From: a virus
Length of the DNA stretch: 64,000 nt
Virus record (IMG/VR): IMGVR_UViG_3300033144_003431
Span: 1 to 64,000 of that record
Strand: one strand, 5' to 3'
Shown here piece after piece: positions 1-64,000 of this stretch. A model generated the notes under the pieces. That model had not been told where the DNA came from. It worked only from the letters and a program-made list of their open reading frames with translations, and did not search any database. The stretch's first letter is position 1, and each line of letters begins with the position of its first letter. A program made the translations under genes and the position numbers.

Positions 1-12
1 CTGGATGGCAAT

Positions 13-1458
13 ATGTTTGACATAAAAGTAAGTATGAAGCTCCGTGACGGCTCTTCTCAAGAGTACGTCATGGACAATAAGATTCACTGGAAAAAAGAAA
101 GGCGTTTACGCTGGACACAAAAATATTCCAGGCTGTTAGGGCAAGCACTACATGTGACTATTACTCAGCATCGTGGCTTTGATGCCACAGAGATAGTCAT
201 TAGTCTTACTAATGGGTTTCAAAATCAGGGAACCAAGTATTTCACAAATCTTAAAATTGAGGTAGACGGAGAAGTTCGCGAGTATAGCGGCAAACACATG
301 ATCCGTCCTCGCGGCATCATTGCCGAGCGTTTTGTTACCGGACCTGACGCAGACCAAGTTAGGGACTACAAGCACATTCCTGAGGAATGGGTGCCGGAAT
401 GGCTGCCGCATAAAGCAAAGGTTGCCATAGACAAGTATCACAACCGCAGCGAAGACTCGTACGGGCCGTATAAGCCTTTTTGGAATAAGCTCCACACGCT
501 CAGTGATTCGCACGGTGGAGCGGGCATCGCCCCCTTCTCTGATTGGACCAAGTGCAAAGAAGGATACCAACTTCGTTCGCTTGAGTTCTATGGCGAGGTT
601 TGTCGTTCACCTATTGCTTGTTTAAAGCCTAGAAATGGTAAACCATTACAGCTTAATGAAAAGTACTGGCTTGGTAGAACATATCAGCATGAATTGCCTC
701 AGTTTAACAGTTGGCCCGACAACTGGTGTGAATATAGCGAATGGCTGATGCACTATCAGGCTCACGATTACACGCACTTGTGGCGTATGATTCGTGCGGC
801 GTGGCAGCTTGCTCCTTATGATCCATTTGCACGCATGTTCATGAAGTGGGTTTGGAACGACTGCAAGATGAACCTTGAGGGTGCCGCTGGAAATAACGAT
901 TACAACAACTTGTTCTGGTCGTTAACCAAGAGAATGCGTTCTGCTGAACCCAACCAAGGGGCTCGCTGGGCTGACCGTGGTTTCTATCATGTAATTCGTT
1001 GCTTCTTGTCTGTGTCACCGTACATAGGACGCAGAGAGCGTAAGAAGTGGAGACGACTTTTCATTGCAGCTATTCGTCGTGTGGTCACACCAGATGGCGT
1101 ATGCTTGAGAGACGAGAATGTACCTCAACACGTCTTTGAAGTTATGGGGGACGTTCCCTTGACTCGTGGATTCCAAGCACAGCTTTTAGCTTCTGTTTAT
1201 GAAGAGCTTGGCCTGGACGACATTCTTGCAAACTTTAGAAACACGTTTCCGATTTGGGTTCCTGATTATTCAGAAACACTAAATCACTCTAACCACAACG
1301 GCCATGAAATGTACCGTCCATACAATGGTATGTACAATATTGGCATTTTTGGTTATGATAGTTTTGAGCATTTCAATGCAGCTAATGAAAGTCGTGGAGT
1401 CAATGGAGCTTCACAGGATTACGACTGCACAAATCCCAAATCCTACTTGACAGACTGA
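13..1458 (+). CDS. Unrecognised 481-aa protein, possibly cut at its 5' end
   Basis: I do not recognise this protein. The frame is open from base 1 (four sense codons before the ATG at 13), so the true start may lie outside the window. It is rich in Trp, Tyr, Arg and His, has no obvious signal peptide or membrane segment, and has a very aromatic middle and C-terminal half (for example WLMHYQAHDYTHLWRM near residue 250). No nuclease, kinase or structural motif was identified. The stop codon lies inside a sigma70-like promoter for the next gene (-35 at 1447-1452). A virion or DNA-metabolism role would be a guess. Confidence 0.75.
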   Translation: MFDIKVSMKLRDGSSQEYVMDNKIHWKKERRLRWTQKYSRLLGQALHVTITQHRGFDATEIVISLTNGFQNQGTKYFTNLKIEVDGEVREYSGKHMIRPRGIIAERFVTGPDADQVRDYKHIPEEWVPEWLPHKAKVAIDKYHNRSEDSYGPYKPFWNKLHTLSDSHGGAGIAPFSDWTKCKEGYQLRSLEFYGEVCRSPIACLKPRNGKPLQLNEKYWLGRTYQHELPQFNSWPDNWCEYSEWLMHYQAHDYTHLWRMIRAAWQLAPYDPFARMFMKWVWNDCKMNLEGAAGNNDYNNLFWSLTKRMRSAEPNQGARWADRGFYHVIRCFLSVSPYIGRRERKKWRRLFIAAIRRVVTPDGVCLRDENVPQHVFEVMGDVPLTRGFQAQLLASVYEELGLDDILANFRNTFPIWVPDYSETLNHSNHNGHEMYRPYNGMYNIGIFGYDSFEHFNAANESRGVNGASQDYDCTNPKSYLTD

Positions 1459-1475
1459 GCCCTTGAGGGTATAAT
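1447..1475 (+). promoter_or_regulatory. Consensus sigma70-like promoter upstream of the secreted-protein gene and tRNA array
   Basis: TTGACA at 1447-1452, a 17-base spacer, and TATAAT at 1470-1475. This is a perfect bacterial housekeeping-type promoter overlapping the end of the preceding gene. Transcription would begin near 1482 and could run through the secreted-protein gene (1511) into the tRNA region. Unlike other promoters in the window it does not place an ATG six bases after the -10. Confidence 0.7.
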
Positions 1476-1510
1476 TGGTCGTACTTACCCCCTAACCCCT
1501 TCTACTTGAT

Positions 1511-1945
1511 ATGAAAGCACTACTTCTAGCACTTCCCCTTCTGATGAGCGGCAACACTCCCGATTTCGAGTCCTATTGCCAATCGGGTAATAACTCTTGG
1601 GGAACCAGTGCGGTCATTACTGGCCAAGGCACTTCTAGTCTCGCCCTTGACGATTGCAGCATGGTTGTTACCGATATGGTTGGCAATCGCTTCTCAGGAA
1701 TGACTTACGGCACCGTTCCCATGAACGTGCCGTTTGGTGACGGCTGGCTTTGCATTCATCCTGCCTATACTCAGTTCATTGGTGGCCCCGTGCTAACCTC
1801 TGACACTGGCGAGCGTACTTGGCAAGCAAGCCTGAACTTTGCTTCTCCTGGCGATACTATCTATTTTCAAGCATGGTATCGTGATCCTGGCTTCGGTAGT
1901 CAGTTCAACACCTCGAATGGTCTACGTGTAAACGTCAGGCTATAA
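1511..1945 (+). CDS. Small secreted protein with a planctomycete-like C-terminal motif
   Basis: A 144-aa protein beginning with a short Sec-type signal peptide (MKALLLALPLLMSG). The mature part is Gly/Ser/Thr rich with a few Cys, as in extracellular beta-sandwich domains. It ends in GDTIYFQAWYRDPGF, then FNTSNGLRVNV. From memory this pattern (FQ-W-YRDP, F-N-S-N-G-L-V) recurs at the C-termini of secreted proteins of Planctomycetes, so the gene may be host-derived. There is no clear Shine-Dalgarno before the ATG. Function unknown; it could be a secreted or virion surface protein. Confidence 0.75.
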   Translation: MKALLLALPLLMSGNTPDFESYCQSGNNSWGTSAVITGQGTSSLALDDCSMVVTDMVGNRFSGMTYGTVPMNVPFGDGWLCIHPAYTQFIGGPVLTSDTGERTWQASLNFASPGDTIYFQAWYRDPGFGSQFNTSNGLRVNVRL

Positions 1946-1951
1946 ATACAC

Positions 1952-2026
1952 AGGGAATTAGTGTAATCGGCAGCACGCTGGCTTCATAAGCCAGAGTTAT
2001 GGGTTCGAGTCCCGTATTCCCAACCA
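1952..2026 (+). tRNA. tRNA-Met (CAT), first base pair unpaired
   Basis: Full cloverleaf with encoded CCA. The anticodon stem CTGGC/GCCAG encloses TTCATAA (anticodon CAT). D-stem is GTGT/GCAC with GG in the loop; T-loop is TTCGAGT. With the usual spacing, position 1 is A and position 72 is A, so the 1:72 pair is absent, a feature of initiator tRNAs. The D-stem T11-A24 pair is elongator-like, and only two of the three G-C pairs typical of initiators are in the standard orientation. Decoding as initiator, elongator or modified Ile-CAU cannot be settled by eye. Confidence 0.9.
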
Positions 2027-2032
2027 ACACAT

Positions 2033-2110
2033 GCACCCGTGGCCTAACTGGACCAGGGCTCCCGACTACGAATCGGGCGATTGTAGGTTCGAATCCTACC
2101 GGGTGTACCA
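2033..2110 (+). tRNA. tRNA-Arg (ACG)
   Basis: Acceptor GCACCCG pairs with CGGGTGT, then A73 and encoded CCA. Anticodon loop CTACGAA gives ACG; T-loop is TTCGAAT. It ends 9 bases before the ATG of the DNA ligase gene. Confidence 0.93.
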
Positions 2111-2119
2111 TACAATACT

Positions 2120-3253
2120 ATGAATAACATCAAACTCCCCATCCTTTACCATCAGGCCAAAGGCGGCGACTTACGACAGTGGCAAGTTTGGACTGATGGT
2201 AAATACATCGTCACCGAATACGGCCAAGTAGGTGGAAAGCTTCAACAAAGCCAAAAAGCCGCCGAAGGAAAGAACCTCGGCAGAGCAAACGCCACTAGTC
2301 CAGCCGAACAGGCTGAGCTAGAGGCCAAGTCCTTGTGGAATTACAAGGTGGAAAGGAAGTATAGTGAGACGCCAGAAGGTGCCAAAGAGACTTTACCGCT
2401 TCCCATGTTAGCTCATAGCTTTAAGGGCACGAAAAAGAAGAAGTTTATCTACCCGGCCCATTCGCAACCTAAGCTGGATGGTGTGCGTTGTTTGGCTGCT
2501 CGCGATGAAACAGGTGAGATTACATTGACCTCGCGACAAGGAAAGCCTTGGCATCTACCGATCATTGCGGCTCAATTGGATACTTGGTTGCCGGATGACA
2601 TGATGCTAGATGGCGAGGTTTACATTCACGGAATGTCGTGTCAAAAGATTACGTCATTGGCAAGGTCTGCTAATCCCGATGGTAAATCCTACAAGGAAGC
2701 GAGTGCGGAACTGGTCTACCATGTTTATGACATGCCCGTGTTCGACGGGTGCGAGATTCTGACGTGGGAGGAACGTGCCATTGCACTCTACGGCACGCGT
2801 GGACTGACTGAAAGCGAGTCGGTTCACAGTGTCCAGGTGGATAGCGTCAAGAACGAAGCTGACCTGTGGGCCATGCACGGTAAGTACATTAGCGAAGGCT
2901 ACGAAGGTGCAATCCTGAGGGGTTTGCAAGGTCAATACCTTTGGGGATATCGCTCCGCTGATCTCTTGAAAGTGAAGCAGTTCCAAGATGCAGAATTTCA
3001 AGTGCTCGATGCCCGAGACGGCAAAGGTAAAATGAAAGGATGCGTAGTATTTATCTGTCGAAATGACTTGACAGATGCCACTTTCGAGTGTACAATGAAG
3101 GTGACGATGGACGAACGTCGTCGCATGTATGAACAACGAGACCAGTACATTGGTCAACAGCTAACAGTACGGTTCTTTGATCGTACTGACGATCAGATCC
3201 CTCGGTTCCCGGTAGGTATTGTCTTCCGAGATACGATTGATCTGCCGAAATAA
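2120..3253 (+). CDS. ATP-dependent DNA ligase with N-terminal WGR-like domain
   Basis: A 377-aa ligase that would seal nicks in phage DNA using ATP. Residues about 5-80 resemble a WGR domain (RQWQVWTDGKYIVTEYGQVGG), a nucleic-acid-binding module. The adenylation domain follows: motif I QPKLDGVR with nucleophile Lys near 118, motif III-like MLDGEVYIHG, motif IV EGYEGAILRG and motif V LLKVKQF, then a C-terminal OB-like region. The LDG form of motif I and the ordering favour DNA ligase over the two RNA ligases elsewhere in the window. The ATG is 9 bases after the tRNA-Arg CCA with no Shine-Dalgarno, so tRNA processing would leave a near-leaderless message. Confidence 0.92.
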   Translation: MNNIKLPILYHQAKGGDLRQWQVWTDGKYIVTEYGQVGGKLQQSQKAAEGKNLGRANATSPAEQAELEAKSLWNYKVERKYSETPEGAKETLPLPMLAHSFKGTKKKKFIYPAHSQPKLDGVRCLAARDETGEITLTSRQGKPWHLPIIAAQLDTWLPDDMMLDGEVYIHGMSCQKITSLARSANPDGKSYKEASAELVYHVYDMPVFDGCEILTWEERAIALYGTRGLTESESVHSVQVDSVKNEADLWAMHGKYISEGYEGAILRGLQGQYLWGYRSADLLKVKQFQDAEFQVLDARDGKGKMKGCVVFICRNDLTDATFECTMKVTMDERRRMYEQRDQYIGQQLTVRFFDRTDDQIPRFPVGIVFRDTIDLPK

Positions 3254-3254
3254 T

Positions 3255-3329
3255 CCCGCTCTGGTGTAGAAGTCTGCACATCGGTTTGAAAAGCCGAAGG
3301 TTTAGGAGCATTACCTAGGGGCGGGGCCA
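3255..3329 (+). tRNA. tRNA-Phe (GAA) with atypical D and T loops
   Basis: Acceptor CCCGCTC/GGGCGGG, G73 and encoded CCA. Anticodon stem TCGGT/GCCGA with loop TTGAAAA (GAA). The D-loop (AGAAGTCT) lacks the conserved GG and the T-loop is AGCATTA instead of TTCRANY, so the usual D-loop/T-loop contact is lost on both sides. Stems remain paired, which argues against simple decay. Confidence 0.8.
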
Positions 3330-3334
3330 TACAT

Positions 3335-3408
3335 AGGTCGCTGATGTAACAGTAACATCACGGATTCCAAACCCGTGGATCGGGGTGCGATTCCTCGGTG
3401 GCCTGCCA
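3335..3408 (+). tRNA. tRNA-Trp (CCA) with atypical D loop
   Basis: Acceptor AGGTCGC/GTGGCCT with A1-T72 and discriminator G73, as in bacterial tRNA-Trp, plus encoded CCA. Anticodon loop TTCCAAA gives CCA; the closing pair 31:39 is A.C. D-loop AACAGTA has no GG. T-loop TGCGATT departs from TTC. It ends 5 bases before the ATG of the HNH gene. Confidence 0.83.
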
Positions 3409-3413
3409 ATACA

Positions 3414-3854
3414 ATGCCGTATAAAAACAAACAACAACAAAGAGAATATCAAAAGCTATGGTTGGCCAAAAGGCGTCAGTTGTGGTTTAGTGAGAACGGC
3501 CCTTGTGTTGTTTGTGATAGTAGAGAAGAACTACAGTTAGATCATGTTGATCCAGCCACGAAGATAGAACATAGAGTTTGGTCGTGGTCTCAGAAAAGAC
3601 GTGAAAAAGAACTAGCAAAATGTAGAGTACTCTGTAAAGACTGTCATCAGGAAAAATCAAAAACCGAAGCTGAAAAGGGTGAAGATCGTTATAGTGCTAA
3701 ATTATCTGAACAAGACGTTATTGCTATTAGATTAGAATATCAAAAGGGCGTTTACGGCAAAGGATACAGAGCATTGGGTAAAAAGTACAAAGTTGACCGC
3801 AAAGTGATTGACAGAATTATTAATGGTACAATTTGGAAACATGTGGTGAGTTGA
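3414..3854 (+). CDS. HNH homing endonuclease with C-terminal HTH-like segment
   Basis: A 146-aa free-standing HNH nuclease. Core: CVVC near residue 31, QLDHVDP (HNH His), then CRVLCKDCHQEKSK. The C-terminus (SEQDVIAIRLEYQKG, GKKYKVDRKVIDRIING) resembles a NUMOD or helix-turn-helix DNA-binding tail. The ATG at 3414 is used; an upstream in-frame GTG lies inside tRNA-Trp. The gene sits between two tRNAs, and its last 10 bases, including the stop, are the 5' end of tRNA-Asp. It probably spreads by cutting the empty tRNA junction; this target is inferred. Confidence 0.87.
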   Translation: MPYKNKQQQREYQKLWLAKRRQLWFSENGPCVVCDSREELQLDHVDPATKIEHRVWSWSQKRREKELAKCRVLCKDCHQEKSKTEAEKGEDRYSAKLSEQDVIAIRLEYQKGVYGKGYRALGKKYKVDRKVIDRIINGTIWKHVVS

Positions 3855-3922
3855 TCTAGTCAGGTCTAAGATACCTCCCTGTCACGGAGGCTACACGGGT
3901 TCAAATCCCGTACTCACCGCCA
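3845..3922 (+). tRNA. tRNA-Asp (GTC)
   Basis: Acceptor GGTGAGT/ACTCACC, G73, encoded CCA. Anticodon stem CCTCC/GGAGG with loop CTGTCAC (GTC). D-loop contains GG; T-loop TTCAAAT. The first 10 bases overlap the HNH coding sequence, including its stop codon. Confidence 0.94.
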
Positions 3923-3928
3923 TACAAC

Positions 3929-4004
3929 GCCCGTATGACAGAATGGCAAATGTGCTAGCCTGCAAAGCTAAGCTTCGTGAGTTCGATTCTCACTACGGGC
4001 TCCA
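3929..4004 (+). tRNA. tRNA-Cys (GCA)
   Basis: Acceptor GCCCGTA/TACGGGC with T73, the cysteine discriminator, and encoded CCA. Anticodon loop CTGCAAA gives GCA; T-loop TTCGATT. The outermost anticodon-stem pair (27:43) is mismatched C.A. Confidence 0.92.
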
Positions 4005-4005
4005 T

Positions 4006-4095
4006 GGTAAGTTGGCAGAGTGGTCTATTGCAGCGGCTTGCTAAGCCGTAGAGTCCTTCGGGGCTCCGTGGGTTCAAATCCCACACTTACCTCCA
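4006..4095 (+). tRNA. tRNA-Ser (GCT)
   Basis: Acceptor GGTAAGT/ACTTACC with encoded CCA. Anticodon stem GCGGC/GCCGT around TTGCTAA (GCT). Class II tRNA with a long variable arm closing on a TTCG tetraloop. T-loop TTCAAAT. Confidence 0.94.
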
Positions 4096-4103
4096 AATAA
4101 AAC

Positions 4104-4131
4104 TTGACAAGCACGAAAATCGTGCTATACT
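4104..4131 (+). promoter_or_regulatory. Leaderless-type promoter with palindromic spacer
   Basis: TTGACA at 4104-4109, 16-base spacer, TATACT at 4126-4131, then exactly six bases to the ATG at 4137. The spacer is almost filled by a perfect 7-bp inverted repeat (AGCACGA, AAA, TCGTGCT; 4110-4126) whose last base is the first base of the -10. A repressor bound here would block RNA polymerase, so this is a candidate operator. Confidence 0.75.
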
Positions 4132-4136
4132 TGAGT

Positions 4137-4598
4137 ATGAACGAAATTTCCTCTCATCAGGCAACTCTCATTCACGACATTGCTTCTTACAAGGAAGTGA
4201 TGGGAGCTAAGCGTTTCAAGCGTACTAAGGAAGAAATGGCGATGGGACTGACTGCTGAAAAAGCGTTGGAACTACGCCTAAGGGAAGCCAACGATCTTCC
4301 GGCTGGTGCTGTTGGTAGTCGCCCCACGCCGCGAGCATCTACGTCACGAAAGGGCGATATTACGATCAAGATTCGTCCTGCTGCTGGCGTTGAGTCTAGT
4401 TATTTCGAACGACTCCCAAATGGGCCTGTTGAAATAGTTCTTGACGAGAAATTTTATTCGTGGCTTGACAATAAGCTAGAATGCCCGTATAATGGAGACA
4501 GTACAATGATACTTCGACACATCCTCAATCTGGGGATCGGAGAGGTCATCACACAAGTCAACTCAGAACAAGACGTACAAGAATACGACACTCAATAG
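4137..4598 (+). CDS. Unrecognised 153-aa protein, leaderless start
   Basis: Start chosen at the ATG six bases after a TATACT -10; an upstream in-frame TTG is itself the -35 element and cannot be in the transcript. The N-terminal 45 residues look helical and charged, residues about 60-85 are basic and low-complexity (RPTPRASTSRKG), and the C-terminal half (DITIKIRP, VEIVLDEKFYSWLDNKLECP) alternates strands and helices. No motif recognised. The palindrome in its promoter hints at a regulated, perhaps early, gene. Confidence 0.75.
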   Translation: MNEISSHQATLIHDIASYKEVMGAKRFKRTKEEMAMGLTAEKALELRLREANDLPAGAVGSRPTPRASTSRKGDITIKIRPAAGVESSYFERLPNGPVEIVLDEKFYSWLDNKLECPYNGDSTMILRHILNLGIGEVITQVNSEQDVQEYDTQ

Positions 4599-4604
4599 AA
4601 CAAT

Positions 4605-4690
4605 GGAGGGTACCGTGCAAGGCACAAACAGGTTTTGAACACCTGGGGAGTTGTGAAAGGCTCGGGGAGCGTTACCTCTACCCTCCGCCA
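4605..4690 (+). tRNA. tRNA-Ser (TGA), strongly atypical D and T arms
   Basis: Acceptor GGAGGGT/ACCCTCC with G73 and encoded CCA. Perfect anticodon stem CAGGT/ACCTG around TTTGAAC (TGA). A longer variable arm is possible. The D arm is GTGC-AAG-GCAC with only a three-base loop, the T-stem contains a mismatch, and the T-loop is AGCGTTA. The acceptor and anticodon stems are intact. Whether it is charged is uncertain. Confidence 0.68.
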
Positions 4691-4707
4691 GACAACAGAA
4701 AAAGAAA

Positions 4708-4785
4708 CCGAGGGTAGCCAAGTCTGGTAAAGGCAGCGGCCTGATAAGCCGCGATGCGAAGGTTCAAATCCTTCCCTTCGGACCA
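4708..4785 (+). tRNA. tRNA-Ile (GAT)
   Basis: Acceptor CCGAGGG/CCTTCGG, A73, encoded CCA. Anticodon stem GCGGC/GCCGC with loop CTGATAA (GAT). T-arm GAAGG-TTCAAAT-CCTTC is canonical, and the D-loop contains GG. Confidence 0.92.
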
Positions 4786-4812
4786 ATCACGCTCTCTGAG
4801 CAAGGCGAAACT

Positions 4813-5136
4813 ATGAATCCCGACGATATTTACGACTATAAGTATGGACTAGGACAAAAGCAGAATTTTGACCTTGAATACAGGCTTGATCTAGAGGCCA
4901 TGCAGAAGCTCATGGACTCAATTGGTGGCTGGCACGGCGAGACACGCACAAAAGAGCGTCAGCAAAAAGAGAAGCAAGAACGTATGGTTCCTCTTGTAGC
5001 CAAAATGGGTAAGAACTTCGTGCCAGACCTTGGCGACAATAATATCATCGGACACTGGAAATCAGAACCGAAAACTCCTAACTATCGTCGCCGCTGGGTC
5101 GGTGGCAAGTATATTTGGGAGACAGTCGAAGAATAG
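4813..5136 (+). CDS. Unrecognised 107-aa charged protein
   Basis: A hydrophilic protein with an acidic N-terminus (MNPDDIYDYKYGLG), a highly charged Lys/Glu/Gln helix around residues 45-60 (TKERQQKEKQERM) and a basic-aromatic C-terminus (NYRRRWVGGKYIWETVEE). No family recognised. It lies between tRNA-Ile and tRNA-Lys, and its stop codon is immediately followed by the first base of tRNA-Lys. No strong Shine-Dalgarno is seen. Confidence 0.7.
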   Translation: MNPDDIYDYKYGLGQKQNFDLEYRLDLEAMQKLMDSIGGWHGETRTKERQQKEKQERMVPLVAKMGKNFVPDLGDNNIIGHWKSEPKTPNYRRRWVGGKYIWETVEE

Positions 5137-5212
5137 CGGTCCTTGGTGTAATTGGCAACATAGCAGACTCTTAATCTGTCAGATCTGGGATCATACCCCA
5201 GGGGATCGACCA
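5137..5212 (+). tRNA. tRNA-Lys (CTT)
   Basis: Acceptor CGGTCCT/GGGATCG, A73, encoded CCA. Anticodon loop CTCTTAA gives CTT. D-loop has GG. The T-loop ATCATAC departs from the usual TTCRANY at positions 54 and 58. It starts directly after the stop codon of the preceding gene. Confidence 0.88.
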
Positions 5213-5219
5213 AACACAT

Positions 5220-5295
5220 GCTCCTGTGATGTAATGGACTAGCATATTAGTCTTCTAAACTAATCGTCCAGGTTCGAGTCCTGGCAGGAGTACCA
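5220..5295 (+). tRNA. tRNA-Arg (TCT)
   Basis: Acceptor GCTCCTG/CAGGAGT, A73, encoded CCA. Anticodon stem TTAGT/ACTAA with loop CTTCTAA (TCT, reads AGA/AGG). T-loop TTCGAGT. Confidence 0.93.
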
Positions 5296-5302
5296 AATAA
5301 CT

Positions 5303-5512
5303 ATGAAATATAAAACTAAAGATAATCTAATAACGTTGGGCCTTGCAATATTATTAATACTTTCTATCATTGTTGTTATTGGCATAATTATGGATGCTGG
5401 AAAAGACTCAGTTCGTCAAGAAGCAGTAGATAATGGACACGCCACCTGGGTTGTAAAAGAAGGATCCAAATTTACTAGTTTTGAGTGGAATAACTTGACA
5501 CACGAGCAATAA
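5303..5512 (+). CDS. Small single-pass membrane protein
   Basis: A 69-aa protein with a basic N-terminus (MKYKTKDN), one hydrophobic segment at about residues 9-31 (ITLGLAILLILSIIVVIGIIM) and a charged C-terminal tail. Topology and function are unknown. The ATG is 7 bases after the tRNA-Arg CCA, with no Shine-Dalgarno. The end of the gene contains the -35 of the next promoter. Confidence 0.75.
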   Translation: MKYKTKDNLITLGLAILLILSIIVVIGIIMDAGKDSVRQEAVDNGHATWVVKEGSKFTSFEWNNLTHEQ

Positions 5513-5522
5513 CGAGTATAAT
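5495..5522 (+). promoter_or_regulatory. Leaderless-type promoter
   Basis: TTGACA 5495-5500, 16-base spacer, TATAAT 5517-5522, six bases, then ATG at 5529. The predicted transcription start coincides with the start codon. Confidence 0.75.
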
Positions 5523-5528
5523 GTAACC

Positions 5529-5684
5529 ATGAACGAACAAACCGACACCGACAACGTGACTATCACTCGTGCAGAACACGAACAACTCCTAGAAGACCAG
5601 CAGTTCCTTCGAGCACTACAAGCCGCTGGTGTTGACAACTGGGAAGGGTATTCAGAAGCCCAAGAAATTCTAGAAGACGAATAA
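5529..5684 (+). CDS. Small acidic protein, 51 aa, leaderless
   Basis: Sequence MNEQTDTDNVTITRAEHEQL, then a helical acidic region ending ILEDE. It is very acidic and probably two helices. No family recognised; small acidic early phage proteins often bind or inhibit host proteins, but nothing here proves that. Support for it being a gene comes from the perfect promoter placed six bases upstream and its clean termination before the tRNA-like hairpin. Confidence 0.65.
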   Translation: MNEQTDTDNVTITRAEHEQLLEDQQFLRALQAAGVDNWEGYSEAQEILEDE

Positions 5685-5688
5685 TACA

Positions 5689-5780
5689 CTCTCTCCGACA
5701 ATTTGTAAACCAATAGATAATATCAATGGTTAACGAACGTTGAGGATCCCACAGAAATCTTTTTCTGTCGGAGAGAGCCA
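5689..5780 (+). ncRNA. tRNA-like hairpin RNA ending in CCA
   Basis: A perfect 12-bp inverted repeat (CTCTCTCCGACA at 5689-5700, TGTCGGAGAGAG at 5766-5777) encloses 65 bases and is followed by CCA, within an array of CCA-ending tRNAs and one base before tRNA-Leu. Inside, TCAATG/CGTTGA can close a nine-base loop. It does not fold as a standard tRNA because the end helix is too long. It may be a diverged tRNA, a tRNA mimic or a processing hairpin. Confidence 0.5.
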
Positions 5781-5781
5781 T

Positions 5782-5868
5782 GCGGGAATGGCGTAATTGG
5801 TAGCCGCACGAGATTTAGGATCTCGTATCCGAAAGGATGTGGGGGTTCGAGTCCCCCTTCCCGTACCA
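5782..5868 (+). tRNA. tRNA-Leu (TAG)
   Basis: Acceptor GCGGGAA/TTCCCGT, A73, encoded CCA. Anticodon stem CGAGA/TCTCG with loop TTTAGGA (TAG). Long variable arm with GAAA loop; T-loop TTCGAGT. Confidence 0.94.
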
Positions 5869-5878
5869 AAACAATACT

Positions 5879-6943
5879 ATGAGTGAACTAATAATTCAAC
5901 CTACTGTCATTGAGGCTATTAAACCTCATCCCAACGCTGATCGGCTTGAAATTGCCGTTATCGGCGGTTGGGAAATTGTTACTGGCAAAGACAACTACAA
6001 CGTCGGAGACGTTGTAGTCCACATTCAGCCAGAGAGCATGGTTCCGAGTGAATGGACTGATACCTGGGGCGTCACCCAGTATCTTAGCTGGAAAAAAGAC
6101 GTTGATTCCGGACGTGTGCGTTGTGCTCGTCTGAGGGGTATTACGAGTTTTGGCTTCCTTGTGCCGAATGAGAGCAATGCCCCGTTGGGCACCGATTTGG
6201 CCGAACATTACGGTATCGTGAAATACGACCCTCCGCAGCATCTTGGTGCTGGACGAGTTTCGAACGAACACCCGCTTTTCCACCGATACACCAATATCGA
6301 GAATTTGCGTAATCACAAAAATAGCCTCGATTACGACCAAGAGCTAATTGTAACGGAAAAGCTCCACGGCACAAATAGCCGAATTGGCTGGATCGTGACT
6401 GATGACCAGAAGGGGTTTGATTTCGTTGTTGGCACTCACAAGACTCAACGCGACCCTGAGGATTGTGGAATGTACGGCCTTCCGGTCCAATTGTACAAAG
6501 AGGAACTAGATAGACTTTTCGACAATGCCATGCAAATGGGTCATCCTGGTATTGAAGAACCTTTGGCCATACAGTCATTCATTGTATTTGGCGAGATCTA
6601 CGGTGCTGGCGTTCAAGACCTTCATTACGGTGCCAAGCAGGAAAAAGGATATCGCGTATTCGACATTTCCATTAACGGCACGTACCTCAGTTGGGAAAAC
6701 CTACAAAGCGTCTGTGCCGAAGTGGGCCTACCAACCGTCCCAGTGCTGGATTATGGCATTTTCACTTTCGAGCAATTGGTTGAATTCGCTCAAGGCAATA
6801 CCACTATGGACGATGAGCACGTACGCGAAGGCATTGTGGTACGTCCTCGTTTCAAAGAACTCACCTGGAACAATAGTCGTATGATCTTTAAGCTTATCTC
6901 CGATGGCTACATGCTCCGCAAGGGCGGAAGCGAAATGCATTGA
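5879..6943 (+). CDS. RNA ligase with N-terminal OB-like domain (Deinococcus Rnl-like)
   Basis: A 354-aa ATP-dependent RNA ligase. Residues about 10-60 (KPHPNADRLEIAVIGG, NVGDVVVHIQPESMVP) form an N-terminal OB/tRNA-binding-like domain. The nucleotidyltransferase domain follows with motif I VTEKLHGTN (nucleophile Lys about 161), motif IV EGIVVRPR and motif V MIFKLIS. This arrangement recalls the Deinococcus radiodurans RNA ligase. The ATG at 5879 is used, 10 bases after the tRNA-Leu CCA; an upstream in-frame ATG lies inside the tRNA. Likely role is RNA, perhaps tRNA, repair with the kinase at 8347 and the second ligase at 10031. Confidence 0.88.
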   Translation: MSELIIQPTVIEAIKPHPNADRLEIAVIGGWEIVTGKDNYNVGDVVVHIQPESMVPSEWTDTWGVTQYLSWKKDVDSGRVRCARLRGITSFGFLVPNESNAPLGTDLAEHYGIVKYDPPQHLGAGRVSNEHPLFHRYTNIENLRNHKNSLDYDQELIVTEKLHGTNSRIGWIVTDDQKGFDFVVGTHKTQRDPEDCGMYGLPVQLYKEELDRLFDNAMQMGHPGIEEPLAIQSFIVFGEIYGAGVQDLHYGAKQEKGYRVFDISINGTYLSWENLQSVCAEVGLPTVPVLDYGIFTFEQLVEFAQGNTTMDDEHVREGIVVRPRFKELTWNNSRMIFKLISDGYMLRKGGSEMH

Positions 6944-7005
6944 AACACCGAATGTCATGAGTAGGAAAAATCCCAGATCTACTACTCCTCTGGTTTTTCA
7001 AAAAC
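6941..7005 (+). repeat. Duplicated stop-codon-linked element, copy A
   Basis: Begins at the TGA stop of the RNA ligase: TGAAACACCGAA, five variable bases, TGAGTAGG, AAA-rich, TCCC, then a CTA/CTCCT-rich stretch. It aligns closely with 14960-15022. Complementary GAGTAG and CTACTC segments could form a stem here. It overlaps the start of the next small gene. Confidence 0.6.
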
Positions 7006-7178
7006 CGATTAAGATTAAATCTCTCAAGCCCATACTATCACAGCGTGACCTCAAGAGACTGATGGTTGCTCAGATTCTCTCTGGTATGCTATCCAACACT
7101 AGAAAGGAGAAGTTCGATACGTCTGATCTGACCTCACAAGCAATCGAATGTGCCGACAGGATCATTGACCTAACCTAA
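6957..7178 (+). CDS. Unrecognised basic 73-aa protein
   Basis: Starts MSRKNPRSTTP; a basic N-terminal third precedes helices (SQRDLKRLMVAQILSGMLSN, TSQAIECADRIIDLT). No family recognised. The first part of the gene overlaps duplicated element A, whose copy B has no ATG at this position, so the true start may be a later Met such as the one in RLMVAQ. Confidence 0.55.
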   Translation: MSRKNPRSTTPLVFQKPIKIKSLKPILSQRDLKRLMVAQILSGMLSNTRKEKFDTSDLTSQAIECADRIIDLT

Positions 7179-7222
7179 TGCTAGATAAAGACTTACGACT
7201 ATAGAAAACTTTAAAATCCCCC

Positions 7223-7250
7223 TTACACTCTACTGCAAAGGTGTCATAAT
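7223..7250 (+). promoter_or_regulatory. Promoter with short leader peptide
   Basis: TTACAC 7223-7228, 16-base spacer ending TGT, CATAAT 7245-7250 (extended -10). The same TTACA(A/C)-N16-CATAAT form precedes the minus-strand gene at 38460. Four bases downstream an ATG opens a five-codon frame (7255-7272). Confidence 0.6.
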
Positions 7251-7254
7251 GTAT

Positions 7255-7272
7255 ATGTACTCCGACCAGTAA
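7255..7272 (+). CDS. Possible five-residue leader peptide
   Basis: ATG four bases after the -10 encodes MYSDQ and stops at 7270-7272. The stop overlaps the AAAAGG ribosome-binding site of the next gene, so translation of the leader could influence it. Too short for coding evidence. Confidence 0.2.
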   Translation: MYSDQ

Positions 7273-7283
7273 AAGGTAAATAC

Positions 7284-7862
7284 ATGACAACAACTACTAA
7301 CCTCACGCTTGATGGATTCGCAAAGGAAACGGGTTTTCGTTTTCGAGTGACCAAAAATCAAGCCGCACGTATCGCACTTACCTCTCTTGACGCCGCCGCT
7401 CGTGCCTCCCTTAGTGGGCTCAGTATCGAAGATGCAGCTAACGTTATTGAGAATTCCCGTAACAACAAAGGCAAGCCGTTCAATTGGGTAAAAGAATCCC
7501 TTGAAATCGTTGACGGCTGGGACGATTCAATGTCGTTGACCCGCGAGGGTGCCTTCCAAGAGTTTCTGACTAACGGCGGTCTTGAAAAACTTCAAAACCG
7601 TAAGCCCGAAGTCCCTGACTCTGTGTATCTTGATCCCACGCTGACTCTGGCAAACTTCACCAAGCTGGCCGAAGTTGCCACCGGAGCCAAGCATCGTTTT
7701 CGTATGTCTCGCGAACAAAACGTCAGGTTTAAAGCTGGCGACCTGACACGCGAACAGGCATTGGCCGAAGTCGTAGCGTCTAAACAACCCGTAACACAAA
7801 CCCCCGTCGCACAGGAAGAAGCTATCACTGTGGCAGATGGTATTGAAACCACTGGTAGCTGA
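7284..7862 (+). CDS. Unrecognised 192-aa protein with an internal repeat
   Basis: Preceded by AAAAGG seven bases before the ATG. Two similar segments occur: GFRFRVTKNQAARIA followed by LDAAARASLSGL near residues 17-46, and KHRFRMSREQNVRFKAGDL followed by REQALAEV near 136-165, suggesting duplication of a roughly 35-residue helical unit. A middle part (NWVKESLEIVDGWDD) and an acidic tail complete it. It is directly upstream of ssb (8-base gap), so a DNA-replication accessory role is plausible but unproven. Confidence 0.75.
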   Translation: MTTTTNLTLDGFAKETGFRFRVTKNQAARIALTSLDAAARASLSGLSIEDAANVIENSRNNKGKPFNWVKESLEIVDGWDDSMSLTREGAFQEFLTNGGLEKLQNRKPEVPDSVYLDPTLTLANFTKLAEVATGAKHRFRMSREQNVRFKAGDLTREQALAEVVASKQPVTQTPVAQEEAITVADGIETTGS

Positions 7863-7870
7863 ACATAAAT

Positions 7871-8278
7871 ATGAGTAATCTCAATCAATTCATTGCCCAA
7901 GGCAACCTTGTTGATGACCCCAAGGTGATGGGTCAAGAAAATAACGTCGTACGATTTACCATTGCCGTTAATAACGGCTTCGGTGATCGTAAGACCACTA
8001 CCTTCGTGGACTGCGTTGGCTTTGGCAAGCAAGCCGAGATCATGGGTAAGCACCTGACCAAAGGTAAGCAAATCCTTATTCGGGGTAACCTCATCCCGAA
8101 TAGTTGGACGAACGAGGCTGGTGAGAAGCGTACTAAGCTTGAAGTTCAGCTTGAAAACGTCAATGGTTTCTTCTTCGTTGGTAACAACGGTGGTTCCGGG
8201 GCTCCTGAGGTGAGTGGTGATGAACCCAGTGAAACTGTTCCGGCCACGACTGGTGGCGAAGAACCTGAACTGTTCTAA
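7871..8278 (+). CDS. ssb: Single-stranded DNA-binding protein
   Basis: A 135-aa SSB with OB-fold sequence: NQFIAQGNLVDDPKVM, VVRFTIAVNNGFG, TTFVDCVGFGKQAEIM, LTKGKQILIRGNL, KLEVQLENVNGF. A Gly/Ser/Pro/Glu linker of about 30 residues ends in EEPELF, an acidic tip like the protein-interaction tail of bacterial SSBs. It coats single-stranded DNA during replication and recombination. A second SSB-like OB protein is at 59118-59489. Confidence 0.93.
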   Translation: MSNLNQFIAQGNLVDDPKVMGQENNVVRFTIAVNNGFGDRKTTTFVDCVGFGKQAEIMGKHLTKGKQILIRGNLIPNSWTNEAGEKRTKLEVQLENVNGFFFVGNNGGSGAPEVSGDEPSETVPATTGGEEPELF

Positions 8279-8301
8279 TCGTCAGTAAAAGATAAAAAAC
8301 T

Positions 8302-8330
8302 AGAAGCGGAGCTTGACTTGCTCCGCTTCT
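8302..8330 (+). promoter_or_regulatory. 11-bp palindrome enclosing a -35 element
   Basis: AGAAGCGGAGC (8302-8312) and GCTCCGCTTCT (8320-8330) are perfect reverse complements separated by TTGACTT, which contains the -35 of the next promoter. There is no T-run after it, so an operator is more likely than a terminator, though it could also end ssb transcripts weakly. Confidence 0.6.
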
Positions 8331-8340
8331 GGTGTATAAT
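8313..8340 (+). promoter_or_regulatory. Leaderless-type promoter
   Basis: TTGACT 8313-8318, 16-base spacer, TATAAT 8335-8340, six bases, ATG at 8347. Its -35 lies in the loop of the 8302-8330 palindrome. Confidence 0.75.
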
Positions 8341-8346
8341 GGTAGC

Positions 8347-8784
8347 ATGAAGAGACTAGTCCTACTACGAGGCCCGTCAGGAAGCGGCAAAAGCACAATC
8401 GCCAAGGCTGTCGGTGGCGAAATCTTTGAAACCGACAAGTTCTGGGAGAGAGAAGGTGCATATGACTTCGATCCCTCCAAATTGGGGCTCGCTCATTCCT
8501 GGAACCAAACGAACGTCAGGACTGCGTGTAATTTTGATGTAGAGTTGGTCGTGGTGGCTAACACTAGCATGACTCGATGGGAAATGAAGCCTTATCTTGA
8601 CATGGCTGAAAAATACGGGTACACTGTAGAAGTGCTACGCACCCCTGGCCCCTGGGATCCCGAAGTGCTCTTTGAGCGTAACGTTCATGGTGTTCCTTTG
8701 GCAACGCTACGAAAGCAGATCAACAAGTACCAACCTCACGACGACGAAACCGAGTGGACTGATATGTCTATTTTTCAAGCATGA
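8347..8784 (+). CDS. P-loop polynucleotide-kinase-like protein
   Basis: A 145-aa AAA/P-loop kinase. Walker A is LLRGPSGSGKSTIAKAV at residues 5-21; ETDKFWEREGAYDFDPS follows, typical of the NEDD4BP2-like/zeta-toxin-like kinase group; VVVANTSMTRWEMKPYLDMAEKYGYTVEVL is the strand-helix segment carrying the usual NT..W motif; C-terminal basic residues could act as the lid. Lying between two RNA ligase genes, it is a good candidate for the 5'-OH kinase of an RNA repair pathway. No phosphatase domain is present. Start set at the ATG six bases after TATAAT. Confidence 0.8.
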   Translation: MKRLVLLRGPSGSGKSTIAKAVGGEIFETDKFWEREGAYDFDPSKLGLAHSWNQTNVRTACNFDVELVVVANTSMTRWEMKPYLDMAEKYGYTVEVLRTPGPWDPEVLFERNVHGVPLATLRKQINKYQPHDDETEWTDMSIFQA

Positions 8785-9068
8785 ATGACGAACTTAAGGC
8801 CGAAGAAAGTAAGTGCTGGACCTGCAAGTTTGGCATTTGCGTAAAAGAGACCGAACAGGAACGTGTCTCATATGAGTCACCGAACGAAAAACAAGAAGAC
8901 CCATACGATATCTTTAATGAGTCACAACAGACTCCAGAAGTAATCGACACCGTAATTGAACACGAAAGAGTAAAGACAATTTGCTTCTGGAGACCTGAGA
9001 ATGTTAAGGACTCTCCTCCGATCCTGGTTTCTAAGATCGAAGAATGCAATCGCTTTAAAAAAGAATAA
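8781..9068 (+). CDS. Unrecognised acidic 95-aa protein with a Cys cluster
   Basis: Overlaps the kinase gene by ATGA. N-terminal CWTCKFGIC suggests a metal site with later Cys (CFWRPEN, EECNRF). The middle is acidic (EKQEDPYDIFNESQQTPEV). No family recognised. Translation is coupled to the kinase. Confidence 0.7.
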   Translation: MNDELKAEESKCWTCKFGICVKETEQERVSYESPNEKQEDPYDIFNESQQTPEVIDTVIEHERVKTICFWRPENVKDSPPILVSKIEECNRFKKE

Positions 9069-9157
9069 TGCTACGCCAAAAACACCTAGACCTATGCCAG
9101 TTGATCGTTGACGCTGGGCGTGCAAGAGCCAAGGCACTTAAGGGTGCTGGATTTTAA
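9068..9157 (+). CDS. Very small basic protein, 29 aa
   Basis: Encodes MLRQKHLDLCQLIVDAGRAR, ending ALKGAGF. It starts in a TAATG overlap with the previous gene's stop and ends two bases before the next ATG, so it fits the coupled chain exactly. Probably one amphipathic helix. Function unknown. Confidence 0.5.
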   Translation: MLRQKHLDLCQLIVDAGRARAKALKGAGF

Positions 9158-9159
9158 TT

Positions 9160-9444
9160 ATGAGCAATAGTAAACCCGGCATCCGTCGCTTTCACTTTGT
9201 CCGTACCGAAGACGTTTCAGGCGTCAGCGGTACGGGCGTTGTGGGTGAAGGCGTGGAACTGTCTAATGGAAAGGTAGTTCATTCGTGGATTTCCAACATG
9301 GGAACCGTGAGTGTTTATGACAACATGAAAACATTCGTGGCTGTTCATGGCCACGAGGGAAAGGGGGCTATTGAATGGCTTGACCCTGATCCTGTAGAAG
9401 AAGAAGAACCAGAAGCGAAACCTAAGCGTAGAACGAAGAAATGA
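9160..9444 (+). CDS. Unrecognised 94-aa protein, acidic then basic tail
   Basis: The N-terminal two thirds look like a small beta domain (GIRRFHFVRTEDVSGV, GEGVELSNGKVVHSWI). The C-terminus switches from acidic (DPDPVEEEEPEAK) to basic (PKRRTKK). No family recognised. It overlaps the next gene by ATGA. Confidence 0.7.
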   Translation: MSNSKPGIRRFHFVRTEDVSGVSGTGVVGEGVELSNGKVVHSWISNMGTVSVYDNMKTFVAVHGHEGKGAIEWLDPDPVEEEEPEAKPKRRTKK

Positions 9445-9725
9445 ATTTTATTAAGATCAAAATGGCTGACTCCATGACGGAGGAAGATACCGCTAACGAC
9501 GTATACATCAGGCCGCATATGATTATGCAAATTGAACCGTATAGTGGTCCGTTTAGGTTGCATTCTTTTGGACCGGACGGACGTGCTATGGCTAATGGAA
9601 AGCACAAGCAAATTCTTGGTGGATCACTAATCATGTTGGGTAATCAATCAAGAGTTTGTCATGATAGTCCAGATGTAATTATGCAAAAAATTACTGACGC
9701 CAAAGAGCAGGAAAAATTCGCATGA
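9441..9725 (+). CDS. Unrecognised 94-aa protein
   Basis: Coupled to the upstream gene by a 4-base overlap. Contains MTEEDTANDVYIRPHMIM and a probable beta-rich centre (EPYSGPFRLHSFGPDGRAM), then a helical C-terminus (VIMQKITDAKEQEKF). No motif recognised. Confidence 0.7.
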   Translation: MNFIKIKMADSMTEEDTANDVYIRPHMIMQIEPYSGPFRLHSFGPDGRAMANGKHKQILGGSLIMLGNQSRVCHDSPDVIMQKITDAKEQEKFA

Positions 9726-9817
9726 ACCGAAAAGCCAAGAAGCCGACAGTCATGCAGGTTATATCTGCTGTAATTGCAGTAGCCGCTATCGTTGCTATGG
9801 GAATTTTGATTGCATGA
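9722..9817 (+). CDS. Tiny membrane protein, 31 aa
   Basis: Encodes MNRKAKKPTVMQVISAVIAV, then AAIVAMGILIA. A basic N-terminus followed by one hydrophobic helix. It overlaps both neighbours by four bases (ATGA at each end), strong support for a real coupled gene. Could act in membranes or lysis timing; nothing specific is shown. Confidence 0.6.
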   Translation: MNRKAKKPTVMQVISAVIAVAAIVAMGILIA

Positions 9818-10017
9818 AAGAAGTCTACGTTGTCTTTGATAGGCACAATGGCAATCATCGCCTCCCGTTCATGGGAATATTTGATACCCGTGAAGAAGCA
9901 CAAGAACTAGTTGATAAACTAAACGTCAATGGTCCAGTGATGTGCCAAGTCTCTGCTTGGTACGATACATACCAACTAAATACATTGCACAGCAGGGCAT
10001 TGTTGCCCAACACCTAA
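9814..10017 (+). CDS. Unrecognised 67-aa protein
   Basis: MKEVYVVFDRHNGNHRLPFM, then GIFDTREEAQELVDKLN resembles small phage proteins with a beta-hairpin followed by a helix (the EEAQELVDKLN pattern). Last in the chain of coupled small genes; its stop codon begins the hairpin before the RNA ligase gene. Confidence 0.65.
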   Translation: MKEVYVVFDRHNGNHRLPFMGIFDTREEAQELVDKLNVNGPVMCQVSAWYDTYQLNTLHSRALLPNT

Positions 10018-10031
10018 TCGCGGAGCGATTA
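10015..10031 (+). promoter_or_regulatory. Hairpin presenting a Shine-Dalgarno in its loop
   Basis: TAATCG (10015-10020) and CGATTA (10026-10031) pair around loop CGGAG. The stem includes the upstream stop codon and the A of the RNA ligase ATG; the loop carries the GGAG ribosome-binding site. It may tune initiation or reinitiation. Confidence 0.45.
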
Positions 10032-11254
10032 TGAAAGATCCGATCCTATTAAACAAACTCTGGAAAGAGGTAGAAGCTGGTCGCGTGAACGCGAACCAGT
10101 CAGGATCGTATACTCTTTTCAAGTACACGCAAGACACACACATTCAAGACCTCTGGAATGACGTAAATCGTCAGGCCAGAGGGATTATCTTCGATGTTGA
10201 CGGTACCGTTATAGCTCGACCGTTCTCTAAGTTCTTCAACATGAACGAACGTGAAGAGACCAAGGTTGCTAACCTTCCGTGGGATGAGGGCTGTGAAGTC
10301 TATGAAAAGATGGATGGTTCGTGTGGTGTTGGATACTTCGGTACCAAGGGACCAGACACGAGAGATCCGTTACCTTCGTTTGAAGAAAACCCAGACATGT
10401 ACACGCGAGGTCACGTCTACACCATAAATGTACCCATGTGGCGTTTGGCTACGCCGGGTAGCATGGAGTCTGATCAGGCTCTTGAGGGTACTCGTATCCT
10501 AAATGAAATGGTGCCAGAATGCGAGGGACAGCCCACGCACCCGCGTTGTGCATCTGAATACACTGAACGATACTCTACTTATCAGGAAACAGTGTGTGCT
10601 TTGCCACGCTATGACCTTACGGCTCTGCCGACAGATTGTACTCCTGTTTTCGAGATCATCTATCCCGAGAACCGTATCGTCGTGGACTACCACGGTGCTC
10701 GCGAGCTTGTATTGCTTGCGATTTTCGAGCACAACGGAGTCGAGTGGCACCCGCGTCGTGTCGATCAGATCGCAGAAATGTGTGGCTTCCGTAGACCTAA
10801 AGTATATCAAATGGACTTGCGTGAAGCTACGTTCGAAGATAACACTGAGGGATATGTTGCTAAGATTGGCAGCCTTCGCGTGAAGGTTAAGAGTCCAACG
10901 TACGTTCGTATCCACCGTCTTTTGGACGCTATGAGTCCAAAAGGTGTAATCGCATTGATCCGTGGTCACGAGTACGGTGTAACCGTCAAGCAACTACCCG
11001 CAAGCATCGCTTGCGACTTTGATGACATTCGTGCCTTGGTGCAGGGAATGTACGATGAAATCTTCACTGCTGCTCATGTCAACCTGAACCGCATGCATGA
11101 AGAGGTCGGTGCAAATCGTCCTCGAAAAGAACAGGCCATGTGGATCCAGGCCAACGTGGACAACATGGAGGGCGGCTTCGTGTTCGCACTACTCGATGAT
11201 AAGGATATCGAGGACAAGATTTGGAAACTAGTTACTGAAAGGATTAAGGAATAA
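10031..11254 (+). CDS. T4 Rnl1-like RNA ligase
   Basis: A 407-aa RNA ligase that would join 3'-OH and 5'-phosphate RNA ends using ATP. The T4 Rnl1 family signature is clear: RGIIFDVDGTVIARPFSKFF near residues 50-69, then motif I YEKMDGSCGV with nucleophile Lys 93; further motifs include PVFEIIYPENRIVVDY, TEGYVAKIG and LRVKVKSPTYV. In T4 this enzyme repairs tRNAs cut by host anticodon nucleases. With the Dra-type ligase and the kinase it suggests defence against tRNA cleavage. The start is preceded by GGAG in a hairpin loop. Confidence 0.9.
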   Translation: MKDPILLNKLWKEVEAGRVNANQSGSYTLFKYTQDTHIQDLWNDVNRQARGIIFDVDGTVIARPFSKFFNMNEREETKVANLPWDEGCEVYEKMDGSCGVGYFGTKGPDTRDPLPSFEENPDMYTRGHVYTINVPMWRLATPGSMESDQALEGTRILNEMVPECEGQPTHPRCASEYTERYSTYQETVCALPRYDLTALPTDCTPVFEIIYPENRIVVDYHGARELVLLAIFEHNGVEWHPRRVDQIAEMCGFRRPKVYQMDLREATFEDNTEGYVAKIGSLRVKVKSPTYVRIHRLLDAMSPKGVIALIRGHEYGVTVKQLPASIACDFDDIRALVQGMYDEIFTAAHVNLNRMHEEVGANRPRKEQAMWIQANVDNMEGGFVFALLDDKDIEDKIWKLVTERIKE

Positions 11255-11255
11255 T

Positions 11256-11741
11256 ATGGTACACAAAACAGTCTATCTTGCTGGCCCCATCGACGGTCTC
11301 TCATACGCAGAGGGTATCGAGTGGCGACAGCATGCACAAAAAGACCTTGCGGTCCATGGTATCAAGGGCATGTCGCCCCAACGGGGCAAGGGATACATCG
11401 CAGACTTCGCGGAGATCGCTGGCGAAATGGACTTCTCTAAACAAGAAGGACTAACAGACAACCCCATGAGTACGTCACGAGGCATCTTGGCTCGTGACAA
11501 ATTTGATGCACTGAATTGTTCGGTCTTGTTCGTCAGCTTCCTGGGTGCTACGCGAGTTTCAACTGGCACCATTATGGAAATTGCCTGGGCATATCAATTA
11601 AACAAACCCATCGTCGTTGTCGTTGAGGACGACGATACTCTACATAAAAATCATCCCATGCTCAGAGAGACATTTGATTATGTAGTAAACAATATTGACG
11701 CAGGGTTGGATATTGTCAAAGGAATATTCGAGGGCTACTAA
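11256..11741 (+). CDS. Nucleoside 2-deoxyribosyltransferase-like protein
   Basis: A 161-aa Rossmann-like protein beginning VYLAGPIDGLSYAEGIEWRQ, the YLAGPI signature of the nucleoside 2-deoxyribosyltransferase family; DNPMSTSRGILARDKFDAL holds the conserved RD, and GTIMEIAWAYQLNKPIVVVV the GT..E..A signature with catalytic-type Glu. Such enzymes swap or hydrolyse nucleobases in nucleotide salvage; some relatives are nucleotide hydrolases. One base separates it from the RNA ligase stop codon. Confidence 0.8.
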   Translation: MVHKTVYLAGPIDGLSYAEGIEWRQHAQKDLAVHGIKGMSPQRGKGYIADFAEIAGEMDFSKQEGLTDNPMSTSRGILARDKFDALNCSVLFVSFLGATRVSTGTIMEIAWAYQLNKPIVVVVEDDDTLHKNHPMLRETFDYVVNNIDAGLDIVKGIFEGY

Positions 11742-11823
11742 GGAACACCCCTTAGTGCATATACCCACGCTCGTAGCATTTTTGAGAAGACTGACATGAA
11801 TGATTATTTAAAGCAAAGAATGC

Positions 11824-11852
11824 TTGACAAAGAGGAAAACCCGGCGTATAAT
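11824..11852 (+). promoter_or_regulatory. Leaderless-type promoter
   Basis: TTGACA 11824-11829, 17-base spacer, TATAAT 11847-11852, six bases, ATG at 11859. Confidence 0.75.
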
Positions 11853-11858
11853 ACGACT

Positions 11859-12506
11859 ATGAAGGAAGACCCCACAGGAACACCCGGTCCTCTTTTTATC
11901 GTCTTATCCGGTAAGAAGCAGACTGGCAAGGATACGGCAGCGTTGATGGCATCTAAGATGCTGTACGAGGCCAACAAAACCTTCAAGATCACCGCTTTTG
12001 CCGAGGTCTTGAAAGACGCAGCGATTACTGTGCTAGGTCTCGACCGAGATCTTGTGTACGGGACCAACGAAGACAAGGAGACACCTACACATGTTCTATG
12101 GGATACATTCCCGTTGAGCATTCGCTTTAAATACAGAGAGACATGGTACATGCCACTAAGGTCTGGCCCGATGACGATTCGCGATGTATTGCAAGTGATG
12201 GGGACAGATATCTTTCGCACGATGTTTGACTTTAACGTGTGGGCTAACGCACCCTTCAACCGTGATTGGGGTAACCTAGATGTGGTTATCATTTCTGATT
12301 GCAGATTTCCCAACGAAAAGAGAGTAACAGAAGACCATTCTGGCGTCATCATTAGACTAGAGAGGAAAACGGGACTCAAGGATGGACATTCCAGCGAGAC
12401 TGCTCTCGATGGACGCACGTTCGAGTGCGTATACAATAACAATGGGTCCATGGAAGACCTGGAAGCATTCATGCGTGGCGTACTACAAAAACTGAATCTA
12501 CTATAA
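11859..12506 (+). CDS. Deoxynucleoside monophosphate kinase-like
   Basis: A 215-aa P-loop kinase: Walker A LSGKKQTGKDTAAL near residue 18, FKITAFAEVLKDAA, GPMTIRDVLQVMGTDIFRTM and VVIISDCRFPNEKRV, all typical of phage dNMP kinases (T4 gene 1 type) that phosphorylate dNMPs, including modified ones, to dNDPs. The start is the ATG six bases after TATAAT; a longer in-frame ATG at 11796 would place the promoter within the gene. It works with ThyX and the reductase encoded on the other strand. Confidence 0.85.
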   Translation: MKEDPTGTPGPLFIVLSGKKQTGKDTAALMASKMLYEANKTFKITAFAEVLKDAAITVLGLDRDLVYGTNEDKETPTHVLWDTFPLSIRFKYRETWYMPLRSGPMTIRDVLQVMGTDIFRTMFDFNVWANAPFNRDWGNLDVVIISDCRFPNEKRVTEDHSGVIIRLERKTGLKDGHSSETALDGRTFECVYNNNGSMEDLEAFMRGVLQKLNLL

Positions 12507-12676
12507 TGGAAAACAACCTTGCTCTTACTGGCGACGAAGCTCGCGTATTGATGGTGGCCATGGCTACCTCCACGGCTTCTGTGCCCTCACAAATGACGAT
12601 TAAACTCTGGTCTAGTCTAACTGAAATTAGTCAAGTCCAGCCTCCTACTCCTCCTACAAACGAAGACGAAAAATAA
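12506..12676 (+). CDS. Small unrecognised protein, 56 aa
   Basis: MENNLALTGDEARVLMVAMA starts in a TAATG overlap with the kinase stop; the gene ends QPPTPPTNEDEK and its TAA overlaps the next ATG. One probable helix followed by a Pro/Thr-rich acidic tail. No function inferred. Confidence 0.6.
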   Translation: MENNLALTGDEARVLMVAMATSTASVPSQMTIKLWSSLTEISQVQPPTPPTNEDEK

Positions 12677-13110
12677 TGGATACTATCTTTTCTCACCGCC
12701 CCCTTGCGGGCGTAAGTGTTGGTGCTTGTAACGTTGGCGACGTTCTAGTTGTCGCTTTCGCACTAGTGAACGACGGCACAAGCCGTAACAACTTCTACCA
12801 CGCAGACCGCGAAGACCACTTCTGCCGTGCAACTGCTCGTGCGATCATCAATGGTCGTCTCGGTGCCGCTGTTGACGGCAACGCTGGCAGTCTAACGTTC
12901 AGCTTTGAAACCAGTCTTGGTTCTCGCGACTTCATGAAGGCGTTCCGCGAGTCCTTTAAGCCCACCGTTGACGAATCGGACGAATTCCTGAGTGAAGTTG
13001 GCGAGTTCGCTGGCATTGAGGTTCGTACTCGTCCCCTTGCAACCGATATGGTTGACCGTCTAACTCAAACCGTCCACGGGGTGATCGCTAATGCGAGTAC
13101 TAGTGTCTAG
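12676..13110 (+). CDS. Unrecognised 144-aa protein
   Basis: Coupled to the gene before by TAATG and to the HNH gene after by a one-base overlap (TAGTG). Contains CNVGDVLVVAFALVNDG, HFCRATARAIINGRL and a C-terminal TDMVDRLTQTVHGVIA. Probably a small alpha/beta fold. No family recognised. Confidence 0.7.
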   Translation: MDTIFSHRPLAGVSVGACNVGDVLVVAFALVNDGTSRNNFYHADREDHFCRATARAIINGRLGAAVDGNAGSLTFSFETSLGSRDFMKAFRESFKPTVDESDEFLSEVGEFAGIEVRTRPLATDMVDRLTQTVHGVIANASTSV

Positions 13111-13664
13111 TGGATGCAATAGATAGATTTAAGCAAAAATATACCATACACGAGAACGGCTGCCACATATGGCAAGCTGGCACAAGAGACGGATATGGTA
13201 GATTTCACTTTGAAAACAAATGGTTACAGGCTCATAGATGGATATACGAATATTCTCATGGTACGATCAAAGATGGTTTAGAATTAGATCACTTGTGTCG
13301 TAATCGTGCGTGCGTTAATCCGGACCACCTAGAACCAGTAACCAAAAAAGAAAACATTGAACGTGGCAACAGTCCGTTTATTGTTAACAAACGAAAAACA
13401 TATTGTGTGCATGGACATGAGTTTAACGCACAGAATACACAATTAGACAAGAATGGCGACCGCAGATGTCGTGCTTGTCATAAAAGGAGATCGTTAGAAT
13501 CACACAAAAGGATTCACGGCAGAAAAGGCAACTATCATGCACGCAAAACGCATTGCAAACACGGTCATGAATTTACGGTTGACAATACTTACATAACTAA
13601 AAATGGCAGCAGAGTTTGCAAGACCTGTAAACGTGCCTATCAAAAACAATGGAGAAATAAATAA
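13110..13664 (+). CDS. HNH homing endonuclease with two C-terminal zinc-finger-like repeats
   Basis: A 184-aa HNH nuclease, GTG start. N-terminal part: NGCHIWQAGTRDGYGRF, AHRWIYEYSHGTI, catalytic LDHLCRNRACVNPDHLEPV. Two similar C-terminal modules follow, YCVHGHEFNAQNTQ...CRACHK and HCKHGHEFTVDNTY...CKTCKR, each C-x2-H-x(n)-C-x2-C, likely DNA-binding zinc ribbons. Paralogues at 18931, 45817 and 53920 have one such module. It is fitted between two genes with one-base overlaps on both sides. Confidence 0.9.
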   Translation: MDAIDRFKQKYTIHENGCHIWQAGTRDGYGRFHFENKWLQAHRWIYEYSHGTIKDGLELDHLCRNRACVNPDHLEPVTKKENIERGNSPFIVNKRKTYCVHGHEFNAQNTQLDKNGDRRCRACHKRRSLESHKRIHGRKGNYHARKTHCKHGHEFTVDNTYITKNGSRVCKTCKRAYQKQWRNK

Positions 13665-14269
13665 TGCGTTGTCTCATTTACGATACCGAAACTGGGGGCC
13701 TAGACACCGAGAAGCATTCAGTCTTCTCGGTGGGTGCTTTGGTTGGTGACCTTGACACTGGCGAGATCATTGATCAATTTGAAGCCTTTCACCGAAAACC
13801 ATCTGTGGATGACTATGTGTACACGCCTAAGGCTATTGAAGTACATGGCATCACTCCGCAAGAGGCTTTCAACCAAGGTATTTCAACCGAAGAGATCTGT
13901 GAGAAGTTCACTGATCTATGGTTTAATACTGGAGCCGCCATGCTGGGTGGACACAACGAAGCGAGCTACGATAGGCCGATTATCTCTAAGGATATCTTTG
14001 GCTGCTCTAAGCAAAACTTCGAACGTAACTTCACCTATCGTGCCCTTGACTCCCTGCCTGTGATGCGTCTGTTTACTGGGCACGATAATGTAAAGTCTGG
14101 TGCTACCTTGACTCAATCTGTTAAGGCTTTGAACATTGACATGTCTGATTTTGGCAAGAACAAGTTCCACGCCGCTCTGTTTGATGCGGTTGCTAGCTTT
14201 CGTATCTTGTATCGCTTCCGTAGTGTGTTCTCGGACCCGGCGTTTGCCGAAGCGTTGATGAAAGGATGA
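13664..14269 (+). CDS. DnaQ-like 3'-5' exonuclease (DEDDh)
   Basis: A 201-aa exonuclease: Exo I YDTETGG (Asp7, Glu9), Exo II region LGGHNEASYDRPI, and Exo III KFHAALFDAVAS with the HxAxxDA pattern. It probably proofreads for the phage DnaE polymerase at 59736, which has no exonuclease domain of its own, as epsilon does for alpha in bacteria. A perfect 10-bp hairpin lies inside its first 70 bases (13705-13732). Confidence 0.87.
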   Translation: MRCLIYDTETGGLDTEKHSVFSVGALVGDLDTGEIIDQFEAFHRKPSVDDYVYTPKAIEVHGITPQEAFNQGISTEEICEKFTDLWFNTGAAMLGGHNEASYDRPIISKDIFGCSKQNFERNFTYRALDSLPVMRLFTGHDNVKSGATLTQSVKALNIDMSDFGKNKFHAALFDAVASFRILYRFRSVFSDPAFAEALMKG

Positions 14270-14466
14270 TGGATAACAACAAACAACATCGCGACGAACA
14301 GCGTCGTGTTCTACAGCGTGCTGGATGGGTTGCCGTCCCAGCACTCAAGGACTCTGGTGCCTTCCAGTGGAAGTGGATTCACCAAGACCGCAAGAAGGCA
14401 TATTCGCGTGAACGTGCTTTTATTATGGCTGCTCGCGACCTAAAGCGTCAGGGTTTTACGGTATGA
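14266..14466 (+). CDS. Unrecognised basic 66-aa protein
   Basis: Overlaps the exonuclease by four bases (ATGATGG; either ATG could serve). Rich in Arg/Lys/Trp: QHRDEQRRVLQRAGWVAVPA, FQWKWIHQDRKKAYSRE. Probably nucleic-acid binding by charge alone. No family recognised. Confidence 0.65.
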   Translation: MMDNNKQHRDEQRRVLQRAGWVAVPALKDSGAFQWKWIHQDRKKAYSRERAFIMAARDLKRQGFTV

Positions 14467-14470
14467 AAGT

Positions 14471-14962
14471 ATGGCTAGAAACTACAGGTTTGACAATCGC
14501 AGCGAAGAAGAGTTTAAAGAAGACATCAAAAACCATACGATGTCAGAACGTACACTGTTTTTCCTGTGGTTAGACCTGATAGAAAAAGACACTGGCAAAC
14601 GTCCCAAGTTTACGGATACGGGGTGCGGTAACGATGGTGAGTTCCTAGAAAACAGTAAGGTCAACACTGACCCCGACTTTACTGTTGAAGGTTACGGTGA
14701 GATCGAGGTCAAGTTTTCTAAACCACTGATCAAGACTTACTTCCATCTAAAAACCAACCAGATTAAGAACTATTGCACACGTAGGGCCACCATTCTTATG
14801 GTGAACGGAGCGGGTGAAGAAACCCCGATGTTCACCATGCTTAAGCCAGAAGCCTTGGACGCTATCGTACGAGACTGTAAGGCGATCAACTTCAAGGGGT
14901 TTGGTTGGAAGCCAGCATACCGTATTCTTGTTAGCCGTTTCCTATGGCGACCGCTCAAGTGA
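14471..14962 (+). CDS. PD-(D/E)XK-like nuclease
   Basis: A 163-aa protein with the arrangement NTDPDFTVEGYGEIEVKFSK (residues about 65-84), matching the PD-x(n)-ExK active site of PD-(D/E)XK endonucleases, plus an upstream helix Glu (RTLFFLWLDLIEKDTG) and downstream THE-like HLKTNQIKNY. It may be a structure-specific or recombination nuclease. The substrate is unknown. Its TGA stop begins the second copy of the duplicated element. Confidence 0.65.
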   Translation: MARNYRFDNRSEEEFKEDIKNHTMSERTLFFLWLDLIEKDTGKRPKFTDTGCGNDGEFLENSKVNTDPDFTVEGYGEIEVKFSKPLIKTYFHLKTNQIKNYCTRRATILMVNGAGEETPMFTMLKPEALDAIVRDCKAINFKGFGWKPAYRILVSRFLWRPLK

Positions 14963-15022
14963 AACACCGAAGGCACTGAGTAGGGAAATCCCTCACGTCT
15001 AACCTCCTCCAATTTTCAGAAA
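14960..15022 (+). repeat. Duplicated stop-codon-linked element, copy B
   Basis: Starts at the TGA of the nuclease gene: TGAAACACCGAA, GGCAC, TGAGTAGG, GAAATCCC, then a C/T-rich run ending before the ATG at 15023. It aligns with 6941-7005. Being non-coding here, it shows conservation outside protein sequence. Confidence 0.6.
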
Positions 15023-15616
15023 ATGCACTTCGATATCATTCTACCAACCACAGGTCGTGACTCACTAGTCGCTGCCGTTGAGTCAGTGGTAGGACAAACT
15101 CATGAAGATTGGTCCTTGCAGATCTCATGTGATGGACAGGTCTTCATGCCGGGAGACGCGATACCCGATCTCGGTCCACGTTTTAAACCTGTCGTTGGTT
15201 CGGTGGAGCCACAAGGTGGTTACGGTGGGCCAGCACGAAACTTTGGCATCCTTATGAGTCAGGCTGAGTCATGGATTGCGTACATCGATGACGATGACGA
15301 GTGGCTACCCAACCACTTGGAGACTCTTGCCAAGTTGATTGAAGAGAACCCTGGCGTGAATATGGTTCGTACCGCTGGCCAATCGTTTATGATGAAACAC
15401 AAGTCCCCACGATCAAGCAAGCTAGTCAAAAAGATGGGTGCTGTAAATTCAACTGACTTCTTAACGGTTGGCATGGCCCATACACGAGAGGTCTTTGACA
15501 AGACGGACGGCTGGCAACCGTGCGACAACCACGATCACATGCTCTGGAAACAAATGCTCGCATCCGGCGGCATTGCCGCCGAGACCGACGCAGTAACTTA
15601 CCACTTTAAACGATGA
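15023..15616 (+). CDS. Family 2 glycosyltransferase
   Basis: A 197-aa GT-A fold enzyme: DIILPTTGRDSLVAAVESVVGQTHEDW at the N-terminus, GPARNFGILMSQAE, then the acidic nucleotide-sugar site IAYIDDDDEWLPNHL near residues 92-106, and GWQPCDNHDHMLWKQML. It transfers a sugar from a nucleotide donor to an unknown acceptor. It stands alone here, far from the glycan island at 40-58 kb, next to DNA-handling genes, so DNA or protein glycosylation are both conceivable. It overlaps the next gene by ATGA. Confidence 0.85.
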   Translation: MHFDIILPTTGRDSLVAAVESVVGQTHEDWSLQISCDGQVFMPGDAIPDLGPRFKPVVGSVEPQGGYGGPARNFGILMSQAESWIAYIDDDDEWLPNHLETLAKLIEENPGVNMVRTAGQSFMMKHKSPRSSKLVKKMGAVNSTDFLTVGMAHTREVFDKTDGWQPCDNHDHMLWKQMLASGGIAAETDAVTYHFKR

Positions 15617-16869
15617 GAATTATTCAACTACACTCCGAGAACATCAAACGAGTTCGTGCTATTGATATTACCCCTGATGGTGATATCATTGTGCTTAGTG
15701 GTCCGAACGGTGCTGGAAAAAGCTCCGTGCTGGATTCTATCTGGCTTGTTTTCGAGTTCAAAGCGGCTAAGAAAAGCAATCCCAACCCTCTACGTGCCGG
15801 TGAAGACAAGGGGTTCGTTGAGCTTGATCTAGGGGAATATATTGTAACCCGTAAGTTCACTCCCTCTGGATCGACGCTCTCAATTCGCACACCTGACGGT
15901 AGCACTCTAAAATCTCCACAGAAAATCCTGGACGGTCTGATTGGTGACCTGAGCTTCGATCCATGGGAGTTTTCTCGCAAGAAAGAGAAAGAACAACGTG
16001 AAATGTTGGCTGACGTGCTCTACAGTATCACCGAGGGTGAGCTAGACCTAGCCAGCTATGACGTACAACATAAAGAAGCGTTCGAGGCACGCAGTAGTCT
16101 CAACAAGGACAAAAAGAGACTAACCGCTCTTGTTACTCAGATGGCACCCCCTTTGGCTACTGATCCTACGGAAGAAATTTCTGTAGAGGATTTAACTAAG
16201 GCTATTACGGATGCCATTACTTCTCAGACGAAAACAAATCAATTGACTCTCCAGGATAATGACTTAAAAAATAAAGTTAAAAGACTGGAGCAGGAATTGG
16301 AAGAAGCCAACAAAGAACTGACGCTAGTTAAGAAAGGACTAGAGGACGCTCCCGATGTTCCTGACATTGAGTTTTTGAAGAAAGAACTGGGTGGAATTGA
16401 ACAGCGAAACAAGCGTGCTCGCGAAGTGATTACGTACAATGAAACACGTAAAGATCTGACGAAAGTTGACGAAGGTATTCAGGAACTTAACGACAAAATG
16501 GAGCTTATTGGCATCCAGAAGGCGGAAGCACTCGAATCTTCGCCACTTCCTGTGAAAAACCTTCGCATCACAGAGGATGGTGTCGTAGTCGTGAATGACG
16601 AAGGGCATGAAGTACCTTTTTGTCAGGCTTCGTCCGCTCAGCAGCTAAGAATCTCGCTGGGTATTGCTATGGCCGCGAACCCCAAGCTCCGCGTGATCCG
16701 TATTGCTGACGGGTCACTACTAGACGACAACAGTATGGCAATCATTAAGGAAATGGCCGACGACGAAGACTATCAATGTTGGATCGAATACGCCTCTAGA
16801 AACGACGCAGATCGCATGGGAGTATACATTGAAGACGGTTCTGTGGTAGAGGTGACCCCCAACGCTTAG
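15613..16869 (+). CDS. SbcC/RecF-like AAA ATPase
   Basis: A 418-aa SMC-like ATPase. N-terminal MRIIQLHSENIKRVRAIDI and Walker A VLSGPNGAGKSSVLDSI; a central helical region (about residues 150-290, with LKNKVKRLEQELEEANKELT) is a short coiled coil; the C-terminal ATPase half has SSAQQLRISLGIAMAANPKL and RIADGSLLDDNSM in place of a standard Walker B. Phage members of this family pair with recombination exonucleases; no Mre11-type partner is seen in the window. Confidence 0.8.
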   Translation: MRIIQLHSENIKRVRAIDITPDGDIIVLSGPNGAGKSSVLDSIWLVFEFKAAKKSNPNPLRAGEDKGFVELDLGEYIVTRKFTPSGSTLSIRTPDGSTLKSPQKILDGLIGDLSFDPWEFSRKKEKEQREMLADVLYSITEGELDLASYDVQHKEAFEARSSLNKDKKRLTALVTQMAPPLATDPTEEISVEDLTKAITDAITSQTKTNQLTLQDNDLKNKVKRLEQELEEANKELTLVKKGLEDAPDVPDIEFLKKELGGIEQRNKRAREVITYNETRKDLTKVDEGIQELNDKMELIGIQKAEALESSPLPVKNLRITEDGVVVVNDEGHEVPFCQASSAQQLRISLGIAMAANPKLRVIRIADGSLLDDNSMAIIKEMADDEDYQCWIEYASRNDADRMGVYIEDGSVVEVTPNA

Positions 16870-16894
16870 TGTAGTGTTATTAGGGAGGTCACCC

Positions 16895-17281
16895 ATGATG
16901 AGCATAAAATTAGACTGGGAAAAACTTTGTGCGGTTCACAAGCACCTGCTAGAATTGCCAACGTTAACGGATGAGACAAAAATCATTATCATAATGGTTA
17001 TGTCTGATTACAAACAAAAGAAATCAGTTGTTAAGTTTAAAGGCTTTTTAAGATTTCTTTGGTCACTTTCTGAAGATCCAAGACTCAATGTTGTAACACT
17101 TGTTGCACAGGATGAAGAAGGTCGTATTCTATATCGCCACAAAACGATGACTGCTGGCGGTGAAGAGGTTCCGATTGGAGGAAACGAGAACGTAGTAGTG
17201 CATTGGAATGCTCTAACCCAATCTGAAAAAGACACGTACATTCGACTTATTGTATCACAAATTAATGGACACGAGAGATAA
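16895..17281 (+). CDS. Unrecognised 128-aa protein with a strong ribosome-binding site
   Basis: One of the few plus-strand genes with a clear Shine-Dalgarno (AGGGAGG at 16882-16888, six bases before ATGATG). Sequence: IKLDWEKLCAVHKHLLELP, FLRFLWSLSEDPRLNVV, then a hydrophilic C-terminus. The ORF overlaps the start of the sigma factor gene by 17 bases. No family recognised. Confidence 0.72.
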   Translation: MMSIKLDWEKLCAVHKHLLELPTLTDETKIIIIMVMSDYKQKKSVVKFKGFLRFLWSLSEDPRLNVVTLVAQDEEGRILYRHKTMTAGGEEVPIGGNENVVVHWNALTQSEKDTYIRLIVSQINGHER

Positions 17282-17801
17282 TAGCCCCCTAAGTTGTATC
17301 CCCAAGAACGAGTGGGACGCACTCATTCTTAGCATTCTCAAACCTTTCTTCCCTCTGTGTGTTAGAGATACACTCATCACTACGGAAGACCTTCAACAAG
17401 AAGCCTGGATCAGTCTACTGATTGCATGTGAGCGATACGATAGTCGTAAGGGTAAGTTTGTGACGTTTGCTTACCACTATATTCGTGGGCGTGTTATGAG
17501 ATACATCTCACGAGTGACACGCAATAAGCCGTATCAATGTCAAGTAGACAATTACGTTGATATAATGGACGAGAATAAAAGCTACGAAGATACTACGGCA
17601 GAACGACAAGACTTCATGAAAACGATTTTTGATCTTGTGTCTGATCAAAAGCACGTTGAACTGTTGGTCGAACACTTCGTCAACAACAAGTCGTTCCGTC
17701 AAATCGCAAAAGAGACAGGCACGTCACATGTTTCGGTTGCCAATCGCGTCAACAAACTACTCGACGTACTAGAAATGAGGCTTGTCAATGAAAACGCCTA
17801 A
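17265..17801 (+). CDS. Phage sigma-70-family RNA polymerase sigma factor (first of two)
   Basis: A 178-aa sigma factor. Region 2: TEDLQQEAWISLLIACERYD, GKFVTFAYHYIRGRVMRYISR. Region 4: ELLVEHFVNNKSFRQIAKET, then TSHVSVANRVNKLLDVLE, a helix-turn-helix. It would redirect host RNA polymerase to phage promoters, probably middle or late ones, since the visible early-type promoters match the host -35/-10 consensus. ATG 17265 lies inside the preceding gene. A second sigma factor is at 58463. Confidence 0.82.
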   Translation: MDTRDNSPLSCIPKNEWDALILSILKPFFPLCVRDTLITTEDLQQEAWISLLIACERYDSRKGKFVTFAYHYIRGRVMRYISRVTRNKPYQCQVDNYVDIMDENKSYEDTTAERQDFMKTIFDLVSDQKHVELLVEHFVNNKSFRQIAKETGTSHVSVANRVNKLLDVLEMRLVNENA

Positions 17802-18000
17802 AACAATTGAGCTTATCGAGTGTCGTAAGTGTAGCGGACAATACTTTAGTGGATCTGTTCGCGTAACACTACTTCCTGGAAACGAAAACGAACTACCCGA
17901 CGAAGTATACGTAATCGTACGTAAAGTAGCCGCTTGTGCGTCTTGCAAAGAACGAGAAGACCGCACTCAGGGTGGCAGGAGAAAGAAATTTGAGCGTTGA
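17788..18000 (+). CDS. Small zinc-ribbon protein, 70 aa
   Basis: Starts MKTPKTIELIECRKCSGQYF and has a second Cys pair (CASCKERED), giving C-x2-C...C-x2-C, a zinc-ribbon pattern. Basic C-terminus. It overlaps the sigma gene by 14 bases. Could be a small transcription or RNA-binding factor; no family recognised. Confidence 0.68.
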   Translation: MKTPKTIELIECRKCSGQYFSGSVRVTLLPGNENELPDEVYVIVRKVAACASCKEREDRTQGGRRKKFER

Positions 18001-18934
18001 ATCCTATGTCTCTATCAGTAACCTAGAACACGGCAAGGTCTATGACCAAGTGTTCCTCATCGCCAACGTCGTACACAATTCGAAGATGAAAACCAAACAG
18101 GGTAAGTCTTTTGCCAGGGTCACACTCAAGGACGTGACCGGCGAACTTACTGGTAACATTTGGGGCTACCAAGACGAGCTAGAAGAAGGTGGTTATGCCA
18201 AGCTCAAGATTGAGCCCAAGACTTACCGCAACGCAGAAGAGTTCAGTGCTCAGGCGAACCAAATAGAACCAGTCGATGTACCACTGAACCAATTTGATTA
18301 TGTCAAGGGTGCAAACGATAACATCCTATCGGCGTACGCACTAGAAATTGAAGACGAGATCACATCGATTGCTGATCCAGTGTATCGCGACGTAATGTGT
18401 AACGCCCTGCACCGTCTCGAACTCATGAGTGCCCTCAAGGGGTCTCCGTATGGTATCACTGGCCCAATGTCCTATAGGGGCGGGCTGCTAGTACATGTTG
18501 CACACTCCATGCGTCTGGCAAAGGTTGCAATCAATCAGGCCACTGAGCTAGAGATCCCGTTCAGCCCCTCGCTGGTCGTCGCTGGTTGTGCCCTCCGCAA
18601 TATCGGGTGGCATACAACTACTCTATTTCAAGGCGATCACCTTAGGTCTCGTGACGCACACAAGATGACTGGTATCTATCGTGCGAGTGTTCGTTATATC
18701 GACCACCTCATGATGACGTGTGAAAACGATCTTGAAATCAAAATCTCTGAGTCTAAACGACACGCTCTAGAAAACATCTGTAACAAGCAGTCAGACGTGC
18801 TCACGCTTGAAGGCAAGATCGTTGCCTGTGCTGACAACATGGCAGACGTACTAGACTTTAGTGTTACTCCTCTACAACGTAAAGCAAACGGGAACTGGAA
18901 AGACGACCTGTTTGTTGGGCATCTTGCAAAATGA
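17990..18934 (+). CDS. YhaM-like OB plus HD-fold protein with altered HD motif
   Basis: A 314-aa protein, TTG start with AGGAG eight bases upstream. The N-terminal OB domain (VFLIANVVHNSKMKTKQGKS, LTGNIWGYQDEL) and C-terminal HD-like domain (RGGLLVHVAHSMRLAKVA, CADNMADVLDF) match the 3'-5' exoribonuclease YhaM layout. The HD dyad expected in (I/L)LHDIGK reads ALRNIGW, so both metal-binding residues are replaced. Catalysis may be lost or changed, leaving an RNA/DNA-binding function. Confidence 0.75.
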   Translation: MSVESYVSISNLEHGKVYDQVFLIANVVHNSKMKTKQGKSFARVTLKDVTGELTGNIWGYQDELEEGGYAKLKIEPKTYRNAEEFSAQANQIEPVDVPLNQFDYVKGANDNILSAYALEIEDEITSIADPVYRDVMCNALHRLELMSALKGSPYGITGPMSYRGGLLVHVAHSMRLAKVAINQATELEIPFSPSLVVAGCALRNIGWHTTTLFQGDHLRSRDAHKMTGIYRASVRYIDHLMMTCENDLEIKISESKRHALENICNKQSDVLTLEGKIVACADNMADVLDFSVTPLQRKANGNWKDDLFVGHLAK

Positions 18935-19344
18935 AGCTAAGAGTTAATATACATTCCGGCGTGTTCGGAGAAGATGGTCAATACCCAACAGAATGTTGGA
19001 CTTGGACTGGACGTATCAGTCGTGACGGCTATGGATATTACGGTAAAGAATTAGCTCATAGGTGTATGTATAAAATATGGGTTGGAAGAGTGCCTAAAAC
19101 AAAACATCTTGATCATTTGTGCCGTAACAGATCGTGTGTAAATCCATTGCATCTTGAAATAGTTACACCAAGAGTCAATATATTACGTGGCATAGGTGCT
19201 TGTGCTCAACACAAACGTCAAACACACTGCAAGCATGGACACGAATTCAATAAAGACAACACTTACACGAACAACAAGGGACATAGGGTTTGTCGAACGT
19301 GTGACAGATCACGTCCCAGGAGACGCCAAAATGCAAGGGCTTAA
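18931..19344 (+). CDS. HNH homing endonuclease
   Basis: A 137-aa HNH nuclease: TECWTWTGRISRDGYGYYG, AHRCMYKIWVG, catalytic LDHLCRNRSCVNPLHLEIV, then one zinc-like module HCKHGHEFNKDNTY...CRTCDR. Same subfamily as 13110. ATGA overlap with the gene before; the end overlaps the UDG start by 14 bases, so insertion has kept translational coupling on both sides. Confidence 0.9.
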   Translation: MKLRVNIHSGVFGEDGQYPTECWTWTGRISRDGYGYYGKELAHRCMYKIWVGRVPKTKHLDHLCRNRSCVNPLHLEIVTPRVNILRGIGACAQHKRQTHCKHGHEFNKDNTYTNNKGHRVCRTCDRSRPRRRQNARA

Positions 19345-19930
19345 TGAACTCCAAACTCAAATGGAAAACTGTGGTTCGTGCGATCTCTGTCGCACGAGGC
19401 ACGCGGTGGTGTTCGGTGAAGGATCTACCGAACCACTAATCATGTTTGTGGGTGAAGCCCCCGAAGAGAGTGCAGACACTTCGTTTGTCGGACCTATTGA
19501 CGATAAACTAAGTAGTATTCTCAAGTATATCGATGTCTCTCGCGATGAAGTTTACATGACAAATTCTGTTTTGTGCTCTACTCCAAATGGACGTAACCCC
19601 AGAGCAGAAGAACTAGAGTCATGTAAATGGCGATTAGACTTACAGATTAGTCTCCTTAAGCCACGACTAGTTATCTTGTTGGGAAAGATTGCTACTCAAC
19701 AGCTTCAAAATAAGAAGGTGAAGGGTGCCCTGAGTCAGTACTTCACTGAGAACCTGACCGATCACGAAGACGGCTGGCTTCGCTACCGTGTTGGTGGTCA
19801 CGAGGCCAAGGTCATGGTGAGCTATCACCCGAATTATCACTTGCGTTCGCCCAAGCGTGCGTACAAAACTACACTGCCACATTGGACGAAGGTCAAGAAC
19901 TGGGTACAGAATGAACGACAAACTAGATAG
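19331..19930 (+). CDS. Family 4-type uracil-DNA glycosylase
   Basis: A 199-aa protein with the iron-sulfur family 4 pattern: ENCGSCDLCRTRHAVVFGEG, active-site IMFVGEAPEESADTSFVG, MTNSVLCSTPNGRNP then EELESCKWRLDLQ (Cys pair three and four), RLVILLGKIA, and SYHPNYHLRSP. It would excise uracil from DNA, or open recent replication intermediates. The ATG at 19331 has AGGAG eight bases upstream. A UDG is informative about base content: the phage DNA is unlikely to be fully uracil-substituted. Confidence 0.83.
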   Translation: MQGLNELQTQMENCGSCDLCRTRHAVVFGEGSTEPLIMFVGEAPEESADTSFVGPIDDKLSSILKYIDVSRDEVYMTNSVLCSTPNGRNPRAEELESCKWRLDLQISLLKPRLVILLGKIATQQLQNKKVKGALSQYFTENLTDHEDGWLRYRVGGHEAKVMVSYHPNYHLRSPKRAYKTTLPHWTKVKNWVQNERQTR

Positions 19931-20717
19931 TATGCGATACGCGGGCAAGGTGAACGTTGGGGCTATTGAACGCGGCTTCGAAGTTGCCCAGCCTGGAGTG
20001 ACCACGCGAGAGATTGATGCCGCAATGGAGAGCTTTATTCGAGAGGCTGGCTGTACGCCTTCCTTTAAAGATTATCAGCCTGACGGATATCCGTCACCTT
20101 TTCCGGCGACTGCGTGTATTAGTCCTAATAGCGTGGTCGTGCATGGTATTCCTGGTGATTATGTTTTAGAGCCAGGAGATCTTCTCACGATTGACGTAGG
20201 TACCGAATACAACGGGTGGCATGTGGATGCTGCACGAACTCGTATCGTGCCAGGAGTCATGAACGGCATACAAAAGAAGCGATTTTATGAAGCAACTGAT
20301 CTTATTGAGGCCACGGAGGCAATCCTAGAGGCCCAGCTATCAGTTGTGAAGAATGAGTGTACTTTTTTACAGATGGTTCTTGCCGCTGAGGCTGCTGCTG
20401 ATAGATATGGGGTCACAATTATGCCTCAGTGGGGTGGACACAGTATTGGCGAAAAGGTACACCTTCCTCCTTTTATCCCTAGTGCTATGCACAAGACTGT
20501 AAGTAAAATTAAACAAAGCATAGAAGAAAAACGGCTTGCCAGACAAACTTTAAAAACTGGCCAAACCATTTGTATTGAGCCCGTCGTTACTAAGGGGACA
20601 AACGATATCACTATTGACGAAGACGGTTGGACGATTAGACAAACGCAGCATTATCTTACGGCTCATACAGAAAGATGCCTGTTAGTTTTAGAAGATGGCT
20701 ATGAAATTCTATCATAA
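19911..20717 (+). CDS. Type I methionine aminopeptidase
   Basis: A 268-aa enzyme removing initiator Met from proteins. Metal ligands are visible: LLTIDVGTEYNGWHVDAARTR (two Asp), WGGHSIGEKVHLPPF (His), TICIEPVVT (Glu) and AHTERCLLVLEDG (Glu). Substrate-side PFPATACISPNSVVVHG is also typical. Length matches bacterial MetAP. It overlaps the UDG gene by 20 bases and is paired with the peptide deformylase downstream, separated only by an HNH gene. Confidence 0.9.
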   Translation: MNDKLDSMRYAGKVNVGAIERGFEVAQPGVTTREIDAAMESFIREAGCTPSFKDYQPDGYPSPFPATACISPNSVVVHGIPGDYVLEPGDLLTIDVGTEYNGWHVDAARTRIVPGVMNGIQKKRFYEATDLIEATEAILEAQLSVVKNECTFLQMVLAAEAAADRYGVTIMPQWGGHSIGEKVHLPPFIPSAMHKTVSKIKQSIEEKRLARQTLKTGQTICIEPVVTKGTNDITIDEDGWTIRQTQHYLTAHTERCLLVLEDGYEILS

Positions 20718-20749
20718 GTAGAACCTAGCTAGTGTACTACTTGTATAAC

Positions 20750-21325
20750 ATGGGACGACAGCTACAAAACGACCTCACAAATAAAAGCTTTGGTCAGCTT
20801 TATGTTGTACAAAGAACCACTTCTACATCTAGTGCGATCACATGGGAATGTGTGTGCAAATGTGGCAATAAGACCACCAGAACAACCAGTGGTTTAATAC
20901 ATGCAAAGAGTACACCCAGTTGTGGTTGTTTGGGTAATCCTAAGAATCGTAAATATGCAACTGCCGCAGAGGCAACTATAGCGGCATTCCAAAGGCGATA
21001 CCAATACGACGCAAAGAAACGTAATCTCGAATGGTCCTTAACACCTGATGAGTTTGAGCGTATAATTCTACAAGACTGTTATTACTGTGGTCAGCGGCCA
21101 ACGCAAAAACAAAACGTCTATAAGAAATATGGTCGTAACGGTACAAGCTGGATTGATGAAGCTGATACACATGTGAATGGTATAGACAGAATGGATAACG
21201 CCATGGGGTACACAAAAACTAATTGCGTCCCTTGTTGTTCTCAATGTAATTATGCAAAAAGATCAACCCATAAGAATGATTTTTTAAACTGGATCAATAG
21301 AGTATATGAACACCAACATGAATGA
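20750..21325 (+). CDS. HNH homing endonuclease (NCVPCC subfamily)
   Basis: A 191-aa nuclease. The N-terminal zinc-rich part (WECVCKCGNKTTRTTSG, PSCGCLGNPKN) is a DNA-binding AP2/NUMOD-like segment, then CYYCGQRP, VNGIDRMDNAMGYTKTNCVPCCSQCNYAKR, the HNH core with metal Cys pairs. ATG 20750 chosen over an upstream GTG. Its end overlaps the deformylase start by 20 bases. It divides the MetAP-deformylase pair. Similar core at 35169. Confidence 0.87.
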   Translation: MGRQLQNDLTNKSFGQLYVVQRTTSTSSAITWECVCKCGNKTTRTTSGLIHAKSTPSCGCLGNPKNRKYATAAEATIAAFQRRYQYDAKKRNLEWSLTPDEFERIILQDCYYCGQRPTQKQNVYKKYGRNGTSWIDEADTHVNGIDRMDNAMGYTKTNCVPCCSQCNYAKRSTHKNDFLNWINRVYEHQHE

Positions 21326-22046
21326 AGAGCAAGACAAGATTGAAATCATCAAGCTAGGAGATATGGAAGCTGGTATACCTGCCACCGAAGAAGAGTTTGA
21401 AGAAGCTGTGACAGAACTACAGCAACCTGTACGCAATCCTATTATCACTCCGGGTGGTGATCCTGAGCGTTGGCCGTTGCTTGAAATGGCTTCTCAGCCA
21501 TGTCAAATCCCTATCACTGCTGCCGATGAGCAGGCGATCATTGACATGGATGCAATCCTGGACGCATTAGACGAAGAGGCGGCAGGATTAGCCGCTGTAC
21601 AGATTGGTTTTCCTCATAGGATTTTCTTACTGCGTAATGGTACAAACGAAGAAGGAAACCCTACCAACAACGTTTATGTTAACCCCAATGTTGTCGCCAA
21701 GAGTAAAGCAATCACCAAAGACGGTGAAGCGTGTTTATCTTTACCCGGTATGGGAGCTTTGGTTCCCCGCCCCAAGAGCGTTACTCTTCAATATTTTGAT
21801 CTAGACGGTAACGTTCAAGAAGAAACATTTACTGGTTTTTGGGCTCGTGCAGTTATGCACGAAATGGATCACCTAGATGGTCAGCTTATTAGCAAGTATA
21901 TTGAAGAACAAATGTCGAAACAGCCTAGTCGCACTAAGTTTGGCATGCGTATCACCCCTCATCGTACTAAAGTCATTGCACAGAGACGTGCAAAAAACAA
22001 ATGTGCCCGTGCTTCACGGAAGAATAATCGGGCCAACAGGGGGTAA
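21306..22046 (+). CDS. Peptide deformylase
   Basis: A 246-aa enzyme removing the formyl group from N-formyl-Met. Three hallmarks: EAAGLAAVQIG (motif 1), GEACLSLPGMG (EGCLS motif with Ala for Gly) and MHEMDHLDGQL (HExxH metal site). Longer than usual: an acidic N-terminal extension of about 45 residues and a basic C-terminal tail (RRAKNKCARASRKNNRANRG). Start could be 21306 or the Met at 21318. Phage deformylases are known; pairing with MetAP is notable. Confidence 0.9.
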   Translation: MNTNMNEEQDKIEIIKLGDMEAGIPATEEEFEEAVTELQQPVRNPIITPGGDPERWPLLEMASQPCQIPITAADEQAIIDMDAILDALDEEAAGLAAVQIGFPHRIFLLRNGTNEEGNPTNNVYVNPNVVAKSKAITKDGEACLSLPGMGALVPRPKSVTLQYFDLDGNVQEETFTGFWARAVMHEMDHLDGQLISKYIEEQMSKQPSRTKFGMRITPHRTKVIAQRRAKNKCARASRKNNRANRG

Positions 22047-22049
22047 AAC

Positions 22050-22724
22050 GTGCTCAAGAAATTTAACGCACCCACGCCAGTAAAGGGTCAAGAAGAATAC
22101 GTCAGATGTATGCGAGAAAACGATATCACTATCTGTACCGGCATTGCTGGTACAGGTAAAACGTTTCTTGCTATTGCCGAAGGCGTAGAAATGATGGAAC
22201 GTTCTCCAAAACGTGGTGGCATTAAGAGAATCGTAGTTATCAGACCCTATATCCAATCAAACACAGGTGAAAAGATTGGATCTCTTCCGGGTTCTTTGGA
22301 AGAAAAAGTATTGCCGTACGTAGAATCCATTAAGGATAACCTGCGTGCTTGTTTTAATAACGAACAAGACATTCAACAACTGATTGCTCAGAAGTTTGAA
22401 TTTACGGTACTGAGCATGTGCCGTGGACGTTCGTTCAATAATTGCTTCGTAATTGTTGAGGAAGCACAAAACGTTCCTCTAGATGGCGGAGCCATGAAGA
22501 TGATCTTGACTCGTATTGGCAAAGGAACCAAGATGGTTATTGCTGGAGACCTTGATCAGTGTGACATTGATCCATATAATAGTGCCCTTGCGGAAGCTGT
22601 TAACGTCTTGGATGATGTTCCGGGTGTTGGTATCGTAGAAATGGATGACATTGACACCGTGCAACGTAGTAAAATCGTCAAGGAAGTCCTTAAGGCGTAT
22701 AAGAGACACGAAGAACATGGCTAA
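22050..22724 (+). CDS. phoH: PhoH-like ATPase
   Basis: A 224-aa PhoH-family P-loop protein, GTG start. Walker A TGIAGTGKTFLAIAEG, RIVVIRPYIQSNTGEKIGSLPG, Walker B FVIVEEAQNVPL and GDLDQCDID are all typical. PhoH is common in large phages; the biochemical role (RNA or nucleotide related) is not settled. It follows deformylase by three bases. Confidence 0.88.
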   Translation: MLKKFNAPTPVKGQEEYVRCMRENDITICTGIAGTGKTFLAIAEGVEMMERSPKRGGIKRIVVIRPYIQSNTGEKIGSLPGSLEEKVLPYVESIKDNLRACFNNEQDIQQLIAQKFEFTVLSMCRGRSFNNCFVIVEEAQNVPLDGGAMKMILTRIGKGTKMVIAGDLDQCDIDPYNSALAEAVNVLDDVPGVGIVEMDDIDTVQRSKIVKEVLKAYKRHEEHG

Positions 22725-23265
22725 ACGAGTAATTCAAGAGTGTGATTTAACCAAACAGGAATATGATCCTGATGAAACGGTTATCATTACCATTAAAAAG
22801 AAAGGAAAGACCAAAGGACGTACCTATGATCTCTCCCCTAGTGCCGCTGCAAAACTTGAACAACAGTTAGTAGCAGGTTCAGACGCCGCGTTGGGTAACG
22901 ATTGGGCCTTCTTTAAGGTTCCTTCTAGTCCAACGCCTCCGCAACTAGACAACAACACCGTCTTTGGCGATCAAGCCAATGATGGTATTGAGGATGATTC
23001 TGATTTTGTAGCAGCCAAAAAGAAAGAGCTTCGTCAAGAAGGTATCATTGGCAGTGAGGAAGAAGAGAGGGAACTAGCTACTGGCCCCGTTAGCGAGGCT
23101 GTTGGTGCGGTTCAAAGTAAATGTTCGCACCTTAATAAAAGCGGTATTAAGGTGTCATCAGATCACAAAAAGTACCGCACCTGTAACTCATGTAACAAGA
23201 CCATCCTGGAACACAGTTCCAAGGATAGGCAAGATTACATGAACACTAAAGCACCTAAGGGATAA
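22717..23265 (+). CDS. Unrecognised 182-aa protein with faint Lsr2-like start and a zinc site
   Basis: Starts MAKRVIQECDLTKQEYDPDE; GKTKGRTYDLSPSAAAKLEQ faintly recalls the Lsr2 dimerisation domain. An acidic middle (DDSDFVAAKKKELRQEG, EEEERELA) leads to a C-terminal C4/HC-type site (KCSHLNKSGI, YRTCNSCNKTILEH). DNA or nucleoid binding is possible but weakly supported. It overlaps phoH by eight bases. Confidence 0.65.
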   Translation: MAKRVIQECDLTKQEYDPDETVIITIKKKGKTKGRTYDLSPSAAAKLEQQLVAGSDAALGNDWAFFKVPSSPTPPQLDNNTVFGDQANDGIEDDSDFVAAKKKELRQEGIIGSEEEERELATGPVSEAVGAVQSKCSHLNKSGIKVSSDHKKYRTCNSCNKTILEHSSKDRQDYMNTKAPKG

Positions 23266-23269
23266 TAAT

Positions 23270-23797
23270 ATGGAAAGAAAAAAGTGGATTGTACCGGCAA
23301 TTTTAACATTAATACTAGCTGGTAGTTCTATTAGCGGTTGTGTTTCAACCGAGAATGGAGAACAAGGTATCGAAGCTCTGGAAGGAATGTCAGAACTCGA
23401 ATACAGCAAGTGGAAGCTGTACATTCAGCTTGGCGTCAAGGTTGGTGGCAATCTTCTACTAGAAGAAGGTGCCGTGACCGAAGAGGAACTAGACCTAGCT
23501 GCATCTGCACTTGAGTTGGTTCGTGATCAGTCGATCATCACTGGTACTCAAGGAGTAATTGGACCAGCACTAGAAGATGTTGGTCTGACTAGCTCAGAGA
23601 TCCATGATCTACTGTCTATTCTAGAGCTTGAGCTTGCCTCTCGTGGTGCCCTTAGTTGGATCAACCCCGAGACTGGCTTGATTAAATTCTCTCCTCGTAC
23701 GCAGGAACTCTTGACCGCTGTAGCCGACTCGCTGCGTGCAGCAACGCTGGTTAGCGGTGAAGAACTACGAATGTACGACGAACTACAAGCTGAGTAA
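23270..23797 (+). CDS. Putative lipoprotein
   Basis: A 175-aa protein with lipoprotein signal: MERKKWIVPAILTLILAG followed by lipobox SISGC. The mature part is acidic and helical (EEGAVTEEELDLAASALELV, IHDLLSILELELASRG). Would be anchored in a membrane after signal peptidase II. It could act as an outer spanin or superinfection factor; neither is shown by sequence. One-base overlap with the next gene (TAATG). Confidence 0.72.
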   Translation: MERKKWIVPAILTLILAGSSISGCVSTENGEQGIEALEGMSELEYSKWKLYIQLGVKVGGNLLLEEGAVTEEELDLAASALELVRDQSIITGTQGVIGPALEDVGLTSSEIHDLLSILELELASRGALSWINPETGLIKFSPRTQELLTAVADSLRAATLVSGEELRMYDELQAE

Positions 23798-24309
23798 TGA
23801 TTACTGTCTTCGTCAATGAAGACGGTTACTATGTAACTGGGGAGAACGTTGATGTGACTCGACGTTGCTCCCCAGCTTTAACTGTTCGTGGTGATCGTAT
23901 CTTTCAAGTAATTCATCACGTATACAAAGTACTTTTCTTAGCTCTTTGTGAAATACGTGATATGAATATCAGGGATGACATTATGGTCTACAACGACAGT
24001 AGAATCGTTGATGAAATTAATGGTCTCGTAGAGCCGCTTGACACAACATGTGACGAATGGCTTAAAACATTAAATAGACATACCATTCCTAGCATCAAGT
24101 CCGTCGTGTTCTTTCGTAAGAAGCCCACGACTAATGTTAATACAACCGTAAATGATGCCCACACAAACATGTTAGTTGAACTCAGTGGGCCTGAACAACA
24201 AAAGATTGCCGAACGGGAAACCAAGCTCCGCGAGGCTCGTACTAAGAGTCGCAATCATAGACTTATAGATCGTCTTAAGAATGCTTGGTTTGGAGAAAAC
24301 AATGGCTGA
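23797..24309 (+). CDS. Unrecognised 170-aa protein, possible RNase H-like fold
   Basis: Begins MITVFVNEDGYYVTGENVDV. FLALCEIRDMNIRDDIMVYNDSRIVDEI resembles the beta4 segment of RNase H-like proteins (Y-D-S-x-x-V), but the catalytic acids cannot be assigned. The C-terminus is basic (ETKLREARTKSRNHRLIDRL). Low confidence in fold. Confidence 0.65.
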   Translation: MITVFVNEDGYYVTGENVDVTRRCSPALTVRGDRIFQVIHHVYKVLFLALCEIRDMNIRDDIMVYNDSRIVDEINGLVEPLDTTCDEWLKTLNRHTIPSIKSVVFFRKKPTTNVNTTVNDAHTNMLVELSGPEQQKIAERETKLREARTKSRNHRLIDRLKNAWFGENNG

Positions 24310-24550
24310 TAAAAGTACTGACCCTGCCCAAACATTAGATCGTATCTTTCGTGAACGTCTAGAACAATTCGAGGTTCCTGCGGAGATTCGTGCCGAGCTT
24401 CGTAATGATATTCTTGCGTTCTTTCAACGTCCTGAAGTGAAACCATTTGGTGCCGCTGTAATGACTGTCGAAGCGAGCATGGCTGCTGATCAAGCTAGAA
24501 AAAACAAGACAACTCAGAGTCCTGGGACGAACACGCCCAAGATCATCTGA
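24302..24550 (+). CDS. Unrecognised 82-aa protein, last plus-strand gene
   Basis: MADKSTDPAQTLDRIFRERL, then a helical region (EVPAEIRAELRNDILAFFQR, VMTVEASMAADQARK) and a polar tail. ATG 24302 overlaps the previous stop by eight bases. It ends just before the terminator hairpin. No family recognised. Confidence 0.68.
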   Translation: MADKSTDPAQTLDRIFRERLEQFEVPAEIRAELRNDILAFFQRPEVKPFGAAVMTVEASMAADQARKNKTTQSPGTNTPKII

Positions 24551-24571
24551 GTCTACTGATATAGAAATGGA

Positions 24572-24599
24572 AGAGGCGGCTGTTAGCCGCCTCTTTTTT
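24572..24599 (+). terminator. Rho-independent terminator at the convergence point
   Basis: AGAGGCGGC (24572-24580) pairs with GCCGCCTCT (24586-24594) around TGTTA, followed by a T run (24594-24599). It ends the plus-strand operon; the minus-strand operon ends at 24601 and reads into the same hairpin, with a weaker T-rich tail in that direction. Confidence 0.9.
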
Positions 24600-24600
24600 A

Positions 24601-24918
24601 TTATCCTTTACGCTCCATGCGTTCCAGCGTATCTTTCATCGCTTTCAAGCACCCAGTTAAGTCAGCCAACACACTTGTCTTATTCTTAACCAAATCGATG
24701 TAATCGTTGATCATCTCTTTTTGGTCAGATAGGTGAGAGGTATACTGTTCTTGCTGTTGTGCTTCTAGATTTTCGATACGTTTTTGAGCAGATTTGTTTG
24801 TACGTATCATAATTGTCAGTAGGATACCAAACGCTAATCCGGTAATACCATACTGTTCAATTAATGCCCCGACTATTGTTCCGGCAGACGGATCTACCTG
24901 TGCTAAAAACATCCACAT
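24601..24918 (-). CDS. Holin-like small membrane protein with coiled coil
   Basis: A 105-aa protein with an N-terminal membrane segment at about residues 18-38 (GALIEQYGITGLAFGILLTI) and a long coiled coil (NKSAQKRIENLEAQQQEQY, VLADLTGCLKAMKDTLERM). This layout resembles small phage holins or BhlA-type lysis proteins. AAGGAG precedes the ATG by about eight bases. It is next to tail fibre genes, a common site for lysis genes. No endolysin is visible here. Confidence 0.6.
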   Translation of the reverse strand: MWMFLAQVDPSAGTIVGALIEQYGITGLAFGILLTIMIRTNKSAQKRIENLEAQQQEQYTSHLSDQKEMINDYIDLVKNKTSVLADLTGCLKAMKDTLERMERKG

Positions 24919-24929
24919 ATCTATGCTCC

Positions 24930-26651
24930 TTATAAAGCTGTAAGCGTTCCTCTTCTAACGCCAATCCATTCTATTAGAATATTGCATCTACGTGTTACTG
25001 CACGTACAGAATTACCACCAGGAGAATTAGATAAAGTCATAGTCATAGCAACAATATCTCCAGCGTTAGCATCAAACATACATAAACCATTTGCAGTGTT
25101 AAATTTAAGATTCGTACTATCATTCAAAATACACGAAGCATCACTACCAAGGATTGTTTTAGCATTAATTTTGATAGCAGCATCAACACGTTGACCTGTA
25201 GAACCAGAGGTTTTTTCAGCACTAGCCGCATACCAAAGTCTATATAAGCCTGGAACCAATATTTGTATATCATTTATAGAACTACTAATAAAGTGACCAT
25301 CGGGAATGTTGTTGCCTGCTGATGTAAAATTAATATTGGTTGCAGATGTACTAAGTGTTTGATTGCTTGTATTGAAAAATTGACCTACACCAGAACCAAC
25401 AGATACATTAATGATACCGGAGCCAGTATTAATAACAGGAATACCAATACCAAGCGATAATGCTTGTGCTTCAGCCTGTGATGTAGGTGTAGTGATGCCA
25501 CCATGTAATGGTTCTTGACCATGTACAATCATATTAACATCACCAAGTTCTAAATCAGAAGATGGATATGTTAACAAGCCAGACATATTAATCTCAGCTT
25601 TATCACCATTGGTGCCTAATTTTAACTTATGATTACCGGCAGCAATCTGTAAATCTTGAGCACTATCAATAAAAATGGTTTGGCCATTATCATAGGCACG
25701 CTGAAGCGTGCCGGTATTGACAAACTCTATTTCATCAGATGCAATAACATCAATACTTATACCGCCGCCTTCTGTTAATGTAATATCTGCTTCAGTAGTA
25801 GGACTACCTACCTTGGCCCGAAGTGATCGAATGCCAGGAGCTTGCTCCTGAATCATCTGGAAAATCTGACCAGAATGAGGTATTGGATGGAAACCATCAC
25901 TATTAGGACCGCCTGCTGCATCATAGTTTGGGCTCCAGTGCCACGCTTCATGACCTCCAATGCCGCCTAGTCTATACTCAAGCTGGCCACTTCCACCAAA
26001 GGGTTGTAGCTTAGTTTGACCGCCAGCTTGAGCGTTGACACCAGCACTAACGGTAACATCACCCGGCCCAGCACTCAGTGTTGTGTTACCACCAACTGAA
26101 CTAGTGCCTAAATTGAAATTACCATTAGTAGCAAGGATTTGTATGTCATCAGTAGATGTAATATTGACGTTGTTGTCTGATGTAATGTTAACATCGCTAC
26201 TGGCTCCGTTGGCATCAATAATAATACTTCCATTAACGGAACGTAAATTAATGCTAGCTTCAGATAGTAGATCTAGTAAACCACTTGACTTTAATTGTAA
26301 TGGTAGACCATCAAGAGTTTGAATAACAACGTCTTGATTCTGAAACACTAAGCTATTTTTGAGTGCCTGTCCTAATCGTAAAGGAAAACTACGACCTCCA
26401 TCAAAAGAGAATTCTAATGATGGAATTTGTCCCGGTGACAAAGTTTCAAATACAATACCAGATTCATCTCTTCCATTGAATCTTATGACGCCAGAAGTAC
26501 CATGAATAGGATCATGGAACACTCCACTATTTTGATGGATGTGGTTAAAGGGACGAATTTCATCCCCAATAGGACAGCATGCAGTTTGATCAACACCAAG
26601 AGATGAAGATCCACTAGCTGCGGGCCAAATATCACCAATTACTCTAACCAT
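24930..26651 (-). CDS. Tail fibre/virion surface protein with C1q-like head
   Basis: A 573-aa protein. The N-terminal domain DEIRPFNHIHQNSGVFHDP is shared with the gene at 26653. A long Asn/Ser/Ile beta-repeat shaft follows (DVNITSDNNVNITSTDDIQI and similar). The C-terminal about 140 residues (FISSSINDIQILVPGLYRLW, then MFDANAGDIVAMTMTLS) look like a C1q/TNF-type jelly roll, a usual receptor-binding head. Probably a host adhesion protein. Confidence 0.78.
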   Translation of the reverse strand: MVRVIGDIWPAASGSSSLGVDQTACCPIGDEIRPFNHIHQNSGVFHDPIHGTSGVIRFNGRDESGIVFETLSPGQIPSLEFSFDGGRSFPLRLGQALKNSLVFQNQDVVIQTLDGLPLQLKSSGLLDLLSEASINLRSVNGSIIIDANGASSDVNITSDNNVNITSTDDIQILATNGNFNLGTSSVGGNTTLSAGPGDVTVSAGVNAQAGGQTKLQPFGGSGQLEYRLGGIGGHEAWHWSPNYDAAGGPNSDGFHPIPHSGQIFQMIQEQAPGIRSLRAKVGSPTTEADITLTEGGGISIDVIASDEIEFVNTGTLQRAYDNGQTIFIDSAQDLQIAAGNHKLKLGTNGDKAEINMSGLLTYPSSDLELGDVNMIVHGQEPLHGGITTPTSQAEAQALSLGIGIPVINTGSGIINVSVGSGVGQFFNTSNQTLSTSATNINFTSAGNNIPDGHFISSSINDIQILVPGLYRLWYAASAEKTSGSTGQRVDAAIKINAKTILGSDASCILNDSTNLKFNTANGLCMFDANAGDIVAMTMTLSNSPGGNSVRAVTRRCNILIEWIGVRRGTLTAL

Positions 26652-26652
26652 A

Positions 26653-27438
26653 TTAACAACCTAAAATAATGGCTTGTCCAGCTTGAGAAATATTGAATCC
26701 AATAGTAACCGTATTAGCATCAGTAATAATAATACTGTCTGGAAAAAGCATGTTAGGCGTGCCTTGAGCATCGAACACTTGGATACTAACGTTCGTAGTA
26801 TTGAGGCCATGGGTAACTGTCCACGAAGTAGCAGCACCAAAGGATTCCGTGTAGCATCGAGCCACAGAGCCAACATCTGTGTTGGAAGCAATAGTCATTG
26901 TTTGTCCAACGATATCAACAATAATACCAGAGGCACCCACGACACTGATGGAACCTTGGATTGTAGTACCGTTGAAGTCTGTCAGTTCGTTGACCACGCT
27001 ACCATTGAAGCCCTGGCTGGGGAAATCCCACAGTCCAGACAGACCAAGCTGATCAACAGCAAACTGAATCGGACTAGCGTTCGCAGTGTCAAAGATAGCT
27101 AGAAAGCCACTGCCTCCTGCGGAGGCAAGGTCGATATCACCAATTAAATCCGTATCACCAATGACGCCGACGCTACTAACGCCATTCGCACTGAGATTCT
27201 GGAAAGTCAAGCCGCCATCAACCGAGATTTGGAATGCACTAGCTTGCTGATTGAATCGGAATACACCCGACTGTCCTTGAACGGGGTCGTGAAAGACACC
27301 ACTGACCATGTGAACATGGTTAAATGGACGAATAGACGTAATATCGAATGCATTTTGTGCATTCGACTCTACATTGACACCCAGATTGGCAAAACCACTG
27401 GTTGTCGGTACTAAATCTCCATTAAACGGGAATCCCAT
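26653..27438 (-). CDS. Tail fibre/virion protein, paralogue sharing N- and C-terminal domains
   Basis: A 261-aa protein. N-terminal SIRPFNHVHMVSGVFHDP matches the 24930 gene. The C-terminal about 75 residues (CYTESFGAATSWTVTHGLNT, QVFDAQGTPNMLFPDSI, AIILGC) match the end of the 29062 gene (CFTESFTAVTSTTVTHNLGT, VVILGC). Modular tail-fibre organisation. AAGGAGAG ribosome-binding site before the ATG. Confidence 0.75.
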   Translation of the reverse strand: MGFPFNGDLVPTTSGFANLGVNVESNAQNAFDITSIRPFNHVHMVSGVFHDPVQGQSGVFRFNQQASAFQISVDGGLTFQNLSANGVSSVGVIGDTDLIGDIDLASAGGSGFLAIFDTANASPIQFAVDQLGLSGLWDFPSQGFNGSVVNELTDFNGTTIQGSISVVGASGIIVDIVGQTMTIASNTDVGSVARCYTESFGAATSWTVTHGLNTTNVSIQVFDAQGTPNMLFPDSIIITDANTVTIGFNISQAGQAIILGC

Positions 27439-27479
27439 GATGCTCTCCTTTTATACGACCTTCTTCGATATACAATACA

Positions 27480-28727
27480 CTACACAGACAGCTCTCGCCA
27501 GGCAATTGATCCTTCAATATCTGCATTTGCAGACAATGGCCTCACACATAGCACGAGCGTATCAGGTGTGCCATCAATAGCTGATCCAATACGAATAGCG
27601 TTATCCAAGGCGTCCGCGACAGAAATCGACCCGCCACCCTGGTTACTAGATTTGACCATACCACCCAATAGAACGGTACCATTTGTAACAGTATTCGCGG
27701 TGACACCAACAGCGGTTTGTATACAAGAGTTGGTCAGGTCACTATATGTGAACGTGCTAGCAACAGTAGGGTTTAAAATGATCAGCCATTCAAAATCATC
27801 AGCGGTTGCATTGATCACTGAGAGAGCTTCAACTTTGATACTACAATCTAAACCGCCTGATTTGAGCTGTATACCCACAACGGCATAAATGGTATTTGCC
27901 ACATTGGCATCAAGATGTGTGCCTTCTGTACTTTTGTAACGAATAATGCCGGTGTCTAGAACACCACCCTCGGAAATAATCGTAGAACAAATATGTTCAA
28001 TTTCCGACGCCGCACCCGTGCCATCGTTTTCGATTTCGTATCTCAACGGTAGATTGGGCGTGCTCATGTATACTTCTGTTGTATTGTTTGCGTTGAGCAC
28101 TTCATGACAGTAGATGGGAATACCATCGATCACAAAGCCAAAACGCACACGACCAACACCAAGCCATTCAAAATCCATTACAAGAATTTGTGCTTGAGTG
28201 GGATCGAGAGTAATACCCGACGATCCATTACCGTCCAGCGTGTCTAGGTTCCAGTTAGACTGTGTAGTAGGATCATCTACCGCTGATCCAGTAGTAGATG
28301 ACCTAATGACAAACTCTAGAGTTCCTTCATTATCACGTAGAAAAACACCATTCCCATCATTGAAGGCACCAAAGCCACGAGTAATACCAGTACCGCCGCC
28401 CAGGTGATCAAGTACACAGGTCATGAAAATGAGTTGACTCTTGCCGGGTTGGTAATTGAAACGCATAAACGTTTGACGAACGCGATTACCTGCCGTGTTG
28501 AGAGCAACCCCCATAGTAGTGGATGCAGTATTGGTGCTGTGCGTTGACGTAGTACCTGCTCCACTCACCTCTTGATCGTCCCATAGTAAAGGAGATGCAT
28601 CAAAAAGCTGAGTGGAATCAAAGATCGTCTGCGGATTAGAAACACGCAGACGGGCGAAAGCGTCGATACTGGCCGAATCACCAGTCTTGATAGCCGTAAG
28701 ACCTGCGGGATATTTATTGATACTCAT
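27480..28727 (-). CDS. Putative virion structural protein
   Basis: A 415-aa beta-rich protein: SASIDAFARLRVSNPQTIFD, QTFMRFNYQPGKSQLIFMT, ILVMDFEWLGVGRVRFGFVI, IYCHEVLNANNTTEVYM. The last segments recall lectin/LamG-like sandwiches seen in large-phage virion proteins. Located in the tail-fibre cluster and coupled to 28727-29062 by TAATG. Precise role unknown. Confidence 0.7.
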   Translation of the reverse strand: MSINKYPAGLTAIKTGDSASIDAFARLRVSNPQTIFDSTQLFDASPLLWDDQEVSGAGTTSTHSTNTASTTMGVALNTAGNRVRQTFMRFNYQPGKSQLIFMTCVLDHLGGGTGITRGFGAFNDGNGVFLRDNEGTLEFVIRSSTTGSAVDDPTTQSNWNLDTLDGNGSSGITLDPTQAQILVMDFEWLGVGRVRFGFVIDGIPIYCHEVLNANNTTEVYMSTPNLPLRYEIENDGTGAASEIEHICSTIISEGGVLDTGIIRYKSTEGTHLDANVANTIYAVVGIQLKSGGLDCSIKVEALSVINATADDFEWLIILNPTVASTFTYSDLTNSCIQTAVGVTANTVTNGTVLLGGMVKSSNQGGGSISVADALDNAIRIGSAIDGTPDTLVLCVRPLSANADIEGSIAWRELSV

Positions 28728-29062
28728 TAGCTTACCTCTGCTCCAAAGGCCGTGAACGTTAGTGCTGACGCACTAGAGGTTCTTACGGCTAGATTACCTG
28801 CTGAATCATCGAGAGCCATAAAGGTATCTAATTCAACGGTTGTATTGCCCTCGATTGTGACATCCCAGAAGATCGCTGTCGTTTCATCATAAGTAGTACC
28901 ATCATCATCAGCGAAGATACGAAACGTCACTCCTGTTCCTGTTGTGTTGCATACCCAAATTGACTTGACAATGCCCGTCACTCCCGCTCCAGGCGAGTAT
29001 AGTGACGCAGCCGTTGTATTCGCTGGCCTCAATTGTCCGAGTTGTTTTTCTTGTAATGTCAT
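28727..29062 (-). CDS. Small beta-rich structural protein, 111 aa
   Basis: MTLQEKQLGQLRPANTTAAS, then VKSIWVCNTTGTGVTFRIFA and a Thr/Ala-rich end. Such short beta-sandwich proteins occur next to phage tail fibres. TAATG junctions on both sides. Assigned structural by position and composition only. Confidence 0.65.
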   Translation of the reverse strand: MTLQEKQLGQLRPANTTAASLYSPGAGVTGIVKSIWVCNTTGTGVTFRIFADDDGTTYDETTAIFWDVTIEGNTTVELDTFMALDDSAGNLAVRTSSASALTFTAFGAEVS

Positions 29063-29994
29063 TAGCTCACCAATAGTGCGTATCGTCTACACTCTTCCGT
29101 GTTTGTATTAGTTCCACCGCATCCTAAGATCACAACCTTGCCAGTCTGTGGTGTGTTGAATTCCAAGATAACGTTGTTGAGATCTACAATGCCAACGCGA
29201 TCTGCGAACAGCTTGTTGTTTGAAGCATCAAAAATATCTACTACTACGTCAGTAGTCCCTAAGTTGTGAGTGACTGTAGTGCTGGTAACTGCTGTAAAAC
29301 TTTCAGTGAAACATAGCCCACTAGTAGATCCGCCGCCGCCGCCACTGACTCCAGATGCTCCAGCACCATCAATCAATAGCTCGTTCTCTGCTGAAACCGT
29401 GACAGTGACACCGTTCACCCCTGTAATTTCAATTACAGGGCCAATCTGCCCGTTGATAGAGCCAATGCCACCTGACGGTGTGATCAGCCCTGAAAGGGCC
29501 GCACCGTCTACGATGAAGTTTCCATCCACTTGCTCAACGTCAATACCATTGACACCAAGTACACCCGATTGAGTCGTTAGGAACGCACCACTTGTCCCGA
29601 TTAGAACTAAGCCATTCCCCAAAGGAGTAATCTGAATTCCACTGACACCAATGAGATCTATGTTTGGACCAGTGTCACCATTGATAGCGTTGATACCACT
29701 GCCGTCATGAGCAGTGATTAATCCAGATAGTGCTGCACCATTAACAACGAATTCACCAGTAACTTGATCAACATCAATTCCGTTGACGCCAATTACTCCA
29801 GACTGTGTAAGTGATCCATTGAACCCAATGTTGATAATGTTGGCGGCAACGGGAGAGATGATGATGCCACTCGTACCAACGAGAGTTATGACGGGGCCAG
29901 TCTGACCATTCAGATTTTGAATGCCAGAACTACCAGCACCGCCGCCACCGCCTCCGGTGCCACCAACTGATACGATACCACCAATGCTAACCAT
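29062..29994 (-). CDS. Repeat-containing tail fibre-like protein
   Basis: A 310-aa Gly/Val/Ile-rich protein with three tandem repeats of about 60-65 residues, each with GV(I/L)GVNGIDV(D/E)QV then (G/V)AALSGLIT and a GP.I...G..G(I/V) segment, forming a fibre shaft. The C-terminal domain (CFTESFTAVTSTTVTHNLGT to VVILGC) is shared with 26653-27438. It starts in a TAATG overlap with the homing endonuclease inserted upstream. Confidence 0.75.
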   Translation of the reverse strand: MVSIGGIVSVGGTGGGGGGAGSSGIQNLNGQTGPVITLVGTSGIIISPVAANIINIGFNGSLTQSGVIGVNGIDVDQVTGEFVVNGAALSGLITAHDGSGINAINGDTGPNIDLIGVSGIQITPLGNGLVLIGTSGAFLTTQSGVLGVNGIDVEQVDGNFIVDGAALSGLITPSGGIGSINGQIGPVIEITGVNGVTVTVSAENELLIDGAGASGVSGGGGGSTSGLCFTESFTAVTSTTVTHNLGTTDVVVDIFDASNNKLFADRVGIVDLNNVILEFNTPQTGKVVILGCGGTNTNTEECRRYALLVS

Positions 29995-30638
29995 TAGGTA
30001 ATCTCCCCATACTTCTTGTACTTGCGATCAAGACGAGTAGATTGTGTAGAATCAGCATACAACCAATCCAAGATGCGTTCCGCTTGGCGTCCACCAAAAA
30101 TCAATTGATACACATTAGCGTTCTTGTGCTTGTAAATAGAAGGATTGCCAACTTTTACAGATCGCTGAATTTGTTCTTTAATCCATTGTAACACGTCTCG
30201 TGTGCCTGCAAAACCCACGTATGTATTTGGTCGGTTCTTACCGCCATACTGTGAAATGTACCCGTCGCCATCCATGTAACCACGGACGAAAGAACGAATA
30301 TTATCTTCTGTTTTTAAGCTAGGTGGTTGTAGAGTTAGGCTTTTACGTGATGTAATGTTGAAGTTTAAACCAAGTGACTCAATAAGATCCCGTGCGGCGG
30401 TGATTTGTAAGTCACATCGTACATGTCCGCCAAACGCATTGTTTACTCTTGTGGTTACTGGATTACCACAAGACAAGACGGTCTGTAATTTGTGCAAATG
30501 ATCGATATCTTTTTCAGCTAAACCAATAGACACAACATTACGTTGAGGAATTAATGATCCATCGGCGGCTAAAAATCCAGCCCAATAGCAAGAAACCATA
30601 TTAATCTCTTGAAATATGTTTGTGTGTTGATGTTTCAT
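29994..30638 (-). CDS. LAGLIDADG homing endonuclease
   Basis: A 214-aa LAGLIDADG-family nuclease. First motif WAGFLAADGSLIPQ near residues 18-31; second FVRGYMDGDGYIS near residue 115; the following IKEQIQRSVKVGNPSIYKHK and LIFGGRQAERILDWLYADST are typical of the fold. Two motifs make it an active monomer type. It sits between virion genes with TAG/ATG abutting upstream and a TAATG overlap downstream. The only LAGLIDADG member; the other eight are HNH. Confidence 0.87.
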   Translation of the reverse strand: MKHQHTNIFQEINMVSCYWAGFLAADGSLIPQRNVVSIGLAEKDIDHLHKLQTVLSCGNPVTTRVNNAFGGHVRCDLQITAARDLIESLGLNFNITSRKSLTLQPPSLKTEDNIRSFVRGYMDGDGYISQYGGKNRPNTYVGFAGTRDVLQWIKEQIQRSVKVGNPSIYKHKNANVYQLIFGGRQAERILDWLYADSTQSTRLDRKYKKYGEIT

Positions 30639-31079
30639 CTAAGCTAATTCCATGATTCTCACGTCAGCCGACGTGGCACAGATAGCATAGACTACGACAT
30701 TAGGATTGCCTTGGATATCAAAAGCAATTTTCTCACCAGCCGCTAAAGGCATACCGTTCGCTGTGGTGACATTGGATCCGCCTAAAAAGACATCAACATC
30801 GCCTGCATTATGTACAACTAGTGCCCGTCTATATTCTAACGGAGTGGCAGGCAGCGGCAACGCTGACGTTGCGACCGTGATTGCCTCTGTAGTCAGACCG
30901 ATATTGATGCTGAAATCCTCAGGGTTGAGAATGACTGCACCGTCGCCTCTACGTGCTTTTAGAACAGTACGTTGATCGGGTACAGGGTATGCACCATCGG
31001 CAAGGTTGTGGATTGGCCCATTCTGAACGAACGGAGTTGTTCCTGAACCAATTGCGGTTGCGTATTCGTAATTACCCAT
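30639..31079 (-). CDS. Putative virion protein, 146 aa
   Basis: MGNYEYATAIGSGTTPFVQN start, then PVPDQRTVLKARRGDGAVIL and a C-terminal beta domain (RRALVVHNAGDVDVFLGGSN, NPNVVVYAICATSADVRIME). Its C-terminal half is paralogous to 31109-31552. An AAAGGAGG Shine-Dalgarno six bases before the ATG is the strongest in the cluster, consistent with high expression. Confidence 0.7.
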   Translation of the reverse strand: MGNYEYATAIGSGTTPFVQNGPIHNLADGAYPVPDQRTVLKARRGDGAVILNPEDFSINIGLTTEAITVATSALPLPATPLEYRRALVVHNAGDVDVFLGGSNVTTANGMPLAAGEKIAFDIQGNPNVVVYAICATSADVRIMELA

Positions 31080-31108
31080 AGGGGGCCTCCTTTAGATGGG
31101 AGATACCC

Positions 31109-31552
31109 TTAGAGAATCAGTAGACGTACGGACGTAGTACCTGCTACTGTTCGGGCGTAGACTGAGACGTTATGTAGTAGCGGCAAGGTGACCCTTGTGC
31201 TTCTACCCGCTGTACCTTCTGTTGATAGCTCGAAAGCATCTTCAGCCGGGAACGTGGGCAGATGACTTAGGTAAACGTCAGCAGCACCTACGTTTTCTAC
31301 AATGATCTCGCGGCTACGAGGCAGAGGATTAGTGTGCGGCCCAACGATCTCCACAACTCCGGTACTCACGGTGATGCCGGATGCTGCAAAGGCATCAACA
31401 GCTACGAGATCTTCCGGGTTCGCAACTACGACCTGAATGCCGGTGCGAACCCCTTGGCCAATGGGCTCATTGCCTCTTTGGCTCACTGGCAGGATGCCCC
31501 TTGTGGCGGGCAGGGTGCCAGACCCAACAAATGTCTGTACAATACTGGTCAT
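31109..31552 (-). CDS. Putative virion protein, 147 aa, paralogue of the next gene
   Basis: MTSIVQTFVGSGTLPATRGI start; the C-terminal segment SREIIVENVGAADVYLSHLP ... LLHNVSVYARTVAGTTSVRL aligns with RALVVHNAGDVDVFLGG ... NPNVVVYAICATSADVRIM of the 30639-31079 protein. The pair probably arose by duplication. A modest AGGTAAAAG lies before the ATG. Confidence 0.68.
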   Translation of the reverse strand: MTSIVQTFVGSGTLPATRGILPVSQRGNEPIGQGVRTGIQVVVANPEDLVAVDAFAASGITVSTGVVEIVGPHTNPLPRSREIIVENVGAADVYLSHLPTFPAEDAFELSTEGTAGRSTRVTLPLLHNVSVYARTVAGTTSVRLLIL

Positions 31553-31604
31553 AACTTTTACCTATTTAAAGACTTGAAACGAAACTCGACCATGTAATAA
31601 TACA

Positions 31605-31636
31605 CTAGGGAGACACCAAAAATGGCATCTCCCTAG
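31605..31636 (-). terminator. Hairpin in the gap between virion genes
   Basis: CTAGGGAGA (31605-31613) and TCTCCCTAG (31628-31636) form a perfect 9-bp stem with an inner CCA/TGG pairing. On the minus strand it follows the 31663 gene and precedes 31552. The T-tract is weak, so partial termination or mRNA processing are both possible. Confidence 0.6.
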
Positions 31637-31662
31637 AGGAAAAGGTATCTGAGTGTTATGTT

Positions 31663-32169
31663 TTAATTATTTCGAGCGTACCCGATAATCTCTACATCCA
31701 ACAGAATTGGGTCGCGACCATTCACTGCCCTGATGGCAAGTCCCATTGCACCGCCCATGTCTCCACGGGCTACCACACCAAGGGACGACTGCCAGCCGTC
31801 AAGCATACTGTCTTCTTGTAGAAGAGTACGAATGAAGGTCTGTCCCTGGTTAGCTTCCATAAGCTCGAAATCACCAGTGGCACCATCCCTGTAGCTCACA
31901 CGAACGTCAGTGATCACAAAAGCCTTATCGGTCTGAATGATCGCACCGTTATTCACGGTCGCTACGGTATCCGGAAGAGGCAGGAATGTTCCTACGGGTC
32001 CAGGAGAAGCTAGTACACCACGAAGATTAATAGCAACGTAATTGTCAGGGTTAATACGGCAACGCCCAATAGGGATTGCTGTCGCAGTCATCTGAGCAGG
32101 AGCAGGAGTAGTAAATGCCGCTCCAACAAGGAGGGCACCAACAGCTAGAAAAGAGAATAGTTTATTCAT
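31663..32169 (-). CDS. Secreted or exported protein of unknown function
   Basis: Starts MNKLFSFLAVGALLVGAAFT, a clear Sec signal peptide with Ala-x-Ala cleavage near TPAPAQ. The roughly 140-residue mature part is beta-rich (CRINPDNYVAINLRGVLASP, KAFVITDVRVSYRDGATGDF, PILLDVEIIGYARNN). ATG 32169 overlaps the ThyX stop by eight bases. Unusual for a structural cluster; may be exported to the host envelope. Confidence 0.7.
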   Translation of the reverse strand: MNKLFSFLAVGALLVGAAFTTPAPAQMTATAIPIGRCRINPDNYVAINLRGVLASPGPVGTFLPLPDTVATVNNGAIIQTDKAFVITDVRVSYRDGATGDFELMEANQGQTFIRTLLQEDSMLDGWQSSLGVVARGDMGGAMGLAIRAVNGRDPILLDVEIIGYARNN

Positions 32170-32797
32170 ATTGGTAACCAAAAGAGTTTAAGGAAAGGTC
32201 AAACATGCCGGTCTCTCTAACGAGCTTTAGCATGTCCTGTGCAATGTAACGAATTTCCTTTTGTGCATGTTCGCTATTTCTCAAGCCTTGAAAATGCATA
32301 AAGGATCGGAAGTTGAATGATACATCAGAGACAATCTGATTTGCGTACGGCAGATAGAAGCGTGCAGACTCTTTGGCTCGTTTCCTATCCATGCCACGGT
32401 CTACAAGTTCCTCAAGCACCTCATGATATCTGTCATACTGTGCCAACATATCAAAAGCAAACTGTTCTGCCATATCTTCGGGCCAGTCGCACGGAATGTA
32501 GAACTGATCTTCTTTCAATTCTTTATATCGAGCAGACTCAGCATTCACACTGACACCAATACGGTGCTTAATGATGTGAATGTGGCTAGCGATATCACTC
32601 TTTACTAAAAAGTGAAGCGTGCTTTTCTCGAAAGGAGTGTGGTGACCTGCGGAGGCAAGAGTGTTCAACATCTTATCCATCCGGCCACGCTTGTCATCAG
32701 TTAAGTCCCTACTAGTAGAAGTCCACGCACTAAGTGCGTGGGACTCGTCACTGCCGTAGAAACCAACTAACCCAACAGAGTTATTGTGGCTTTGCAT
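32162..32797 (-). CDS. thyX: Flavin-dependent thymidylate synthase
   Basis: A 211-aa ThyX that converts dUMP to dTMP using FAD and folate. The motif RHRxxSxNxxSxRY appears as KHRIGVSVNAESARY. Also typical are AGHHTPFEKSTLHFLVKSDI and AKESARFYLPYANQIVSDVS. The ATG at 32797 lies 17 bases inside the small upstream gene. A tight hairpin (CCACGCAC TAA GTGCGTGG) is inside its early coding region. It is part of the nucleotide-supply operon with NrdJ. Confidence 0.92.
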   Translation of the reverse strand: MQSHNNSVGLVGFYGSDESHALSAWTSTSRDLTDDKRGRMDKMLNTLASAGHHTPFEKSTLHFLVKSDIASHIHIIKHRIGVSVNAESARYKELKEDQFYIPCDWPEDMAEQFAFDMLAQYDRYHEVLEELVDRGMDRKRAKESARFYLPYANQIVSDVSFNFRSFMHFQGLRNSEHAQKEIRYIAQDMLKLVRETGMFDLSLNSFGYQYE

Positions 32798-32933
32798 CTT
32801 TGCGGTAATCTTTAATGATCTTAAAGTTGTCGTCCATGACGTAAGTGCCAGCACTCTTGGCCATGGATTGAGCCATGGCCAGTGTGATGTGTGCGAGCTT
32901 ACCAGGAATCACGACTGCGGGAGTGTAATACAT
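32781..32933 (-). CDS. Small unrecognised protein, 50 aa
   Basis: MYYTPAVVIPGKLAHITLAM, then AQSMAKSAGTYVMDDNFKII and KDYRKDAKPQ. It starts in a TGATG overlap with the gene upstream and ends inside thyX, so it fits the coupled operon. Function unknown. Confidence 0.6.
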   Translation of the reverse strand: MYYTPAVVIPGKLAHITLAMAQSMAKSAGTYVMDDNFKIIKDYRKDAKPQ

Positions 32934-33256
32934 CAGACAATGATCTTTTTGTTAGGGGTAATGATTTCGCTTAGAACATCATCGTCCAAACGACGCTTGA
33001 GTTCCGTGATAACTTCTGCGGGATCAAACGTGCGAGCAATAACCACTTCAATGGTGTACATGCCGCCTTGTTGCATACCATCAACACCATCCAACGTGCC
33101 GATAGCCTTAAGTAGACGCGACTCGATAGTCTCACTGCCAACCTTTTCGGCAAGCCGCCTGTTGAGGGTCAGCATGAAGCGATACAGAATATCCTCATTG
33201 CTCTCGTCTTTGGGATGGGTTAGAATATACTTCTCTTTCGATTGGGGTTGTGTCAT
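32933..33256 (-). CDS. Unrecognised 107-aa protein, leaderless
   Basis: MTQPQSKEKYILTHPKDESN, FMLTLNRRLAEKVGSETIES, then a central Gly-rich turn (GTLDGVDGMQQGGMYTIEVV) and a C-terminal helix (FDPAEVITELKRRLDDDVLS). Alpha/beta, hydrophilic. No family recognised. TATAAT is exactly six bases before the ATG, so it heads the ThyX transcript. Confidence 0.72.
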   Translation of the reverse strand: MTQPQSKEKYILTHPKDESNEDILYRFMLTLNRRLAEKVGSETIESRLLKAIGTLDGVDGMQQGGMYTIEVVIARTFDPAEVITELKRRLDDDVLSEIITPNKKIIV

Positions 33257-33262
33257 GTTTCA

Positions 33263-33290
33263 ATTATACGCAGAATGGTCTGTCGTGTTA
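33263..33290 (-). promoter_or_regulatory. Leaderless-type promoter, minus strand
   Basis: Minus-strand TATAAT (33268-33263) followed by six bases (TGAAAC) and ATG at 33256. The -35 is poor (TAACAC-like at a 16-base spacing), so it may need an activator. Confidence 0.6.
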
Positions 33291-33291
33291 T

Positions 33292-35172
33292 CTAGATTTC
33301 GCAAATTCCACCACGACAAGCTTCGATTGATAGTACTTCAACTCCAGCTTTCTTCATAGCGGCTTCCAGCTTGGTGGGGTTAGAGATATCGAGCGGCTTC
33401 AAAGGCTCGCCCCCCTTAGACCCTTGACGATAAATCGTAAAACCCTTGACGTACGGAGCTTGCTCTAAGACGACCTCGCTCAATTTTTCAACAGGGTAAT
33501 CTTTAGGTAGGTTCGTCGTCTTGGAGATCGCGGAGTCAATATACTTTTGAATCGTAGACTGAACCGCTAGGTGATCCTCAACAGAAATGTCATGAGAACC
33601 ACGGAAATGCTCCATCTCCCTACCTTGACTATAGAACTCAGCAAACAGAGCGTCAGTAACGACCTCCTTACGAGTCACGTTCCCCTCTCGGAATCGTCTT
33701 TCATATAGAGGAGCAAAGATCGGTTCCACTCCAGAGGAAACGTTCAGCACCATGCTGTTCGTACCACACGGTGCAATCGTTAGACTTACAGCGTTACGAA
33801 TACCGTACTTCTTAATGGCGTTCTGAATACGTGGAGGTAGCTGCTGGAAAAACTCTTCCTGCGAAAACTTCTCAACGTCAAACTCAGGGAATGCACCCTT
33901 CTCTTTGGCAAGCTCAATGGACGCCTTGTAAGCTTCGTTACGGAACGTAGCGAACAGTCTGTCTAGGAACTCAAGACACCTCTCGTCACCGTACACATGC
34001 CCCAGCTTTAGCAGGAGATAATGCAGTCCTGTCACGCCCAAACCAATACGACGAGTACGCTCGCCAGCGGTCTTGCACTCAGGAATAGGGTAATGATTTG
34101 CTGTCAAAACATCGTCCAAGAAACGAACGCCATATCGAATAGCTTTGGCAAAGCGTTTCCAGTTCACGTCACCAGTCTTCTCTGAGAACATGTTGGACAA
34201 GTTGATGTGTCCGAGACAACAGTTGCCATAAGGGGGCAACGGAATCTCACCGCATGGATTCGGAGAATCCAAGTCCTCGAAATAAGAAACATTAGTAAAC
34301 GTGTTGGCGAGGTCCAAGTTATAGATGCCGGGATCTCCACTCTTCCAGGCGTTGGTCATCAGGGTCTCCCAGATATCCGCTGCCATAATGTCCACTTGCC
34401 TAACGTGAGTGAACTTGTCGTCCTGGGTGATACGGTGATGAGTCTGGGCACGTCCCACTGCATCTTCTTCATTTAAAGCAATCACCTTGATCGTTTCGGT
34501 ACCGTCAGGACTTACTCGTCTCATGTGGTACTGGTGATAGGTGCGTCCGTTAAACTTAAATACCCACGGCTTGTTTTTCTTTACCGCTTTAATGAAATCG
34601 TTTGTGATGCCAACCGAAATATTAAAGTTGGTGAGTTGTGCAAGGTCTAGCTTAACGTGTAGGAACTCGAAAAGATCGGGGTGATCAACATTGAGAATGG
34701 CGATCAGTGCGGTACGGCGATTCTTACCACTGCGTACGTGGTTGCCAACCTCGTTGACCATCTTCATGACGGAGACAGCACCAGGGGCAGAGTTCCTAAT
34801 CGTCTGAATGTCGTCGCCCTTGGGTCGAATAGACGAGAAGTTGTACCCGATGCCACCGCCACCACACGAAATTAGGTAGGTGTCACTGATCATCTTACCA
34901 ATAGACTCTACTGTATCTTCTGGGTGAAGACGATAGCAGTTAAGCATATTGAACTGGCGTCTGCCTGCTCCAAAAAGGATGCGTCCCCCAGGCATGAAGT
35001 CGCCAGCGTCGATCACTGACTCAAAATTTGTTGCCCACTCCTGGGCGGCACCGTTTATCTCAACGGTAGCAATGTTCTCCGAGACACGTTTAGCACATTG
35101 TGTCCAGGAATCCTCTCCTGGCATGGCGTAACGTTGTAAGAAAATGTCTCGTGATAGTCCTTCTAGTTTCAT
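33292..35172 (-). CDS. nrdJ: Class II (B12-dependent) ribonucleotide reductase
   Basis: A 626-aa reductase making deoxyribonucleotides with an adenosylcobalamin radical. FNMLNCYRLHPEDTVESI (catalytic Cys 79), SCGGGGIGYNFSSIRP, SPNPCGEIPLPPYGNC (active-site N-Cys-Glu), APCGTNSMVLNVSSGVEPIF and the C-terminal redox pair CRGGIC are all present. It would need B12 from the host. ATGA overlap with the HNH gene upstream. Confidence 0.92.
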   Translation of the reverse strand: MKLEGLSRDIFLQRYAMPGEDSWTQCAKRVSENIATVEINGAAQEWATNFESVIDAGDFMPGGRILFGAGRRQFNMLNCYRLHPEDTVESIGKMISDTYLISCGGGGIGYNFSSIRPKGDDIQTIRNSAPGAVSVMKMVNEVGNHVRSGKNRRTALIAILNVDHPDLFEFLHVKLDLAQLTNFNISVGITNDFIKAVKKNKPWVFKFNGRTYHQYHMRRVSPDGTETIKVIALNEEDAVGRAQTHHRITQDDKFTHVRQVDIMAADIWETLMTNAWKSGDPGIYNLDLANTFTNVSYFEDLDSPNPCGEIPLPPYGNCCLGHINLSNMFSEKTGDVNWKRFAKAIRYGVRFLDDVLTANHYPIPECKTAGERTRRIGLGVTGLHYLLLKLGHVYGDERCLEFLDRLFATFRNEAYKASIELAKEKGAFPEFDVEKFSQEEFFQQLPPRIQNAIKKYGIRNAVSLTIAPCGTNSMVLNVSSGVEPIFAPLYERRFREGNVTRKEVVTDALFAEFYSQGREMEHFRGSHDISVEDHLAVQSTIQKYIDSAISKTTNLPKDYPVEKLSEVVLEQAPYVKGFTIYRQGSKGGEPLKPLDISNPTKLEAAMKKAGVEVLSIEACRGGICEI

Positions 35173-35651
35173 GATCGTCTTTTGGATGGTACTTCCCAGT
35201 TATTTAATAATCCCTTCGTGTGTATGTTACGAAGTCCGCTGCTCAGTTCTAGCTTTGCCGAAAATGGTATGTCGCCTAAAATTATGTTACACTTGGCACA
35301 ACAAGGCACACAATTAGTCTTTATGTGCCCGATCCCAGAATCTTTTCGGTCAACCCCATTAGCGGGCAGTGTTTCGCAATACAAACACGGCTGCTTAATA
35401 AGAGTACGATAAAAATCAAGATCAAGATCAAATTCTCTAAGGTGTTTCCTGTCTTGATCAAAATGTGAACGCAACCGCATACGGTCTAAGTTATTCAAAC
35501 GCCACCGCTTAGCGTTGTCGCGGTTTTGCTGCTTACATTTCCAGTAACCGTCGCCCTTAACTTTATTTGACTTTTGCCAATACCAGTGATCGTTAACAAC
35601 ATCGCAATCGCAGTACGAACAGTAATTATGGTCAGCTAAAGCTCTAGTCAT
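35169..35651 (-). CDS. HNH homing endonuclease
   Basis: A 160-aa nuclease with Cys-rich N-terminus (YCSYCDCDVVNDHWYWQKSN, GYWKCKQQNRD) and HNH core CLYCETLPANGVDRKDSGIG, then TNCVPCCAKCNIILG. Related to the 20750 gene. Inserted between the FAD oxidoreductase (one-base TAATG overlap) and nrdJ (four-base overlap). Its target is probably the junction next to nrdJ, a common homing site. Confidence 0.88.
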   Translation of the reverse strand: MTRALADHNYCSYCDCDVVNDHWYWQKSNKVKGDGYWKCKQQNRDNAKRWRLNNLDRMRLRSHFDQDRKHLREFDLDLDFYRTLIKQPCLYCETLPANGVDRKDSGIGHIKTNCVPCCAKCNIILGDIPFSAKLELSSGLRNIHTKGLLNNWEVPSKRRS

Positions 35652-36859
35652 TAAAATCTTGCGGGGTCAAATAGTTGTGTACCAGGACGTTTGGACTCCC
35701 CCGAAACAATTAAGTCTCGGACGATCATGCTACCGTGTAATGCATGACCGTAACCATAACCATTAAAACCACTTAGAATAAATTCATTGGGGCGATTGGG
35801 CAAGGCACCAATAAGCGGTAAGTCGTCTGGCGTAGCACACATGATTCCAGACCATGAGTGCGTGAATTTTACATTTTTAATATGCGGCAATGCACCAGAC
35901 ACAAAATCGCGAAGCTTATCGAATACAACAGGACTTAACTCTCCGTCGTTGGTTAGTCCTATTTGCTTTCCTCTAACTGCGTGTCTCATTCCGCCAACGA
36001 CAAGACGACCATTATGTACTCGAAAATATTCGTTACAATCATTACAGGTCATACTCATCGAAGGTAAAATTTGATCTTCGAGATAATCTGTAGCAATCAT
36101 CTGACCTCGAAACGGAGTCAGGGACTCTGCAAGCTCAGGTAATAGCTCTGACGTATAAGCATTGATCGCATAAACTACCTTTTTAGCTCGAATAGTTCCC
36201 TTGTGTCGAATTGAAACACTGAACCCTTTAGCGTCTGGTGTGACGCTGGTAACTTGACAGTCAGTTAGAACACGCGACCCTTTATTTTCTACCAACTCCC
36301 TCAAACCATTGACGACTTTGTAAGGATTAAACGTAGCTTCCGTGGGCACAAACATGCCACCAACAAAACCCGTTTGGGGCAACATCCCCTCTACGTCCTG
36401 TTTTGTCAGTATAGGACAGTCGAGACCAGCGTGTACGCGGATAAACTCTGACTCAATCTCTAGTTTTTCTAGCTCGTTTTCGTCAACGGCTAGCCTGAGA
36501 CCGCCAGTGTCACGTAGGTCTGTATCAAAGTTCACAACACGTAAACCCTTGAGAAAACGCATGTTGTTTTCTTTGATAAAGCTCATGTACTCGGCACCCG
36601 CCTCGTCGCCATACTCATGAAAGAGTTTTGAACCACGAAACATGAGTTGACCGCTGCTTCGACCCGAGGCGTGAGCACCTACGGTCGATTCTTCAACGAG
36701 ATAAGTATTAGTTACTCCAGCGTTGATCAAATTGTAAAGCATATTGATACCGGCGACCCCGCCACCGATGATTAATACGTCTACATTTCGAACGATGCCC
36801 GACGAAACTTTGTGTCGAGTCGGGCACGTCTGGAACCAGTAGTTGTTGTGGCTTGCCAT
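35651..36859 (-). CDS. FAD-dependent DAO-family oxidoreductase
   Basis: A 402-aa amino-acid-oxidase-like flavoenzyme. FAD motif VDVLIIGGGVAGINMLYNLI (GxGxxG) near residues 26-45, VGAHASGRSSGQ, KKVVYAINAYTSELLPELA, and C-terminal DDLPLIGALPNRPNEFILSG then GYGHALHGSM. Relatives oxidise amines, sarcosine or glycine-like groups. Such enzymes are rare in phages; known uses include thymidine hypermodification through glycyl intermediates. No amino-acid DNA transferase is identified in this window, so the substrate is open. Confidence 0.82.
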   Translation of the reverse strand: MASHNNYWFQTCPTRHKVSSGIVRNVDVLIIGGGVAGINMLYNLINAGVTNTYLVEESTVGAHASGRSSGQLMFRGSKLFHEYGDEAGAEYMSFIKENNMRFLKGLRVVNFDTDLRDTGGLRLAVDENELEKLEIESEFIRVHAGLDCPILTKQDVEGMLPQTGFVGGMFVPTEATFNPYKVVNGLRELVENKGSRVLTDCQVTSVTPDAKGFSVSIRHKGTIRAKKVVYAINAYTSELLPELAESLTPFRGQMIATDYLEDQILPSMSMTCNDCNEYFRVHNGRLVVGGMRHAVRGKQIGLTNDGELSPVVFDKLRDFVSGALPHIKNVKFTHSWSGIMCATPDDLPLIGALPNRPNEFILSGFNGYGYGHALHGSMIVRDLIVSGESKRPGTQLFDPARF

Positions 36860-37149
36860 TATAGGAGATCTTCTAGCGACTGGTCCTCGCCAAGCTTGGC
36901 GTCTTCTTGCATTGCTTTTAGGATGCGTTTAATATCAGCCTTGGAGGGCTCGAAATACTGTCGGTTATTGCGAGCCTTGCAGGATTCACAAATATCGACA
37001 AACAACTCAATCGTGTCCTTGTCCTTCGTCTTGTATTCTTGCTTCGTCTCGTTGACCACATAGTCAAGCGGACGAGTCATGCGATACTTCTTACACTGAG
37101 GACAACTGAACACTCTTTTGTCCTGAGGTTTTTGATTGAGTCTTTTCAT
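36859..37149 (-). CDS. Zinc-ribbon-like 96-aa protein
   Basis: Two Cys pairs, CPQCKKYRMTRPLDYVVNET and CESCKARNNRQYF, separated by about 35 residues, suggest a zinc ribbon. A C-terminal acidic helix (ADIKRILKAMQEDAKLGED) follows. TAATG overlap with the oxidoreductase start. No family recognised. Confidence 0.68.
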   Translation of the reverse strand: MKRLNQKPQDKRVFSCPQCKKYRMTRPLDYVVNETKQEYKTKDKDTIELFVDICESCKARNNRQYFEPSKADIKRILKAMQEDAKLGEDQSLEDLL

Positions 37150-37478
37150 CGTTCGTCGCCACTACCACCAAGTACCCCACGCTCCGCTCGCGAAGCGAGC
37201 TTATCTAGGTTGTCTTCGGCAATGTCGTCAAGACTTACGCCAATCTCGCTAGCGGTCTGACTCACGTACCATAGCATATCACCAAGTTCCTTAGCGATAG
37301 CTGCACGCTTCTCATCAGAGATCACGCCACCGTCATCACGAATAACCTTCTTGATCTTACCCTGAACTTCACCGGACTCTCCAAGCCCAAGGCCGACGTA
37401 AGCCAGCCCCAGAACTTCGCCCTGACCAGGATAGATAGCAGTACTAGCAGACTGCTTCTGATAGTCACCGAACTCCAT
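37146..37478 (-). CDS. MazG-like nucleotide pyrophosphohydrolase
   Basis: A 110-aa all-alpha protein: GLAYVGLGLGESGEVQGKIK with the conserved E-G-E-x-x-x-K cluster, then KRAAIAKELGDMLWYVSQTA with the E-L-G-D-x-x-W/Y motif that binds Mg2+. Hydrolyses NTPs or modified nucleotides, or lowers ppGpp-like signals in phages. Placed in the nucleotide operon, overlaps the next gene by four bases. Confidence 0.82.
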   Translation of the reverse strand: MEFGDYQKQSASTAIYPGQGEVLGLAYVGLGLGESGEVQGKIKKVIRDDGGVISDEKRAAIAKELGDMLWYVSQTASEIGVSLDDIAEDNLDKLASRAERGVLGGSGDER

Positions 37479-37789
37479 TACAGTTCAACCTCGACGTTGT
37501 TGGCCTTGTCCCAACGTACCCACCTCTTGGGGAACAGCGTCGGAGAATCATTATGCTGACCAAACGGAAGCTTGGCAAAGCAGTCCTGACAACGTAGTTC
37601 GTAGTACTTCTGCTTCTTTCCTTTCGAGTCTTCTTGCTCGCGGACAGCGTAGCGAAGGTTGTCTTTACCACAACCACCACACTTGGACGCTCCGAATACT
37701 TCTTGATAAGTTGCAAGAAGCTCGAAAAGTTCCTTCTGTCCTTCTGCTTCGACAGTCACGCTGCCGGATTTCACTGTTACTTTAGCCAT
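37478..37789 (-). CDS. Zinc-ribbon protein, 103 aa
   Basis: KCGGCGKDNLRYAVREQEDS and ELRCQDCFAKL give a C-x2-C...C-x2-C zinc ribbon, with GKKQKYYELRC. Adjacent to a possible recombination protein; proteins of this style accompany phage single-strand annealing genes, though I cannot assign one. Confidence 0.65.
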   Translation of the reverse strand: MAKVTVKSGSVTVEAEGQKELFELLATYQEVFGASKCGGCGKDNLRYAVREQEDSKGKKQKYYELRCQDCFAKLPFGQHNDSPTLFPKRWVRWDKANNVEVEL

Positions 37790-37791
37790 GA

Positions 37792-38460
37792 TTATTGTTT
37801 TGCTTCTAGTTCCGCTTTCCTAGCGTCACGTTTCGATTTAGTACTGACGGGCTTCTGCTCGTTCAGCCACGCCATTGCACTCTGCCCTTCCGCTGTGGTA
37901 AGTTCAGATAGCTCAAAAATAGTTGATGCACGATCACCGTCCACCACCTTCTCTAGTACTTGCACAGCGTCAACGCCGCGTTCGGTACAGAGTTTCTCAA
38001 TAGCCTTCACGACAGAGCTACCAACCTTACCCTTAGGCGAAGCCTCAATAGCACCGGCCCCTTCGCGGAAGCCAATCTCTTCGGAAGACAGCATACGGAT
38101 ACCTAGTGCCTTGCGAAGACAACGTGCTTCCGCACGAGACTCTGCAACGGCAGTAGGATAAGATGCAAATTTACCACTAACGTTCTTGCTGTTGCAGTCG
38201 GCAGTACCAACAAACTCCACCTCTCCGTCTTCCATTTTAAAAACAGAGGTGAAGATCGCTTGCACCAGAGTTGACTTGCCTTCGTGTGTTTGAATCACAC
38301 ACGCCTGCCGACAGATGCCAGCGTCACGAGCAAGTCGTTGCAGGCCAGCCAACAGGACGACCTCCATTTCCTCATTCCCTTCTTTACGGGTGGCCTTGTC
38401 GCCAGCCTCAAGTTCGTCGCACCAGTTAGTTGCAAACAGGTCTTTGATTTGTCTAGTCAT
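37792..38460 (-). CDS. Putative recombination/annealing protein, leaderless
   Basis: A 222-aa protein whose central part (FVGTADCNSKNVSGKFASYP, TAVAESRAEARCLRKALGI) recalls the A-x-S-R-A-x-A-R-x-L-R-x-A-L motif of phage Rad52/single-strand annealing-type proteins. The C-terminal Lys-rich tail (KSKRDARKAELEAKQ) is basic. A promoter CATAAT six bases before the ATG starts a new transcript here. Family assignment is moderate at best. Confidence 0.6.
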   Translation of the reverse strand: MTRQIKDLFATNWCDELEAGDKATRKEGNEEMEVVLLAGLQRLARDAGICRQACVIQTHEGKSTLVQAIFTSVFKMEDGEVEFVGTADCNSKNVSGKFASYPTAVAESRAEARCLRKALGIRMLSSEEIGFREGAGAIEASPKGKVGSSVVKAIEKLCTERGVDAVQVLEKVVDGDRASTIFELSELTTAEGQSAMAWLNEQKPVSTKSKRDARKAELEAKQ

Positions 38461-38466
38461 GCTATC

Positions 38467-38494
38467 ATTATGACACTATGGTCAGTCGTTGTAA
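38467..38494 (-). promoter_or_regulatory. Leaderless-type promoter, minus strand
   Basis: Minus strand TTACAA (38494-38489), 16 bases ending TGT, CATAAT (38472-38467), six bases, ATG at 38460. The -10 overlaps the end of the upstream gene. Sequence form matches the 7223 promoter. Confidence 0.7.
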
Positions 38495-39190
38495 GGTCTT
38501 CTTCTCGAAAAACTGGAGCAGTTCATCGTACACTCGCTGGCAACGGGCCTGCGAGATAGAGTTTGAACGGTCCTCGATAACTACTACTCGATAACCCGTA
38601 TCATTCAACTGGTCGATGAGTCTGTTATATCTTCCCTCAATCTTGGCCTCTTGCTCGTCACCGTACACGGAGACGGGCAAGATAAGTTCTATCACTACCT
38701 TCCGAGTCTCTAGAATTATATCAGAAACGTGTCCAGGTGTCAACCTGATTCCGGTAGTTACGTCCTCTTTCTCGTCCAAGAACACGGCGAGCTTTTCACC
38801 AAAACGTGAAAGATTGCCTGGTGTTGGACGATCTGCCGTACGAAGACGGCTGAGCACACGCGAACGCTGCTTAGCAGAGCGTTGATCCCACTCCTCACGA
38901 CGTAGTTCTCCTAGTCGTTCCTTCTGTTCTTGACCTTCGGTAGAGTCCCAGAAGCGACGAGTCCCTTCTGAAATCTTATCCTTAGCGTCAGGTGAATGAC
39001 TTTTACCAGTCCTTTGATGAGCAGAGTTCTTAAGATGCTGAGACTGTGCCTCGCTCTTAGAACGTCTTTCCACACCCAGTTTACGCATATGATAATACAA
39101 CGTAGACCGTGCCATGTTGAGGTGTTCTGCCATCTCAGCTAGTGACATGGTTTCGTATAACCCCTCAAGGTTTTCCTTCGTCATTTTCAT
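38468..39190 (-). CDS. HTH protein with possible nuclease domain
   Basis: A 240-aa protein. N-terminal helix-turn-helix LAEMAEHLNMARSTLYYHMR. A central basic region (SPDAKDKISEGTRRFWDSTE) looks like a NUMOD/homing-type DNA-binding stretch. The C-terminus (VSDIILETRKVVIELILPVS, GYRVVVIEDRSNSISQARCQ) has a D...E-type pattern seen in PD-(D/E)XK or Vsr-like nucleases, but the active site is not certain. Could be another homing enzyme or a regulator. Confidence 0.6.
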   Translation of the reverse strand: MKMTKENLEGLYETMSLAEMAEHLNMARSTLYYHMRKLGVERRSKSEAQSQHLKNSAHQRTGKSHSPDAKDKISEGTRRFWDSTEGQEQKERLGELRREEWDQRSAKQRSRVLSRLRTADRPTPGNLSRFGEKLAVFLDEKEDVTTGIRLTPGHVSDIILETRKVVIELILPVSVYGDEQEAKIEGRYNRLIDQLNDTGYRVVVIEDRSNSISQARCQRVYDELLQFFEKKTLQRLTIVS

Positions 39191-39846
39191 TATCGCTTAA
39201 CGATGTCCCAATTAATGGACAATCCTAGTCGCTGAGCTTCAATCTTCACTTGGTTAGACGTAGTGCCATACTTGTTGTTGACGAACGACAACCCGCGATA
39301 CATAATCTCACGACGAAACCTATCGGTTTGCTCATATTGAGAACCAGAGTCAGACTCCATGGGTAGATGCCACTCTTTAGCGGTAATCTCTACGCTATTT
39401 TGCTGCTCAGTAAAACGACGTTGACGATCTGCGTCATCTTGACGAATCTTGTCACCATCAATCTTCTTACGTGGCTTCGAAATCTCTTCGGATGCACGTC
39501 TAGTCTCTAGTGCTTCAAGTCTTGCTTGGGCTACTTCTTCTGCTTCACGAATCTTTTGTGTTTGCTCTAAAAGCTTAGCCTCACGCTCGTCGTCGCCCTG
39601 TCTCTTAAGTTTATTTGCTAACCTACGAGCTTCATCTGGACTTTCAACATCAAGTTCCTGCTTGTAAAACTCAATGTCTGCCGAACTCAAGGACAACTTG
39701 CGTTCAAACACACCACGACCAGACATTCGAGCCATTAACTCTAGAAATTCAATACGCTGTATACGATCTAACATAGGACGAACTCTTGTCGTGCCACGGT
39801 TTTTATTTGCCAGCCATGCTCGCTTTTCGCGATCACTAGTATTCAT
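39190..39846 (-). CDS. Unrecognised basic coiled-coil protein
   Basis: A 218-aa protein with a charged coiled coil at about residues 80-140 (RQGDDEREAKLLEQTQKIRE, QARLEALETRRASEEISK). The C-terminal 40 residues (GLSFVNNKYGTTSNQVKIEA) could be a small helix-turn-helix. AAAGGAG precedes the ATG by seven bases, so it can be translated independently. Function unknown. Confidence 0.68.
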   Translation of the reverse strand: MNTSDREKRAWLANKNRGTTRVRPMLDRIQRIEFLELMARMSGRGVFERKLSLSSADIEFYKQELDVESPDEARRLANKLKRQGDDEREAKLLEQTQKIREAEEVAQARLEALETRRASEEISKPRKKIDGDKIRQDDADRQRRFTEQQNSVEITAKEWHLPMESDSGSQYEQTDRFRREIMYRGLSFVNNKYGTTSNQVKIEAQRLGLSINWDIVKR

Positions 39847-39857
39847 TTTGTTCTCCT

Positions 39858-40928
39858 TTAAAAAAGAAATTCATCGGCTTTGCGATAGACTGAGGGGTCG
39901 GGGGATTGTAGATGATAGTCATACTGACACATCTTGTTCACTAATTGCTCGAAGTCGCACTCAGGCTTCCACCCCAATGTCTCTTGTGCTTTCGAGCTAT
40001 CTCCCAGAAGTACTTCCACGTCATTAGGACGCATATACTTAGGGTTAATCTTGTAGACCTTCTCTGGGTCTAGGTCAAACCATGCACAGCACTCGTTGAA
40101 AAAACGTTTTACTGAGTACGTTTTACCTGTGGCAATCACGAAGTCGTCTGGTTCGTCGTGTTGCAGCATCGCGTGCATCGCACGCACATAATCGCCAGCG
40201 AAACCCCAGTCTCGGCAGGCGTCCATGTTGCCAAGTTCAACATACTCTTGTAGTCCCCACTTTACGCGGGCTAGATTGCTTGTAATCTTACGTGTAACGA
40301 ATTCTTCGCCGCGTAAAGGTGACTCGTGATTAAACAGAATACCGCACGTCGCGAACATGTCGAACGACCTACGATATACTTGAGTCATGTTGTACCCAAA
40401 CATTTTGGCTGCCGCATAGGGCGACTCTGGCAGCATGGGAGATTCTTCATTAAGACAATAGGTAGATGTATCTTTTGAATAAATATTCCACTTAGGAATA
40501 CTTAATGGTACATCATAAGAACGTTTAGCAGTATTACCAAACTGTTCACTACTGCCAGCTTGATAAAACTTACAGTCAGGTTTCTCTTGCTTAAGAGCTT
40601 CAAGACAGTTCAGTACGCCAATACCTGTAATCTCAGACGTAGCAATCGGGTACTCCCATGACATTGCTACGTGACTCTGTGCTGCTAGGTTGTAGAACTC
40701 ATCAGGCTTGAATTCCTTAACGGCTTTTTGAACACTTGAAATATCGGTGATGTCACCATGAACCAAGTGCAAATTAGGGCTGCCACGTAAGGTGCGTAGT
40801 CGTGAATTCGTAGGGATAGACGTACGACGTACCAATCCTACGACACGGTAGCCTAACTCCAGTAAGTAGTGGGCCAAATAGAACCCATCCTGGCCTGTAA
40901 TGCCAGTGATCATTGCTGTTTTAGACAT
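39858..40928 (-). CDS. gmd: GDP-mannose 4,6-dehydratase with an insertion
   Basis: A 356-aa short-chain dehydrogenase/reductase: ITGITGQDGFYLAHYLLELG (NADP site), QAGSSEQFG (catalytic S-E region), ESPYAAAKMFGYN (YxxxK), CGILFNHESPLRGEEFVTRK, MDACRDWGFAGDYV and DFVIATGKTYSVKRF. It makes GDP-4-keto-6-deoxymannose. Compared with family members it carries about 26 extra residues after SEQFG (NTAKRSYDVPLSIPKWNIY and following), before the SPYA motif. First step of GDP-fucose synthesis, with Fcl at 41564. Confidence 0.9.
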   Translation of the reverse strand: MSKTAMITGITGQDGFYLAHYLLELGYRVVGLVRRTSIPTNSRLRTLRGSPNLHLVHGDITDISSVQKAVKEFKPDEFYNLAAQSHVAMSWEYPIATSEITGIGVLNCLEALKQEKPDCKFYQAGSSEQFGNTAKRSYDVPLSIPKWNIYSKDTSTYCLNEESPMLPESPYAAAKMFGYNMTQVYRRSFDMFATCGILFNHESPLRGEEFVTRKITSNLARVKWGLQEYVELGNMDACRDWGFAGDYVRAMHAMLQHDEPDDFVIATGKTYSVKRFFNECCAWFDLDPEKVYKINPKYMRPNDVEVLLGDSSKAQETLGWKPECDFEQLVNKMCQYDYHLQSPDPSVYRKADEFLF

Positions 40929-41571
40929 TCTTTTTTACCTGAGGCACCTTTGTTTCTAACCAACTACAAATACGCTCGTAATGTGTTGATCCTCGCATTA
41001 CGTCATCACATAAGATAAAATCTACACTATACTTTGCAAGTTTTGCTAACGTCCATTGTGGTCTATGTGCCTGAGACGGAATTTTGTAAGCATCAAAATC
41101 AATCATAACATGATCAATATAATGTATTGCTTTTTGATCAACTAGATGGTCTAAGATGCTACACTCACTGCCTTCGCAGTTCATTTTCATAACAACAAAG
41201 TCATCATCTTGTAAATTGGTCTTGCACCAGTCTGATGCTTTTACGAAATCACAATCTTCGCTACCACCTTCGTTGTCCTGGTGATCAGAAAAAACAGAAG
41301 CAGCCATAGTATGAGGACTATAAATCGTTAGTGTTTCATCTTTCACCCATAAACCATATGGACAAATGACAACCTTATCCTGACAGTATTGTTTTTCGGT
41401 ATAGGTGGAGCCGTGCTCAGTACGATGAGACGACAAAGTACCAGCATTCAACATGTCGCAATATCGTGCAACTGGTTCAAAACAGTAAATGACATCAAAA
41501 TCAAAGTCTAGTGCGGCCTCTAGGGACTGACCAGTATTACATCCAACATCCAAAAAAACTTTTCTACCCAT
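40921..41571 (-). CDS. FkbM-like methyltransferase
   Basis: A protein of about 216 aa: VFLDVGCNTGQSLEAALDFD (SAM site D-V-G-C-N-x-G), FDVIYCFEPVARYCDMLN, DDFVVMKMNCEGSECSILDHL (K-x-D/N-x-E-G), DHVMIDFDAYKIP. Methylates a sugar hydroxyl or similar. An alternative ATG at 41589 adds six residues; the chosen ATG overlaps the fcl stop by eight bases. It lies between the two GDP-fucose genes, so methylation of fucose or its glycan is plausible. Confidence 0.8.
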   Translation of the reverse strand: MGRKVFLDVGCNTGQSLEAALDFDFDVIYCFEPVARYCDMLNAGTLSSHRTEHGSTYTEKQYCQDKVVICPYGLWVKDETLTIYSPHTMAASVFSDHQDNEGGSEDCDFVKASDWCKTNLQDDDFVVMKMNCEGSECSILDHLVDQKAIHYIDHVMIDFDAYKIPSQAHRPQWTLAKLAKYSVDFILCDDVMRGSTHYERICSWLETKVPQVKKNV

Positions 41572-42553
41572 TGTTTCTATACCATCCAATTGTGCGACGA
41601 ACCGTTTCTTCTAATTGAGTTGTCGCTTCCCACTTGAGTCTGTTTTTTGCTCTCGACACATTGAGGCAACGTCTCGGCTGTCCATCGGGCTTCGTGTCGT
41701 CCCATACAATGTCAGCGTCATAACCACCGATGCGTTTGATCATTTCTGCAAGCTCTTTGATAGTAATCTCCTGGCCTGTGCCAAGGTTGATCGGTGCAGG
41801 ACCAGTATCTTTCACCAGGGCGATACCAATCGCTCTGGCACAATCACCAGCGTACAAGAATTCTCGTGAGGCACTTCCAGTACCCCACAAGGTCACTTGA
41901 GGCACTACCCAATGACCGCCTTCAACCCCCACAACGTGACGTTGTGGGTGTTCAAACTTCTTGATCAATGCCGGGATCACATGAGAACTGTACTCATCAA
42001 AATTATCCCACTCGCCCGCCATGTTCACAGGAACCAGATTGGTGACACTCATGCCATACTGGCGGGCGTATGCATCGCCCATTTCCATGACAGTCTTTTT
42101 AGCTATACCATAGGGAGCATTAGTCTCTTCTGGATAGCCGTTGTGAATGTCCTCTTCTTTAAAAGGAACCGGCGTATGCTTGGGGTACGCACAAACTGTA
42201 CTGAGATTCACCACCTTGGAGACGCCAGCTAGTCTGGCTGCCTCCAGGATGTTGATGCCCATCTGTAGATTCTCGTAGATGAACTTACCAGGATTGTCTT
42301 TATTTATCCCGATCCCCCCGCAGGTAGCGGCAAGATGCACCACTGCCTCAACTTCTTGAGACAACATATACAGAGCTAATGCACGAGCACTACTCAAATA
42401 CTGGTCACCTTTTTCACTATGCACTATGGCAATTGTTGGCTCAAGTAAATTTAGTTTTTTACTCGACGGAGTAAAGAGTTCATGCTCACCCTCTAGTTCT
42501 TTTACAACGTGTTTGCCAACGAAGCCATTAGCTCCTGTAATTAATACTTTCAT
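41564..42553 (-). CDS. fcl: GDP-L-fucose synthase
   Basis: A 329-aa SDR epimerase/reductase: KVLITGANGFVGKHVVKELE, VVHLAATCGGIGINKDNPGK, NLSTVCAYPKHTPVPFKEED, TNAPYGIAKKTVMEM (YxxxK), TLWGTGSASREFLYAGDCAR. It converts GDP-4-keto-6-deoxymannose to GDP-L-fucose. Two short insertions stand out: near residues 40-60 (IVHSEKGDQYLSSARALAL), and HPQRHVVGVEGGHWVVPQ, whose coding DNA includes a perfect palindrome (41928-41948). Confidence 0.88.
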   Translation of the reverse strand: MKVLITGANGFVGKHVVKELEGEHELFTPSSKKLNLLEPTIAIVHSEKGDQYLSSARALALYMLSQEVEAVVHLAATCGGIGINKDNPGKFIYENLQMGINILEAARLAGVSKVVNLSTVCAYPKHTPVPFKEEDIHNGYPEETNAPYGIAKKTVMEMGDAYARQYGMSVTNLVPVNMAGEWDNFDEYSSHVIPALIKKFEHPQRHVVGVEGGHWVVPQVTLWGTGSASREFLYAGDCARAIGIALVKDTGPAPINLGTGQEITIKELAEMIKRIGGYDADIVWDDTKPDGQPRRCLNVSRAKNRLKWEATTQLEETVRRTIGWYRNNG

Positions 42554-43035
42554 GCTTCTGCAATCACCATAAACGAGTTGTTTAAATCTATACCGCTGAT
42601 GTGGAACTTTGTAATGTCATGATCAACGAGAAAAGTCTTAATAATATTTCGCGTCAAAACATGTTTATGTTTTCTATTAAACCAAGGTCTCCAGTACGAC
42701 TGACTAATGTCGGGTAGATACAAAAATAAAATACCACCTGTCTTAATTCGACTGATCCAATGTTCTAGAGTATCAATCCAATTATCTACGTGTTCTAAAC
42801 AATGGCTTGAAAAAATATAATCAACCTTCCGTGTGGTTAAATTGTTGGCATCGTCTCCATTTATGATATCGATACCAATTGCACCAGGAAACTTCCATTC
42901 TTCTTTGCAGTAACCGATATCATACCCCTCACCTTTGCATACCTGCTTGGCAAACGGCATGGCAAACTGTGCGGCATTTCCAATTGCCTGAAAAGCCGGA
43001 TAGCACGTACCGTTATGTTCTATTGTCTCATACAT
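42550..43035 (-). CDS. SAM-dependent methyltransferase
   Basis: A 161-aa class I methyltransferase: GIDIINGDDANNLTTRKVDY, YIFSSHCLEHVDNWIDTLEH (motif IV region), WISRIKTGGILFLYLPD. Type 11 style. Short N-terminus with GYDIGYCKEEWKFPGAIGID. Acceptor unknown; ATGA overlap with fcl. Confidence 0.72.
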   Translation of the reverse strand: MYETIEHNGTCYPAFQAIGNAAQFAMPFAKQVCKGEGYDIGYCKEEWKFPGAIGIDIINGDDANNLTTRKVDYIFSSHCLEHVDNWIDTLEHWISRIKTGGILFLYLPDISQSYWRPWFNRKHKHVLTRNIIKTFLVDHDITKFHISGIDLNNSFMVIAEA

Positions 43036-43603
43036 TTGGTTTTAAGATAATGTAGCCTTCATTTCTGTAGTCACGAATGATCTCATGAGTGTCCTGAAAC
43101 ATTCTATATATGAAATCAATCCCATCGCCACCCATTGTCTTTCTACCAGACCACGTTCCGCCATCAAATGGGCCGTCTTCATAAATACGGAGATCATCAA
43201 TAATGAAATAGTCACTAGACACATCTCTAAGCCCTTTAATGATGACAAGTTCGCGTTCTAATGGTAACCTTAAATCCATATTTTTTTCATGATTGTAAGG
43301 CAAACCATGCATCTCTCCAGGAAAATGTGCATCTAGCCAGAAAACTATAGGTTGCTTGTGTCTGTATATGATCTTTGGTAGCACGCTGGAAGACGATCCA
43401 CATAGTACCATCACTCGTTCGTCATCTTCAAACCTCTTGGCCGCATTACACGCACACGTAGGATCAATTTCAATAGAGTAAAAGTGCTCAAAATCATACT
43501 TCGTGGCATAAGCTAATGAGTCACCATTAGCAGTACCAGTCTCTACAAACACTGATCTTTTTCCAATGTGTTCAGATAAATCAAAACTATTTAATGTTCC
43601 CAT
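43028..43603 (-). CDS. Putative SAM-dependent methyltransferase
   Basis: A 191-aa protein: SVFVETGTANGDSLAYATKY (glycine-rich SAM site), HFYSIEIDPTCACNAAKRFE, VFWLDAHFPGEMHGLPYNHE, SSDYFIIDDLRIYEDGPF. This resembles small methyltransferases linked to glycan clusters. It starts directly at the end of the next upstream gene (TAATG). Confidence 0.65.
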   Translation of the reverse strand: MGTLNSFDLSEHIGKRSVFVETGTANGDSLAYATKYDFEHFYSIEIDPTCACNAAKRFEDDERVMVLCGSSSSVLPKIIYRHKQPIVFWLDAHFPGEMHGLPYNHEKNMDLRLPLERELVIIKGLRDVSSDYFIIDDLRIYEDGPFDGGTWSGRKTMGGDGIDFIYRMFQDTHEIIRDYRNEGYIILKPNV

Positions 43604-44319
43604 TACAACTCCACGTAGTTAATGTTGTCAAACTTGAAAATCTTCTTAGGCACTGACATAAAGACAGTCGTAGGAGGCGTCAAAGACATGTGCTGTAAAG
43701 CAGAAGACACAACAGCACCACCACTCATTAAACAGACGAACTCTTTACAGCTAGCAATACAATCAACATACTCAAAGATAGAACGCACTGTATACGTAGG
43801 GTATTTATCTTTTAGATAAACAGAAACCTCGCCGTTATGTGGTAGAGAAATATCTTGTTCAAAAGCTATTTGCAATACGTCAGTATTTGGCGTGTCACCC
43901 AGCTTCTCTACGACAGCCTTCTCTAAAATATCTTCAACGTATGGATCAGATCCAGCAGATAAGTCTAATAGTACTTTTCCTTGTAGTTCTGGCAGAATCT
44001 TTGGCTTGTAATATAACTTAGGATACTTATTGAATACCTTGCCGAAGTGTGCAATTTCCCAATTAGATACAATAGAACTCGTTACTTGTTGCATTGGCAC
44101 GGGGTGTCCAGCTTGTGCTGGCTCATTGACAAATCCCTTGATATATGGATGAGTTCTCCACACTAGGTCTTTGATCTCCATGTTACGATAGTTACATTCT
44201 TCACTGATGTATACATCATAACCAAGTTCCGTGAACAATTCTGGCAGGGTAGAAAACTGCAACTGATCACCAAGACCGTGCCAGTTATACGCACCACCTA
44301 AGACTATTCTTTTATTCAT
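43603..44319 (-). CDS. Glycosyltransferase-like protein (heptosyltransferase-like)
   Basis: A 238-aa protein: WHGLGDQLQFSTLPELFTEL (GDxL-type start of GT9-like enzymes), VRSIFEYVDCIASCKEFVCL followed by MSGGAVVSSALQHMSL, a nucleotide-sugar binding signature. N-terminal part truncated compared with full heptosyltransferases. The sugar is unknown. Confidence 0.62.
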   Translation of the reverse strand: MNKRIVLGGAYNWHGLGDQLQFSTLPELFTELGYDVYISEECNYRNMEIKDLVWRTHPYIKGFVNEPAQAGHPVPMQQVTSSIVSNWEIAHFGKVFNKYPKLYYKPKILPELQGKVLLDLSAGSDPYVEDILEKAVVEKLGDTPNTDVLQIAFEQDISLPHNGEVSVYLKDKYPTYTVRSIFEYVDCIASCKEFVCLMSGGAVVSSALQHMSLTPPTTVFMSVPKKIFKFDNINYVEL

Positions 44320-44849
44320 TTACAGCACTCCACATGCATTTCTAGGTTAGCACGATCTACCTGAGCACGAGGTGGCCCATCAAGAAAGTTAATACTTGTA
44401 AAGCCAGCTAAAATTAAAACCTTTTTCATTGTTTGTTTCGAGAAAAGAGACTGATGCTGACCAACAGAACAAATCCAATCTGAGTAATTTGGGAACGGAT
44501 GATTAGCACCATCAGCACAAGACCACTGTGGAAAATTGGTCATCAACCAAATGATCTTCTCGATATCCGGAACCTTGATCTCCAGTCTACCGCCAGGTTT
44601 TAGTACTCTCTGCCATTCTGCCAAAGCATCAAACACAGTTTTAGGATTCAATGGATTAGATAGGTGTGGTTCATAATTATTGCCACTCCTAAAGTGCTCT
44701 AAAATATGTGAAGCATACACCTCGTCTACAGAATTATCATCAAACGGTAAATCTGTCACGTCAGCCTTTACGTCAGCTTCCGAATGATCAAAGTCTACAC
44801 TGATGTATCCTTCGATGTGATCTCCATGACTAGCTAAGTTGAGTTTCAT
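44316..44849 (-). CDS. SAM-dependent methyltransferase
   Basis: A 177-aa class I methyltransferase of glycan clusters: MKLNLASHGDHIEGYISVDF, ADVTDLPFDDNSVDEVYASH, ILEHF, EWQRVLKPGGRLEIKVPDIE. Overlaps both neighbours by ATGA. Confidence 0.78.
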   Translation of the reverse strand: MKLNLASHGDHIEGYISVDFDHSEADVKADVTDLPFDDNSVDEVYASHILEHFRSGNNYEPHLSNPLNPKTVFDALAEWQRVLKPGGRLEIKVPDIEKIIWLMTNFPQWSCADGANHPFPNYSDWICSVGQHQSLFSKQTMKKVLILAGFTSINFLDGPPRAQVDRANLEMHVECCK

Positions 44850-45820
44850 AGTACCCCTACTTCTTTAAATATACTTTCCAATCTGTGATGCCACTGGTGT
44901 TCTTCAAGCATACGTTCTCTTCCGGCTTTTGCAATCTCAAAACGTTCTTCAGGATTATTAAGGTAGTACTTTATTTTTCCAATCAAATCATTAGCATCTT
45001 GTGCGACAACAATCTCTTCACCATCTACAAAATAGCTAGCTAGATCATCTGCGGGTGTACAAATTTGCATGCCACCATTTTGTGGGATCTCAAAGTGACG
45101 ACCTTTAATTTGCGGCATCGAACCGTGGTGCCAAGGATTGGATAGATTCAAGCAGATCTTACTCTGATCAAACACCTTAATCATATCAAGGAAGTTTGTT
45201 TGGTATCCGTGCCAGTTCTCGTATCCATCCCAGTAATTACCGAACAGGTCGATCTTGATACCAGCATTCATAATGGCATCAATATACTCTGCTCTCAAGA
45301 AACGACCACCAGGCATGATGCCATGCTTCTGACCAACAAACGTTACGTCATAGGTCTTCTCAGATCCTTGAGGATGGTAGTACGGAGAACCACCCCACTG
45401 AGATCGCAGCACATTCATACCTTGTTCTTTATACCAGTCTACCGTTCCGGAGTGCGTGGTAACAAAGTGACTCACGCGATCTTTTCTCGGAGCGATCCAA
45501 TTTGAAAAACGCCACGAAGCATCACAGTCCCACTGAATGATAGGAATATCCTTTTTGAGTGCTAGCTTAGCTGCACCCTCAGGAAAGTCTAGGTGTTCGT
45601 TGAAGGCAACATGAAAAATAGCATCATAATTACCATCTAGAACCATTTCGGTAGCAGCCCTATGAACATCAGGAGACTCATCTGGATACAGACAATCTAC
45701 TTGAAACATACCTCTCTCAGCACAGTCCTTGAAGCCAGCTTCAAGGTTAAAGTGCTCGTAGGAGAACCCTTCTTCTTTTTTACCGTAGTTGTACAGTAGT
45801 CCAACGTATAGAACTTTCAT
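44846..45820 (-). CDS. CgeB-like glycosyltransferase
   Basis: A 324-aa GT-B-type protein: MKVLYVGLLYNYGKKEEGFS start, IIQWDCDASWRFSNWIAP, YDVTFVGQKHGIMPGG, KGRHFEIPQNGGMQICTPAD with the G-R-x-F-E-I-x-x-x-G donor-site pattern, and a C-terminal YYLNNPEERFEIAKAGRERM. Family 4/CgeB type. One of several in the cluster. Confidence 0.82.
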   Translation of the reverse strand: MKVLYVGLLYNYGKKEEGFSYEHFNLEAGFKDCAERGMFQVDCLYPDESPDVHRAATEMVLDGNYDAIFHVAFNEHLDFPEGAAKLALKKDIPIIQWDCDASWRFSNWIAPRKDRVSHFVTTHSGTVDWYKEQGMNVLRSQWGGSPYYHPQGSEKTYDVTFVGQKHGIMPGGRFLRAEYIDAIMNAGIKIDLFGNYWDGYENWHGYQTNFLDMIKVFDQSKICLNLSNPWHHGSMPQIKGRHFEIPQNGGMQICTPADDLASYFVDGEEIVVAQDANDLIGKIKYYLNNPEERFEIAKAGRERMLEEHQWHHRLESIFKEVGVL

Positions 45821-46251
45821 TGATTTAGATATTTTTTCTGACTCTTGCGTTTTCGTATACGTCTACACGCTTTACATTCGCGTGCCCCTGTAGGATTGAC
45901 ATATGTATTCTTATCATCAAATGCATGTCCTCTAATACAATGTGTTTTAGCAGCATTAATAGCAGTTACACCACCGTTAAGTAAGACGTTATCTCTCTTA
46001 GATAATAATTCCAAGTGGTTAAGATTAACACATGCACGATTATTACACTGATGATGCACAGTCATGTTACCGGGAATGGCACCATGTGTGCATTCATAAA
46101 TAAAACGATGAGCAACAGTAGTTGCACCATTATAATGAAACTGACCATAACCATCTTGACTCAAGTTGCCTCGCCAGTTCCAGCAATCGGTAACTTCATC
46201 TACGCAATATTTAGTATGGAATCTGGCCAAATACATATTTCTTAGTTTCAT
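45817..46251 (-). CDS. HNH homing endonuclease
   Basis: A 144-aa HNH of the 13110 subfamily: TDCWNWRGNLSQDGYGQFHY, AHRFIYECTHGAIPGNMTVH, HHQCNNRACVNLNHLELLS, zinc-like tail HCIRGHAFDDKNTY...CKACRR. The core reads VHHQC where relatives have LDHLC. Four-base overlaps on both sides (ATGA), lying between two glycosyltransferase genes. Confidence 0.88.
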   Translation of the reverse strand: MKLRNMYLARFHTKYCVDEVTDCWNWRGNLSQDGYGQFHYNGATTVAHRFIYECTHGAIPGNMTVHHQCNNRACVNLNHLELLSKRDNVLLNGGVTAINAAKTHCIRGHAFDDKNTYVNPTGARECKACRRIRKRKSQKKYLNQ

Positions 46252-46913
46252 CTTGGCACCGAAGTTCCTAATGTGTAAACGTATAGCCTTTCAGCTACTT
46301 TGCCAAAACGGAAACCAGCATTCATTGCTCGTCCCCAAAGATCCCAGTCCTCACGACCAAGCAAAAGTTTATCGGTACTGTAGCCACCAAGGCTTTCCAG
46401 TGCGATTTTACGAATCATCATGCTTCCGTGACAAAGTACATTCTCTTCCGGAAGCCGTGCAGTGATATCTTCGTGGGTGATATACTCTGTCGTGGAGAAA
46501 CAATTGGGAACCATGTATCCATCAAGAATATCCCATGCTTGAGTGGCACAGAAATCTACATCTGAGTGCTCTATCATCCATTGACGCTGCACGCCAATCT
46601 TACAGTCTAAATACTCATCATCAGCATCCAGATAAGCAATCCAATCACCGTTACATTTACCCAATCCAAAGTTCTTGGCAGCAGCTAAACCTTGTTTGTT
46701 GGGTCGCTCGAAAAAACGAATATTGAGGACTTCGCGATAACTGTCCACGATGCTGCGAGTACCGTCCCAGCACTCGTCTAATACGACGACAACTTCGAAG
46801 CCCTCGTACGTCTGACGTACCAAGGATTCAAGTGCCTTTTGGAATAGTTGATCATGCTCCAGGTCGGGACTGTGGACGCAGATTAGAACGCTGATTTTAT
46901 CAGTTGCTTTCAT
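46248..46913 (-). CDS. Family 2 glycosyltransferase
   Basis: A 221-aa GT-A enzyme: KISVLICVHSPDLEHDQLFQ, SLVRQTYEGFEVVVVLDECWDGT, GLAAAKNFGLGKCNGDWIAY, LDADDEYLDCKIGVQ (DxD), GSMMIRKIALESLGGYSTDK and LGREDWDLWGRAM. Donor and acceptor unknown. Confidence 0.85.
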   Translation of the reverse strand: MKATDKISVLICVHSPDLEHDQLFQKALESLVRQTYEGFEVVVVLDECWDGTRSIVDSYREVLNIRFFERPNKQGLAAAKNFGLGKCNGDWIAYLDADDEYLDCKIGVQRQWMIEHSDVDFCATQAWDILDGYMVPNCFSTTEYITHEDITARLPEENVLCHGSMMIRKIALESLGGYSTDKLLLGREDWDLWGRAMNAGFRFGKVAERLYVYTLGTSVPR

Positions 46914-47808
46914 GAGGGAATACCGTCTTTAACATTTCCTGACAGCGGTTTTGGTAAGTGTGATTTTCAAAAACAATAGATTGATTGTATTTACACAGTT
47001 CGTTTAAACTATGAGGGCCATCATGAGCCAGTAACGTCTTCGTAAAGGCCGCAATCTCTCCTGTGCTCTCGTATGGCATAGCACGAGAGTCAATACCGGC
47101 CTCAATGTTCATTTCATTGTCAAAGTGTTCAGTAAAAACAAACGTGCCCGCTGCTTGTGTTTCCCAGAAACGCATGTTTAACAGGCCACGTCCCTCAGGG
47201 GGGTTTTGATTGATGACAATTTTAGCTGACGCCAAGGCGTCAATGTAGTCTTCTCGGAACACGTCTCCCACCAACTCTAACTTCACTCCGTGTTGCTTGA
47301 GTTCAGTAGCCAGAGCACGCCTATCGTCGCGGATAGACCCAACAAGAACAACGTCGCGGGTTTTGGGATACTCCAGTGATCTTCCATGTAGTTCGCGGTC
47401 ACAAGCATAAGGTAGATAATGTGCATTCTTGTACCCCCATACTCTATATTCTTGTATGGTAAGAGGATTGGCTAGAAATAGGTGATCAAATCTAAAGTAA
47501 TCAACTAGTCTTTTGTAGCGGTCTTGATGATACGAAGTATCAAATAACCAGCACGCTGTCTTACGTGCTCTCACGAGCTGTAGCTCGTGATATTGAGGGT
47601 CACCATCGTTGCATTCCATATATAAAATCAGGTCAAACTCATGGTTGTCTAACGCAAATTTTCTATCTTCGACCCATTTGTTTTGTTGGTAATATTTCGC
47701 ATATGGAAACACCTCATGACCCAAGGCACGAAGTGCTTTAACTACCATGTCCCCCGTACTCCATCCTGGACTCTGTGGGATTCCCCTAAATGAAACCAGT
47801 ATTTTCAT
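46900..47808 (-). CDS. CgeB-like glycosyltransferase
   Basis: A 302-aa GT: MKILVSFRGIPQSPGWSTGD, LILYMECNDGDPQYHELQLV, VVLVGSIRDDRRALATELKQ, then INQNPPEGRGLLNMRFWETQ with AAGTFVFTEHF, the donor-site signature. Overlaps the GT2 gene by 14 bases. A perfect 8-bp hairpin lies inside the gene (47571-47590). Confidence 0.8.
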   Translation of the reverse strand: MKILVSFRGIPQSPGWSTGDMVVKALRALGHEVFPYAKYYQQNKWVEDRKFALDNHEFDLILYMECNDGDPQYHELQLVRARKTACWLFDTSYHQDRYKRLVDYFRFDHLFLANPLTIQEYRVWGYKNAHYLPYACDRELHGRSLEYPKTRDVVLVGSIRDDRRALATELKQHGVKLELVGDVFREDYIDALASAKIVINQNPPEGRGLLNMRFWETQAAGTFVFTEHFDNEMNIEAGIDSRAMPYESTGEIAAFTKTLLAHDGPHSLNELCKYNQSIVFENHTYQNRCQEMLKTVFPHESN

Positions 47809-48389
47809 AATGCCAATACCTTGACAAGTTGCTTGAATTGTCGTGATGTATAAAAATCCTCAGGATGCTTAGTGTGTTTTTTAGCATTACAAGATCGACA
47901 CAATAAAACCGCATTACTAATACAAAGACCGAATTCATCAATGAGAGGATAATGATGATCAATCTCTAGTCGTTCTTGTGCATCACAGTTAAAACACCGA
48001 TTATTGAAACGCTCGTAAATAAGCTGAATATCTGCATTACTCAACTGCATGTCTACATTGCGTACGCGATGACGACGACGCCTAGCTGATTGTTGTTTTG
48101 TTATACGTCCTTTGTCTGTTTGATTATATCTAGCTATATTAGCATAGATATGCTTTCTGCCATTTTCACTTTCGCGATATTTCTTATCATCTTTTTGCTT
48201 TGCTATACGTCCCTTGGTAGATTGTCTATAGCGTTTCTTTGTGGCTTTTCCATCGGAAGTTTTAAAATAACTGCTAGCCTTCCGTTTGTCACACTCCTTA
48301 CATCGGCTAGATAATCCGTCCGGACGACTACAATCCTTATAAAAGTCTTTCATAGGCTTGTTACTATGACATAAATAACATGTTTTCAT
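47805..48389 (-). CDS. HNH homing endonuclease
   Basis: A 194-aa nuclease. N-terminal Cys-rich fold TCYLCHSNKPMKDFYKDCSR, SSRCKECDKRKAS; a long basic repetitive middle (RYRQSTKGRIAKQKDDKKYR, RYNQTDKGRITKQQSARRRR) likely wraps DNA; C-terminal HNH RCFNCDAQERLEIDHHYPLI and CRSCNAKKHTKHP. Four-base overlaps with GuaC-like and GT genes. Confidence 0.88.
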   Translation of the reverse strand: MKTCYLCHSNKPMKDFYKDCSRPDGLSSRCKECDKRKASSYFKTSDGKATKKRYRQSTKGRIAKQKDDKKYRESENGRKHIYANIARYNQTDKGRITKQQSARRRRHRVRNVDMQLSNADIQLIYERFNNRCFNCDAQERLEIDHHYPLIDEFGLCISNAVLLCRSCNAKKHTKHPEDFYTSRQFKQLVKVLAL

Positions 48390-49453
48390 GGCTTACCCTG
48401 GCCATGGGGCGTGCCTTCAATGCGACCAGCGGCAGTAACTTCTACGTAAGCGGCCCTTTCTTTGAGTTGTTGTATGTTGTTAGCTCCACAATATGTGCAA
48501 CCACTACGGATACCTCCTATCAGGTCACCAATCACAGCGGAGACAGGTCCCTTAGCGGTAACCGTCGTCTCTACACCCTCGGCTGTCTTCCAGTCATTCA
48601 TGGTCCCCATGAAGTCATCTTGAGCTTCTTTAGAGGCCATACCACGGAACTTCTTGAATCTACGTGTAAGAGTTCCAGCAGGAGAAGCACTTTCCCAGAT
48701 GGGCTCTTCGTGAATCTCTCCAGGAGTTTCATCTGTACCAGCGAGCATCCCGCCAAGCATAACTGCATCTGCACCAGCGACGAAAGCTTTTACTGCGTCA
48801 CCAGGGGTACGGATGCCACCATCAGCGATGATAAAGACATTAACTCTACTGCACTCTTGGATAGCTGTAAACTGAGGCACGCCAAAACCAGTCTTTATAC
48901 GAGTAGAACAAACACTCCCAGGGCCAATGCCCACCTTAACGGCGTCGGCACCTTTGTCCGCCAAATATTCAGCACCAGTAGCGTGACACACATTCCCGGC
49001 AATAACAAATACCCCATCATCAAACTCCTTAATCTTCTGAACCATCTGACCTACGGGCTTACTGTGTCCGTGAGCAATATCAATACAAAAGTAACGTGCT
49101 CCTACTTCATAGAGTGCATGAAAACGATCAAGCCCCTCGTTGACACCAAGAGATACTACAGTCTCGCAGTCTCTTAGGCGTGGTGATCGAGTATTTTGCC
49201 ATTCAAGAGTTGCGTCGTTATACATCGTAACATTGTCTTCAATGCTACAGAAACGATGTAAAAAACCAAGACCACCCTGATCATAAATACGTCTAGCCAT
49301 AAAATGACCAGTAACAGTGTCCATGTTCGAACTCAAGACAGGAATTCTGAGCTTAAGACCTCCAAACTGAACGCTAGTGTCTACGTCTCTTCGGCTAGCG
49401 ATATTGTTGTATCGCGGCACGAGAGAAATGTCGTCAAATGACAGAGCTTTCAT
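48386..49453 (-). CDS. GMP reductase/IMP dehydrogenase-family enzyme
   Basis: A 355-aa TIM-barrel enzyme without CBS domains: [60 protein letters not shown] (catalytic Cys), [36 protein letters not shown]. The ending [24 protein letters not shown] looks more like GMP reductase (guaC) than guaB. It adjusts the guanine/adenine nucleotide balance. Within the glycan island it may support GTP/GDP-sugar supply. Confidence 0.82.
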
Positions 49454-50196
49454 AGGGCTTGTGCTAATGCTTGTACGTGTTCAGCTACGTTCAGTTCGTT
49501 CTCATCGAAAACCTGTCCAATAAACTCTGTGCCGATTCTCGGTAAAGGAAAGTCTCGTGCGTGTGGCTCCATGCGAAAGAACGATGCATGTACCATCGCA
49601 TCGTCAACGATGCGAGGGTAGATGATAGAGTTCAAAAAGTCCTGATCAGTTTGCCACCTGTCTTCCTGATTCCACGCGGCCATTAGTACAATCATATTTG
49701 GCACCACGTCAGCTTTTACGCCCCACATCCCACCAAGAATAGATGAACCATGCCAAGGATGATCTCGCATAATGTGAAATCCCTTGTCGGATTCCATCCA
49801 GGCGTCTACCGCCGCCTTCTCGCGATAAGACAGTCTACTGTCACAGTCGCGTGAAATCATTGCCTCTACATTAGGATCGGACGCTGGCTCGAAACGCCAA
49901 AACATACCACGCCAATCCCCCGGTTCTTGTATGTGATAGATCTCAATTTCATTAGTGGTTTCAGTATGGATCGAGCCACACATGGCTTCCCACTTGTTTT
50001 CTATCCGCACAAATCGCGACCACCTATTTGTTAGGCTTATGAGATCTTCTGTCACTTTAAACGCAGTCGAACGTCCAATATAAAACCTACAAGTCCAGCC
50101 TGGAAACAACTCCATGGCCAGTATTGCATTGCGAATAGCTCCTTGGGTATACTTGAGATCATTGCCCCATAAACTAAAACTGATTACCTTACTCAT
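49450..50196 (-). CDS. Glycosyltransferase-like protein
   Basis: A 248-aa protein: MSKVISFSLWGNDLKYTQGA, MELFPGWTCRFYIGRSTAFK, YHIQEPGDWRGMFWRFEPAS, EAMISRDCDSRLSYREKAAV with a DxD-type site, and GMWGVKADVVPNMIVLM. It resembles glycosyltransferases found in phage and sugar clusters. ATG 50196 preferred to an upstream TTG; overlaps the GT4 stop by eight bases. Confidence 0.7.
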   Translation of the reverse strand: MSKVISFSLWGNDLKYTQGAIRNAILAMELFPGWTCRFYIGRSTAFKVTEDLISLTNRWSRFVRIENKWEAMCGSIHTETTNEIEIYHIQEPGDWRGMFWRFEPASDPNVEAMISRDCDSRLSYREKAAVDAWMESDKGFHIMRDHPWHGSSILGGMWGVKADVVPNMIVLMAAWNQEDRWQTDQDFLNSIIYPRIVDDAMVHASFFRMEPHARDFPLPRIGTEFIGQVFDENELNVAEHVQALAQAL

Positions 50197-51343
50197 TATC
50201 AAGCACCCAATCGTACAATTGTACTAGCTGACCAGTCATGCATTCTGCTTCAAAATAACGCATAGCACGACGACGAGCCTCAAGACCAAAGTGCTCCCTG
50301 AGGCGAACCAAACCAGACTCATCCTCAGCGGCCATTTCGGGGTTCTCGATTAGCTGAACCAATACATCACGGTAAGCGATGTGGTCTACGACAGGAACAA
50401 CGAAACCAGCATTACCAATAATCTCAGACTGACCGTTGTAGATTGCAGACTCGTGAGAGACAACGGGAAGTCTGTGCATCATTGCTTCTTGGATATTGCA
50501 CGGGCAGCATTCACCATCATGGCGGGCATGGGCGTATATGTCCAGCCCCATATAAAACCTAGACAACTCTGTATCATCCACAATAGGATCACTGAAACGA
50601 ACATTTTGAATTCCTAGTCTTGTTACTGTATCACGCCACCCTTGACATGGATTGACAACAATGTAGTAAGCGTTAGGGTACATCTTTTCGACTTCTAGAA
50701 ATGCCATCAAAGAGATAGGATCAAAGTTATCTGCTCGTCCTACTCGTCCAAGTAGAATAGCATCATGCGGAATCTTGAATTTCTCCAGCAACTTTTCACG
50801 CCAAATTTCTTTCTGCTCAGGTAGTACGTCCATGACCGGCTGATCAATCGGATTGTAAAGCACGGGACCATCGGGGCTTCCATCAGCTAACGCTCTCTCT
50901 CGGATGTAGCCCGAAATATAGATGTTCAGATCAATCTGACGTTCCGGTGTTCTGTCTGCCTTACCGAAGATGTTGGTTTCCACCCACTTTGCACGAGGTG
51001 CCATGTAACGGAAACAAGGCCATTCGGCATAACCAGAGCGATGAACGTGAACAATGTCAGGATCAATATCACTTAGCACCTCGTGCAAGTTGTCGTGCTG
51101 CGGCATGTACGGTGCCTGACGACCTTTCTTGCCGGGTTCCCATTCGTAACCAACAACGTGATCATCACCAAGCCACTGACGAGCGATATCTAGTCGTTGG
51201 TTCTGACTATCACCGAGACGATAAACGATGTATGGCTCAAAGCGTTCGCTACGAGCTAAATACTTACAGAAAAGCTGGGCCGTACGGTCTGTGCCGCTGT
51301 AACCAACAGTTTTACTATGATGGACTACTTTGATTTTATTCAT
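50189..51343 (-). CDS. Family 4 glycosyltransferase
   Basis: A 384-aa GT-B enzyme: VVHHSKTVGYSGTDRTAQLF at the N-terminus, GRVGRADNFDPISLMAFLEV, MGLDIYAHARHDGECCPCNI with the donor-site E-x(7)-E equivalent (NIQEAMMHRLPVVSHESAIY). Close in layout to the next gene, 51336; probably a duplicated pair. Confidence 0.85.
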   Translation of the reverse strand: MNKIKVVHHSKTVGYSGTDRTAQLFCKYLARSERFEPYIVYRLGDSQNQRLDIARQWLGDDHVVGYEWEPGKKGRQAPYMPQHDNLHEVLSDIDPDIVHVHRSGYAEWPCFRYMAPRAKWVETNIFGKADRTPERQIDLNIYISGYIRERALADGSPDGPVLYNPIDQPVMDVLPEQKEIWREKLLEKFKIPHDAILLGRVGRADNFDPISLMAFLEVEKMYPNAYYIVVNPCQGWRDTVTRLGIQNVRFSDPIVDDTELSRFYMGLDIYAHARHDGECCPCNIQEAMMHRLPVVSHESAIYNGQSEIIGNAGFVVPVVDHIAYRDVLVQLIENPEMAAEDESGLVRLREHFGLEARRRAMRYFEAECMTGQLVQLYDWVLDNE

Positions 51344-52412
51344 CTGCGATTTCTCTATAGATCTTTTCTAGTTTAGCCACACAGGCGTCAACGTGATATT
51401 CTTTTACCGACTTAAAAATAGCGGCATGGCCGAAGTCTTCTCTCAGTTTTTCGTTGTTGATCAAACGTAACAAGGCTTCCGCATATTCCGCCGGATCGTT
51501 ATTCACAATGAAGCCAGTCTCGCCATCATCGACAAGTTCTGTCTGAGACTGAAACACACCCATGTTTGGATTACTAGGTGTGGCAATGTGTGTAACGACC
51601 GGCTTTCCGTGAATCATTGCCTCTGCAATGTTAACTCCAAATGTCTCACCGTCTGCTCTAGCGTGAGCGTAGATGTCTACACTGTTATAGAACTGACTTA
51701 GGACTAATGGATTGGTTGTTGGTTCAATAACTTTAAATGGAATCTCGTATTCCGCAAGGTCATTGATCATGTTGCTGGGTGGTGCCACTACAAGGAAGCG
51801 TACGTCGTGTCCCTGCATACGTAGTAACCGGGCAGCATCTACGCTGACAGAGTTATAGATACCATTGTCCGGTCGCCCACAGCGACCCAGCCAAATGGCA
51901 TCGCTTGAAAGTCCAGAAATACGTTTGTCTGAATACGGCATTTCTACCGGGTTGTTCACGAAGTCAAACCGAGGATGGAGTCTGCCGCGAAGCGTGTGGT
52001 CCATTAGCCACCTGCTCATGAACAGCGACTTTGACACCTTGGGGTTCTGGTCGATGAAACCAAAGACGTTGGTCTCCACGAAGTGGGGCACATGAATGTG
52101 GACTCCCGGCTCGGGGAACTCGGCATACCCGCTTCGATACGTGTGTACGATATCAACTTCGTACATGTCAATAACAGCCTGTAGATCGTCCCCTGTGGGG
52201 TCACCGTCCTGATAGGAGTCTACCGCTACTAAGGTGCCACCACAGACGGCAGCGGCCTTTTGAAACTCTTCTAGTCTAGGGTGGTCGCCACCTTTTTCGT
52301 ATGCTACTATAGTGTTGAAGTCTGGACTAGTGAGTTGCTCGAAAAACAACTGACACGTCTTAGCTGTACCACCAAGATCAAGGTGACGCAAGTAGTGTAG
52401 AACGGTAATCAT
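51336..52412 (-). CDS. Family 4 glycosyltransferase, paralogue of 50189
   Basis: A 358-aa GT-B enzyme: VLHYLRHLDLGGTAKTCQLF, VDIVHTYRSGYAEFPEPGVH (compare VHVHRSGYAEWPCF in the 50189 gene), YNSVDIYAHARADGETFGVN, IAEAMIHGKPVVTHIATPSN. The shared RSGYAE and DIYAHAR segments show that it and 50189 are paralogues. Overlaps by eight bases. Confidence 0.86.
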   Translation of the reverse strand: MITVLHYLRHLDLGGTAKTCQLFFEQLTSPDFNTIVAYEKGGDHPRLEEFQKAAAVCGGTLVAVDSYQDGDPTGDDLQAVIDMYEVDIVHTYRSGYAEFPEPGVHIHVPHFVETNVFGFIDQNPKVSKSLFMSRWLMDHTLRGRLHPRFDFVNNPVEMPYSDKRISGLSSDAIWLGRCGRPDNGIYNSVSVDAARLLRMQGHDVRFLVVAPPSNMINDLAEYEIPFKVIEPTTNPLVLSQFYNSVDIYAHARADGETFGVNIAEAMIHGKPVVTHIATPSNPNMGVFQSQTELVDDGETGFIVNNDPAEYAEALLRLINNEKLREDFGHAAIFKSVKEYHVDACVAKLEKIYREIADE

Positions 52413-52801
52413 GAGAAATCAATAGGACCACTGAACGGGTCAACCTCTTCTTCTTCGTCGTTTCTTTTGTAATCATCATCAAGACGAACCACGTCGTCTA
52501 GCTCTGGCGATGACGCTTCCATCACGACAACGGGCGATGTGGCAGACGCCTCAAGTCTATGTATGGTCCCAGGAGTGATGGTAATAAAACGTCCCGGCAA
52601 CAATGTCATTTCGCGATCAAAACCATCAGCAGACAAAAACAAAGTGCCGCAGCCGTATAGGCAATACATTGTTTCCAGCTTGTCATTGTGGTATTGTAGG
52701 CTAAGTCGATGCCCCGCATCAACCTCTAAAATCTTGAAAGCATACTTGTCGTTTACTTCCATGATTCGCTCTCTACCCCAGGGCTTATCTACTAACTTCA
52801 T
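52409..52801 (-). CDS. Phosphomannose isomerase-like cupin
   Basis: A 130-aa cupin: VDKPWGRERIMEVNDKYAFK, LEVDAGHRLSLQYHNDKLET, YCLYGCGTLFL, ITITPGTIHRLEAS. The KPWG.E and H-x-H-x-x-x-x-E patterns match the C-terminal cupin of type II mannose-6-phosphate isomerases. It could feed mannose into the GDP-fucose path. Guanylyltransferase and phosphomannomutase are not visible in the window. The acidic C-terminal tail is extra. Confidence 0.75.
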   Translation of the reverse strand: MKLVDKPWGRERIMEVNDKYAFKILEVDAGHRLSLQYHNDKLETMYCLYGCGTLFLSADGFDREMTLLPGRFITITPGTIHRLEASATSPVVVMEASSPELDDVVRLDDDYKRNDEEEEVDPFSGPIDFS

Positions 52802-53106
52802 TGCGGTTCAATATTGTTGCGTCTCAGTTGATGTTCCAAATCACGAATACGTGTCTGAGCGGCATTATGTCTAGCGGAGTCTAACGAACGAGCAAGAGGA
52901 TCAGATCCTTTAAGAGATTCGTTCTCCTGTCTCAGTGCTCGTTTTTCTTTTTTAAGCCCTTTGATCATCTGTTCGGCTAAAACCCAACGATTTCTGTGTT
53001 CGGCGGTAACCTTAATTTGAGTCTCAAGCTGCTCTTCTAGCTTCTCGTGCTCTTCAACCAGACTTCGTGCGACTAAGCTTTGCCATGTTTTTTTGAAGTT
53101 CGCCAT
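52798..53106 (-). CDS. Coiled-coil protein, 102 aa
   Basis: Almost wholly helical: LVEEHEKLEEQLETQIKVTA, IKGLKKEKRALRQENESLKG. No family recognised. It may tether or scaffold glycosyltransferases. ATGA overlap with the cupin; its start overlaps the upstream GT2 gene by 34 bases. Confidence 0.65.
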   Translation of the reverse strand: MANFKKTWQSLVARSLVEEHEKLEEQLETQIKVTAEHRNRWVLAEQMIKGLKKEKRALRQENESLKGSDPLARSLDSARHNAAQTRIRDLEHQLRRNNIEPQ

Positions 53107-53933
53107 TTCTTGCCTGCTTGCATCTTAGCTACCCATTCATCTTTCGGAGGTAGGTCGTTGAAGTCACTAAACTCTCTTGCATGCTTCAAGTGTCCTTTGA
53201 AATTATGACCAAAGAACTCTGAAATGGAAGCATAAGTTTCCCAATTATTTGCGTGCTTGTTGCGATTTTCAATAGAATCGGGACGTTGTGTATAAACTGT
53301 AATGAACTGATTGATCACATGGCCGTGATAACCTTTACTCATGAAGTAAAGCCAAAGCCAGTAGTCGTACGCAGACTGGTGGCTAGCTGCCCTCTCGTCC
53401 ATCAAATCCCAGTCAAGATCATCTACAAAACTCTTGTCATTTCTCCATACAACCTGCGGTCCAGCCCAACACTCACGAGACATAAGCTCAAAATCAAACT
53501 TGGGTTTTAATCCTCTTCCCTGCATCTGACCGTTCTCGTTGATGATAGTCAGACCACCGTAGCAGAAGGCAATCTTAGAGCCTACATGCATAGGACTGGT
53601 AGCCATCCTCATGTGCTTGAAAACGGTTGCCGTGGTCTCGGGTGCGTGGTAGTCATCTGTGTTAGAATTCATCACAAACTCACCCGTGGCTGCTCGCCAA
53701 GCCCTCAACCACGAGGCACCGTATGGTTCCCGCTCATGGTGATAGATGTACTTAACGCGGGAATCCGCGTTAGCCCACTTCTCTCCAATGATACCATCGG
53801 TACCAGGAGAATTGGGATTAACGATAACGATTTCAAAATCAGGGTCCGTCTGATGATCTAGCATGTGAGCAATATGCTCGTCTAAATAGTGGCCAGAATC
53901 ATAAGTACTAACCAAAAAACTAACCTTGGGCAT
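53073..53933 (-). CDS. Family 2 glycosyltransferase
   Basis: A 286-aa GT-A enzyme: PKVSFLVSTYDSGHYLDEHI, DFEIVIVNPNSPGTDGIIGE, GEFVMNSNTDDYHAPETTAT (acidic site NTDDY), YDYWLWLYFMSKGYHGHVIN, and a Lys-rich tail. Overlaps HNH (14 bases) and coiled-coil (34 bases) genes. Confidence 0.82.
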   Translation of the reverse strand: MPKVSFLVSTYDSGHYLDEHIAHMLDHQTDPDFEIVIVNPNSPGTDGIIGEKWANADSRVKYIYHHEREPYGASWLRAWRAATGEFVMNSNTDDYHAPETTATVFKHMRMATSPMHVGSKIAFCYGGLTIINENGQMQGRGLKPKFDFELMSRECWAGPQVVWRNDKSFVDDLDWDLMDERAASHQSAYDYWLWLYFMSKGYHGHVINQFITVYTQRPDSIENRNKHANNWETYASISEFFGHNFKGHLKHAREFSDFNDLPPKDEWVAKMQAGKKWRTSKKHGKA

Positions 53934-54375
53934 TATCTCTACACCTTATTTCCGATTCTCTTTTGCACGTTCTACAATAACGATACCCCGTTGATGGCTG
54001 AACATACAAATTATCGCCACTCAACGGATGTCCATGTTTACAGTGTGTCTTTCTGGCATTTTTAGCTGGTGGACTATCTCCAAGCATGACGTTTTCCACT
54101 AACGTCATGACACGTAGGTGATCTGGATTAACGCATCTACGATTTCTACACTTGTGATCAACTTGCATTCCTTCAGGAATAACGCCTACAAAATATTCAT
54201 AAGCAAACGCATACGCTTTTCCCCAGCTAGACACTCCAGACTCATGACTGAATCTAAAGCACCCATAACCATCACGATCAGTACATGCCGTCCAGTTCCA
54301 ACAGCCCGTGCTAGAGTCGATGATGTACTTTTCTTGAAACCGATTAATCGGGTCTTTTCTAGAACGACATGCCAT
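53920..54375 (-). CDS. HNH homing endonuclease
   Basis: A 151-aa HNH, 13110 subfamily: TGCWNWTACTDRDGYGCFRF, AYAFAYEYFVGVIPEGMQVD, DHKCRNRRCVNPDHLRVMTL, and the zinc-like tail HCKHGHPLSGDNLY...CRTCKR. Overlaps the upstream GT by 17 bases and the downstream GT2 by 14. Confidence 0.89.
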   Translation of the reverse strand: MACRSRKDPINRFQEKYIIDSSTGCWNWTACTDRDGYGCFRFSHESGVSSWGKAYAFAYEYFVGVIPEGMQVDHKCRNRRCVNPDHLRVMTLVENVMLGDSPPAKNARKTHCKHGHPLSGDNLYVQPSTGYRYCRTCKRESEIRCRDNAQG

Positions 54376-55369
54376 TATGATAATGCTGCATATAGGGCTG
54401 AGATTGCTGTGTCATACAGAGCCAAATGTTTCCTACGTCTTCACCAGCTAACGCCTTCTTATAAAAAGAATCGTCTTTCCAGTTGTTGTCACAGTCACAG
54501 TGTTGTGCAACCTGAGGACGATGATTAATTATTGCCGGATGTTCTCCGTCAAAATACAGCACGGGCTCTGTAACATCAAACCAGTCTTTAACTTTTTGGT
54601 CAAACTTTACGTCGGCATTGTCGTGTTTAGCAAGCTCGCCTTTGTAATACTCTTGTTTTTGTTCCATGACTTCATTCATGTTTCTACGAGCATACCCATA
54701 GTGGTAAATAAAAATAGGATCCCTAGGTACAATTCTACGTGGTTGATAATGTGGTGAAAAGTATGTACAGTGACCAGCAGGATCAGTCAATACAGGGTGG
54801 CTATTATACTTCATGCCACGCACATACTTAATAATCCTTTGATGCTGAGTGTTCCATTCGGGACCAGGAACCGCAATATGATCAAGGTCACGATAAAAAT
54901 GCAAGAAGGTAGGAATAAATTCTTGAGCTTGCGGATCAAGCTCAATAGCCTTACGTAATCGTCTAATGTCCTCGGGACGATAGAACTCATCAGCATCATT
55001 AATGAGAATCCAATCTCCAGGTACAGACATGTCCAAGAAGGTCTGCTTCATATCCTCAAGATCCTTCCAGTGCTTGTTAATTGAGATCACCACAAGCTTG
55101 TTGTCAGGATCGTTGTGAGCTTTAAAATCATCAATAACACCTTTCGTGTTGTCGGTTGAGTGACCATCCTCCGTGGAGTTGGGGCGGTTCTCAACGGCAC
55201 CTTCAATAACGAGAATGCGATCTACCTCGTCATAGATAGAGTGTAGTACTGCTCCCGCGAAATCTTCCTCGTTGTGCATCTGAATACACTGAACGATCCT
55301 TACGGGGCGATTGACACGCTCCGCAATACACTGCATCTGCGGTACGTAATGGATTTGTTGCTGATTCAT
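54359..55369 (-). CDS. Glycosyltransferase (GT2-like)
   Basis: A 336-aa enzyme: VRIVQCIQMHNEEDFAGAVL, VDRILVIEGAVENRPNSTED, WILINDADEFYRPEDIRRLR (DADEF acidic site), and IFIYHYGYARRNMNEVMEQK. GT2-like with a His-rich C-terminus. Overlaps the next gene by four bases. Confidence 0.8.
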   Translation of the reverse strand: MNQQQIHYVPQMQCIAERVNRPVRIVQCIQMHNEEDFAGAVLHSIYDEVDRILVIEGAVENRPNSTEDGHSTDNTKGVIDDFKAHNDPDNKLVVISINKHWKDLEDMKQTFLDMSVPGDWILINDADEFYRPEDIRRLRKAIELDPQAQEFIPTFLHFYRDLDHIAVPGPEWNTQHQRIIKYVRGMKYNSHPVLTDPAGHCTYFSPHYQPRRIVPRDPIFIYHYGYARRNMNEVMEQKQEYYKGELAKHDNADVKFDQKVKDWFDVTEPVLYFDGEHPAIINHRPQVAQHCDCDNNWKDDSFYKKALAGEDVGNIWLCMTQQSQPYMQHYHNGMSF

Positions 55370-56610
55370 AGGGTTTCCTCCAACGATACTTCGGCTTCCT
55401 TATATCTAGCTACGCCGGTCTCTTTCCAAGATTGTACTGCGGCCTCTACTTGCTCGACAATCTGTTCATGGACATTACGGTAATCTAGCTTTTCTCCTAC
55501 TAGCTTTGCATTCTCACGACGCTGTAAAACGGCTTTCCACTCGGCTTGACCCTGTTCGTCCAACACATCAGCTTCATTTGCCTTGCGAAGAATATGGAAA
55601 CGCTGCATGGTCATGGCAAGCTCTACGGGCGAAGGCTCAAAACATTGTTCTAGACCAGTAAAGAGACCAGGGTCAGGGTGCGGCATGTCATAGAAGAATG
55701 TCGGGGTACCACCATAAACCAGAGAGTTCTCAGGTGTCACAAACTCTGCAAGACCACCAGCGTTATGACTAATGACCGTGTTGCCGTGTGCCAACGCATC
55801 AAACGCAGGGATGCCCCAGCCTTCGCCACGACTAGTACAAACGTACGCATCGCCACGAGCATGAAGACCGTGAACCTCGTCGTCACTCATGGTGTAAATG
55901 ACGGGCAAGATAGGCGGGTACTCACTGATGGGGATCCGACAACGCTCTTTGACGCCCTGGATGTATTGCTTCACTATTTCAAGGTCATTCTGTCGTCCAC
56001 CCATATTGACATAGGTCTTGAGAACCAACAGAACATCGTTAGGAGCACCAGCAAACGCTGCAAAGTACGCACGCAGAAGAACATCAATACCCTTCTTTGT
56101 GCTTAGTTGGCAGATGTTATAAAACACGGTTCGCCCTTCAATGTTGTCGATAACAAACGGCTCGTAGTCACGCTTATAGTCATCAACGTCACAAGGAGGA
56201 CCAGCCACCAAGATAGGCTTGTTAACGCCAGAATTCAAGAGTGCTGTAGCATTGTGCTTAGAGGGGACAATCAAAAAGTCAAACTCATTAGCTTTAGCTA
56301 CCCACCCTTGTTGAATACGGTCTGTCTCTAAAAAAGTATATAGACCATTGGGAATTCCAGGAACGGGCACTGCTTCGTTGTTGCATGTAATCATCTGTAA
56401 AGCAACGTCTACGTTCTGTAGGTCGTTCTCTAACAGAGGTTGCATCCAATCGGGCACCTCAAATTCTTGTCCTTCGTCCAAAGAGTCAAACTTAAGAGGA
56501 CGAGCCGTAATTTCTAGTCTGTCATTCTGAGCTAGTGCCTGCAAGAGATGACGCGATGCTGTGGCAAATCCCGAAAAATCCATCAACGGTCCAACGTACA
56601 AAAGCTTCAT
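55366..56610 (-). CDS. Family 4 glycosyltransferase
   Basis: A 414-aa GT-B enzyme: LLYVGPLMDFSGFATASRHL, GLYTFLETDRIQQGWVAKAN, VFYNICQLSTKKGIDVLLRA, GDAYVCTSRGEGWGIPAFDA, LAHGNTVISHNAGGLAEFVT (donor-site E-x-x-G pattern). Strong AAAGGAGGGG ribosome-binding site starts a new translational unit. Confidence 0.88.
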   Translation of the reverse strand: MKLLYVGPLMDFSGFATASRHLLQALAQNDRLEITARPLKFDSLDEGQEFEVPDWMQPLLENDLQNVDVALQMITCNNEAVPVPGIPNGLYTFLETDRIQQGWVAKANEFDFLIVPSKHNATALLNSGVNKPILVAGPPCDVDDYKRDYEPFVIDNIEGRTVFYNICQLSTKKGIDVLLRAYFAAFAGAPNDVLLVLKTYVNMGGRQNDLEIVKQYIQGVKERCRIPISEYPPILPVIYTMSDDEVHGLHARGDAYVCTSRGEGWGIPAFDALAHGNTVISHNAGGLAEFVTPENSLVYGGTPTFFYDMPHPDPGLFTGLEQCFEPSPVELAMTMQRFHILRKANEADVLDEQGQAEWKAVLQRRENAKLVGEKLDYRNVHEQIVEQVEAAVQSWKETGVARYKEAEVSLEETL

Positions 56611-56660
56611 ACTAACCCCTCCTTTAAATAGTCTACTAAGCTGTTAATCATATTTTTTCT

Positions 56661-58466
56661 TTAGATAAATTCTTGCGTGGGACGCTGGGCCACAGGTGCT
56701 ATACCAGCAACCTCTTGTCTGATTTGATCGCGTAGTTTACCACCATCAGACTGCTGGTTACCAATTGCGACAAACTGTTTCATGATCTGTTCACGAGGAA
56801 CACCAAGTCCAAGATGCTGAATCCAAGTCTTGGCACCCTCTGGGTCAACTGCCGGATACTTCAATACGTTAATGTACAACCACTCGACATACTGCTCGTC
56901 ACTTAGTCCATCAGGAACAGGAACAGCTTGAATAGAATCATGCTCAATAATAGGACTATCCCACGTCTGCGAACGGTCTAGCGGCTTGATGTTATCAAGA
57001 ACGTACTCCCATTGCTTCCAGAGTTTATTCCAGTCGTAATTCTCTTCGGTACACTCACGAGCCTCAATACCAAGAGCCTTAAGCTTAACAGGATCAGTGA
57101 TCATGTTACGCATCTTATCGGCAAGATCGTCAACGTCTGGGTGGGCACGAATACACCCCGTTTCTGGTTCATGGTAATAACGACCAACATCAATAACGTC
57201 ACCACCCTTAGTACAGGTGTAGTTATCCTCAGTGATCTTGAGATCTTCAAAATGATTGTAGTCAGGGAAACGCCCCTTCTCACGCATGGCCGTGTAGTCT
57301 GTTACTAGAGTCGGAACGCCACAAGCTTTAGCTTCCTGAATAGGCATTCCGTCACCCTCACAAATCGAACACTGAACATAAAGATCCATGAGGTTATATA
57401 GCTTAGCAAGATCTTCTCTTGTAAAACCACCAGCGGTGTTCGGAGGAGAAGCTTCAATTGCTCCACAGTGAGGACAAGGCAACTTAATGCGACCATCCTG
57501 CGTGGGCTTACCCCACAGGTTCATAGCAAAGGTCACGGAAGGCTCTTGACATGCATGACAGTACATGGACTGCAAGATACTACCACGAATACCTTTACTG
57601 GCATATGGCATCCAGTCGTAAGACTCTAGACGCATAATGTGTCTAGGGTAATCGTAAGAGTGTGCGTTATCCGGCCACGAAGAATGAATCAACAGAACCG
57701 CCTTATCAACAGCGTCTTCTCCTTTGTACTTCTCCTTCATCGCGGCAAAGCCATCGATAAGATCAGGATACAGTTTACGACTTTGGTTACGCATAACCGT
57801 GCCGATAACAGGGTTGTCACTATTTAGGTTCCAGTGCTCACGAGTCTCCTTGGTGTCCATGGGCAGAAACGTTTCTAGGTCAACACCAGGACGCATGGCC
57901 TTAGGAAAAATACTAACGCTTTTCTTACCGTTAGGCAACAGTTGGCTCTGACGACGCAGGGTGTGAACACCATAATCAGAGTACGCCAAAACCATTTCAG
58001 CGTTCTCATAGGTTTTCATCCACTCTTCTGCCTGAGGTTCAGCGTCAACAGTAGGCATCACAACCCACTTAAACCAAGAGCGAAACACACTTCGCTCTTG
58101 GAATTCTAGCATCCACCAGTCACGGATATCGATAACGATATCCGGCTTAAAATCAGCACATACATGGTTGAATTTGTACTCGCCAAACTGGTTAGTGTTC
58201 TGGCCTCGTGTGCGAGGGTGCGGATTCGGAGCGTTGAAGGCTTGAGCCTCTTCCTGGGTCGTGGGCATTACGCCATAGAACTTCCAGCGACCCTGGATGA
58301 ACTCCTGGACCTTAGGATCGTCCTGGCGTACATACGAACCAAGCTCAGCGATTTCATATTTCCCTGTGGCCACCAATCTAGGGATCAATTCCCTATAGTA
58401 TGTCGAAAAACCAGTACTAAGATTACTGGCTTCTCCGATAAACAAAATACGTTTCTTGTTACTCAT
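56661..58466 (-). CDS. Large glycosyltransferase with an internal zinc ribbon
   Basis: A 601-aa GT-B enzyme: RILFIGEASNLSTGFSTYYR, VIDIRDWWMLEFQERSVFRS, NPVIGTVMRNQSRKLYPDLI, LYVQCSICEGDGMPIQEAKA with ACGVPTLVTDYTAM (donor site). Between the two Rossmann-like halves or within the second is a zinc ribbon, YCHACQEPSVTFAMNLWGKP ... CPHCGAIEA. The C-terminal about 100 residues (LSDEQYVEWLYINVLKYPAV) resemble a small helical repeat domain. A zinc ribbon within a GT is unusual. Confidence 0.8.
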   Translation of the reverse strand: MSNKKRILFIGEASNLSTGFSTYYRELIPRLVATGKYEIAELGSYVRQDDPKVQEFIQGRWKFYGVMPTTQEEAQAFNAPNPHPRTRGQNTNQFGEYKFNHVCADFKPDIVIDIRDWWMLEFQERSVFRSWFKWVVMPTVDAEPQAEEWMKTYENAEMVLAYSDYGVHTLRRQSQLLPNGKKSVSIFPKAMRPGVDLETFLPMDTKETREHWNLNSDNPVIGTVMRNQSRKLYPDLIDGFAAMKEKYKGEDAVDKAVLLIHSSWPDNAHSYDYPRHIMRLESYDWMPYASKGIRGSILQSMYCHACQEPSVTFAMNLWGKPTQDGRIKLPCPHCGAIEASPPNTAGGFTREDLAKLYNLMDLYVQCSICEGDGMPIQEAKACGVPTLVTDYTAMREKGRFPDYNHFEDLKITEDNYTCTKGGDVIDVGRYYHEPETGCIRAHPDVDDLADKMRNMITDPVKLKALGIEARECTEENYDWNKLWKQWEYVLDNIKPLDRSQTWDSPIIEHDSIQAVPVPDGLSDEQYVEWLYINVLKYPAVDPEGAKTWIQHLGLGVPREQIMKQFVAIGNQQSDGGKLRDQIRQEVAGIAPVAQRPTQEFI

Positions 58467-59128
58467 TCAATTACGCCCCTGATGGCTTGACGAATACGAT
58501 CTTTAAGATCGTTCTCCAATTTGTACAACTGTCCTACGTGTATACCCAACTGAGAAGCTACGTCTTCCGCTGTTGTGTTACCCATAAGTCTTTGCTCTAA
58601 AATCACTTCTTCTGTTTTACCCTCAATGACATCATTCAGTAGTGTCATGATTGTACTTTCTTTTGCGTCCCCTTCTTCCAGAGCGTCATCTGACTGTAGC
58701 TCTGAATGCTTGCGACGATTGTAGGTGATACGTAGATCCTTAATGTGATCGGCATCAAAGCTACGGTGACCGTTTTTAGTTAGAATGACAGCAATCTCTT
58801 CGTCTGTCTTGTCGTTAATGTGTAACTTATTGACTTTTGCTGCTAGACTAGTAACCCTATGGTCCACCGTGAACACACCCAAGAATTTAGCTGCTTCATT
58901 AAACACGTCTTGACGTACGATCTTTGCGACGTACGACCTAATTGACGTACCTTGCGTTGGATCATACATTTTAACAGCCTTCAAAACAGCAATGTCACCA
59001 ATCTGACATAGGTCAGCAAAATCTATGGACGCAGAAGAGTAACACGCAGAACGTGCTATTTTCTTTACGACCGAACTATACTCGTTTAGAAGCTCAACAG
59101 CCTCAGTGTCAGACATGTCAACCATCAT
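58463..59128 (-). CDS. Second phage sigma-70-family sigma factor
   Basis: A 221-aa sigma factor starting at ATGATG with GGAG upstream. Region 2: IDFADLCQIGDIAVLKAVKM, GTSIRSYVAKIVRQDVFNEA. Region 3/4: VILEQRLMGNTTAEDVASQL and GIHVGQLYKLENDLKDRIRQ as the helix-turn-helix. A central part (DEEIAVILTKNGHRSFDADH) is extra. Distinct from the 17265 sigma. It likely serves a different promoter class. The start overlaps the SSB-like gene by 11 bases. Confidence 0.8.
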   Translation of the reverse strand: MMVDMSDTEAVELLNEYSSVVKKIARSACYSSASIDFADLCQIGDIAVLKAVKMYDPTQGTSIRSYVAKIVRQDVFNEAAKFLGVFTVDHRVTSLAAKVNKLHINDKTDEEIAVILTKNGHRSFDADHIKDLRITYNRRKHSELQSDDALEEGDAKESTIMTLLNDVIEGKTEEVILEQRLMGNTTAEDVASQLGIHVGQLYKLENDLKDRIRQAIRGVIE

Positions 59129-59489
59129 TTCGTGCTCTCCGATCCATAATCTTGATGAATCCAGCACCGGGTGCAACTCGAACGATATCCTGGAAGTATT
59201 CTTCGTCTTCATCTGTACAGTGCTCGTCGTCCATCACGCCAAGTACATTAATGAGTCGTCCTTTGAGACCACCATCTTCTTGACAGCTTGACACATAGTT
59301 AGCAAAAGAACCAAGTGCCATGACGCGGCGATATAGGGTACGTGAAGTAGTTTGGTTTCCACGTCGGATTGGAATGTTTAAGGCCAGAGTAAAAACAGCT
59401 TTACTCACTCTACCTTCTTCGTCAACTTTTCCGAGTTCAGCATCAGATGTGGCTCGACCCATTAGTTGAACGTTTGCATAGTCGTACAT
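59118..59489 (-). CDS. SSB-like OB-fold protein
   Basis: A 123-aa protein: MYDYANVQLMGRATSDAELG, RVSKAVFTLALNIPIRRGNQ, TTSRTLYRRVMALGSFANYV, LKGRLINVLGVMDDE. The pattern (V-x-L-x-G-x-x-T-x-D-x-E-L and F-x-L-A) matches SSB/primosomal OB folds but it lacks the acidic tip seen in the 7871 SSB. Could bind single-stranded DNA next to DnaE. ATG at 59489 selected. Confidence 0.78.
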   Translation of the reverse strand: MYDYANVQLMGRATSDAELGKVDEEGRVSKAVFTLALNIPIRRGNQTTSRTLYRRVMALGSFANYVSSCQEDGGLKGRLINVLGVMDDEHCTDEDEEYFQDIVRVAPGAGFIKIMDRRARNDG

Positions 59490-59514
59490 ATTATCTCGGT
59501 TTTTGCCTAAAGCG

Positions 59515-59739
59515 TTAAGGCTTTTTTGTGGTTTTTCTACGTTCAGGCTTAGCTTTACGAAACCAGACCTGCGGCATCGAGAAAGGATATAGGGGTTCCC
59601 ACCCCTTCTTGGCACGTTCATTCAGGATTTCTCTAATGATAGGATTTAAAGTAGCCATATTGCCTACGCCAATTTCTATCATAGCCTGCTGTTGTTCATC
59701 AAGCGGAACGGTCTCGAAATCGTATTCGTATTTTGTCAT
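59515..59739 (-). CDS. Small DUF4177-like protein, 74 aa
   Basis: MTKYEYDFETVPLDEQQQAM, NERAKKGWEPLYPFSMPQVW, FRKAKPERRKTTKKP. The pattern 'Y-x-x-x-x-V-P ... A-K-x-G-W-E-L/P' is that of small domain-of-unknown-function proteins such as DUF4177. ATGA overlap with dnaE. Basic tail. Confidence 0.65.
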   Translation of the reverse strand: MTKYEYDFETVPLDEQQQAMIEIGVGNMATLNPIIREILNERAKKGWEPLYPFSMPQVWFRKAKPERRKTTKKP

Positions 59740-62700
59740 CTTAGTCTCTCAACTCTTTCAGCGATCAATGAGCCTCTGTCGTCCATTTTACCTCTGATCT
59801 TAAGAACGTTACCTTCCTCTAGAAGTGTCTTAGCTCTTGCGAAGGTCTTGGGGAACACTACGATATTGTCCATGACATACGTATTGTCGCGTGCTGTCAC
59901 AAACGCCATAGGGTCACCCTTTTTAGTAATAATTTCACGTACTGCATCCACACAGACAGCAATCTCGAACTGCATATCAGGGTATCCACTACGCACCAAA
60001 TCAATGCAACTTTCTTGTGCTTTGTAGATATCAGCTTCACTACCACTGAGAGAAATCCCCAGGTAGTGTTGCTCCCAGGCTACTCGCTGTGCCTTGGTAT
60101 CGAACAGGTCACGACCATCGTAATCAGATAGAAGACCCCTGATAGCAGCACGACGACGTACGTTGGGAATCTTAACACTGTGCTTTTCTTTTACCTGTGG
60201 AGACTTCTCTTCATCAGCAAGTGCTCTCACGATGCGAATCCAGTCTGGTTCCTGCTGGAAAGATGTAAGCTCCAAAACGGTTTCCATTTCCTTAGCCGTA
60301 AGGCCATCTAGCAAACGGAACTTAGCTTGACTCTCAACTCTATGTTCTTCGATATCATCGAATGCACCACCACGAATCAACGCAGTCATGACACCAGCGT
60401 TCACCTTGCTCTTGGTGGTCTTGAACTTCCACAAGATATCATCAAAAGTGTCGCAGTCCTTACAAAGCTTAACGAGATCATTAACAGCAGTCACACCAAC
60501 CCCCTTGAGGGCTGTAAGACCGAAAGCAATATGTGTGTCATCCACAACAGCAAAGGCTTTATTGCCCATGGACACACGAGGAGGAACTACCTCAATATCA
60601 AACAGCTTACCATCAAAGGTCAATGCCGCCATCTGCTCGAACTTGTCTGGGTGACTCTCTGCGTGACGAAGCTTAGCACACAGGAACTCAATAGTGTAGT
60701 TGGCTTTTAGATAAGCAGTTTCGTACGCAAGAAGTGCGTAGCCTACGCCGTGAGACTTGTTGAATCCATATCCAGCAAACTTCTCAATGTATCCCCAGAT
60801 TTCCTCAGCAGTAATAGGATCAATGTTATTCTGAGCACAACCAGAAACGAATACTTCTTGCCACTTAGCCATTTCCTCAGGCTTTTTCTTACCCATCGCC
60901 TTACGAACCATGTCGGCATCAATCGAATTCATGCAGGCAAGTTGCTGACAGATATAGATAACCTGCTCTTGGTACAAAAGTGCGGAGTATGTCGGTGACA
61001 TAATCGGCTCAAGCATAGGATGAATATACTCCGGGTCTTCCCCTTTGTTCTTCACACTACGGTAAGCCGTGTGCATGTTACTCTCCATAGGGCCAGGTCG
61101 AATGATACTAACCAAGTCAGAGATTTCTTCAATAGACTCAGGCTGTAGGTTCTTACTCCAGGTACGACCAAGTTGTTTTTCAATCTGGAAAACGCCCACG
61201 GTAAAGCCTTGACCGATCATGGCCATGGTAACCGGGTCATCTAGCGGCATAGCTTCTCGCGAAAGCTCAACGTCATGACGCTCTTTGACAAGCTCCATGG
61301 TTACTTGGATATCATCCAGCGTGGTCAATCCAAGGATATCGAGCTTGAGCAGACTCAAAGAATCTACAGTGTTCATGTCCCATCCGAAGAGTAGGCTTCC
61401 ATCCTTCGACCGTGCAAGAGGATATGGACTATCGTCAAATGGAACGTCAGAGATCACGACCGCAGCCGCGTGGATCCCTGTTGACTTGTAACAGCCCTCA
61501 AGTGCTAAGGCAATCTTAAACCAAGGTGTATACTTGTCGTAATACTCCTTAAGTTCAGGTACGGCATCGATGGCTTCTTGTAGACTGATGGCTCCGTGAT
61601 CGTCATTCTTGGCAGGCACCAAGGCTGTAATCTTGTTAGCCTCATCAAAAGGCATATCATAAACCTTGAAAACCTCTTTCAGAATAGCTTTAGCTTGAAG
61701 ACCACCAAGCGTGACTAGCTGTGCGACATTACCTGCACCGAACCGTTCTCGGATATACTCAAGCACTTTCTGTCGCTTCGAACGGGGAACGTCAGTATCA
61801 ATATCAGGCAAACCTCCGCGACCTTTATTGAGGAACCGCTCCCAAATGAGACCATACTCAAGAGGATCAATCTCAGTAATACCAAGAGCATAACTAACAA
61901 GGCTACCACCCGCACTACCACGTCCACGACCAACCAAGATATTTTGACTATGCACCCAGGACATGACATCGTGGACGATGAGGAAGTAGTCCGCAAACCC
62001 CATTTCTTCAATGTCCGTAAGCTCTCTTTCCAGTCGGTCATGATAAGACTCGCCGGTAATATCGCGTTGCGATAGTTTGCTCAGTCCCTCACGGGCAATC
62101 TCACGAAGATATTCGTTAGACGTTTTGCCCTCGGGAATAAACTTGTACTGAGGTAAACGACGTTTCTTGATATCAAGATTAACGTTACAGCGATCAGCAA
62201 TCTCACAAGCAAGATCAAGCTCACTGTCTAGAAGATCAAGCTCGGCCATTTCGTCACGACTCTTAAGGTAGTACTCCTCAGCAGTAAAATCCGAGTACGT
62301 AGCACGACTATACTTGTTAGCACTCATTTCCAATAAGGTCTTGTGTGCCTCAGCATCATGCTGCTCAACGTAATGAACGTTGTTAGTGGCTACTGTACGT
62401 AAACCATACTTAGTACCAATGCTACGAAGCCTCGTATTGATCTGCTTCTGCTCTGCAACACCAGTATCTTGTACCTCTAGGAATAAGTGATCCTTATCAA
62501 AAATCTTAAGGAAACGACGAATCAAACCTTCTGCCTTAAACAGAGCAGCACTATCGTATACTTCGCCGTCCTCGTCTACCTTATCGTACAACTGAGAAGG
62601 AATAACACCGTCAAGACTACTGCCCGTAAGACAGATTACACCTTCGCTGTATTGCTCTAAAAGAGAAAAGTCAATACGGGGACTGTAGAAGAAATAATCC

Positions 62701-63029
62701 GGACTGTTGGCGTGCGATAGCAGCCGCGTGATGTTCTTCCAGCCGGTTTCGTTCTCGGCCAGTAGAACAATGTGAGACACCTGACGTACCTTCTGAATTC
62801 TAAGCTGCTCTGCGTCCTCGCAAAAATACAGGTCAACCCCAAGAATGGGCTTGACTCCAGCCGCCTCTGCCTCACGACAGAAGTTTACCGTTTCAAAGAC
62901 GTTCGAATAGTCTGTAAGTGCTACGGCGGGCTGTCCTAGCTCCTTAGCTCTGGCGACAATCTTTTTGATGTCAGCAGAACCGTACAGCATAGAGGCTTTA
63001 GAGTGTACGTTCAGGTGTGTGAATGTCAT
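59736..63029 (-). CDS. dnaE: DNA polymerase III alpha subunit (DnaE type)
   Basis: A 1097-aa C-family replicative polymerase. PHP domain: THLNVHSKASMLYGSADIKK and VALTDYSNVFETV; metal ligands are changed (HLN for HLH, TDY for TDH), as in Escherichia coli DnaE. Palm: NILVGRGRGSAGGSLVSYAL, FLNKGRGGLPDIDTDVPRSK (catalytic Asp pair). SIIRPGPMESNMHTAYRSV, YQEQVIYICQQLACM, AGYGFNKSHGVGYALLAYET and an OB fold near the C-terminus (VLKIRGKMDDRG) follow. No exonuclease domain; the 13664 gene likely proofreads. Confidence 0.95.
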   Translation of the reverse strand: MTFTHLNVHSKASMLYGSADIKKIVARAKELGQPAVALTDYSNVFETVNFCREAEAAGVKPILGVDLYFCEDAEQLRIQKVRQVSHIVLLAENETGWKNITRLLSHANSPDYFFYSPRIDFSLLEQYSEGVICLTGSSLDGVIPSQLYDKVDEDGEVYDSAALFKAEGLIRRFLKIFDKDHLFLEVQDTGVAEQKQINTRLRSIGTKYGLRTVATNNVHYVEQHDAEAHKTLLEMSANKYSRATYSDFTAEEYYLKSRDEMAELDLLDSELDLACEIADRCNVNLDIKKRRLPQYKFIPEGKTSNEYLREIAREGLSKLSQRDITGESYHDRLERELTDIEEMGFADYFLIVHDVMSWVHSQNILVGRGRGSAGGSLVSYALGITEIDPLEYGLIWERFLNKGRGGLPDIDTDVPRSKRQKVLEYIRERFGAGNVAQLVTLGGLQAKAILKEVFKVYDMPFDEANKITALVPAKNDDHGAISLQEAIDAVPELKEYYDKYTPWFKIALALEGCYKSTGIHAAAVVISDVPFDDSPYPLARSKDGSLLFGWDMNTVDSLSLLKLDILGLTTLDDIQVTMELVKERHDVELSREAMPLDDPVTMAMIGQGFTVGVFQIEKQLGRTWSKNLQPESIEEISDLVSIIRPGPMESNMHTAYRSVKNKGEDPEYIHPMLEPIMSPTYSALLYQEQVIYICQQLACMNSIDADMVRKAMGKKKPEEMAKWQEVFVSGCAQNNIDPITAEEIWGYIEKFAGYGFNKSHGVGYALLAYETAYLKANYTIEFLCAKLRHAESHPDKFEQMAALTFDGKLFDIEVVPPRVSMGNKAFAVVDDTHIAFGLTALKGVGVTAVNDLVKLCKDCDTFDDILWKFKTTKSKVNAGVMTALIRGGAFDDIEEHRVESQAKFRLLDGLTAKEMETVLELTSFQQEPDWIRIVRALADEEKSPQVKEKHSVKIPNVRRRAAIRGLLSDYDGRDLFDTKAQRVAWEQHYLGISLSGSEADIYKAQESCIDLVRSGYPDMQFEIAVCVDAVREIITKKGDPMAFVTARDNTYVMDNIVVFPKTFARAKTLLEEGNVLKIRGKMDDRGSLIAERVERLR

Positions 63030-63691
63030 TTGGATCTTCGATTGTAAACCTTATTAGTAGGCTTGGTGATGCGTTTGCCAGGAGACTTGCTATTTTTTGC
63101 GTTCAATCTTCGCATAGCCTCTAGGCGTGCTTTGTTGCCGTCTTCTCCAGTGCCCTTGTTGTAGTTGCCATCTTTGTCGTAGCCGCCGGTACGTACGGGG
63201 TTCACGCCCGCTTTATCCCAAAGGTCTCCAACTCTAGTTCTTGTCTTGATACCAGCAGCTACCGGATACTCTAGTTGTAAGTCGTCCATCGGTTTGAGTT
63301 TACAGCCGCACTGCTGGCCTTTCTCATCTACATGATGACATGAAATCGTCTTTTTGTCAACCAGTTCCTCTAGTTCTTCGATAGTTCCTTCGATGTTCTC
63401 GAAATCACTTCTCTCTGGACCAGACTTAACATGTAACATACCATTGGTGAACGCTCCTACGTTCGTCATGTGACCATGGCGACATTGATATGATTTGTCT
63501 ACCGTGATTCGCGTTTCACCACGCAGGATTGCAATTGCTTGATTGCCCACGCCCTCGTCACGACACACGGGGCAAACCGCTTTCATCTTCTCGATCTTTC
63601 TGCAAAGAGTTTCCTCTTGCTTTTTAGTCATCAGTAGCTCTGTTGTATGCCCCTTGTCCCAACAGCCTACTACTACAATATGTTTAACCAT
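63026..63691 (-). CDS. Zinc-binding protein of unknown function, 221 aa
   Basis: VKHIVVVGCWDKGHTTELLM start, then CPVCRDEGVGNQAIAILRGE, YQCRHGHMTNVGAF and CHHVDEKGQQCGCKL, suggesting two zinc sites. The C-terminus is basic (RLNAKNSKSPGKRITKPTNK). ATG at 63691 is a TAATG overlap with the ClpP-like gene. Role unknown; could bind nucleic acid. Confidence 0.68.
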   Translation of the reverse strand: MVKHIVVVGCWDKGHTTELLMTKKQEETLCRKIEKMKAVCPVCRDEGVGNQAIAILRGETRITVDKSYQCRHGHMTNVGAFTNGMLHVKSGPERSDFENIEGTIEELEELVDKKTISCHHVDEKGQQCGCKLKPMDDLQLEYPVAAGIKTRTRVGDLWDKAGVNPVRTGGYDKDGNYNKGTGEDGNKARLEAMRRLNAKNSKSPGKRITKPTNKVYNRRSK

Positions 63692-64000
63692 TACTCTTCT
63701 CCGTCTTTTTGATCCCAAATGTGATCAATGATTCCCCACTCTAGGGCCTGCTCAGCACTAAAGTATTTGTCGCCAACCTGTTCGCAATGCTTCTTCCAGA
63801 ATGCAGCCTTTTGATTGGTGTGTTTTTCCATGAGGGCATACCAACTCTTTGCCATAGCCTCGTAGTGAACGATGTCCTTTTTGAGTTCATCGGTACGCTT
63901 TTGACCAAAATCATCCCACGACTGATGAACCATGAACCAAGTGTTCGGAGTAGCATACCTATGTCCCGGCTCGCCACGAGCAACCAGTAGTGGTGCAGCA
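63691..64000 (-). CDS. ClpP-like serine protease, 3'-partial in window (C-terminal part)
   Basis: Only the C-terminal 102 codons are seen; the frame runs on past the right edge. AAPLLVARGEPGHRYATPNT then WFMVHQSWDDFGQKR matches the ClpP region GGxxGxRYA(L/T)PN....MxHQ; the His of VHQS is the catalytic-type His. The end FSAEQALEWGIIDHIW matches the ClpP A-x-E-A-x-x-Y/W-G-x-I/L-D C-terminus. It may degrade host or scaffold proteins or serve as a head maturation protease. The nucleophile Ser lies outside the window. Confidence 0.8.
   Translation of the reverse strand, partial: AAPLLVARGEPGHRYATPNTWFMVHQSWDDFGQKRTDELKKDIVHYEAMAKSWYALMEKHTNQKAAFWKKHCEQVGDKYFSAEQALEWGIIDHIWDQKDGEE

What the first reader, a model, noticed from the sequence alone, without database searches (positions are those of the whole stretch)
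3255..4690. Three tRNAs that lost both the D-loop GG and the T-loop TTC
tRNA-Phe (T-loop AGCATTA), tRNA-Trp (TGCGATT) and tRNA-Ser TGA (AGCGTTA, three-base D-loop) lack the conserved elbow contact on both sides while acceptor and anticodon stems stay largely paired. Phe and Ser share the AGC(A/G)TTA loop. Concerted loss suggests a relaxed tRNA architecture, like mitochondrial tRNAs, not random decay.
Basis: seen in the sequence. Interest (0 to 1): 0.6.

Follow-up and report, generated by a model that had tools for sequence, protein, structure and literature searches.

The report
Phage tRNAs with a rewired elbow
Three odd tRNA genes in this phage have not lost the contact that folds every tRNA into an L; they use a different, matched pair of bases for it, and the same swap recurs in hundreds of virus tRNAs and a few bacterial ones, which shows that a contact thought almost invariant can be re-coded.

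Summary
The three tRNAs are real and their loops read as described, but "lost on both sides" is wrong. Each keeps G19 and C56. Only the second elbow pair changed: G18-U55 became A18-G55. Relatives of this phage carry orthologues with the canonical pair (Ser D-loop AGG with TTC, against AAG with AGC here).

Tested blind on public sequence, A18 and G55 nearly always occur together. Of tRNAs chosen only for an A18G19 D-arm, 54 of 57 (viral) and 44 of 47 (bacterial genomes) have G55C56. D-arms with G18A19 have U56 in 76 of 81, so 19-56 also covaries. Among 310 re-wired tRNAs not chosen by pattern, 287 are matched (permuted mean 183, maximum 206 of 10,000).

The swap is compatible with function: one ~1-Mb bacterial genome has it in its only tRNA-His and only tRNA-Cys found. 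Some virus-borne arrays are almost wholly of this type.

T54-G55-C56-R57-A58 fits the published UGNRA triloop, in which an outside A contacts the G; I infer A18 plays that part. This is a compensated alternative elbow, not mitochondria-like relaxation or decay. I found no report of A18-G55 in tRNA in the papers I could search. Why phages favour it is open.

The parts
3255..3329 (+). tRNA-Phe(GAA), A18/G55 elbow; D-loop AGAAGTCT 3268-3275 (A18 3271, G19 3272), T-loop AGCATTA 3307-3313, encoded CCA; discriminator G73 rather than the usual A73
   Evidence: G002 orthologue has the same D-loop and T-loop GGCAGTA with two compensatory stem changes
3335..3408 (+). tRNA-Trp(CCA), A18/G55 elbow; D-loop AACAGTA 3348-3354, T-loop TGCGATT 3386-3392, encoded CCA
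   Evidence: G001 orthologue is canonical (AGTGGTA / TTCGATT)
4605..4690 (+). tRNA-Ser(TGA), minimal 3-nt D-loop AAG 4619-4621, T-loop AGCGTTA 4668-4674, long variable arm, encoded CCA; missed by ARAGORN and Rfam
   Evidence: G002 orthologue AGG / TTCGATT with three compensatory stem changes
5137..5212 (+). tRNA-Lys(CTT): T-loop ATCATAC 5190-5196, 54-58 swapped to A:T but G18G19 and U55C56 kept; G003 orthologue has TTCAAAT
1952..5868 (+). phage tRNA cluster (12 tRNAs found) interleaved with an ATP-dependent DNA ligase gene (2120-3253) and small ORFs

Best explanation
The three genes encode tRNAs with a compensated alternative elbow. The outer pair G19-C56 is kept (shown in sequence). The inner pair G18-U(psi)55 is replaced by A18-G55 (shown as covariation). 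Inferred mechanism: T-loop residues 54-58 become an X-G-C-R-X lone-pair triloop, and A18 from the D-loop enters it and contacts G55, as in the composite GNRA arrangement described for UGNRA triloops; C56 in the N position stays free to pair with G19. The closing pair 54-58 can then be U-A, A-U or G-G, and non-U54 usually goes with A60. The L-shape would be preserved and the tRNAs would serve translation of phage genes in the ordinary way. Position 55 cannot be pseudouridylated because it is G; G18 (the Gm18 target) is absent in all three, and U54 is absent in Phe and Ser though still present in Trp. Why phages carry the swap (drift tolerated in spare tRNAs, or selection to differ from host tRNAs) is not settled.
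For: Orthologue series in the phage's relatives switch both positions together: Ser, Arg, Phe, Trp, Gly, Ile, Tyr. Tests chosen on one loop and blind to the other: T-loop TGC to D-loop AG, all 12 real tRNAs on inspection; D-loop A18G19 to G55C56, 44 of 47 bacterial and 54 of 57 viral; D-loop G18A19 to U56, 76 of 81; D-loop G18U19 to A56, 10 of 13. 1,219 tRNAs not matching any search pattern: GG/TC 884, AG/GC 211, AG/TC 3, GG/GC 5; matched fits 287 of 310 against permuted mean 183, maximum 206 of 10,000. 54-58 among A18/G55 viral tRNAs: T:A 22, G:G 16, A:T 15. Stems of the window's genes carry compensatory changes against relatives. A ~1-Mb Levybacteria genome with 41 tRNAs, one per anticodon, uses the swap in its only tRNA-His, only tRNA-Cys and a tRNA-Gly. 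UGNRA triloop with U-A closing pair and an outside A contacting the G: PMC2258182.
Against: No structure, probing, expression or charging data. The triloop geometry is by analogy. About 4% of A18G19 D-arm tRNAs keep U55 (4 of 104). The phage Phe has G73, unusual for bacterial PheRS, so not every copy need be charged well. The scanner and its score threshold are my own and the loci come from pattern hits, so percentages are not population frequencies. Related tRNAs share ancestry, so the permutation numbers overstate independence, although the swap occurs in nearly all isoacceptor families.
Confidence: 0.85

Rival explanations
1. Relaxed, mitochondria-like tRNAs that have given up the D/T-loop contact.
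For: GG and TTC are absent; the Ser D-loop is only 3 nt.
Against: G19 and C56 are kept in all three; 18 and 55 covary in hundreds of tRNAs. Loss of contact would leave the two loops uncorrelated.
Confidence: 0.04
2. Decaying pseudogenes or assembly errors.
For: Low covariance-model scores; Ser is missed by ARAGORN and Rfam; Phe G73; recombination between tRNA T-arms does make a dead chimera in the relative G003.
Against: Complete stems and encoded CCA, compensatory changes in orthologues, the same form in single-copy bacterial tRNAs.
Confidence: 0.08
3. Selected disguise: the re-wired elbow lets phage or mobile-element tRNAs escape host nucleases, toxins or modification enzymes that recognise the canonical elbow, extending the known evasion by anticodon-loop changes. 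This adds a reason to the best explanation and does not compete with its structure.
For: Whole arrays are re-wired (L529 16/16, L417 at least 17 of 19); in one Verrucomicrobiales genome 25 of 25 dispersed tRNAs scanned are canonical while a tRNA array is almost all re-wired; phage tRNAs are known to escape tRNA-cutting defences (PMC10264068, PMC11555353).
Against: No elbow-directed nuclease identified in any host here; the window phage re-wired only 3 of 12; single-copy chromosomal tRNAs have it too.
Confidence: 0.25
4. Non-translational tRNAs, like the staphylococcal cell-wall tRNA-Gly that have UGC in place of T-psi-C (from memory).
For: Shared T-loop U54 G55 C56 (Trp).
Against: As I remember them, those lack the D-loop GG in another way; here nearly all isoacceptor families are involved and G19 is kept.
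Confidence: 0.03
5. Loop diversification selected to reduce recombination between neighbouring tRNA genes, whose T-arms are the longest shared stretch.
For: G003 has lost about 2 kb by a fusion inside the T-arms of Arg-ACG and Ser-GCT relative to the window.
Against: Does not explain why the D-loop changes with it.
Confidence: 0.07

Closest known systems
Canonical tRNA elbow (G18-psi55, G19-C56, T54-A58)
   Same: Cloverleaf, G19-C56, R57, 7-nt T-loop
   Different: A18-G55 in place of G18-psi55; 54-58 may be A-U or G-G. Reviews describe psi55 as universally conserved (PMC4810234, PMC7912444)
UGNRA lone-pair triloop / T-loop motif of riboswitches (PMC2258182)
   Same: U54 G55 C56 R57 A58 fits UGNRA; an outside A contacts the G
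   Different: There it is an element of other RNAs; use as a tRNA elbow is inferred here, and the A54 and G54 forms fall outside the consensus
Eukaryotic tRNA-Ala with A54/A58 and R15/A48 (PMC7566577)
   Same: Tertiary T-loop pair replaced, with a concerted second change
   Different: Other positions; 18-55 and 19-56 not reported as changed in the part read; its abstract says these unusual pairs are not seen in bacterial or archaeal tRNAs
Type II mitochondrial tRNAs (PMC7609411)
   Same: No GG and no TTC
   Different: They lack the D/T-loop contact; these keep a matched one
Phage tRNAs that evade tRNA-targeting defence (PMC10264068)
   Same: Phage tRNAs altered relative to host tRNAs
   Different: There the anticodon loop is altered; that paper does not mention D-loop, T-loop or elbow

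Membership tests
tRNA (RF00005) | Covariance score above the curated cut-off | tested here: met
   Phe 40.1, Trp 39.2 against 29; Ser-TGA not met, accepted on orthology, stems and CCA
tRNA (RF00005) | Acceptor, D, anticodon and T stems, U33, CCA end | tested here: met
Canonical tRNA elbow | G18-U55 | tested here: not met
   A18-G55 in all three
Canonical tRNA elbow | G19-C56 | tested here: met
   both bases present in all three
Mitochondrial type II tRNA | No D/T-loop contact | tested here: not met
   covariation of 18-55 and 19-56
UGNRA lone-pair triloop | U-G-N-R-A sequence | tested here: inconclusive
   met by Trp (TGCGA); not by Phe (AGCAT) or Ser (AGCGT)
UGNRA lone-pair triloop | Outside A contacts the G | not testable with these tools
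   supported by A18-G55 covariation only
Non-proteinogenic tRNA-Gly | Gly isoacceptor used in cell-wall synthesis, with UGC T-loop | tested here: not met
   the three here are Phe, Trp and Ser isoacceptors; other features recalled from memory and not tested

The most novel reading that the evidence does not exclude
Viruses and mobile elements maintain whole tRNA sets on one or more re-coded elbows (A18-G55, A19-U56, U19-A56) that stay usable on the host ribosome but are not substrates for host enzymes or defence nucleases keyed to the canonical elbow, making a second tRNA pool that is structurally set apart inside the cell.
Probability: 0.25. Interest if true: 0.9.

Novelty: new variant of a known kind. 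Interest (0 to 1): 0.75.

Why it matters
The elbow is bound by the ribosome, RNase P, T-boxes, TruB and many other factors, and its bases are treated as invariant. Natural, matched replacements give ready-made swaps for asking which factors read base identity and which read shape, show that psi55 is dispensable in some working tRNAs, and point to tRNAs that standard finders score low or miss (Ser-TGA here). They also offer scaffolds for tRNAs set apart from host tRNAs.

Tried and rejected
My first T-arm scan had one base too many before CCA and returned odd or bulged T-arms; replaced. Most hits of the corrected T-arm scan are tmRNA acceptor domains, which also carry TGC, and were left out. Three BLAST searches of cultured-phage records gave only scattered single-tRNA matches, which were not checked for the swap. 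The RNA-ligase query found no relatives. A literature search for A18 with G55 gave nothing, nor did 'purine trap'; Steinberg-laboratory selections on D/T-loop bases, which I recall as relevant, are not held in the library, so priority cannot be excluded. The idea that AGCRTTA is a shared repeat or integration element was rejected: in the window it is only slightly above chance (23 against 14.8 expected).

Full report
What is there. The window lies in a 77,335-base virus record. Its cluster at 1952-5868 holds 12 tRNAs: ARAGORN finds 11 and the twelfth, Ser-TGA at 4605-4690, was found with a structural scanner that gives no weight to GG or TTC. Phe and Trp pass the Rfam tRNA cut-off with reduced scores; Ser does not register at all.

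In standard numbering the three T-loops are A54 G55 C56 A57 U58 (Phe), U54 G55 C56 G57 A58 (Trp) and A54 G55 C56 G57 U58 (Ser). C56 is present in each, and the D-loops AGAAGTCT, AACAGTA and AAG each contain an A-G dinucleotide where G18-G19 should be. So G19 and C56 remain and the inner pair has gone from G18-U55 to A18-G55. The register of the D-loop is a choice in Phe; in Trp (AACAGTA against the orthologue AGTGGTA) and Ser (AAG against AGG) it is nearly forced.

Relatives. Ligase and ORF searches gave four related viral records (G003 and G004 come from near-identical phages). Orthologues switch both positions together: Ser AAG/AGCGTTA here, AGG/TTCGATT in G002; Arg AACTGGACCA/TTCGAAT here, AACAGACCA/TGCAATT in G002; Phe A18/G55 here and in G002, AGACGGTAA/CTCGAAA in G001; Trp A18/G55 here, canonical in G001; Gly and Ile-TAT A18/G55 in G002, canonical in G001; Tyr A18/G55 in G003, canonical in G001 and G002. 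Between the window and G002 the Phe stems show two compensatory double changes and no broken pair, and Ser shows three (T-stem left out because of a length difference). Phe also changes 54 and 58 together, from A/U to G/G.

Blind tests. Viral tRNAs picked by a TGC T-arm: 12 cloverleaf tRNAs (two of them identical), all with A-G in the D-loop at a position that can be 18-19; three of these also hold a GG elsewhere in the loop, so their register is read by eye. The remaining hits are mostly tmRNA ends. Bacterial genomes picked by an A18G19 D-arm: 47 distinct tRNAs, 44 with G55C56. Viral contigs picked the same way: 54 of 57. A G18A19 D-arm predicts U56 in 76 of 81 and a G18U19 D-arm predicts A56 in 10 of 13. 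In 1,219 distinct tRNAs on the same loci that do not match the search patterns, the table is GG/TC 884, AG/GC 211, GA/TT 27, GT/TA 8, GG/CC 18, with the mismatched cells small; 287 of 310 re-wired tRNAs fit allowed pairs, against a permuted mean of 183 and maximum of 206 in 10,000 shuffles. The allowed 18-55 pairs were set after seeing the first 274 tRNAs, so the D-arm-selected scans, which came later, are the cleaner test. Shared ancestry inflates the numbers, but the swap occurs in nearly all isoacceptor families.

Function. A Levybacteria genome of about 1 Mb yields 41 tRNAs, each anticodon once, and its only His, only Cys and its GCC-Gly tRNAs are A18/G55. Since His and Cys each depend on one tRNA there, the elbow must be serviceable, provided the assembly is near complete. 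In a Verrucomicrobiales genome 25 of 25 dispersed tRNAs scanned are canonical, while a tRNA array on one contig is almost wholly A18/G55. Viral loci L529 (16 of 16) and L417 (17 of 19) are similar. From established knowledge, the window's Trp keeps A1-U72, G2-C71, G3-C70, G73 and CCA, the main bacterial TrpRS elements, and Ser keeps G73 and the long arm; Phe has G73, which may weaken charging.

Mechanism (inferred). [quoted passage not shown] U54-G55-C56-R57-A58 fits this, A18 supplies the outside A, and C56 sits in the N position, free to pair with G19. The G54-G58 and A54-U58 forms would be variants of the closing pair; non-U54 usually goes with A60. Shown: the covariation and the kept G19/C56. 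Inferred: the geometry, the preserved L-shape, the use in translation of phage genes.

Why phages have it. Two readings remain. Spare phage tRNAs may tolerate the intermediate and drift; or the swap may be selected because it sets phage tRNAs apart from host tRNAs. The wholly re-wired arrays beside a canonical chromosomal set favour the second; the mixed set in the window phage (3 of 12) and the single-copy bacterial cases do not require it. No elbow-directed nuclease was found or sought here.

Novelty. The reviews I could read treat G18-psi55 and psi55 as universal and a search for A18 with G55 gave nothing. Older selection experiments are not in the library, so the chemistry may have been seen in the laboratory; its natural, widespread use I have not found reported.

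Limits.

Noticed in passing
L041:17124-17200 (G003) and L037:9234-9304 (G001): Related odd tRNAs with apparent 8-nt anticodon loops (TATTTACA, AATACTCA), the same D-stem GTCT/GGAC and G55 T-loops; possible quadruplet-decoding tRNAs.
   Followed up: no
L004:12018-12095, compared with window 2033-4095: Chimeric Arg-ACG/Ser-GCT tRNA made by a deletion of about 2 kb between two T-arms; removes the ligase, Phe, Trp, Asp and Cys genes.
   Followed up: partly
L043, L048, L052, L057, L058, L069, L071, L072: tRNA-like genes in viral contigs with a TGC T-loop and, in most, D-loop AAAAGTA, with an enlarged, variable middle domain in place of a normal anticodon arm; the T-stem seems to carry a one-base bulge.
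   Followed up: no
Nostoc and other cyanobacterial contigs L196, L197, L216, L227, L242, L243, L250, L271, L273, L286: A family of A18/G55 tRNAs with acceptor TACATAC or close to it but many different anticodons.
   Followed up: no
L202, L229, L240: Verrucomicrobial tRNA-Thr(TGT) with a 4-nt D-loop (ACAA or ATAA) in tRNA arrays.
   Followed up: no
L062:7698-7768: tRNA-Gly with both elbow pairs changed: D-loop AAAATTA and T-loop GGAAGTA, readable as A18-G55 plus U19-A56.
   Followed up: no
L004:6020-6092: Degenerate tRNA-like sequence with D-loop AATTAAA and an odd T-arm.
   Followed up: no
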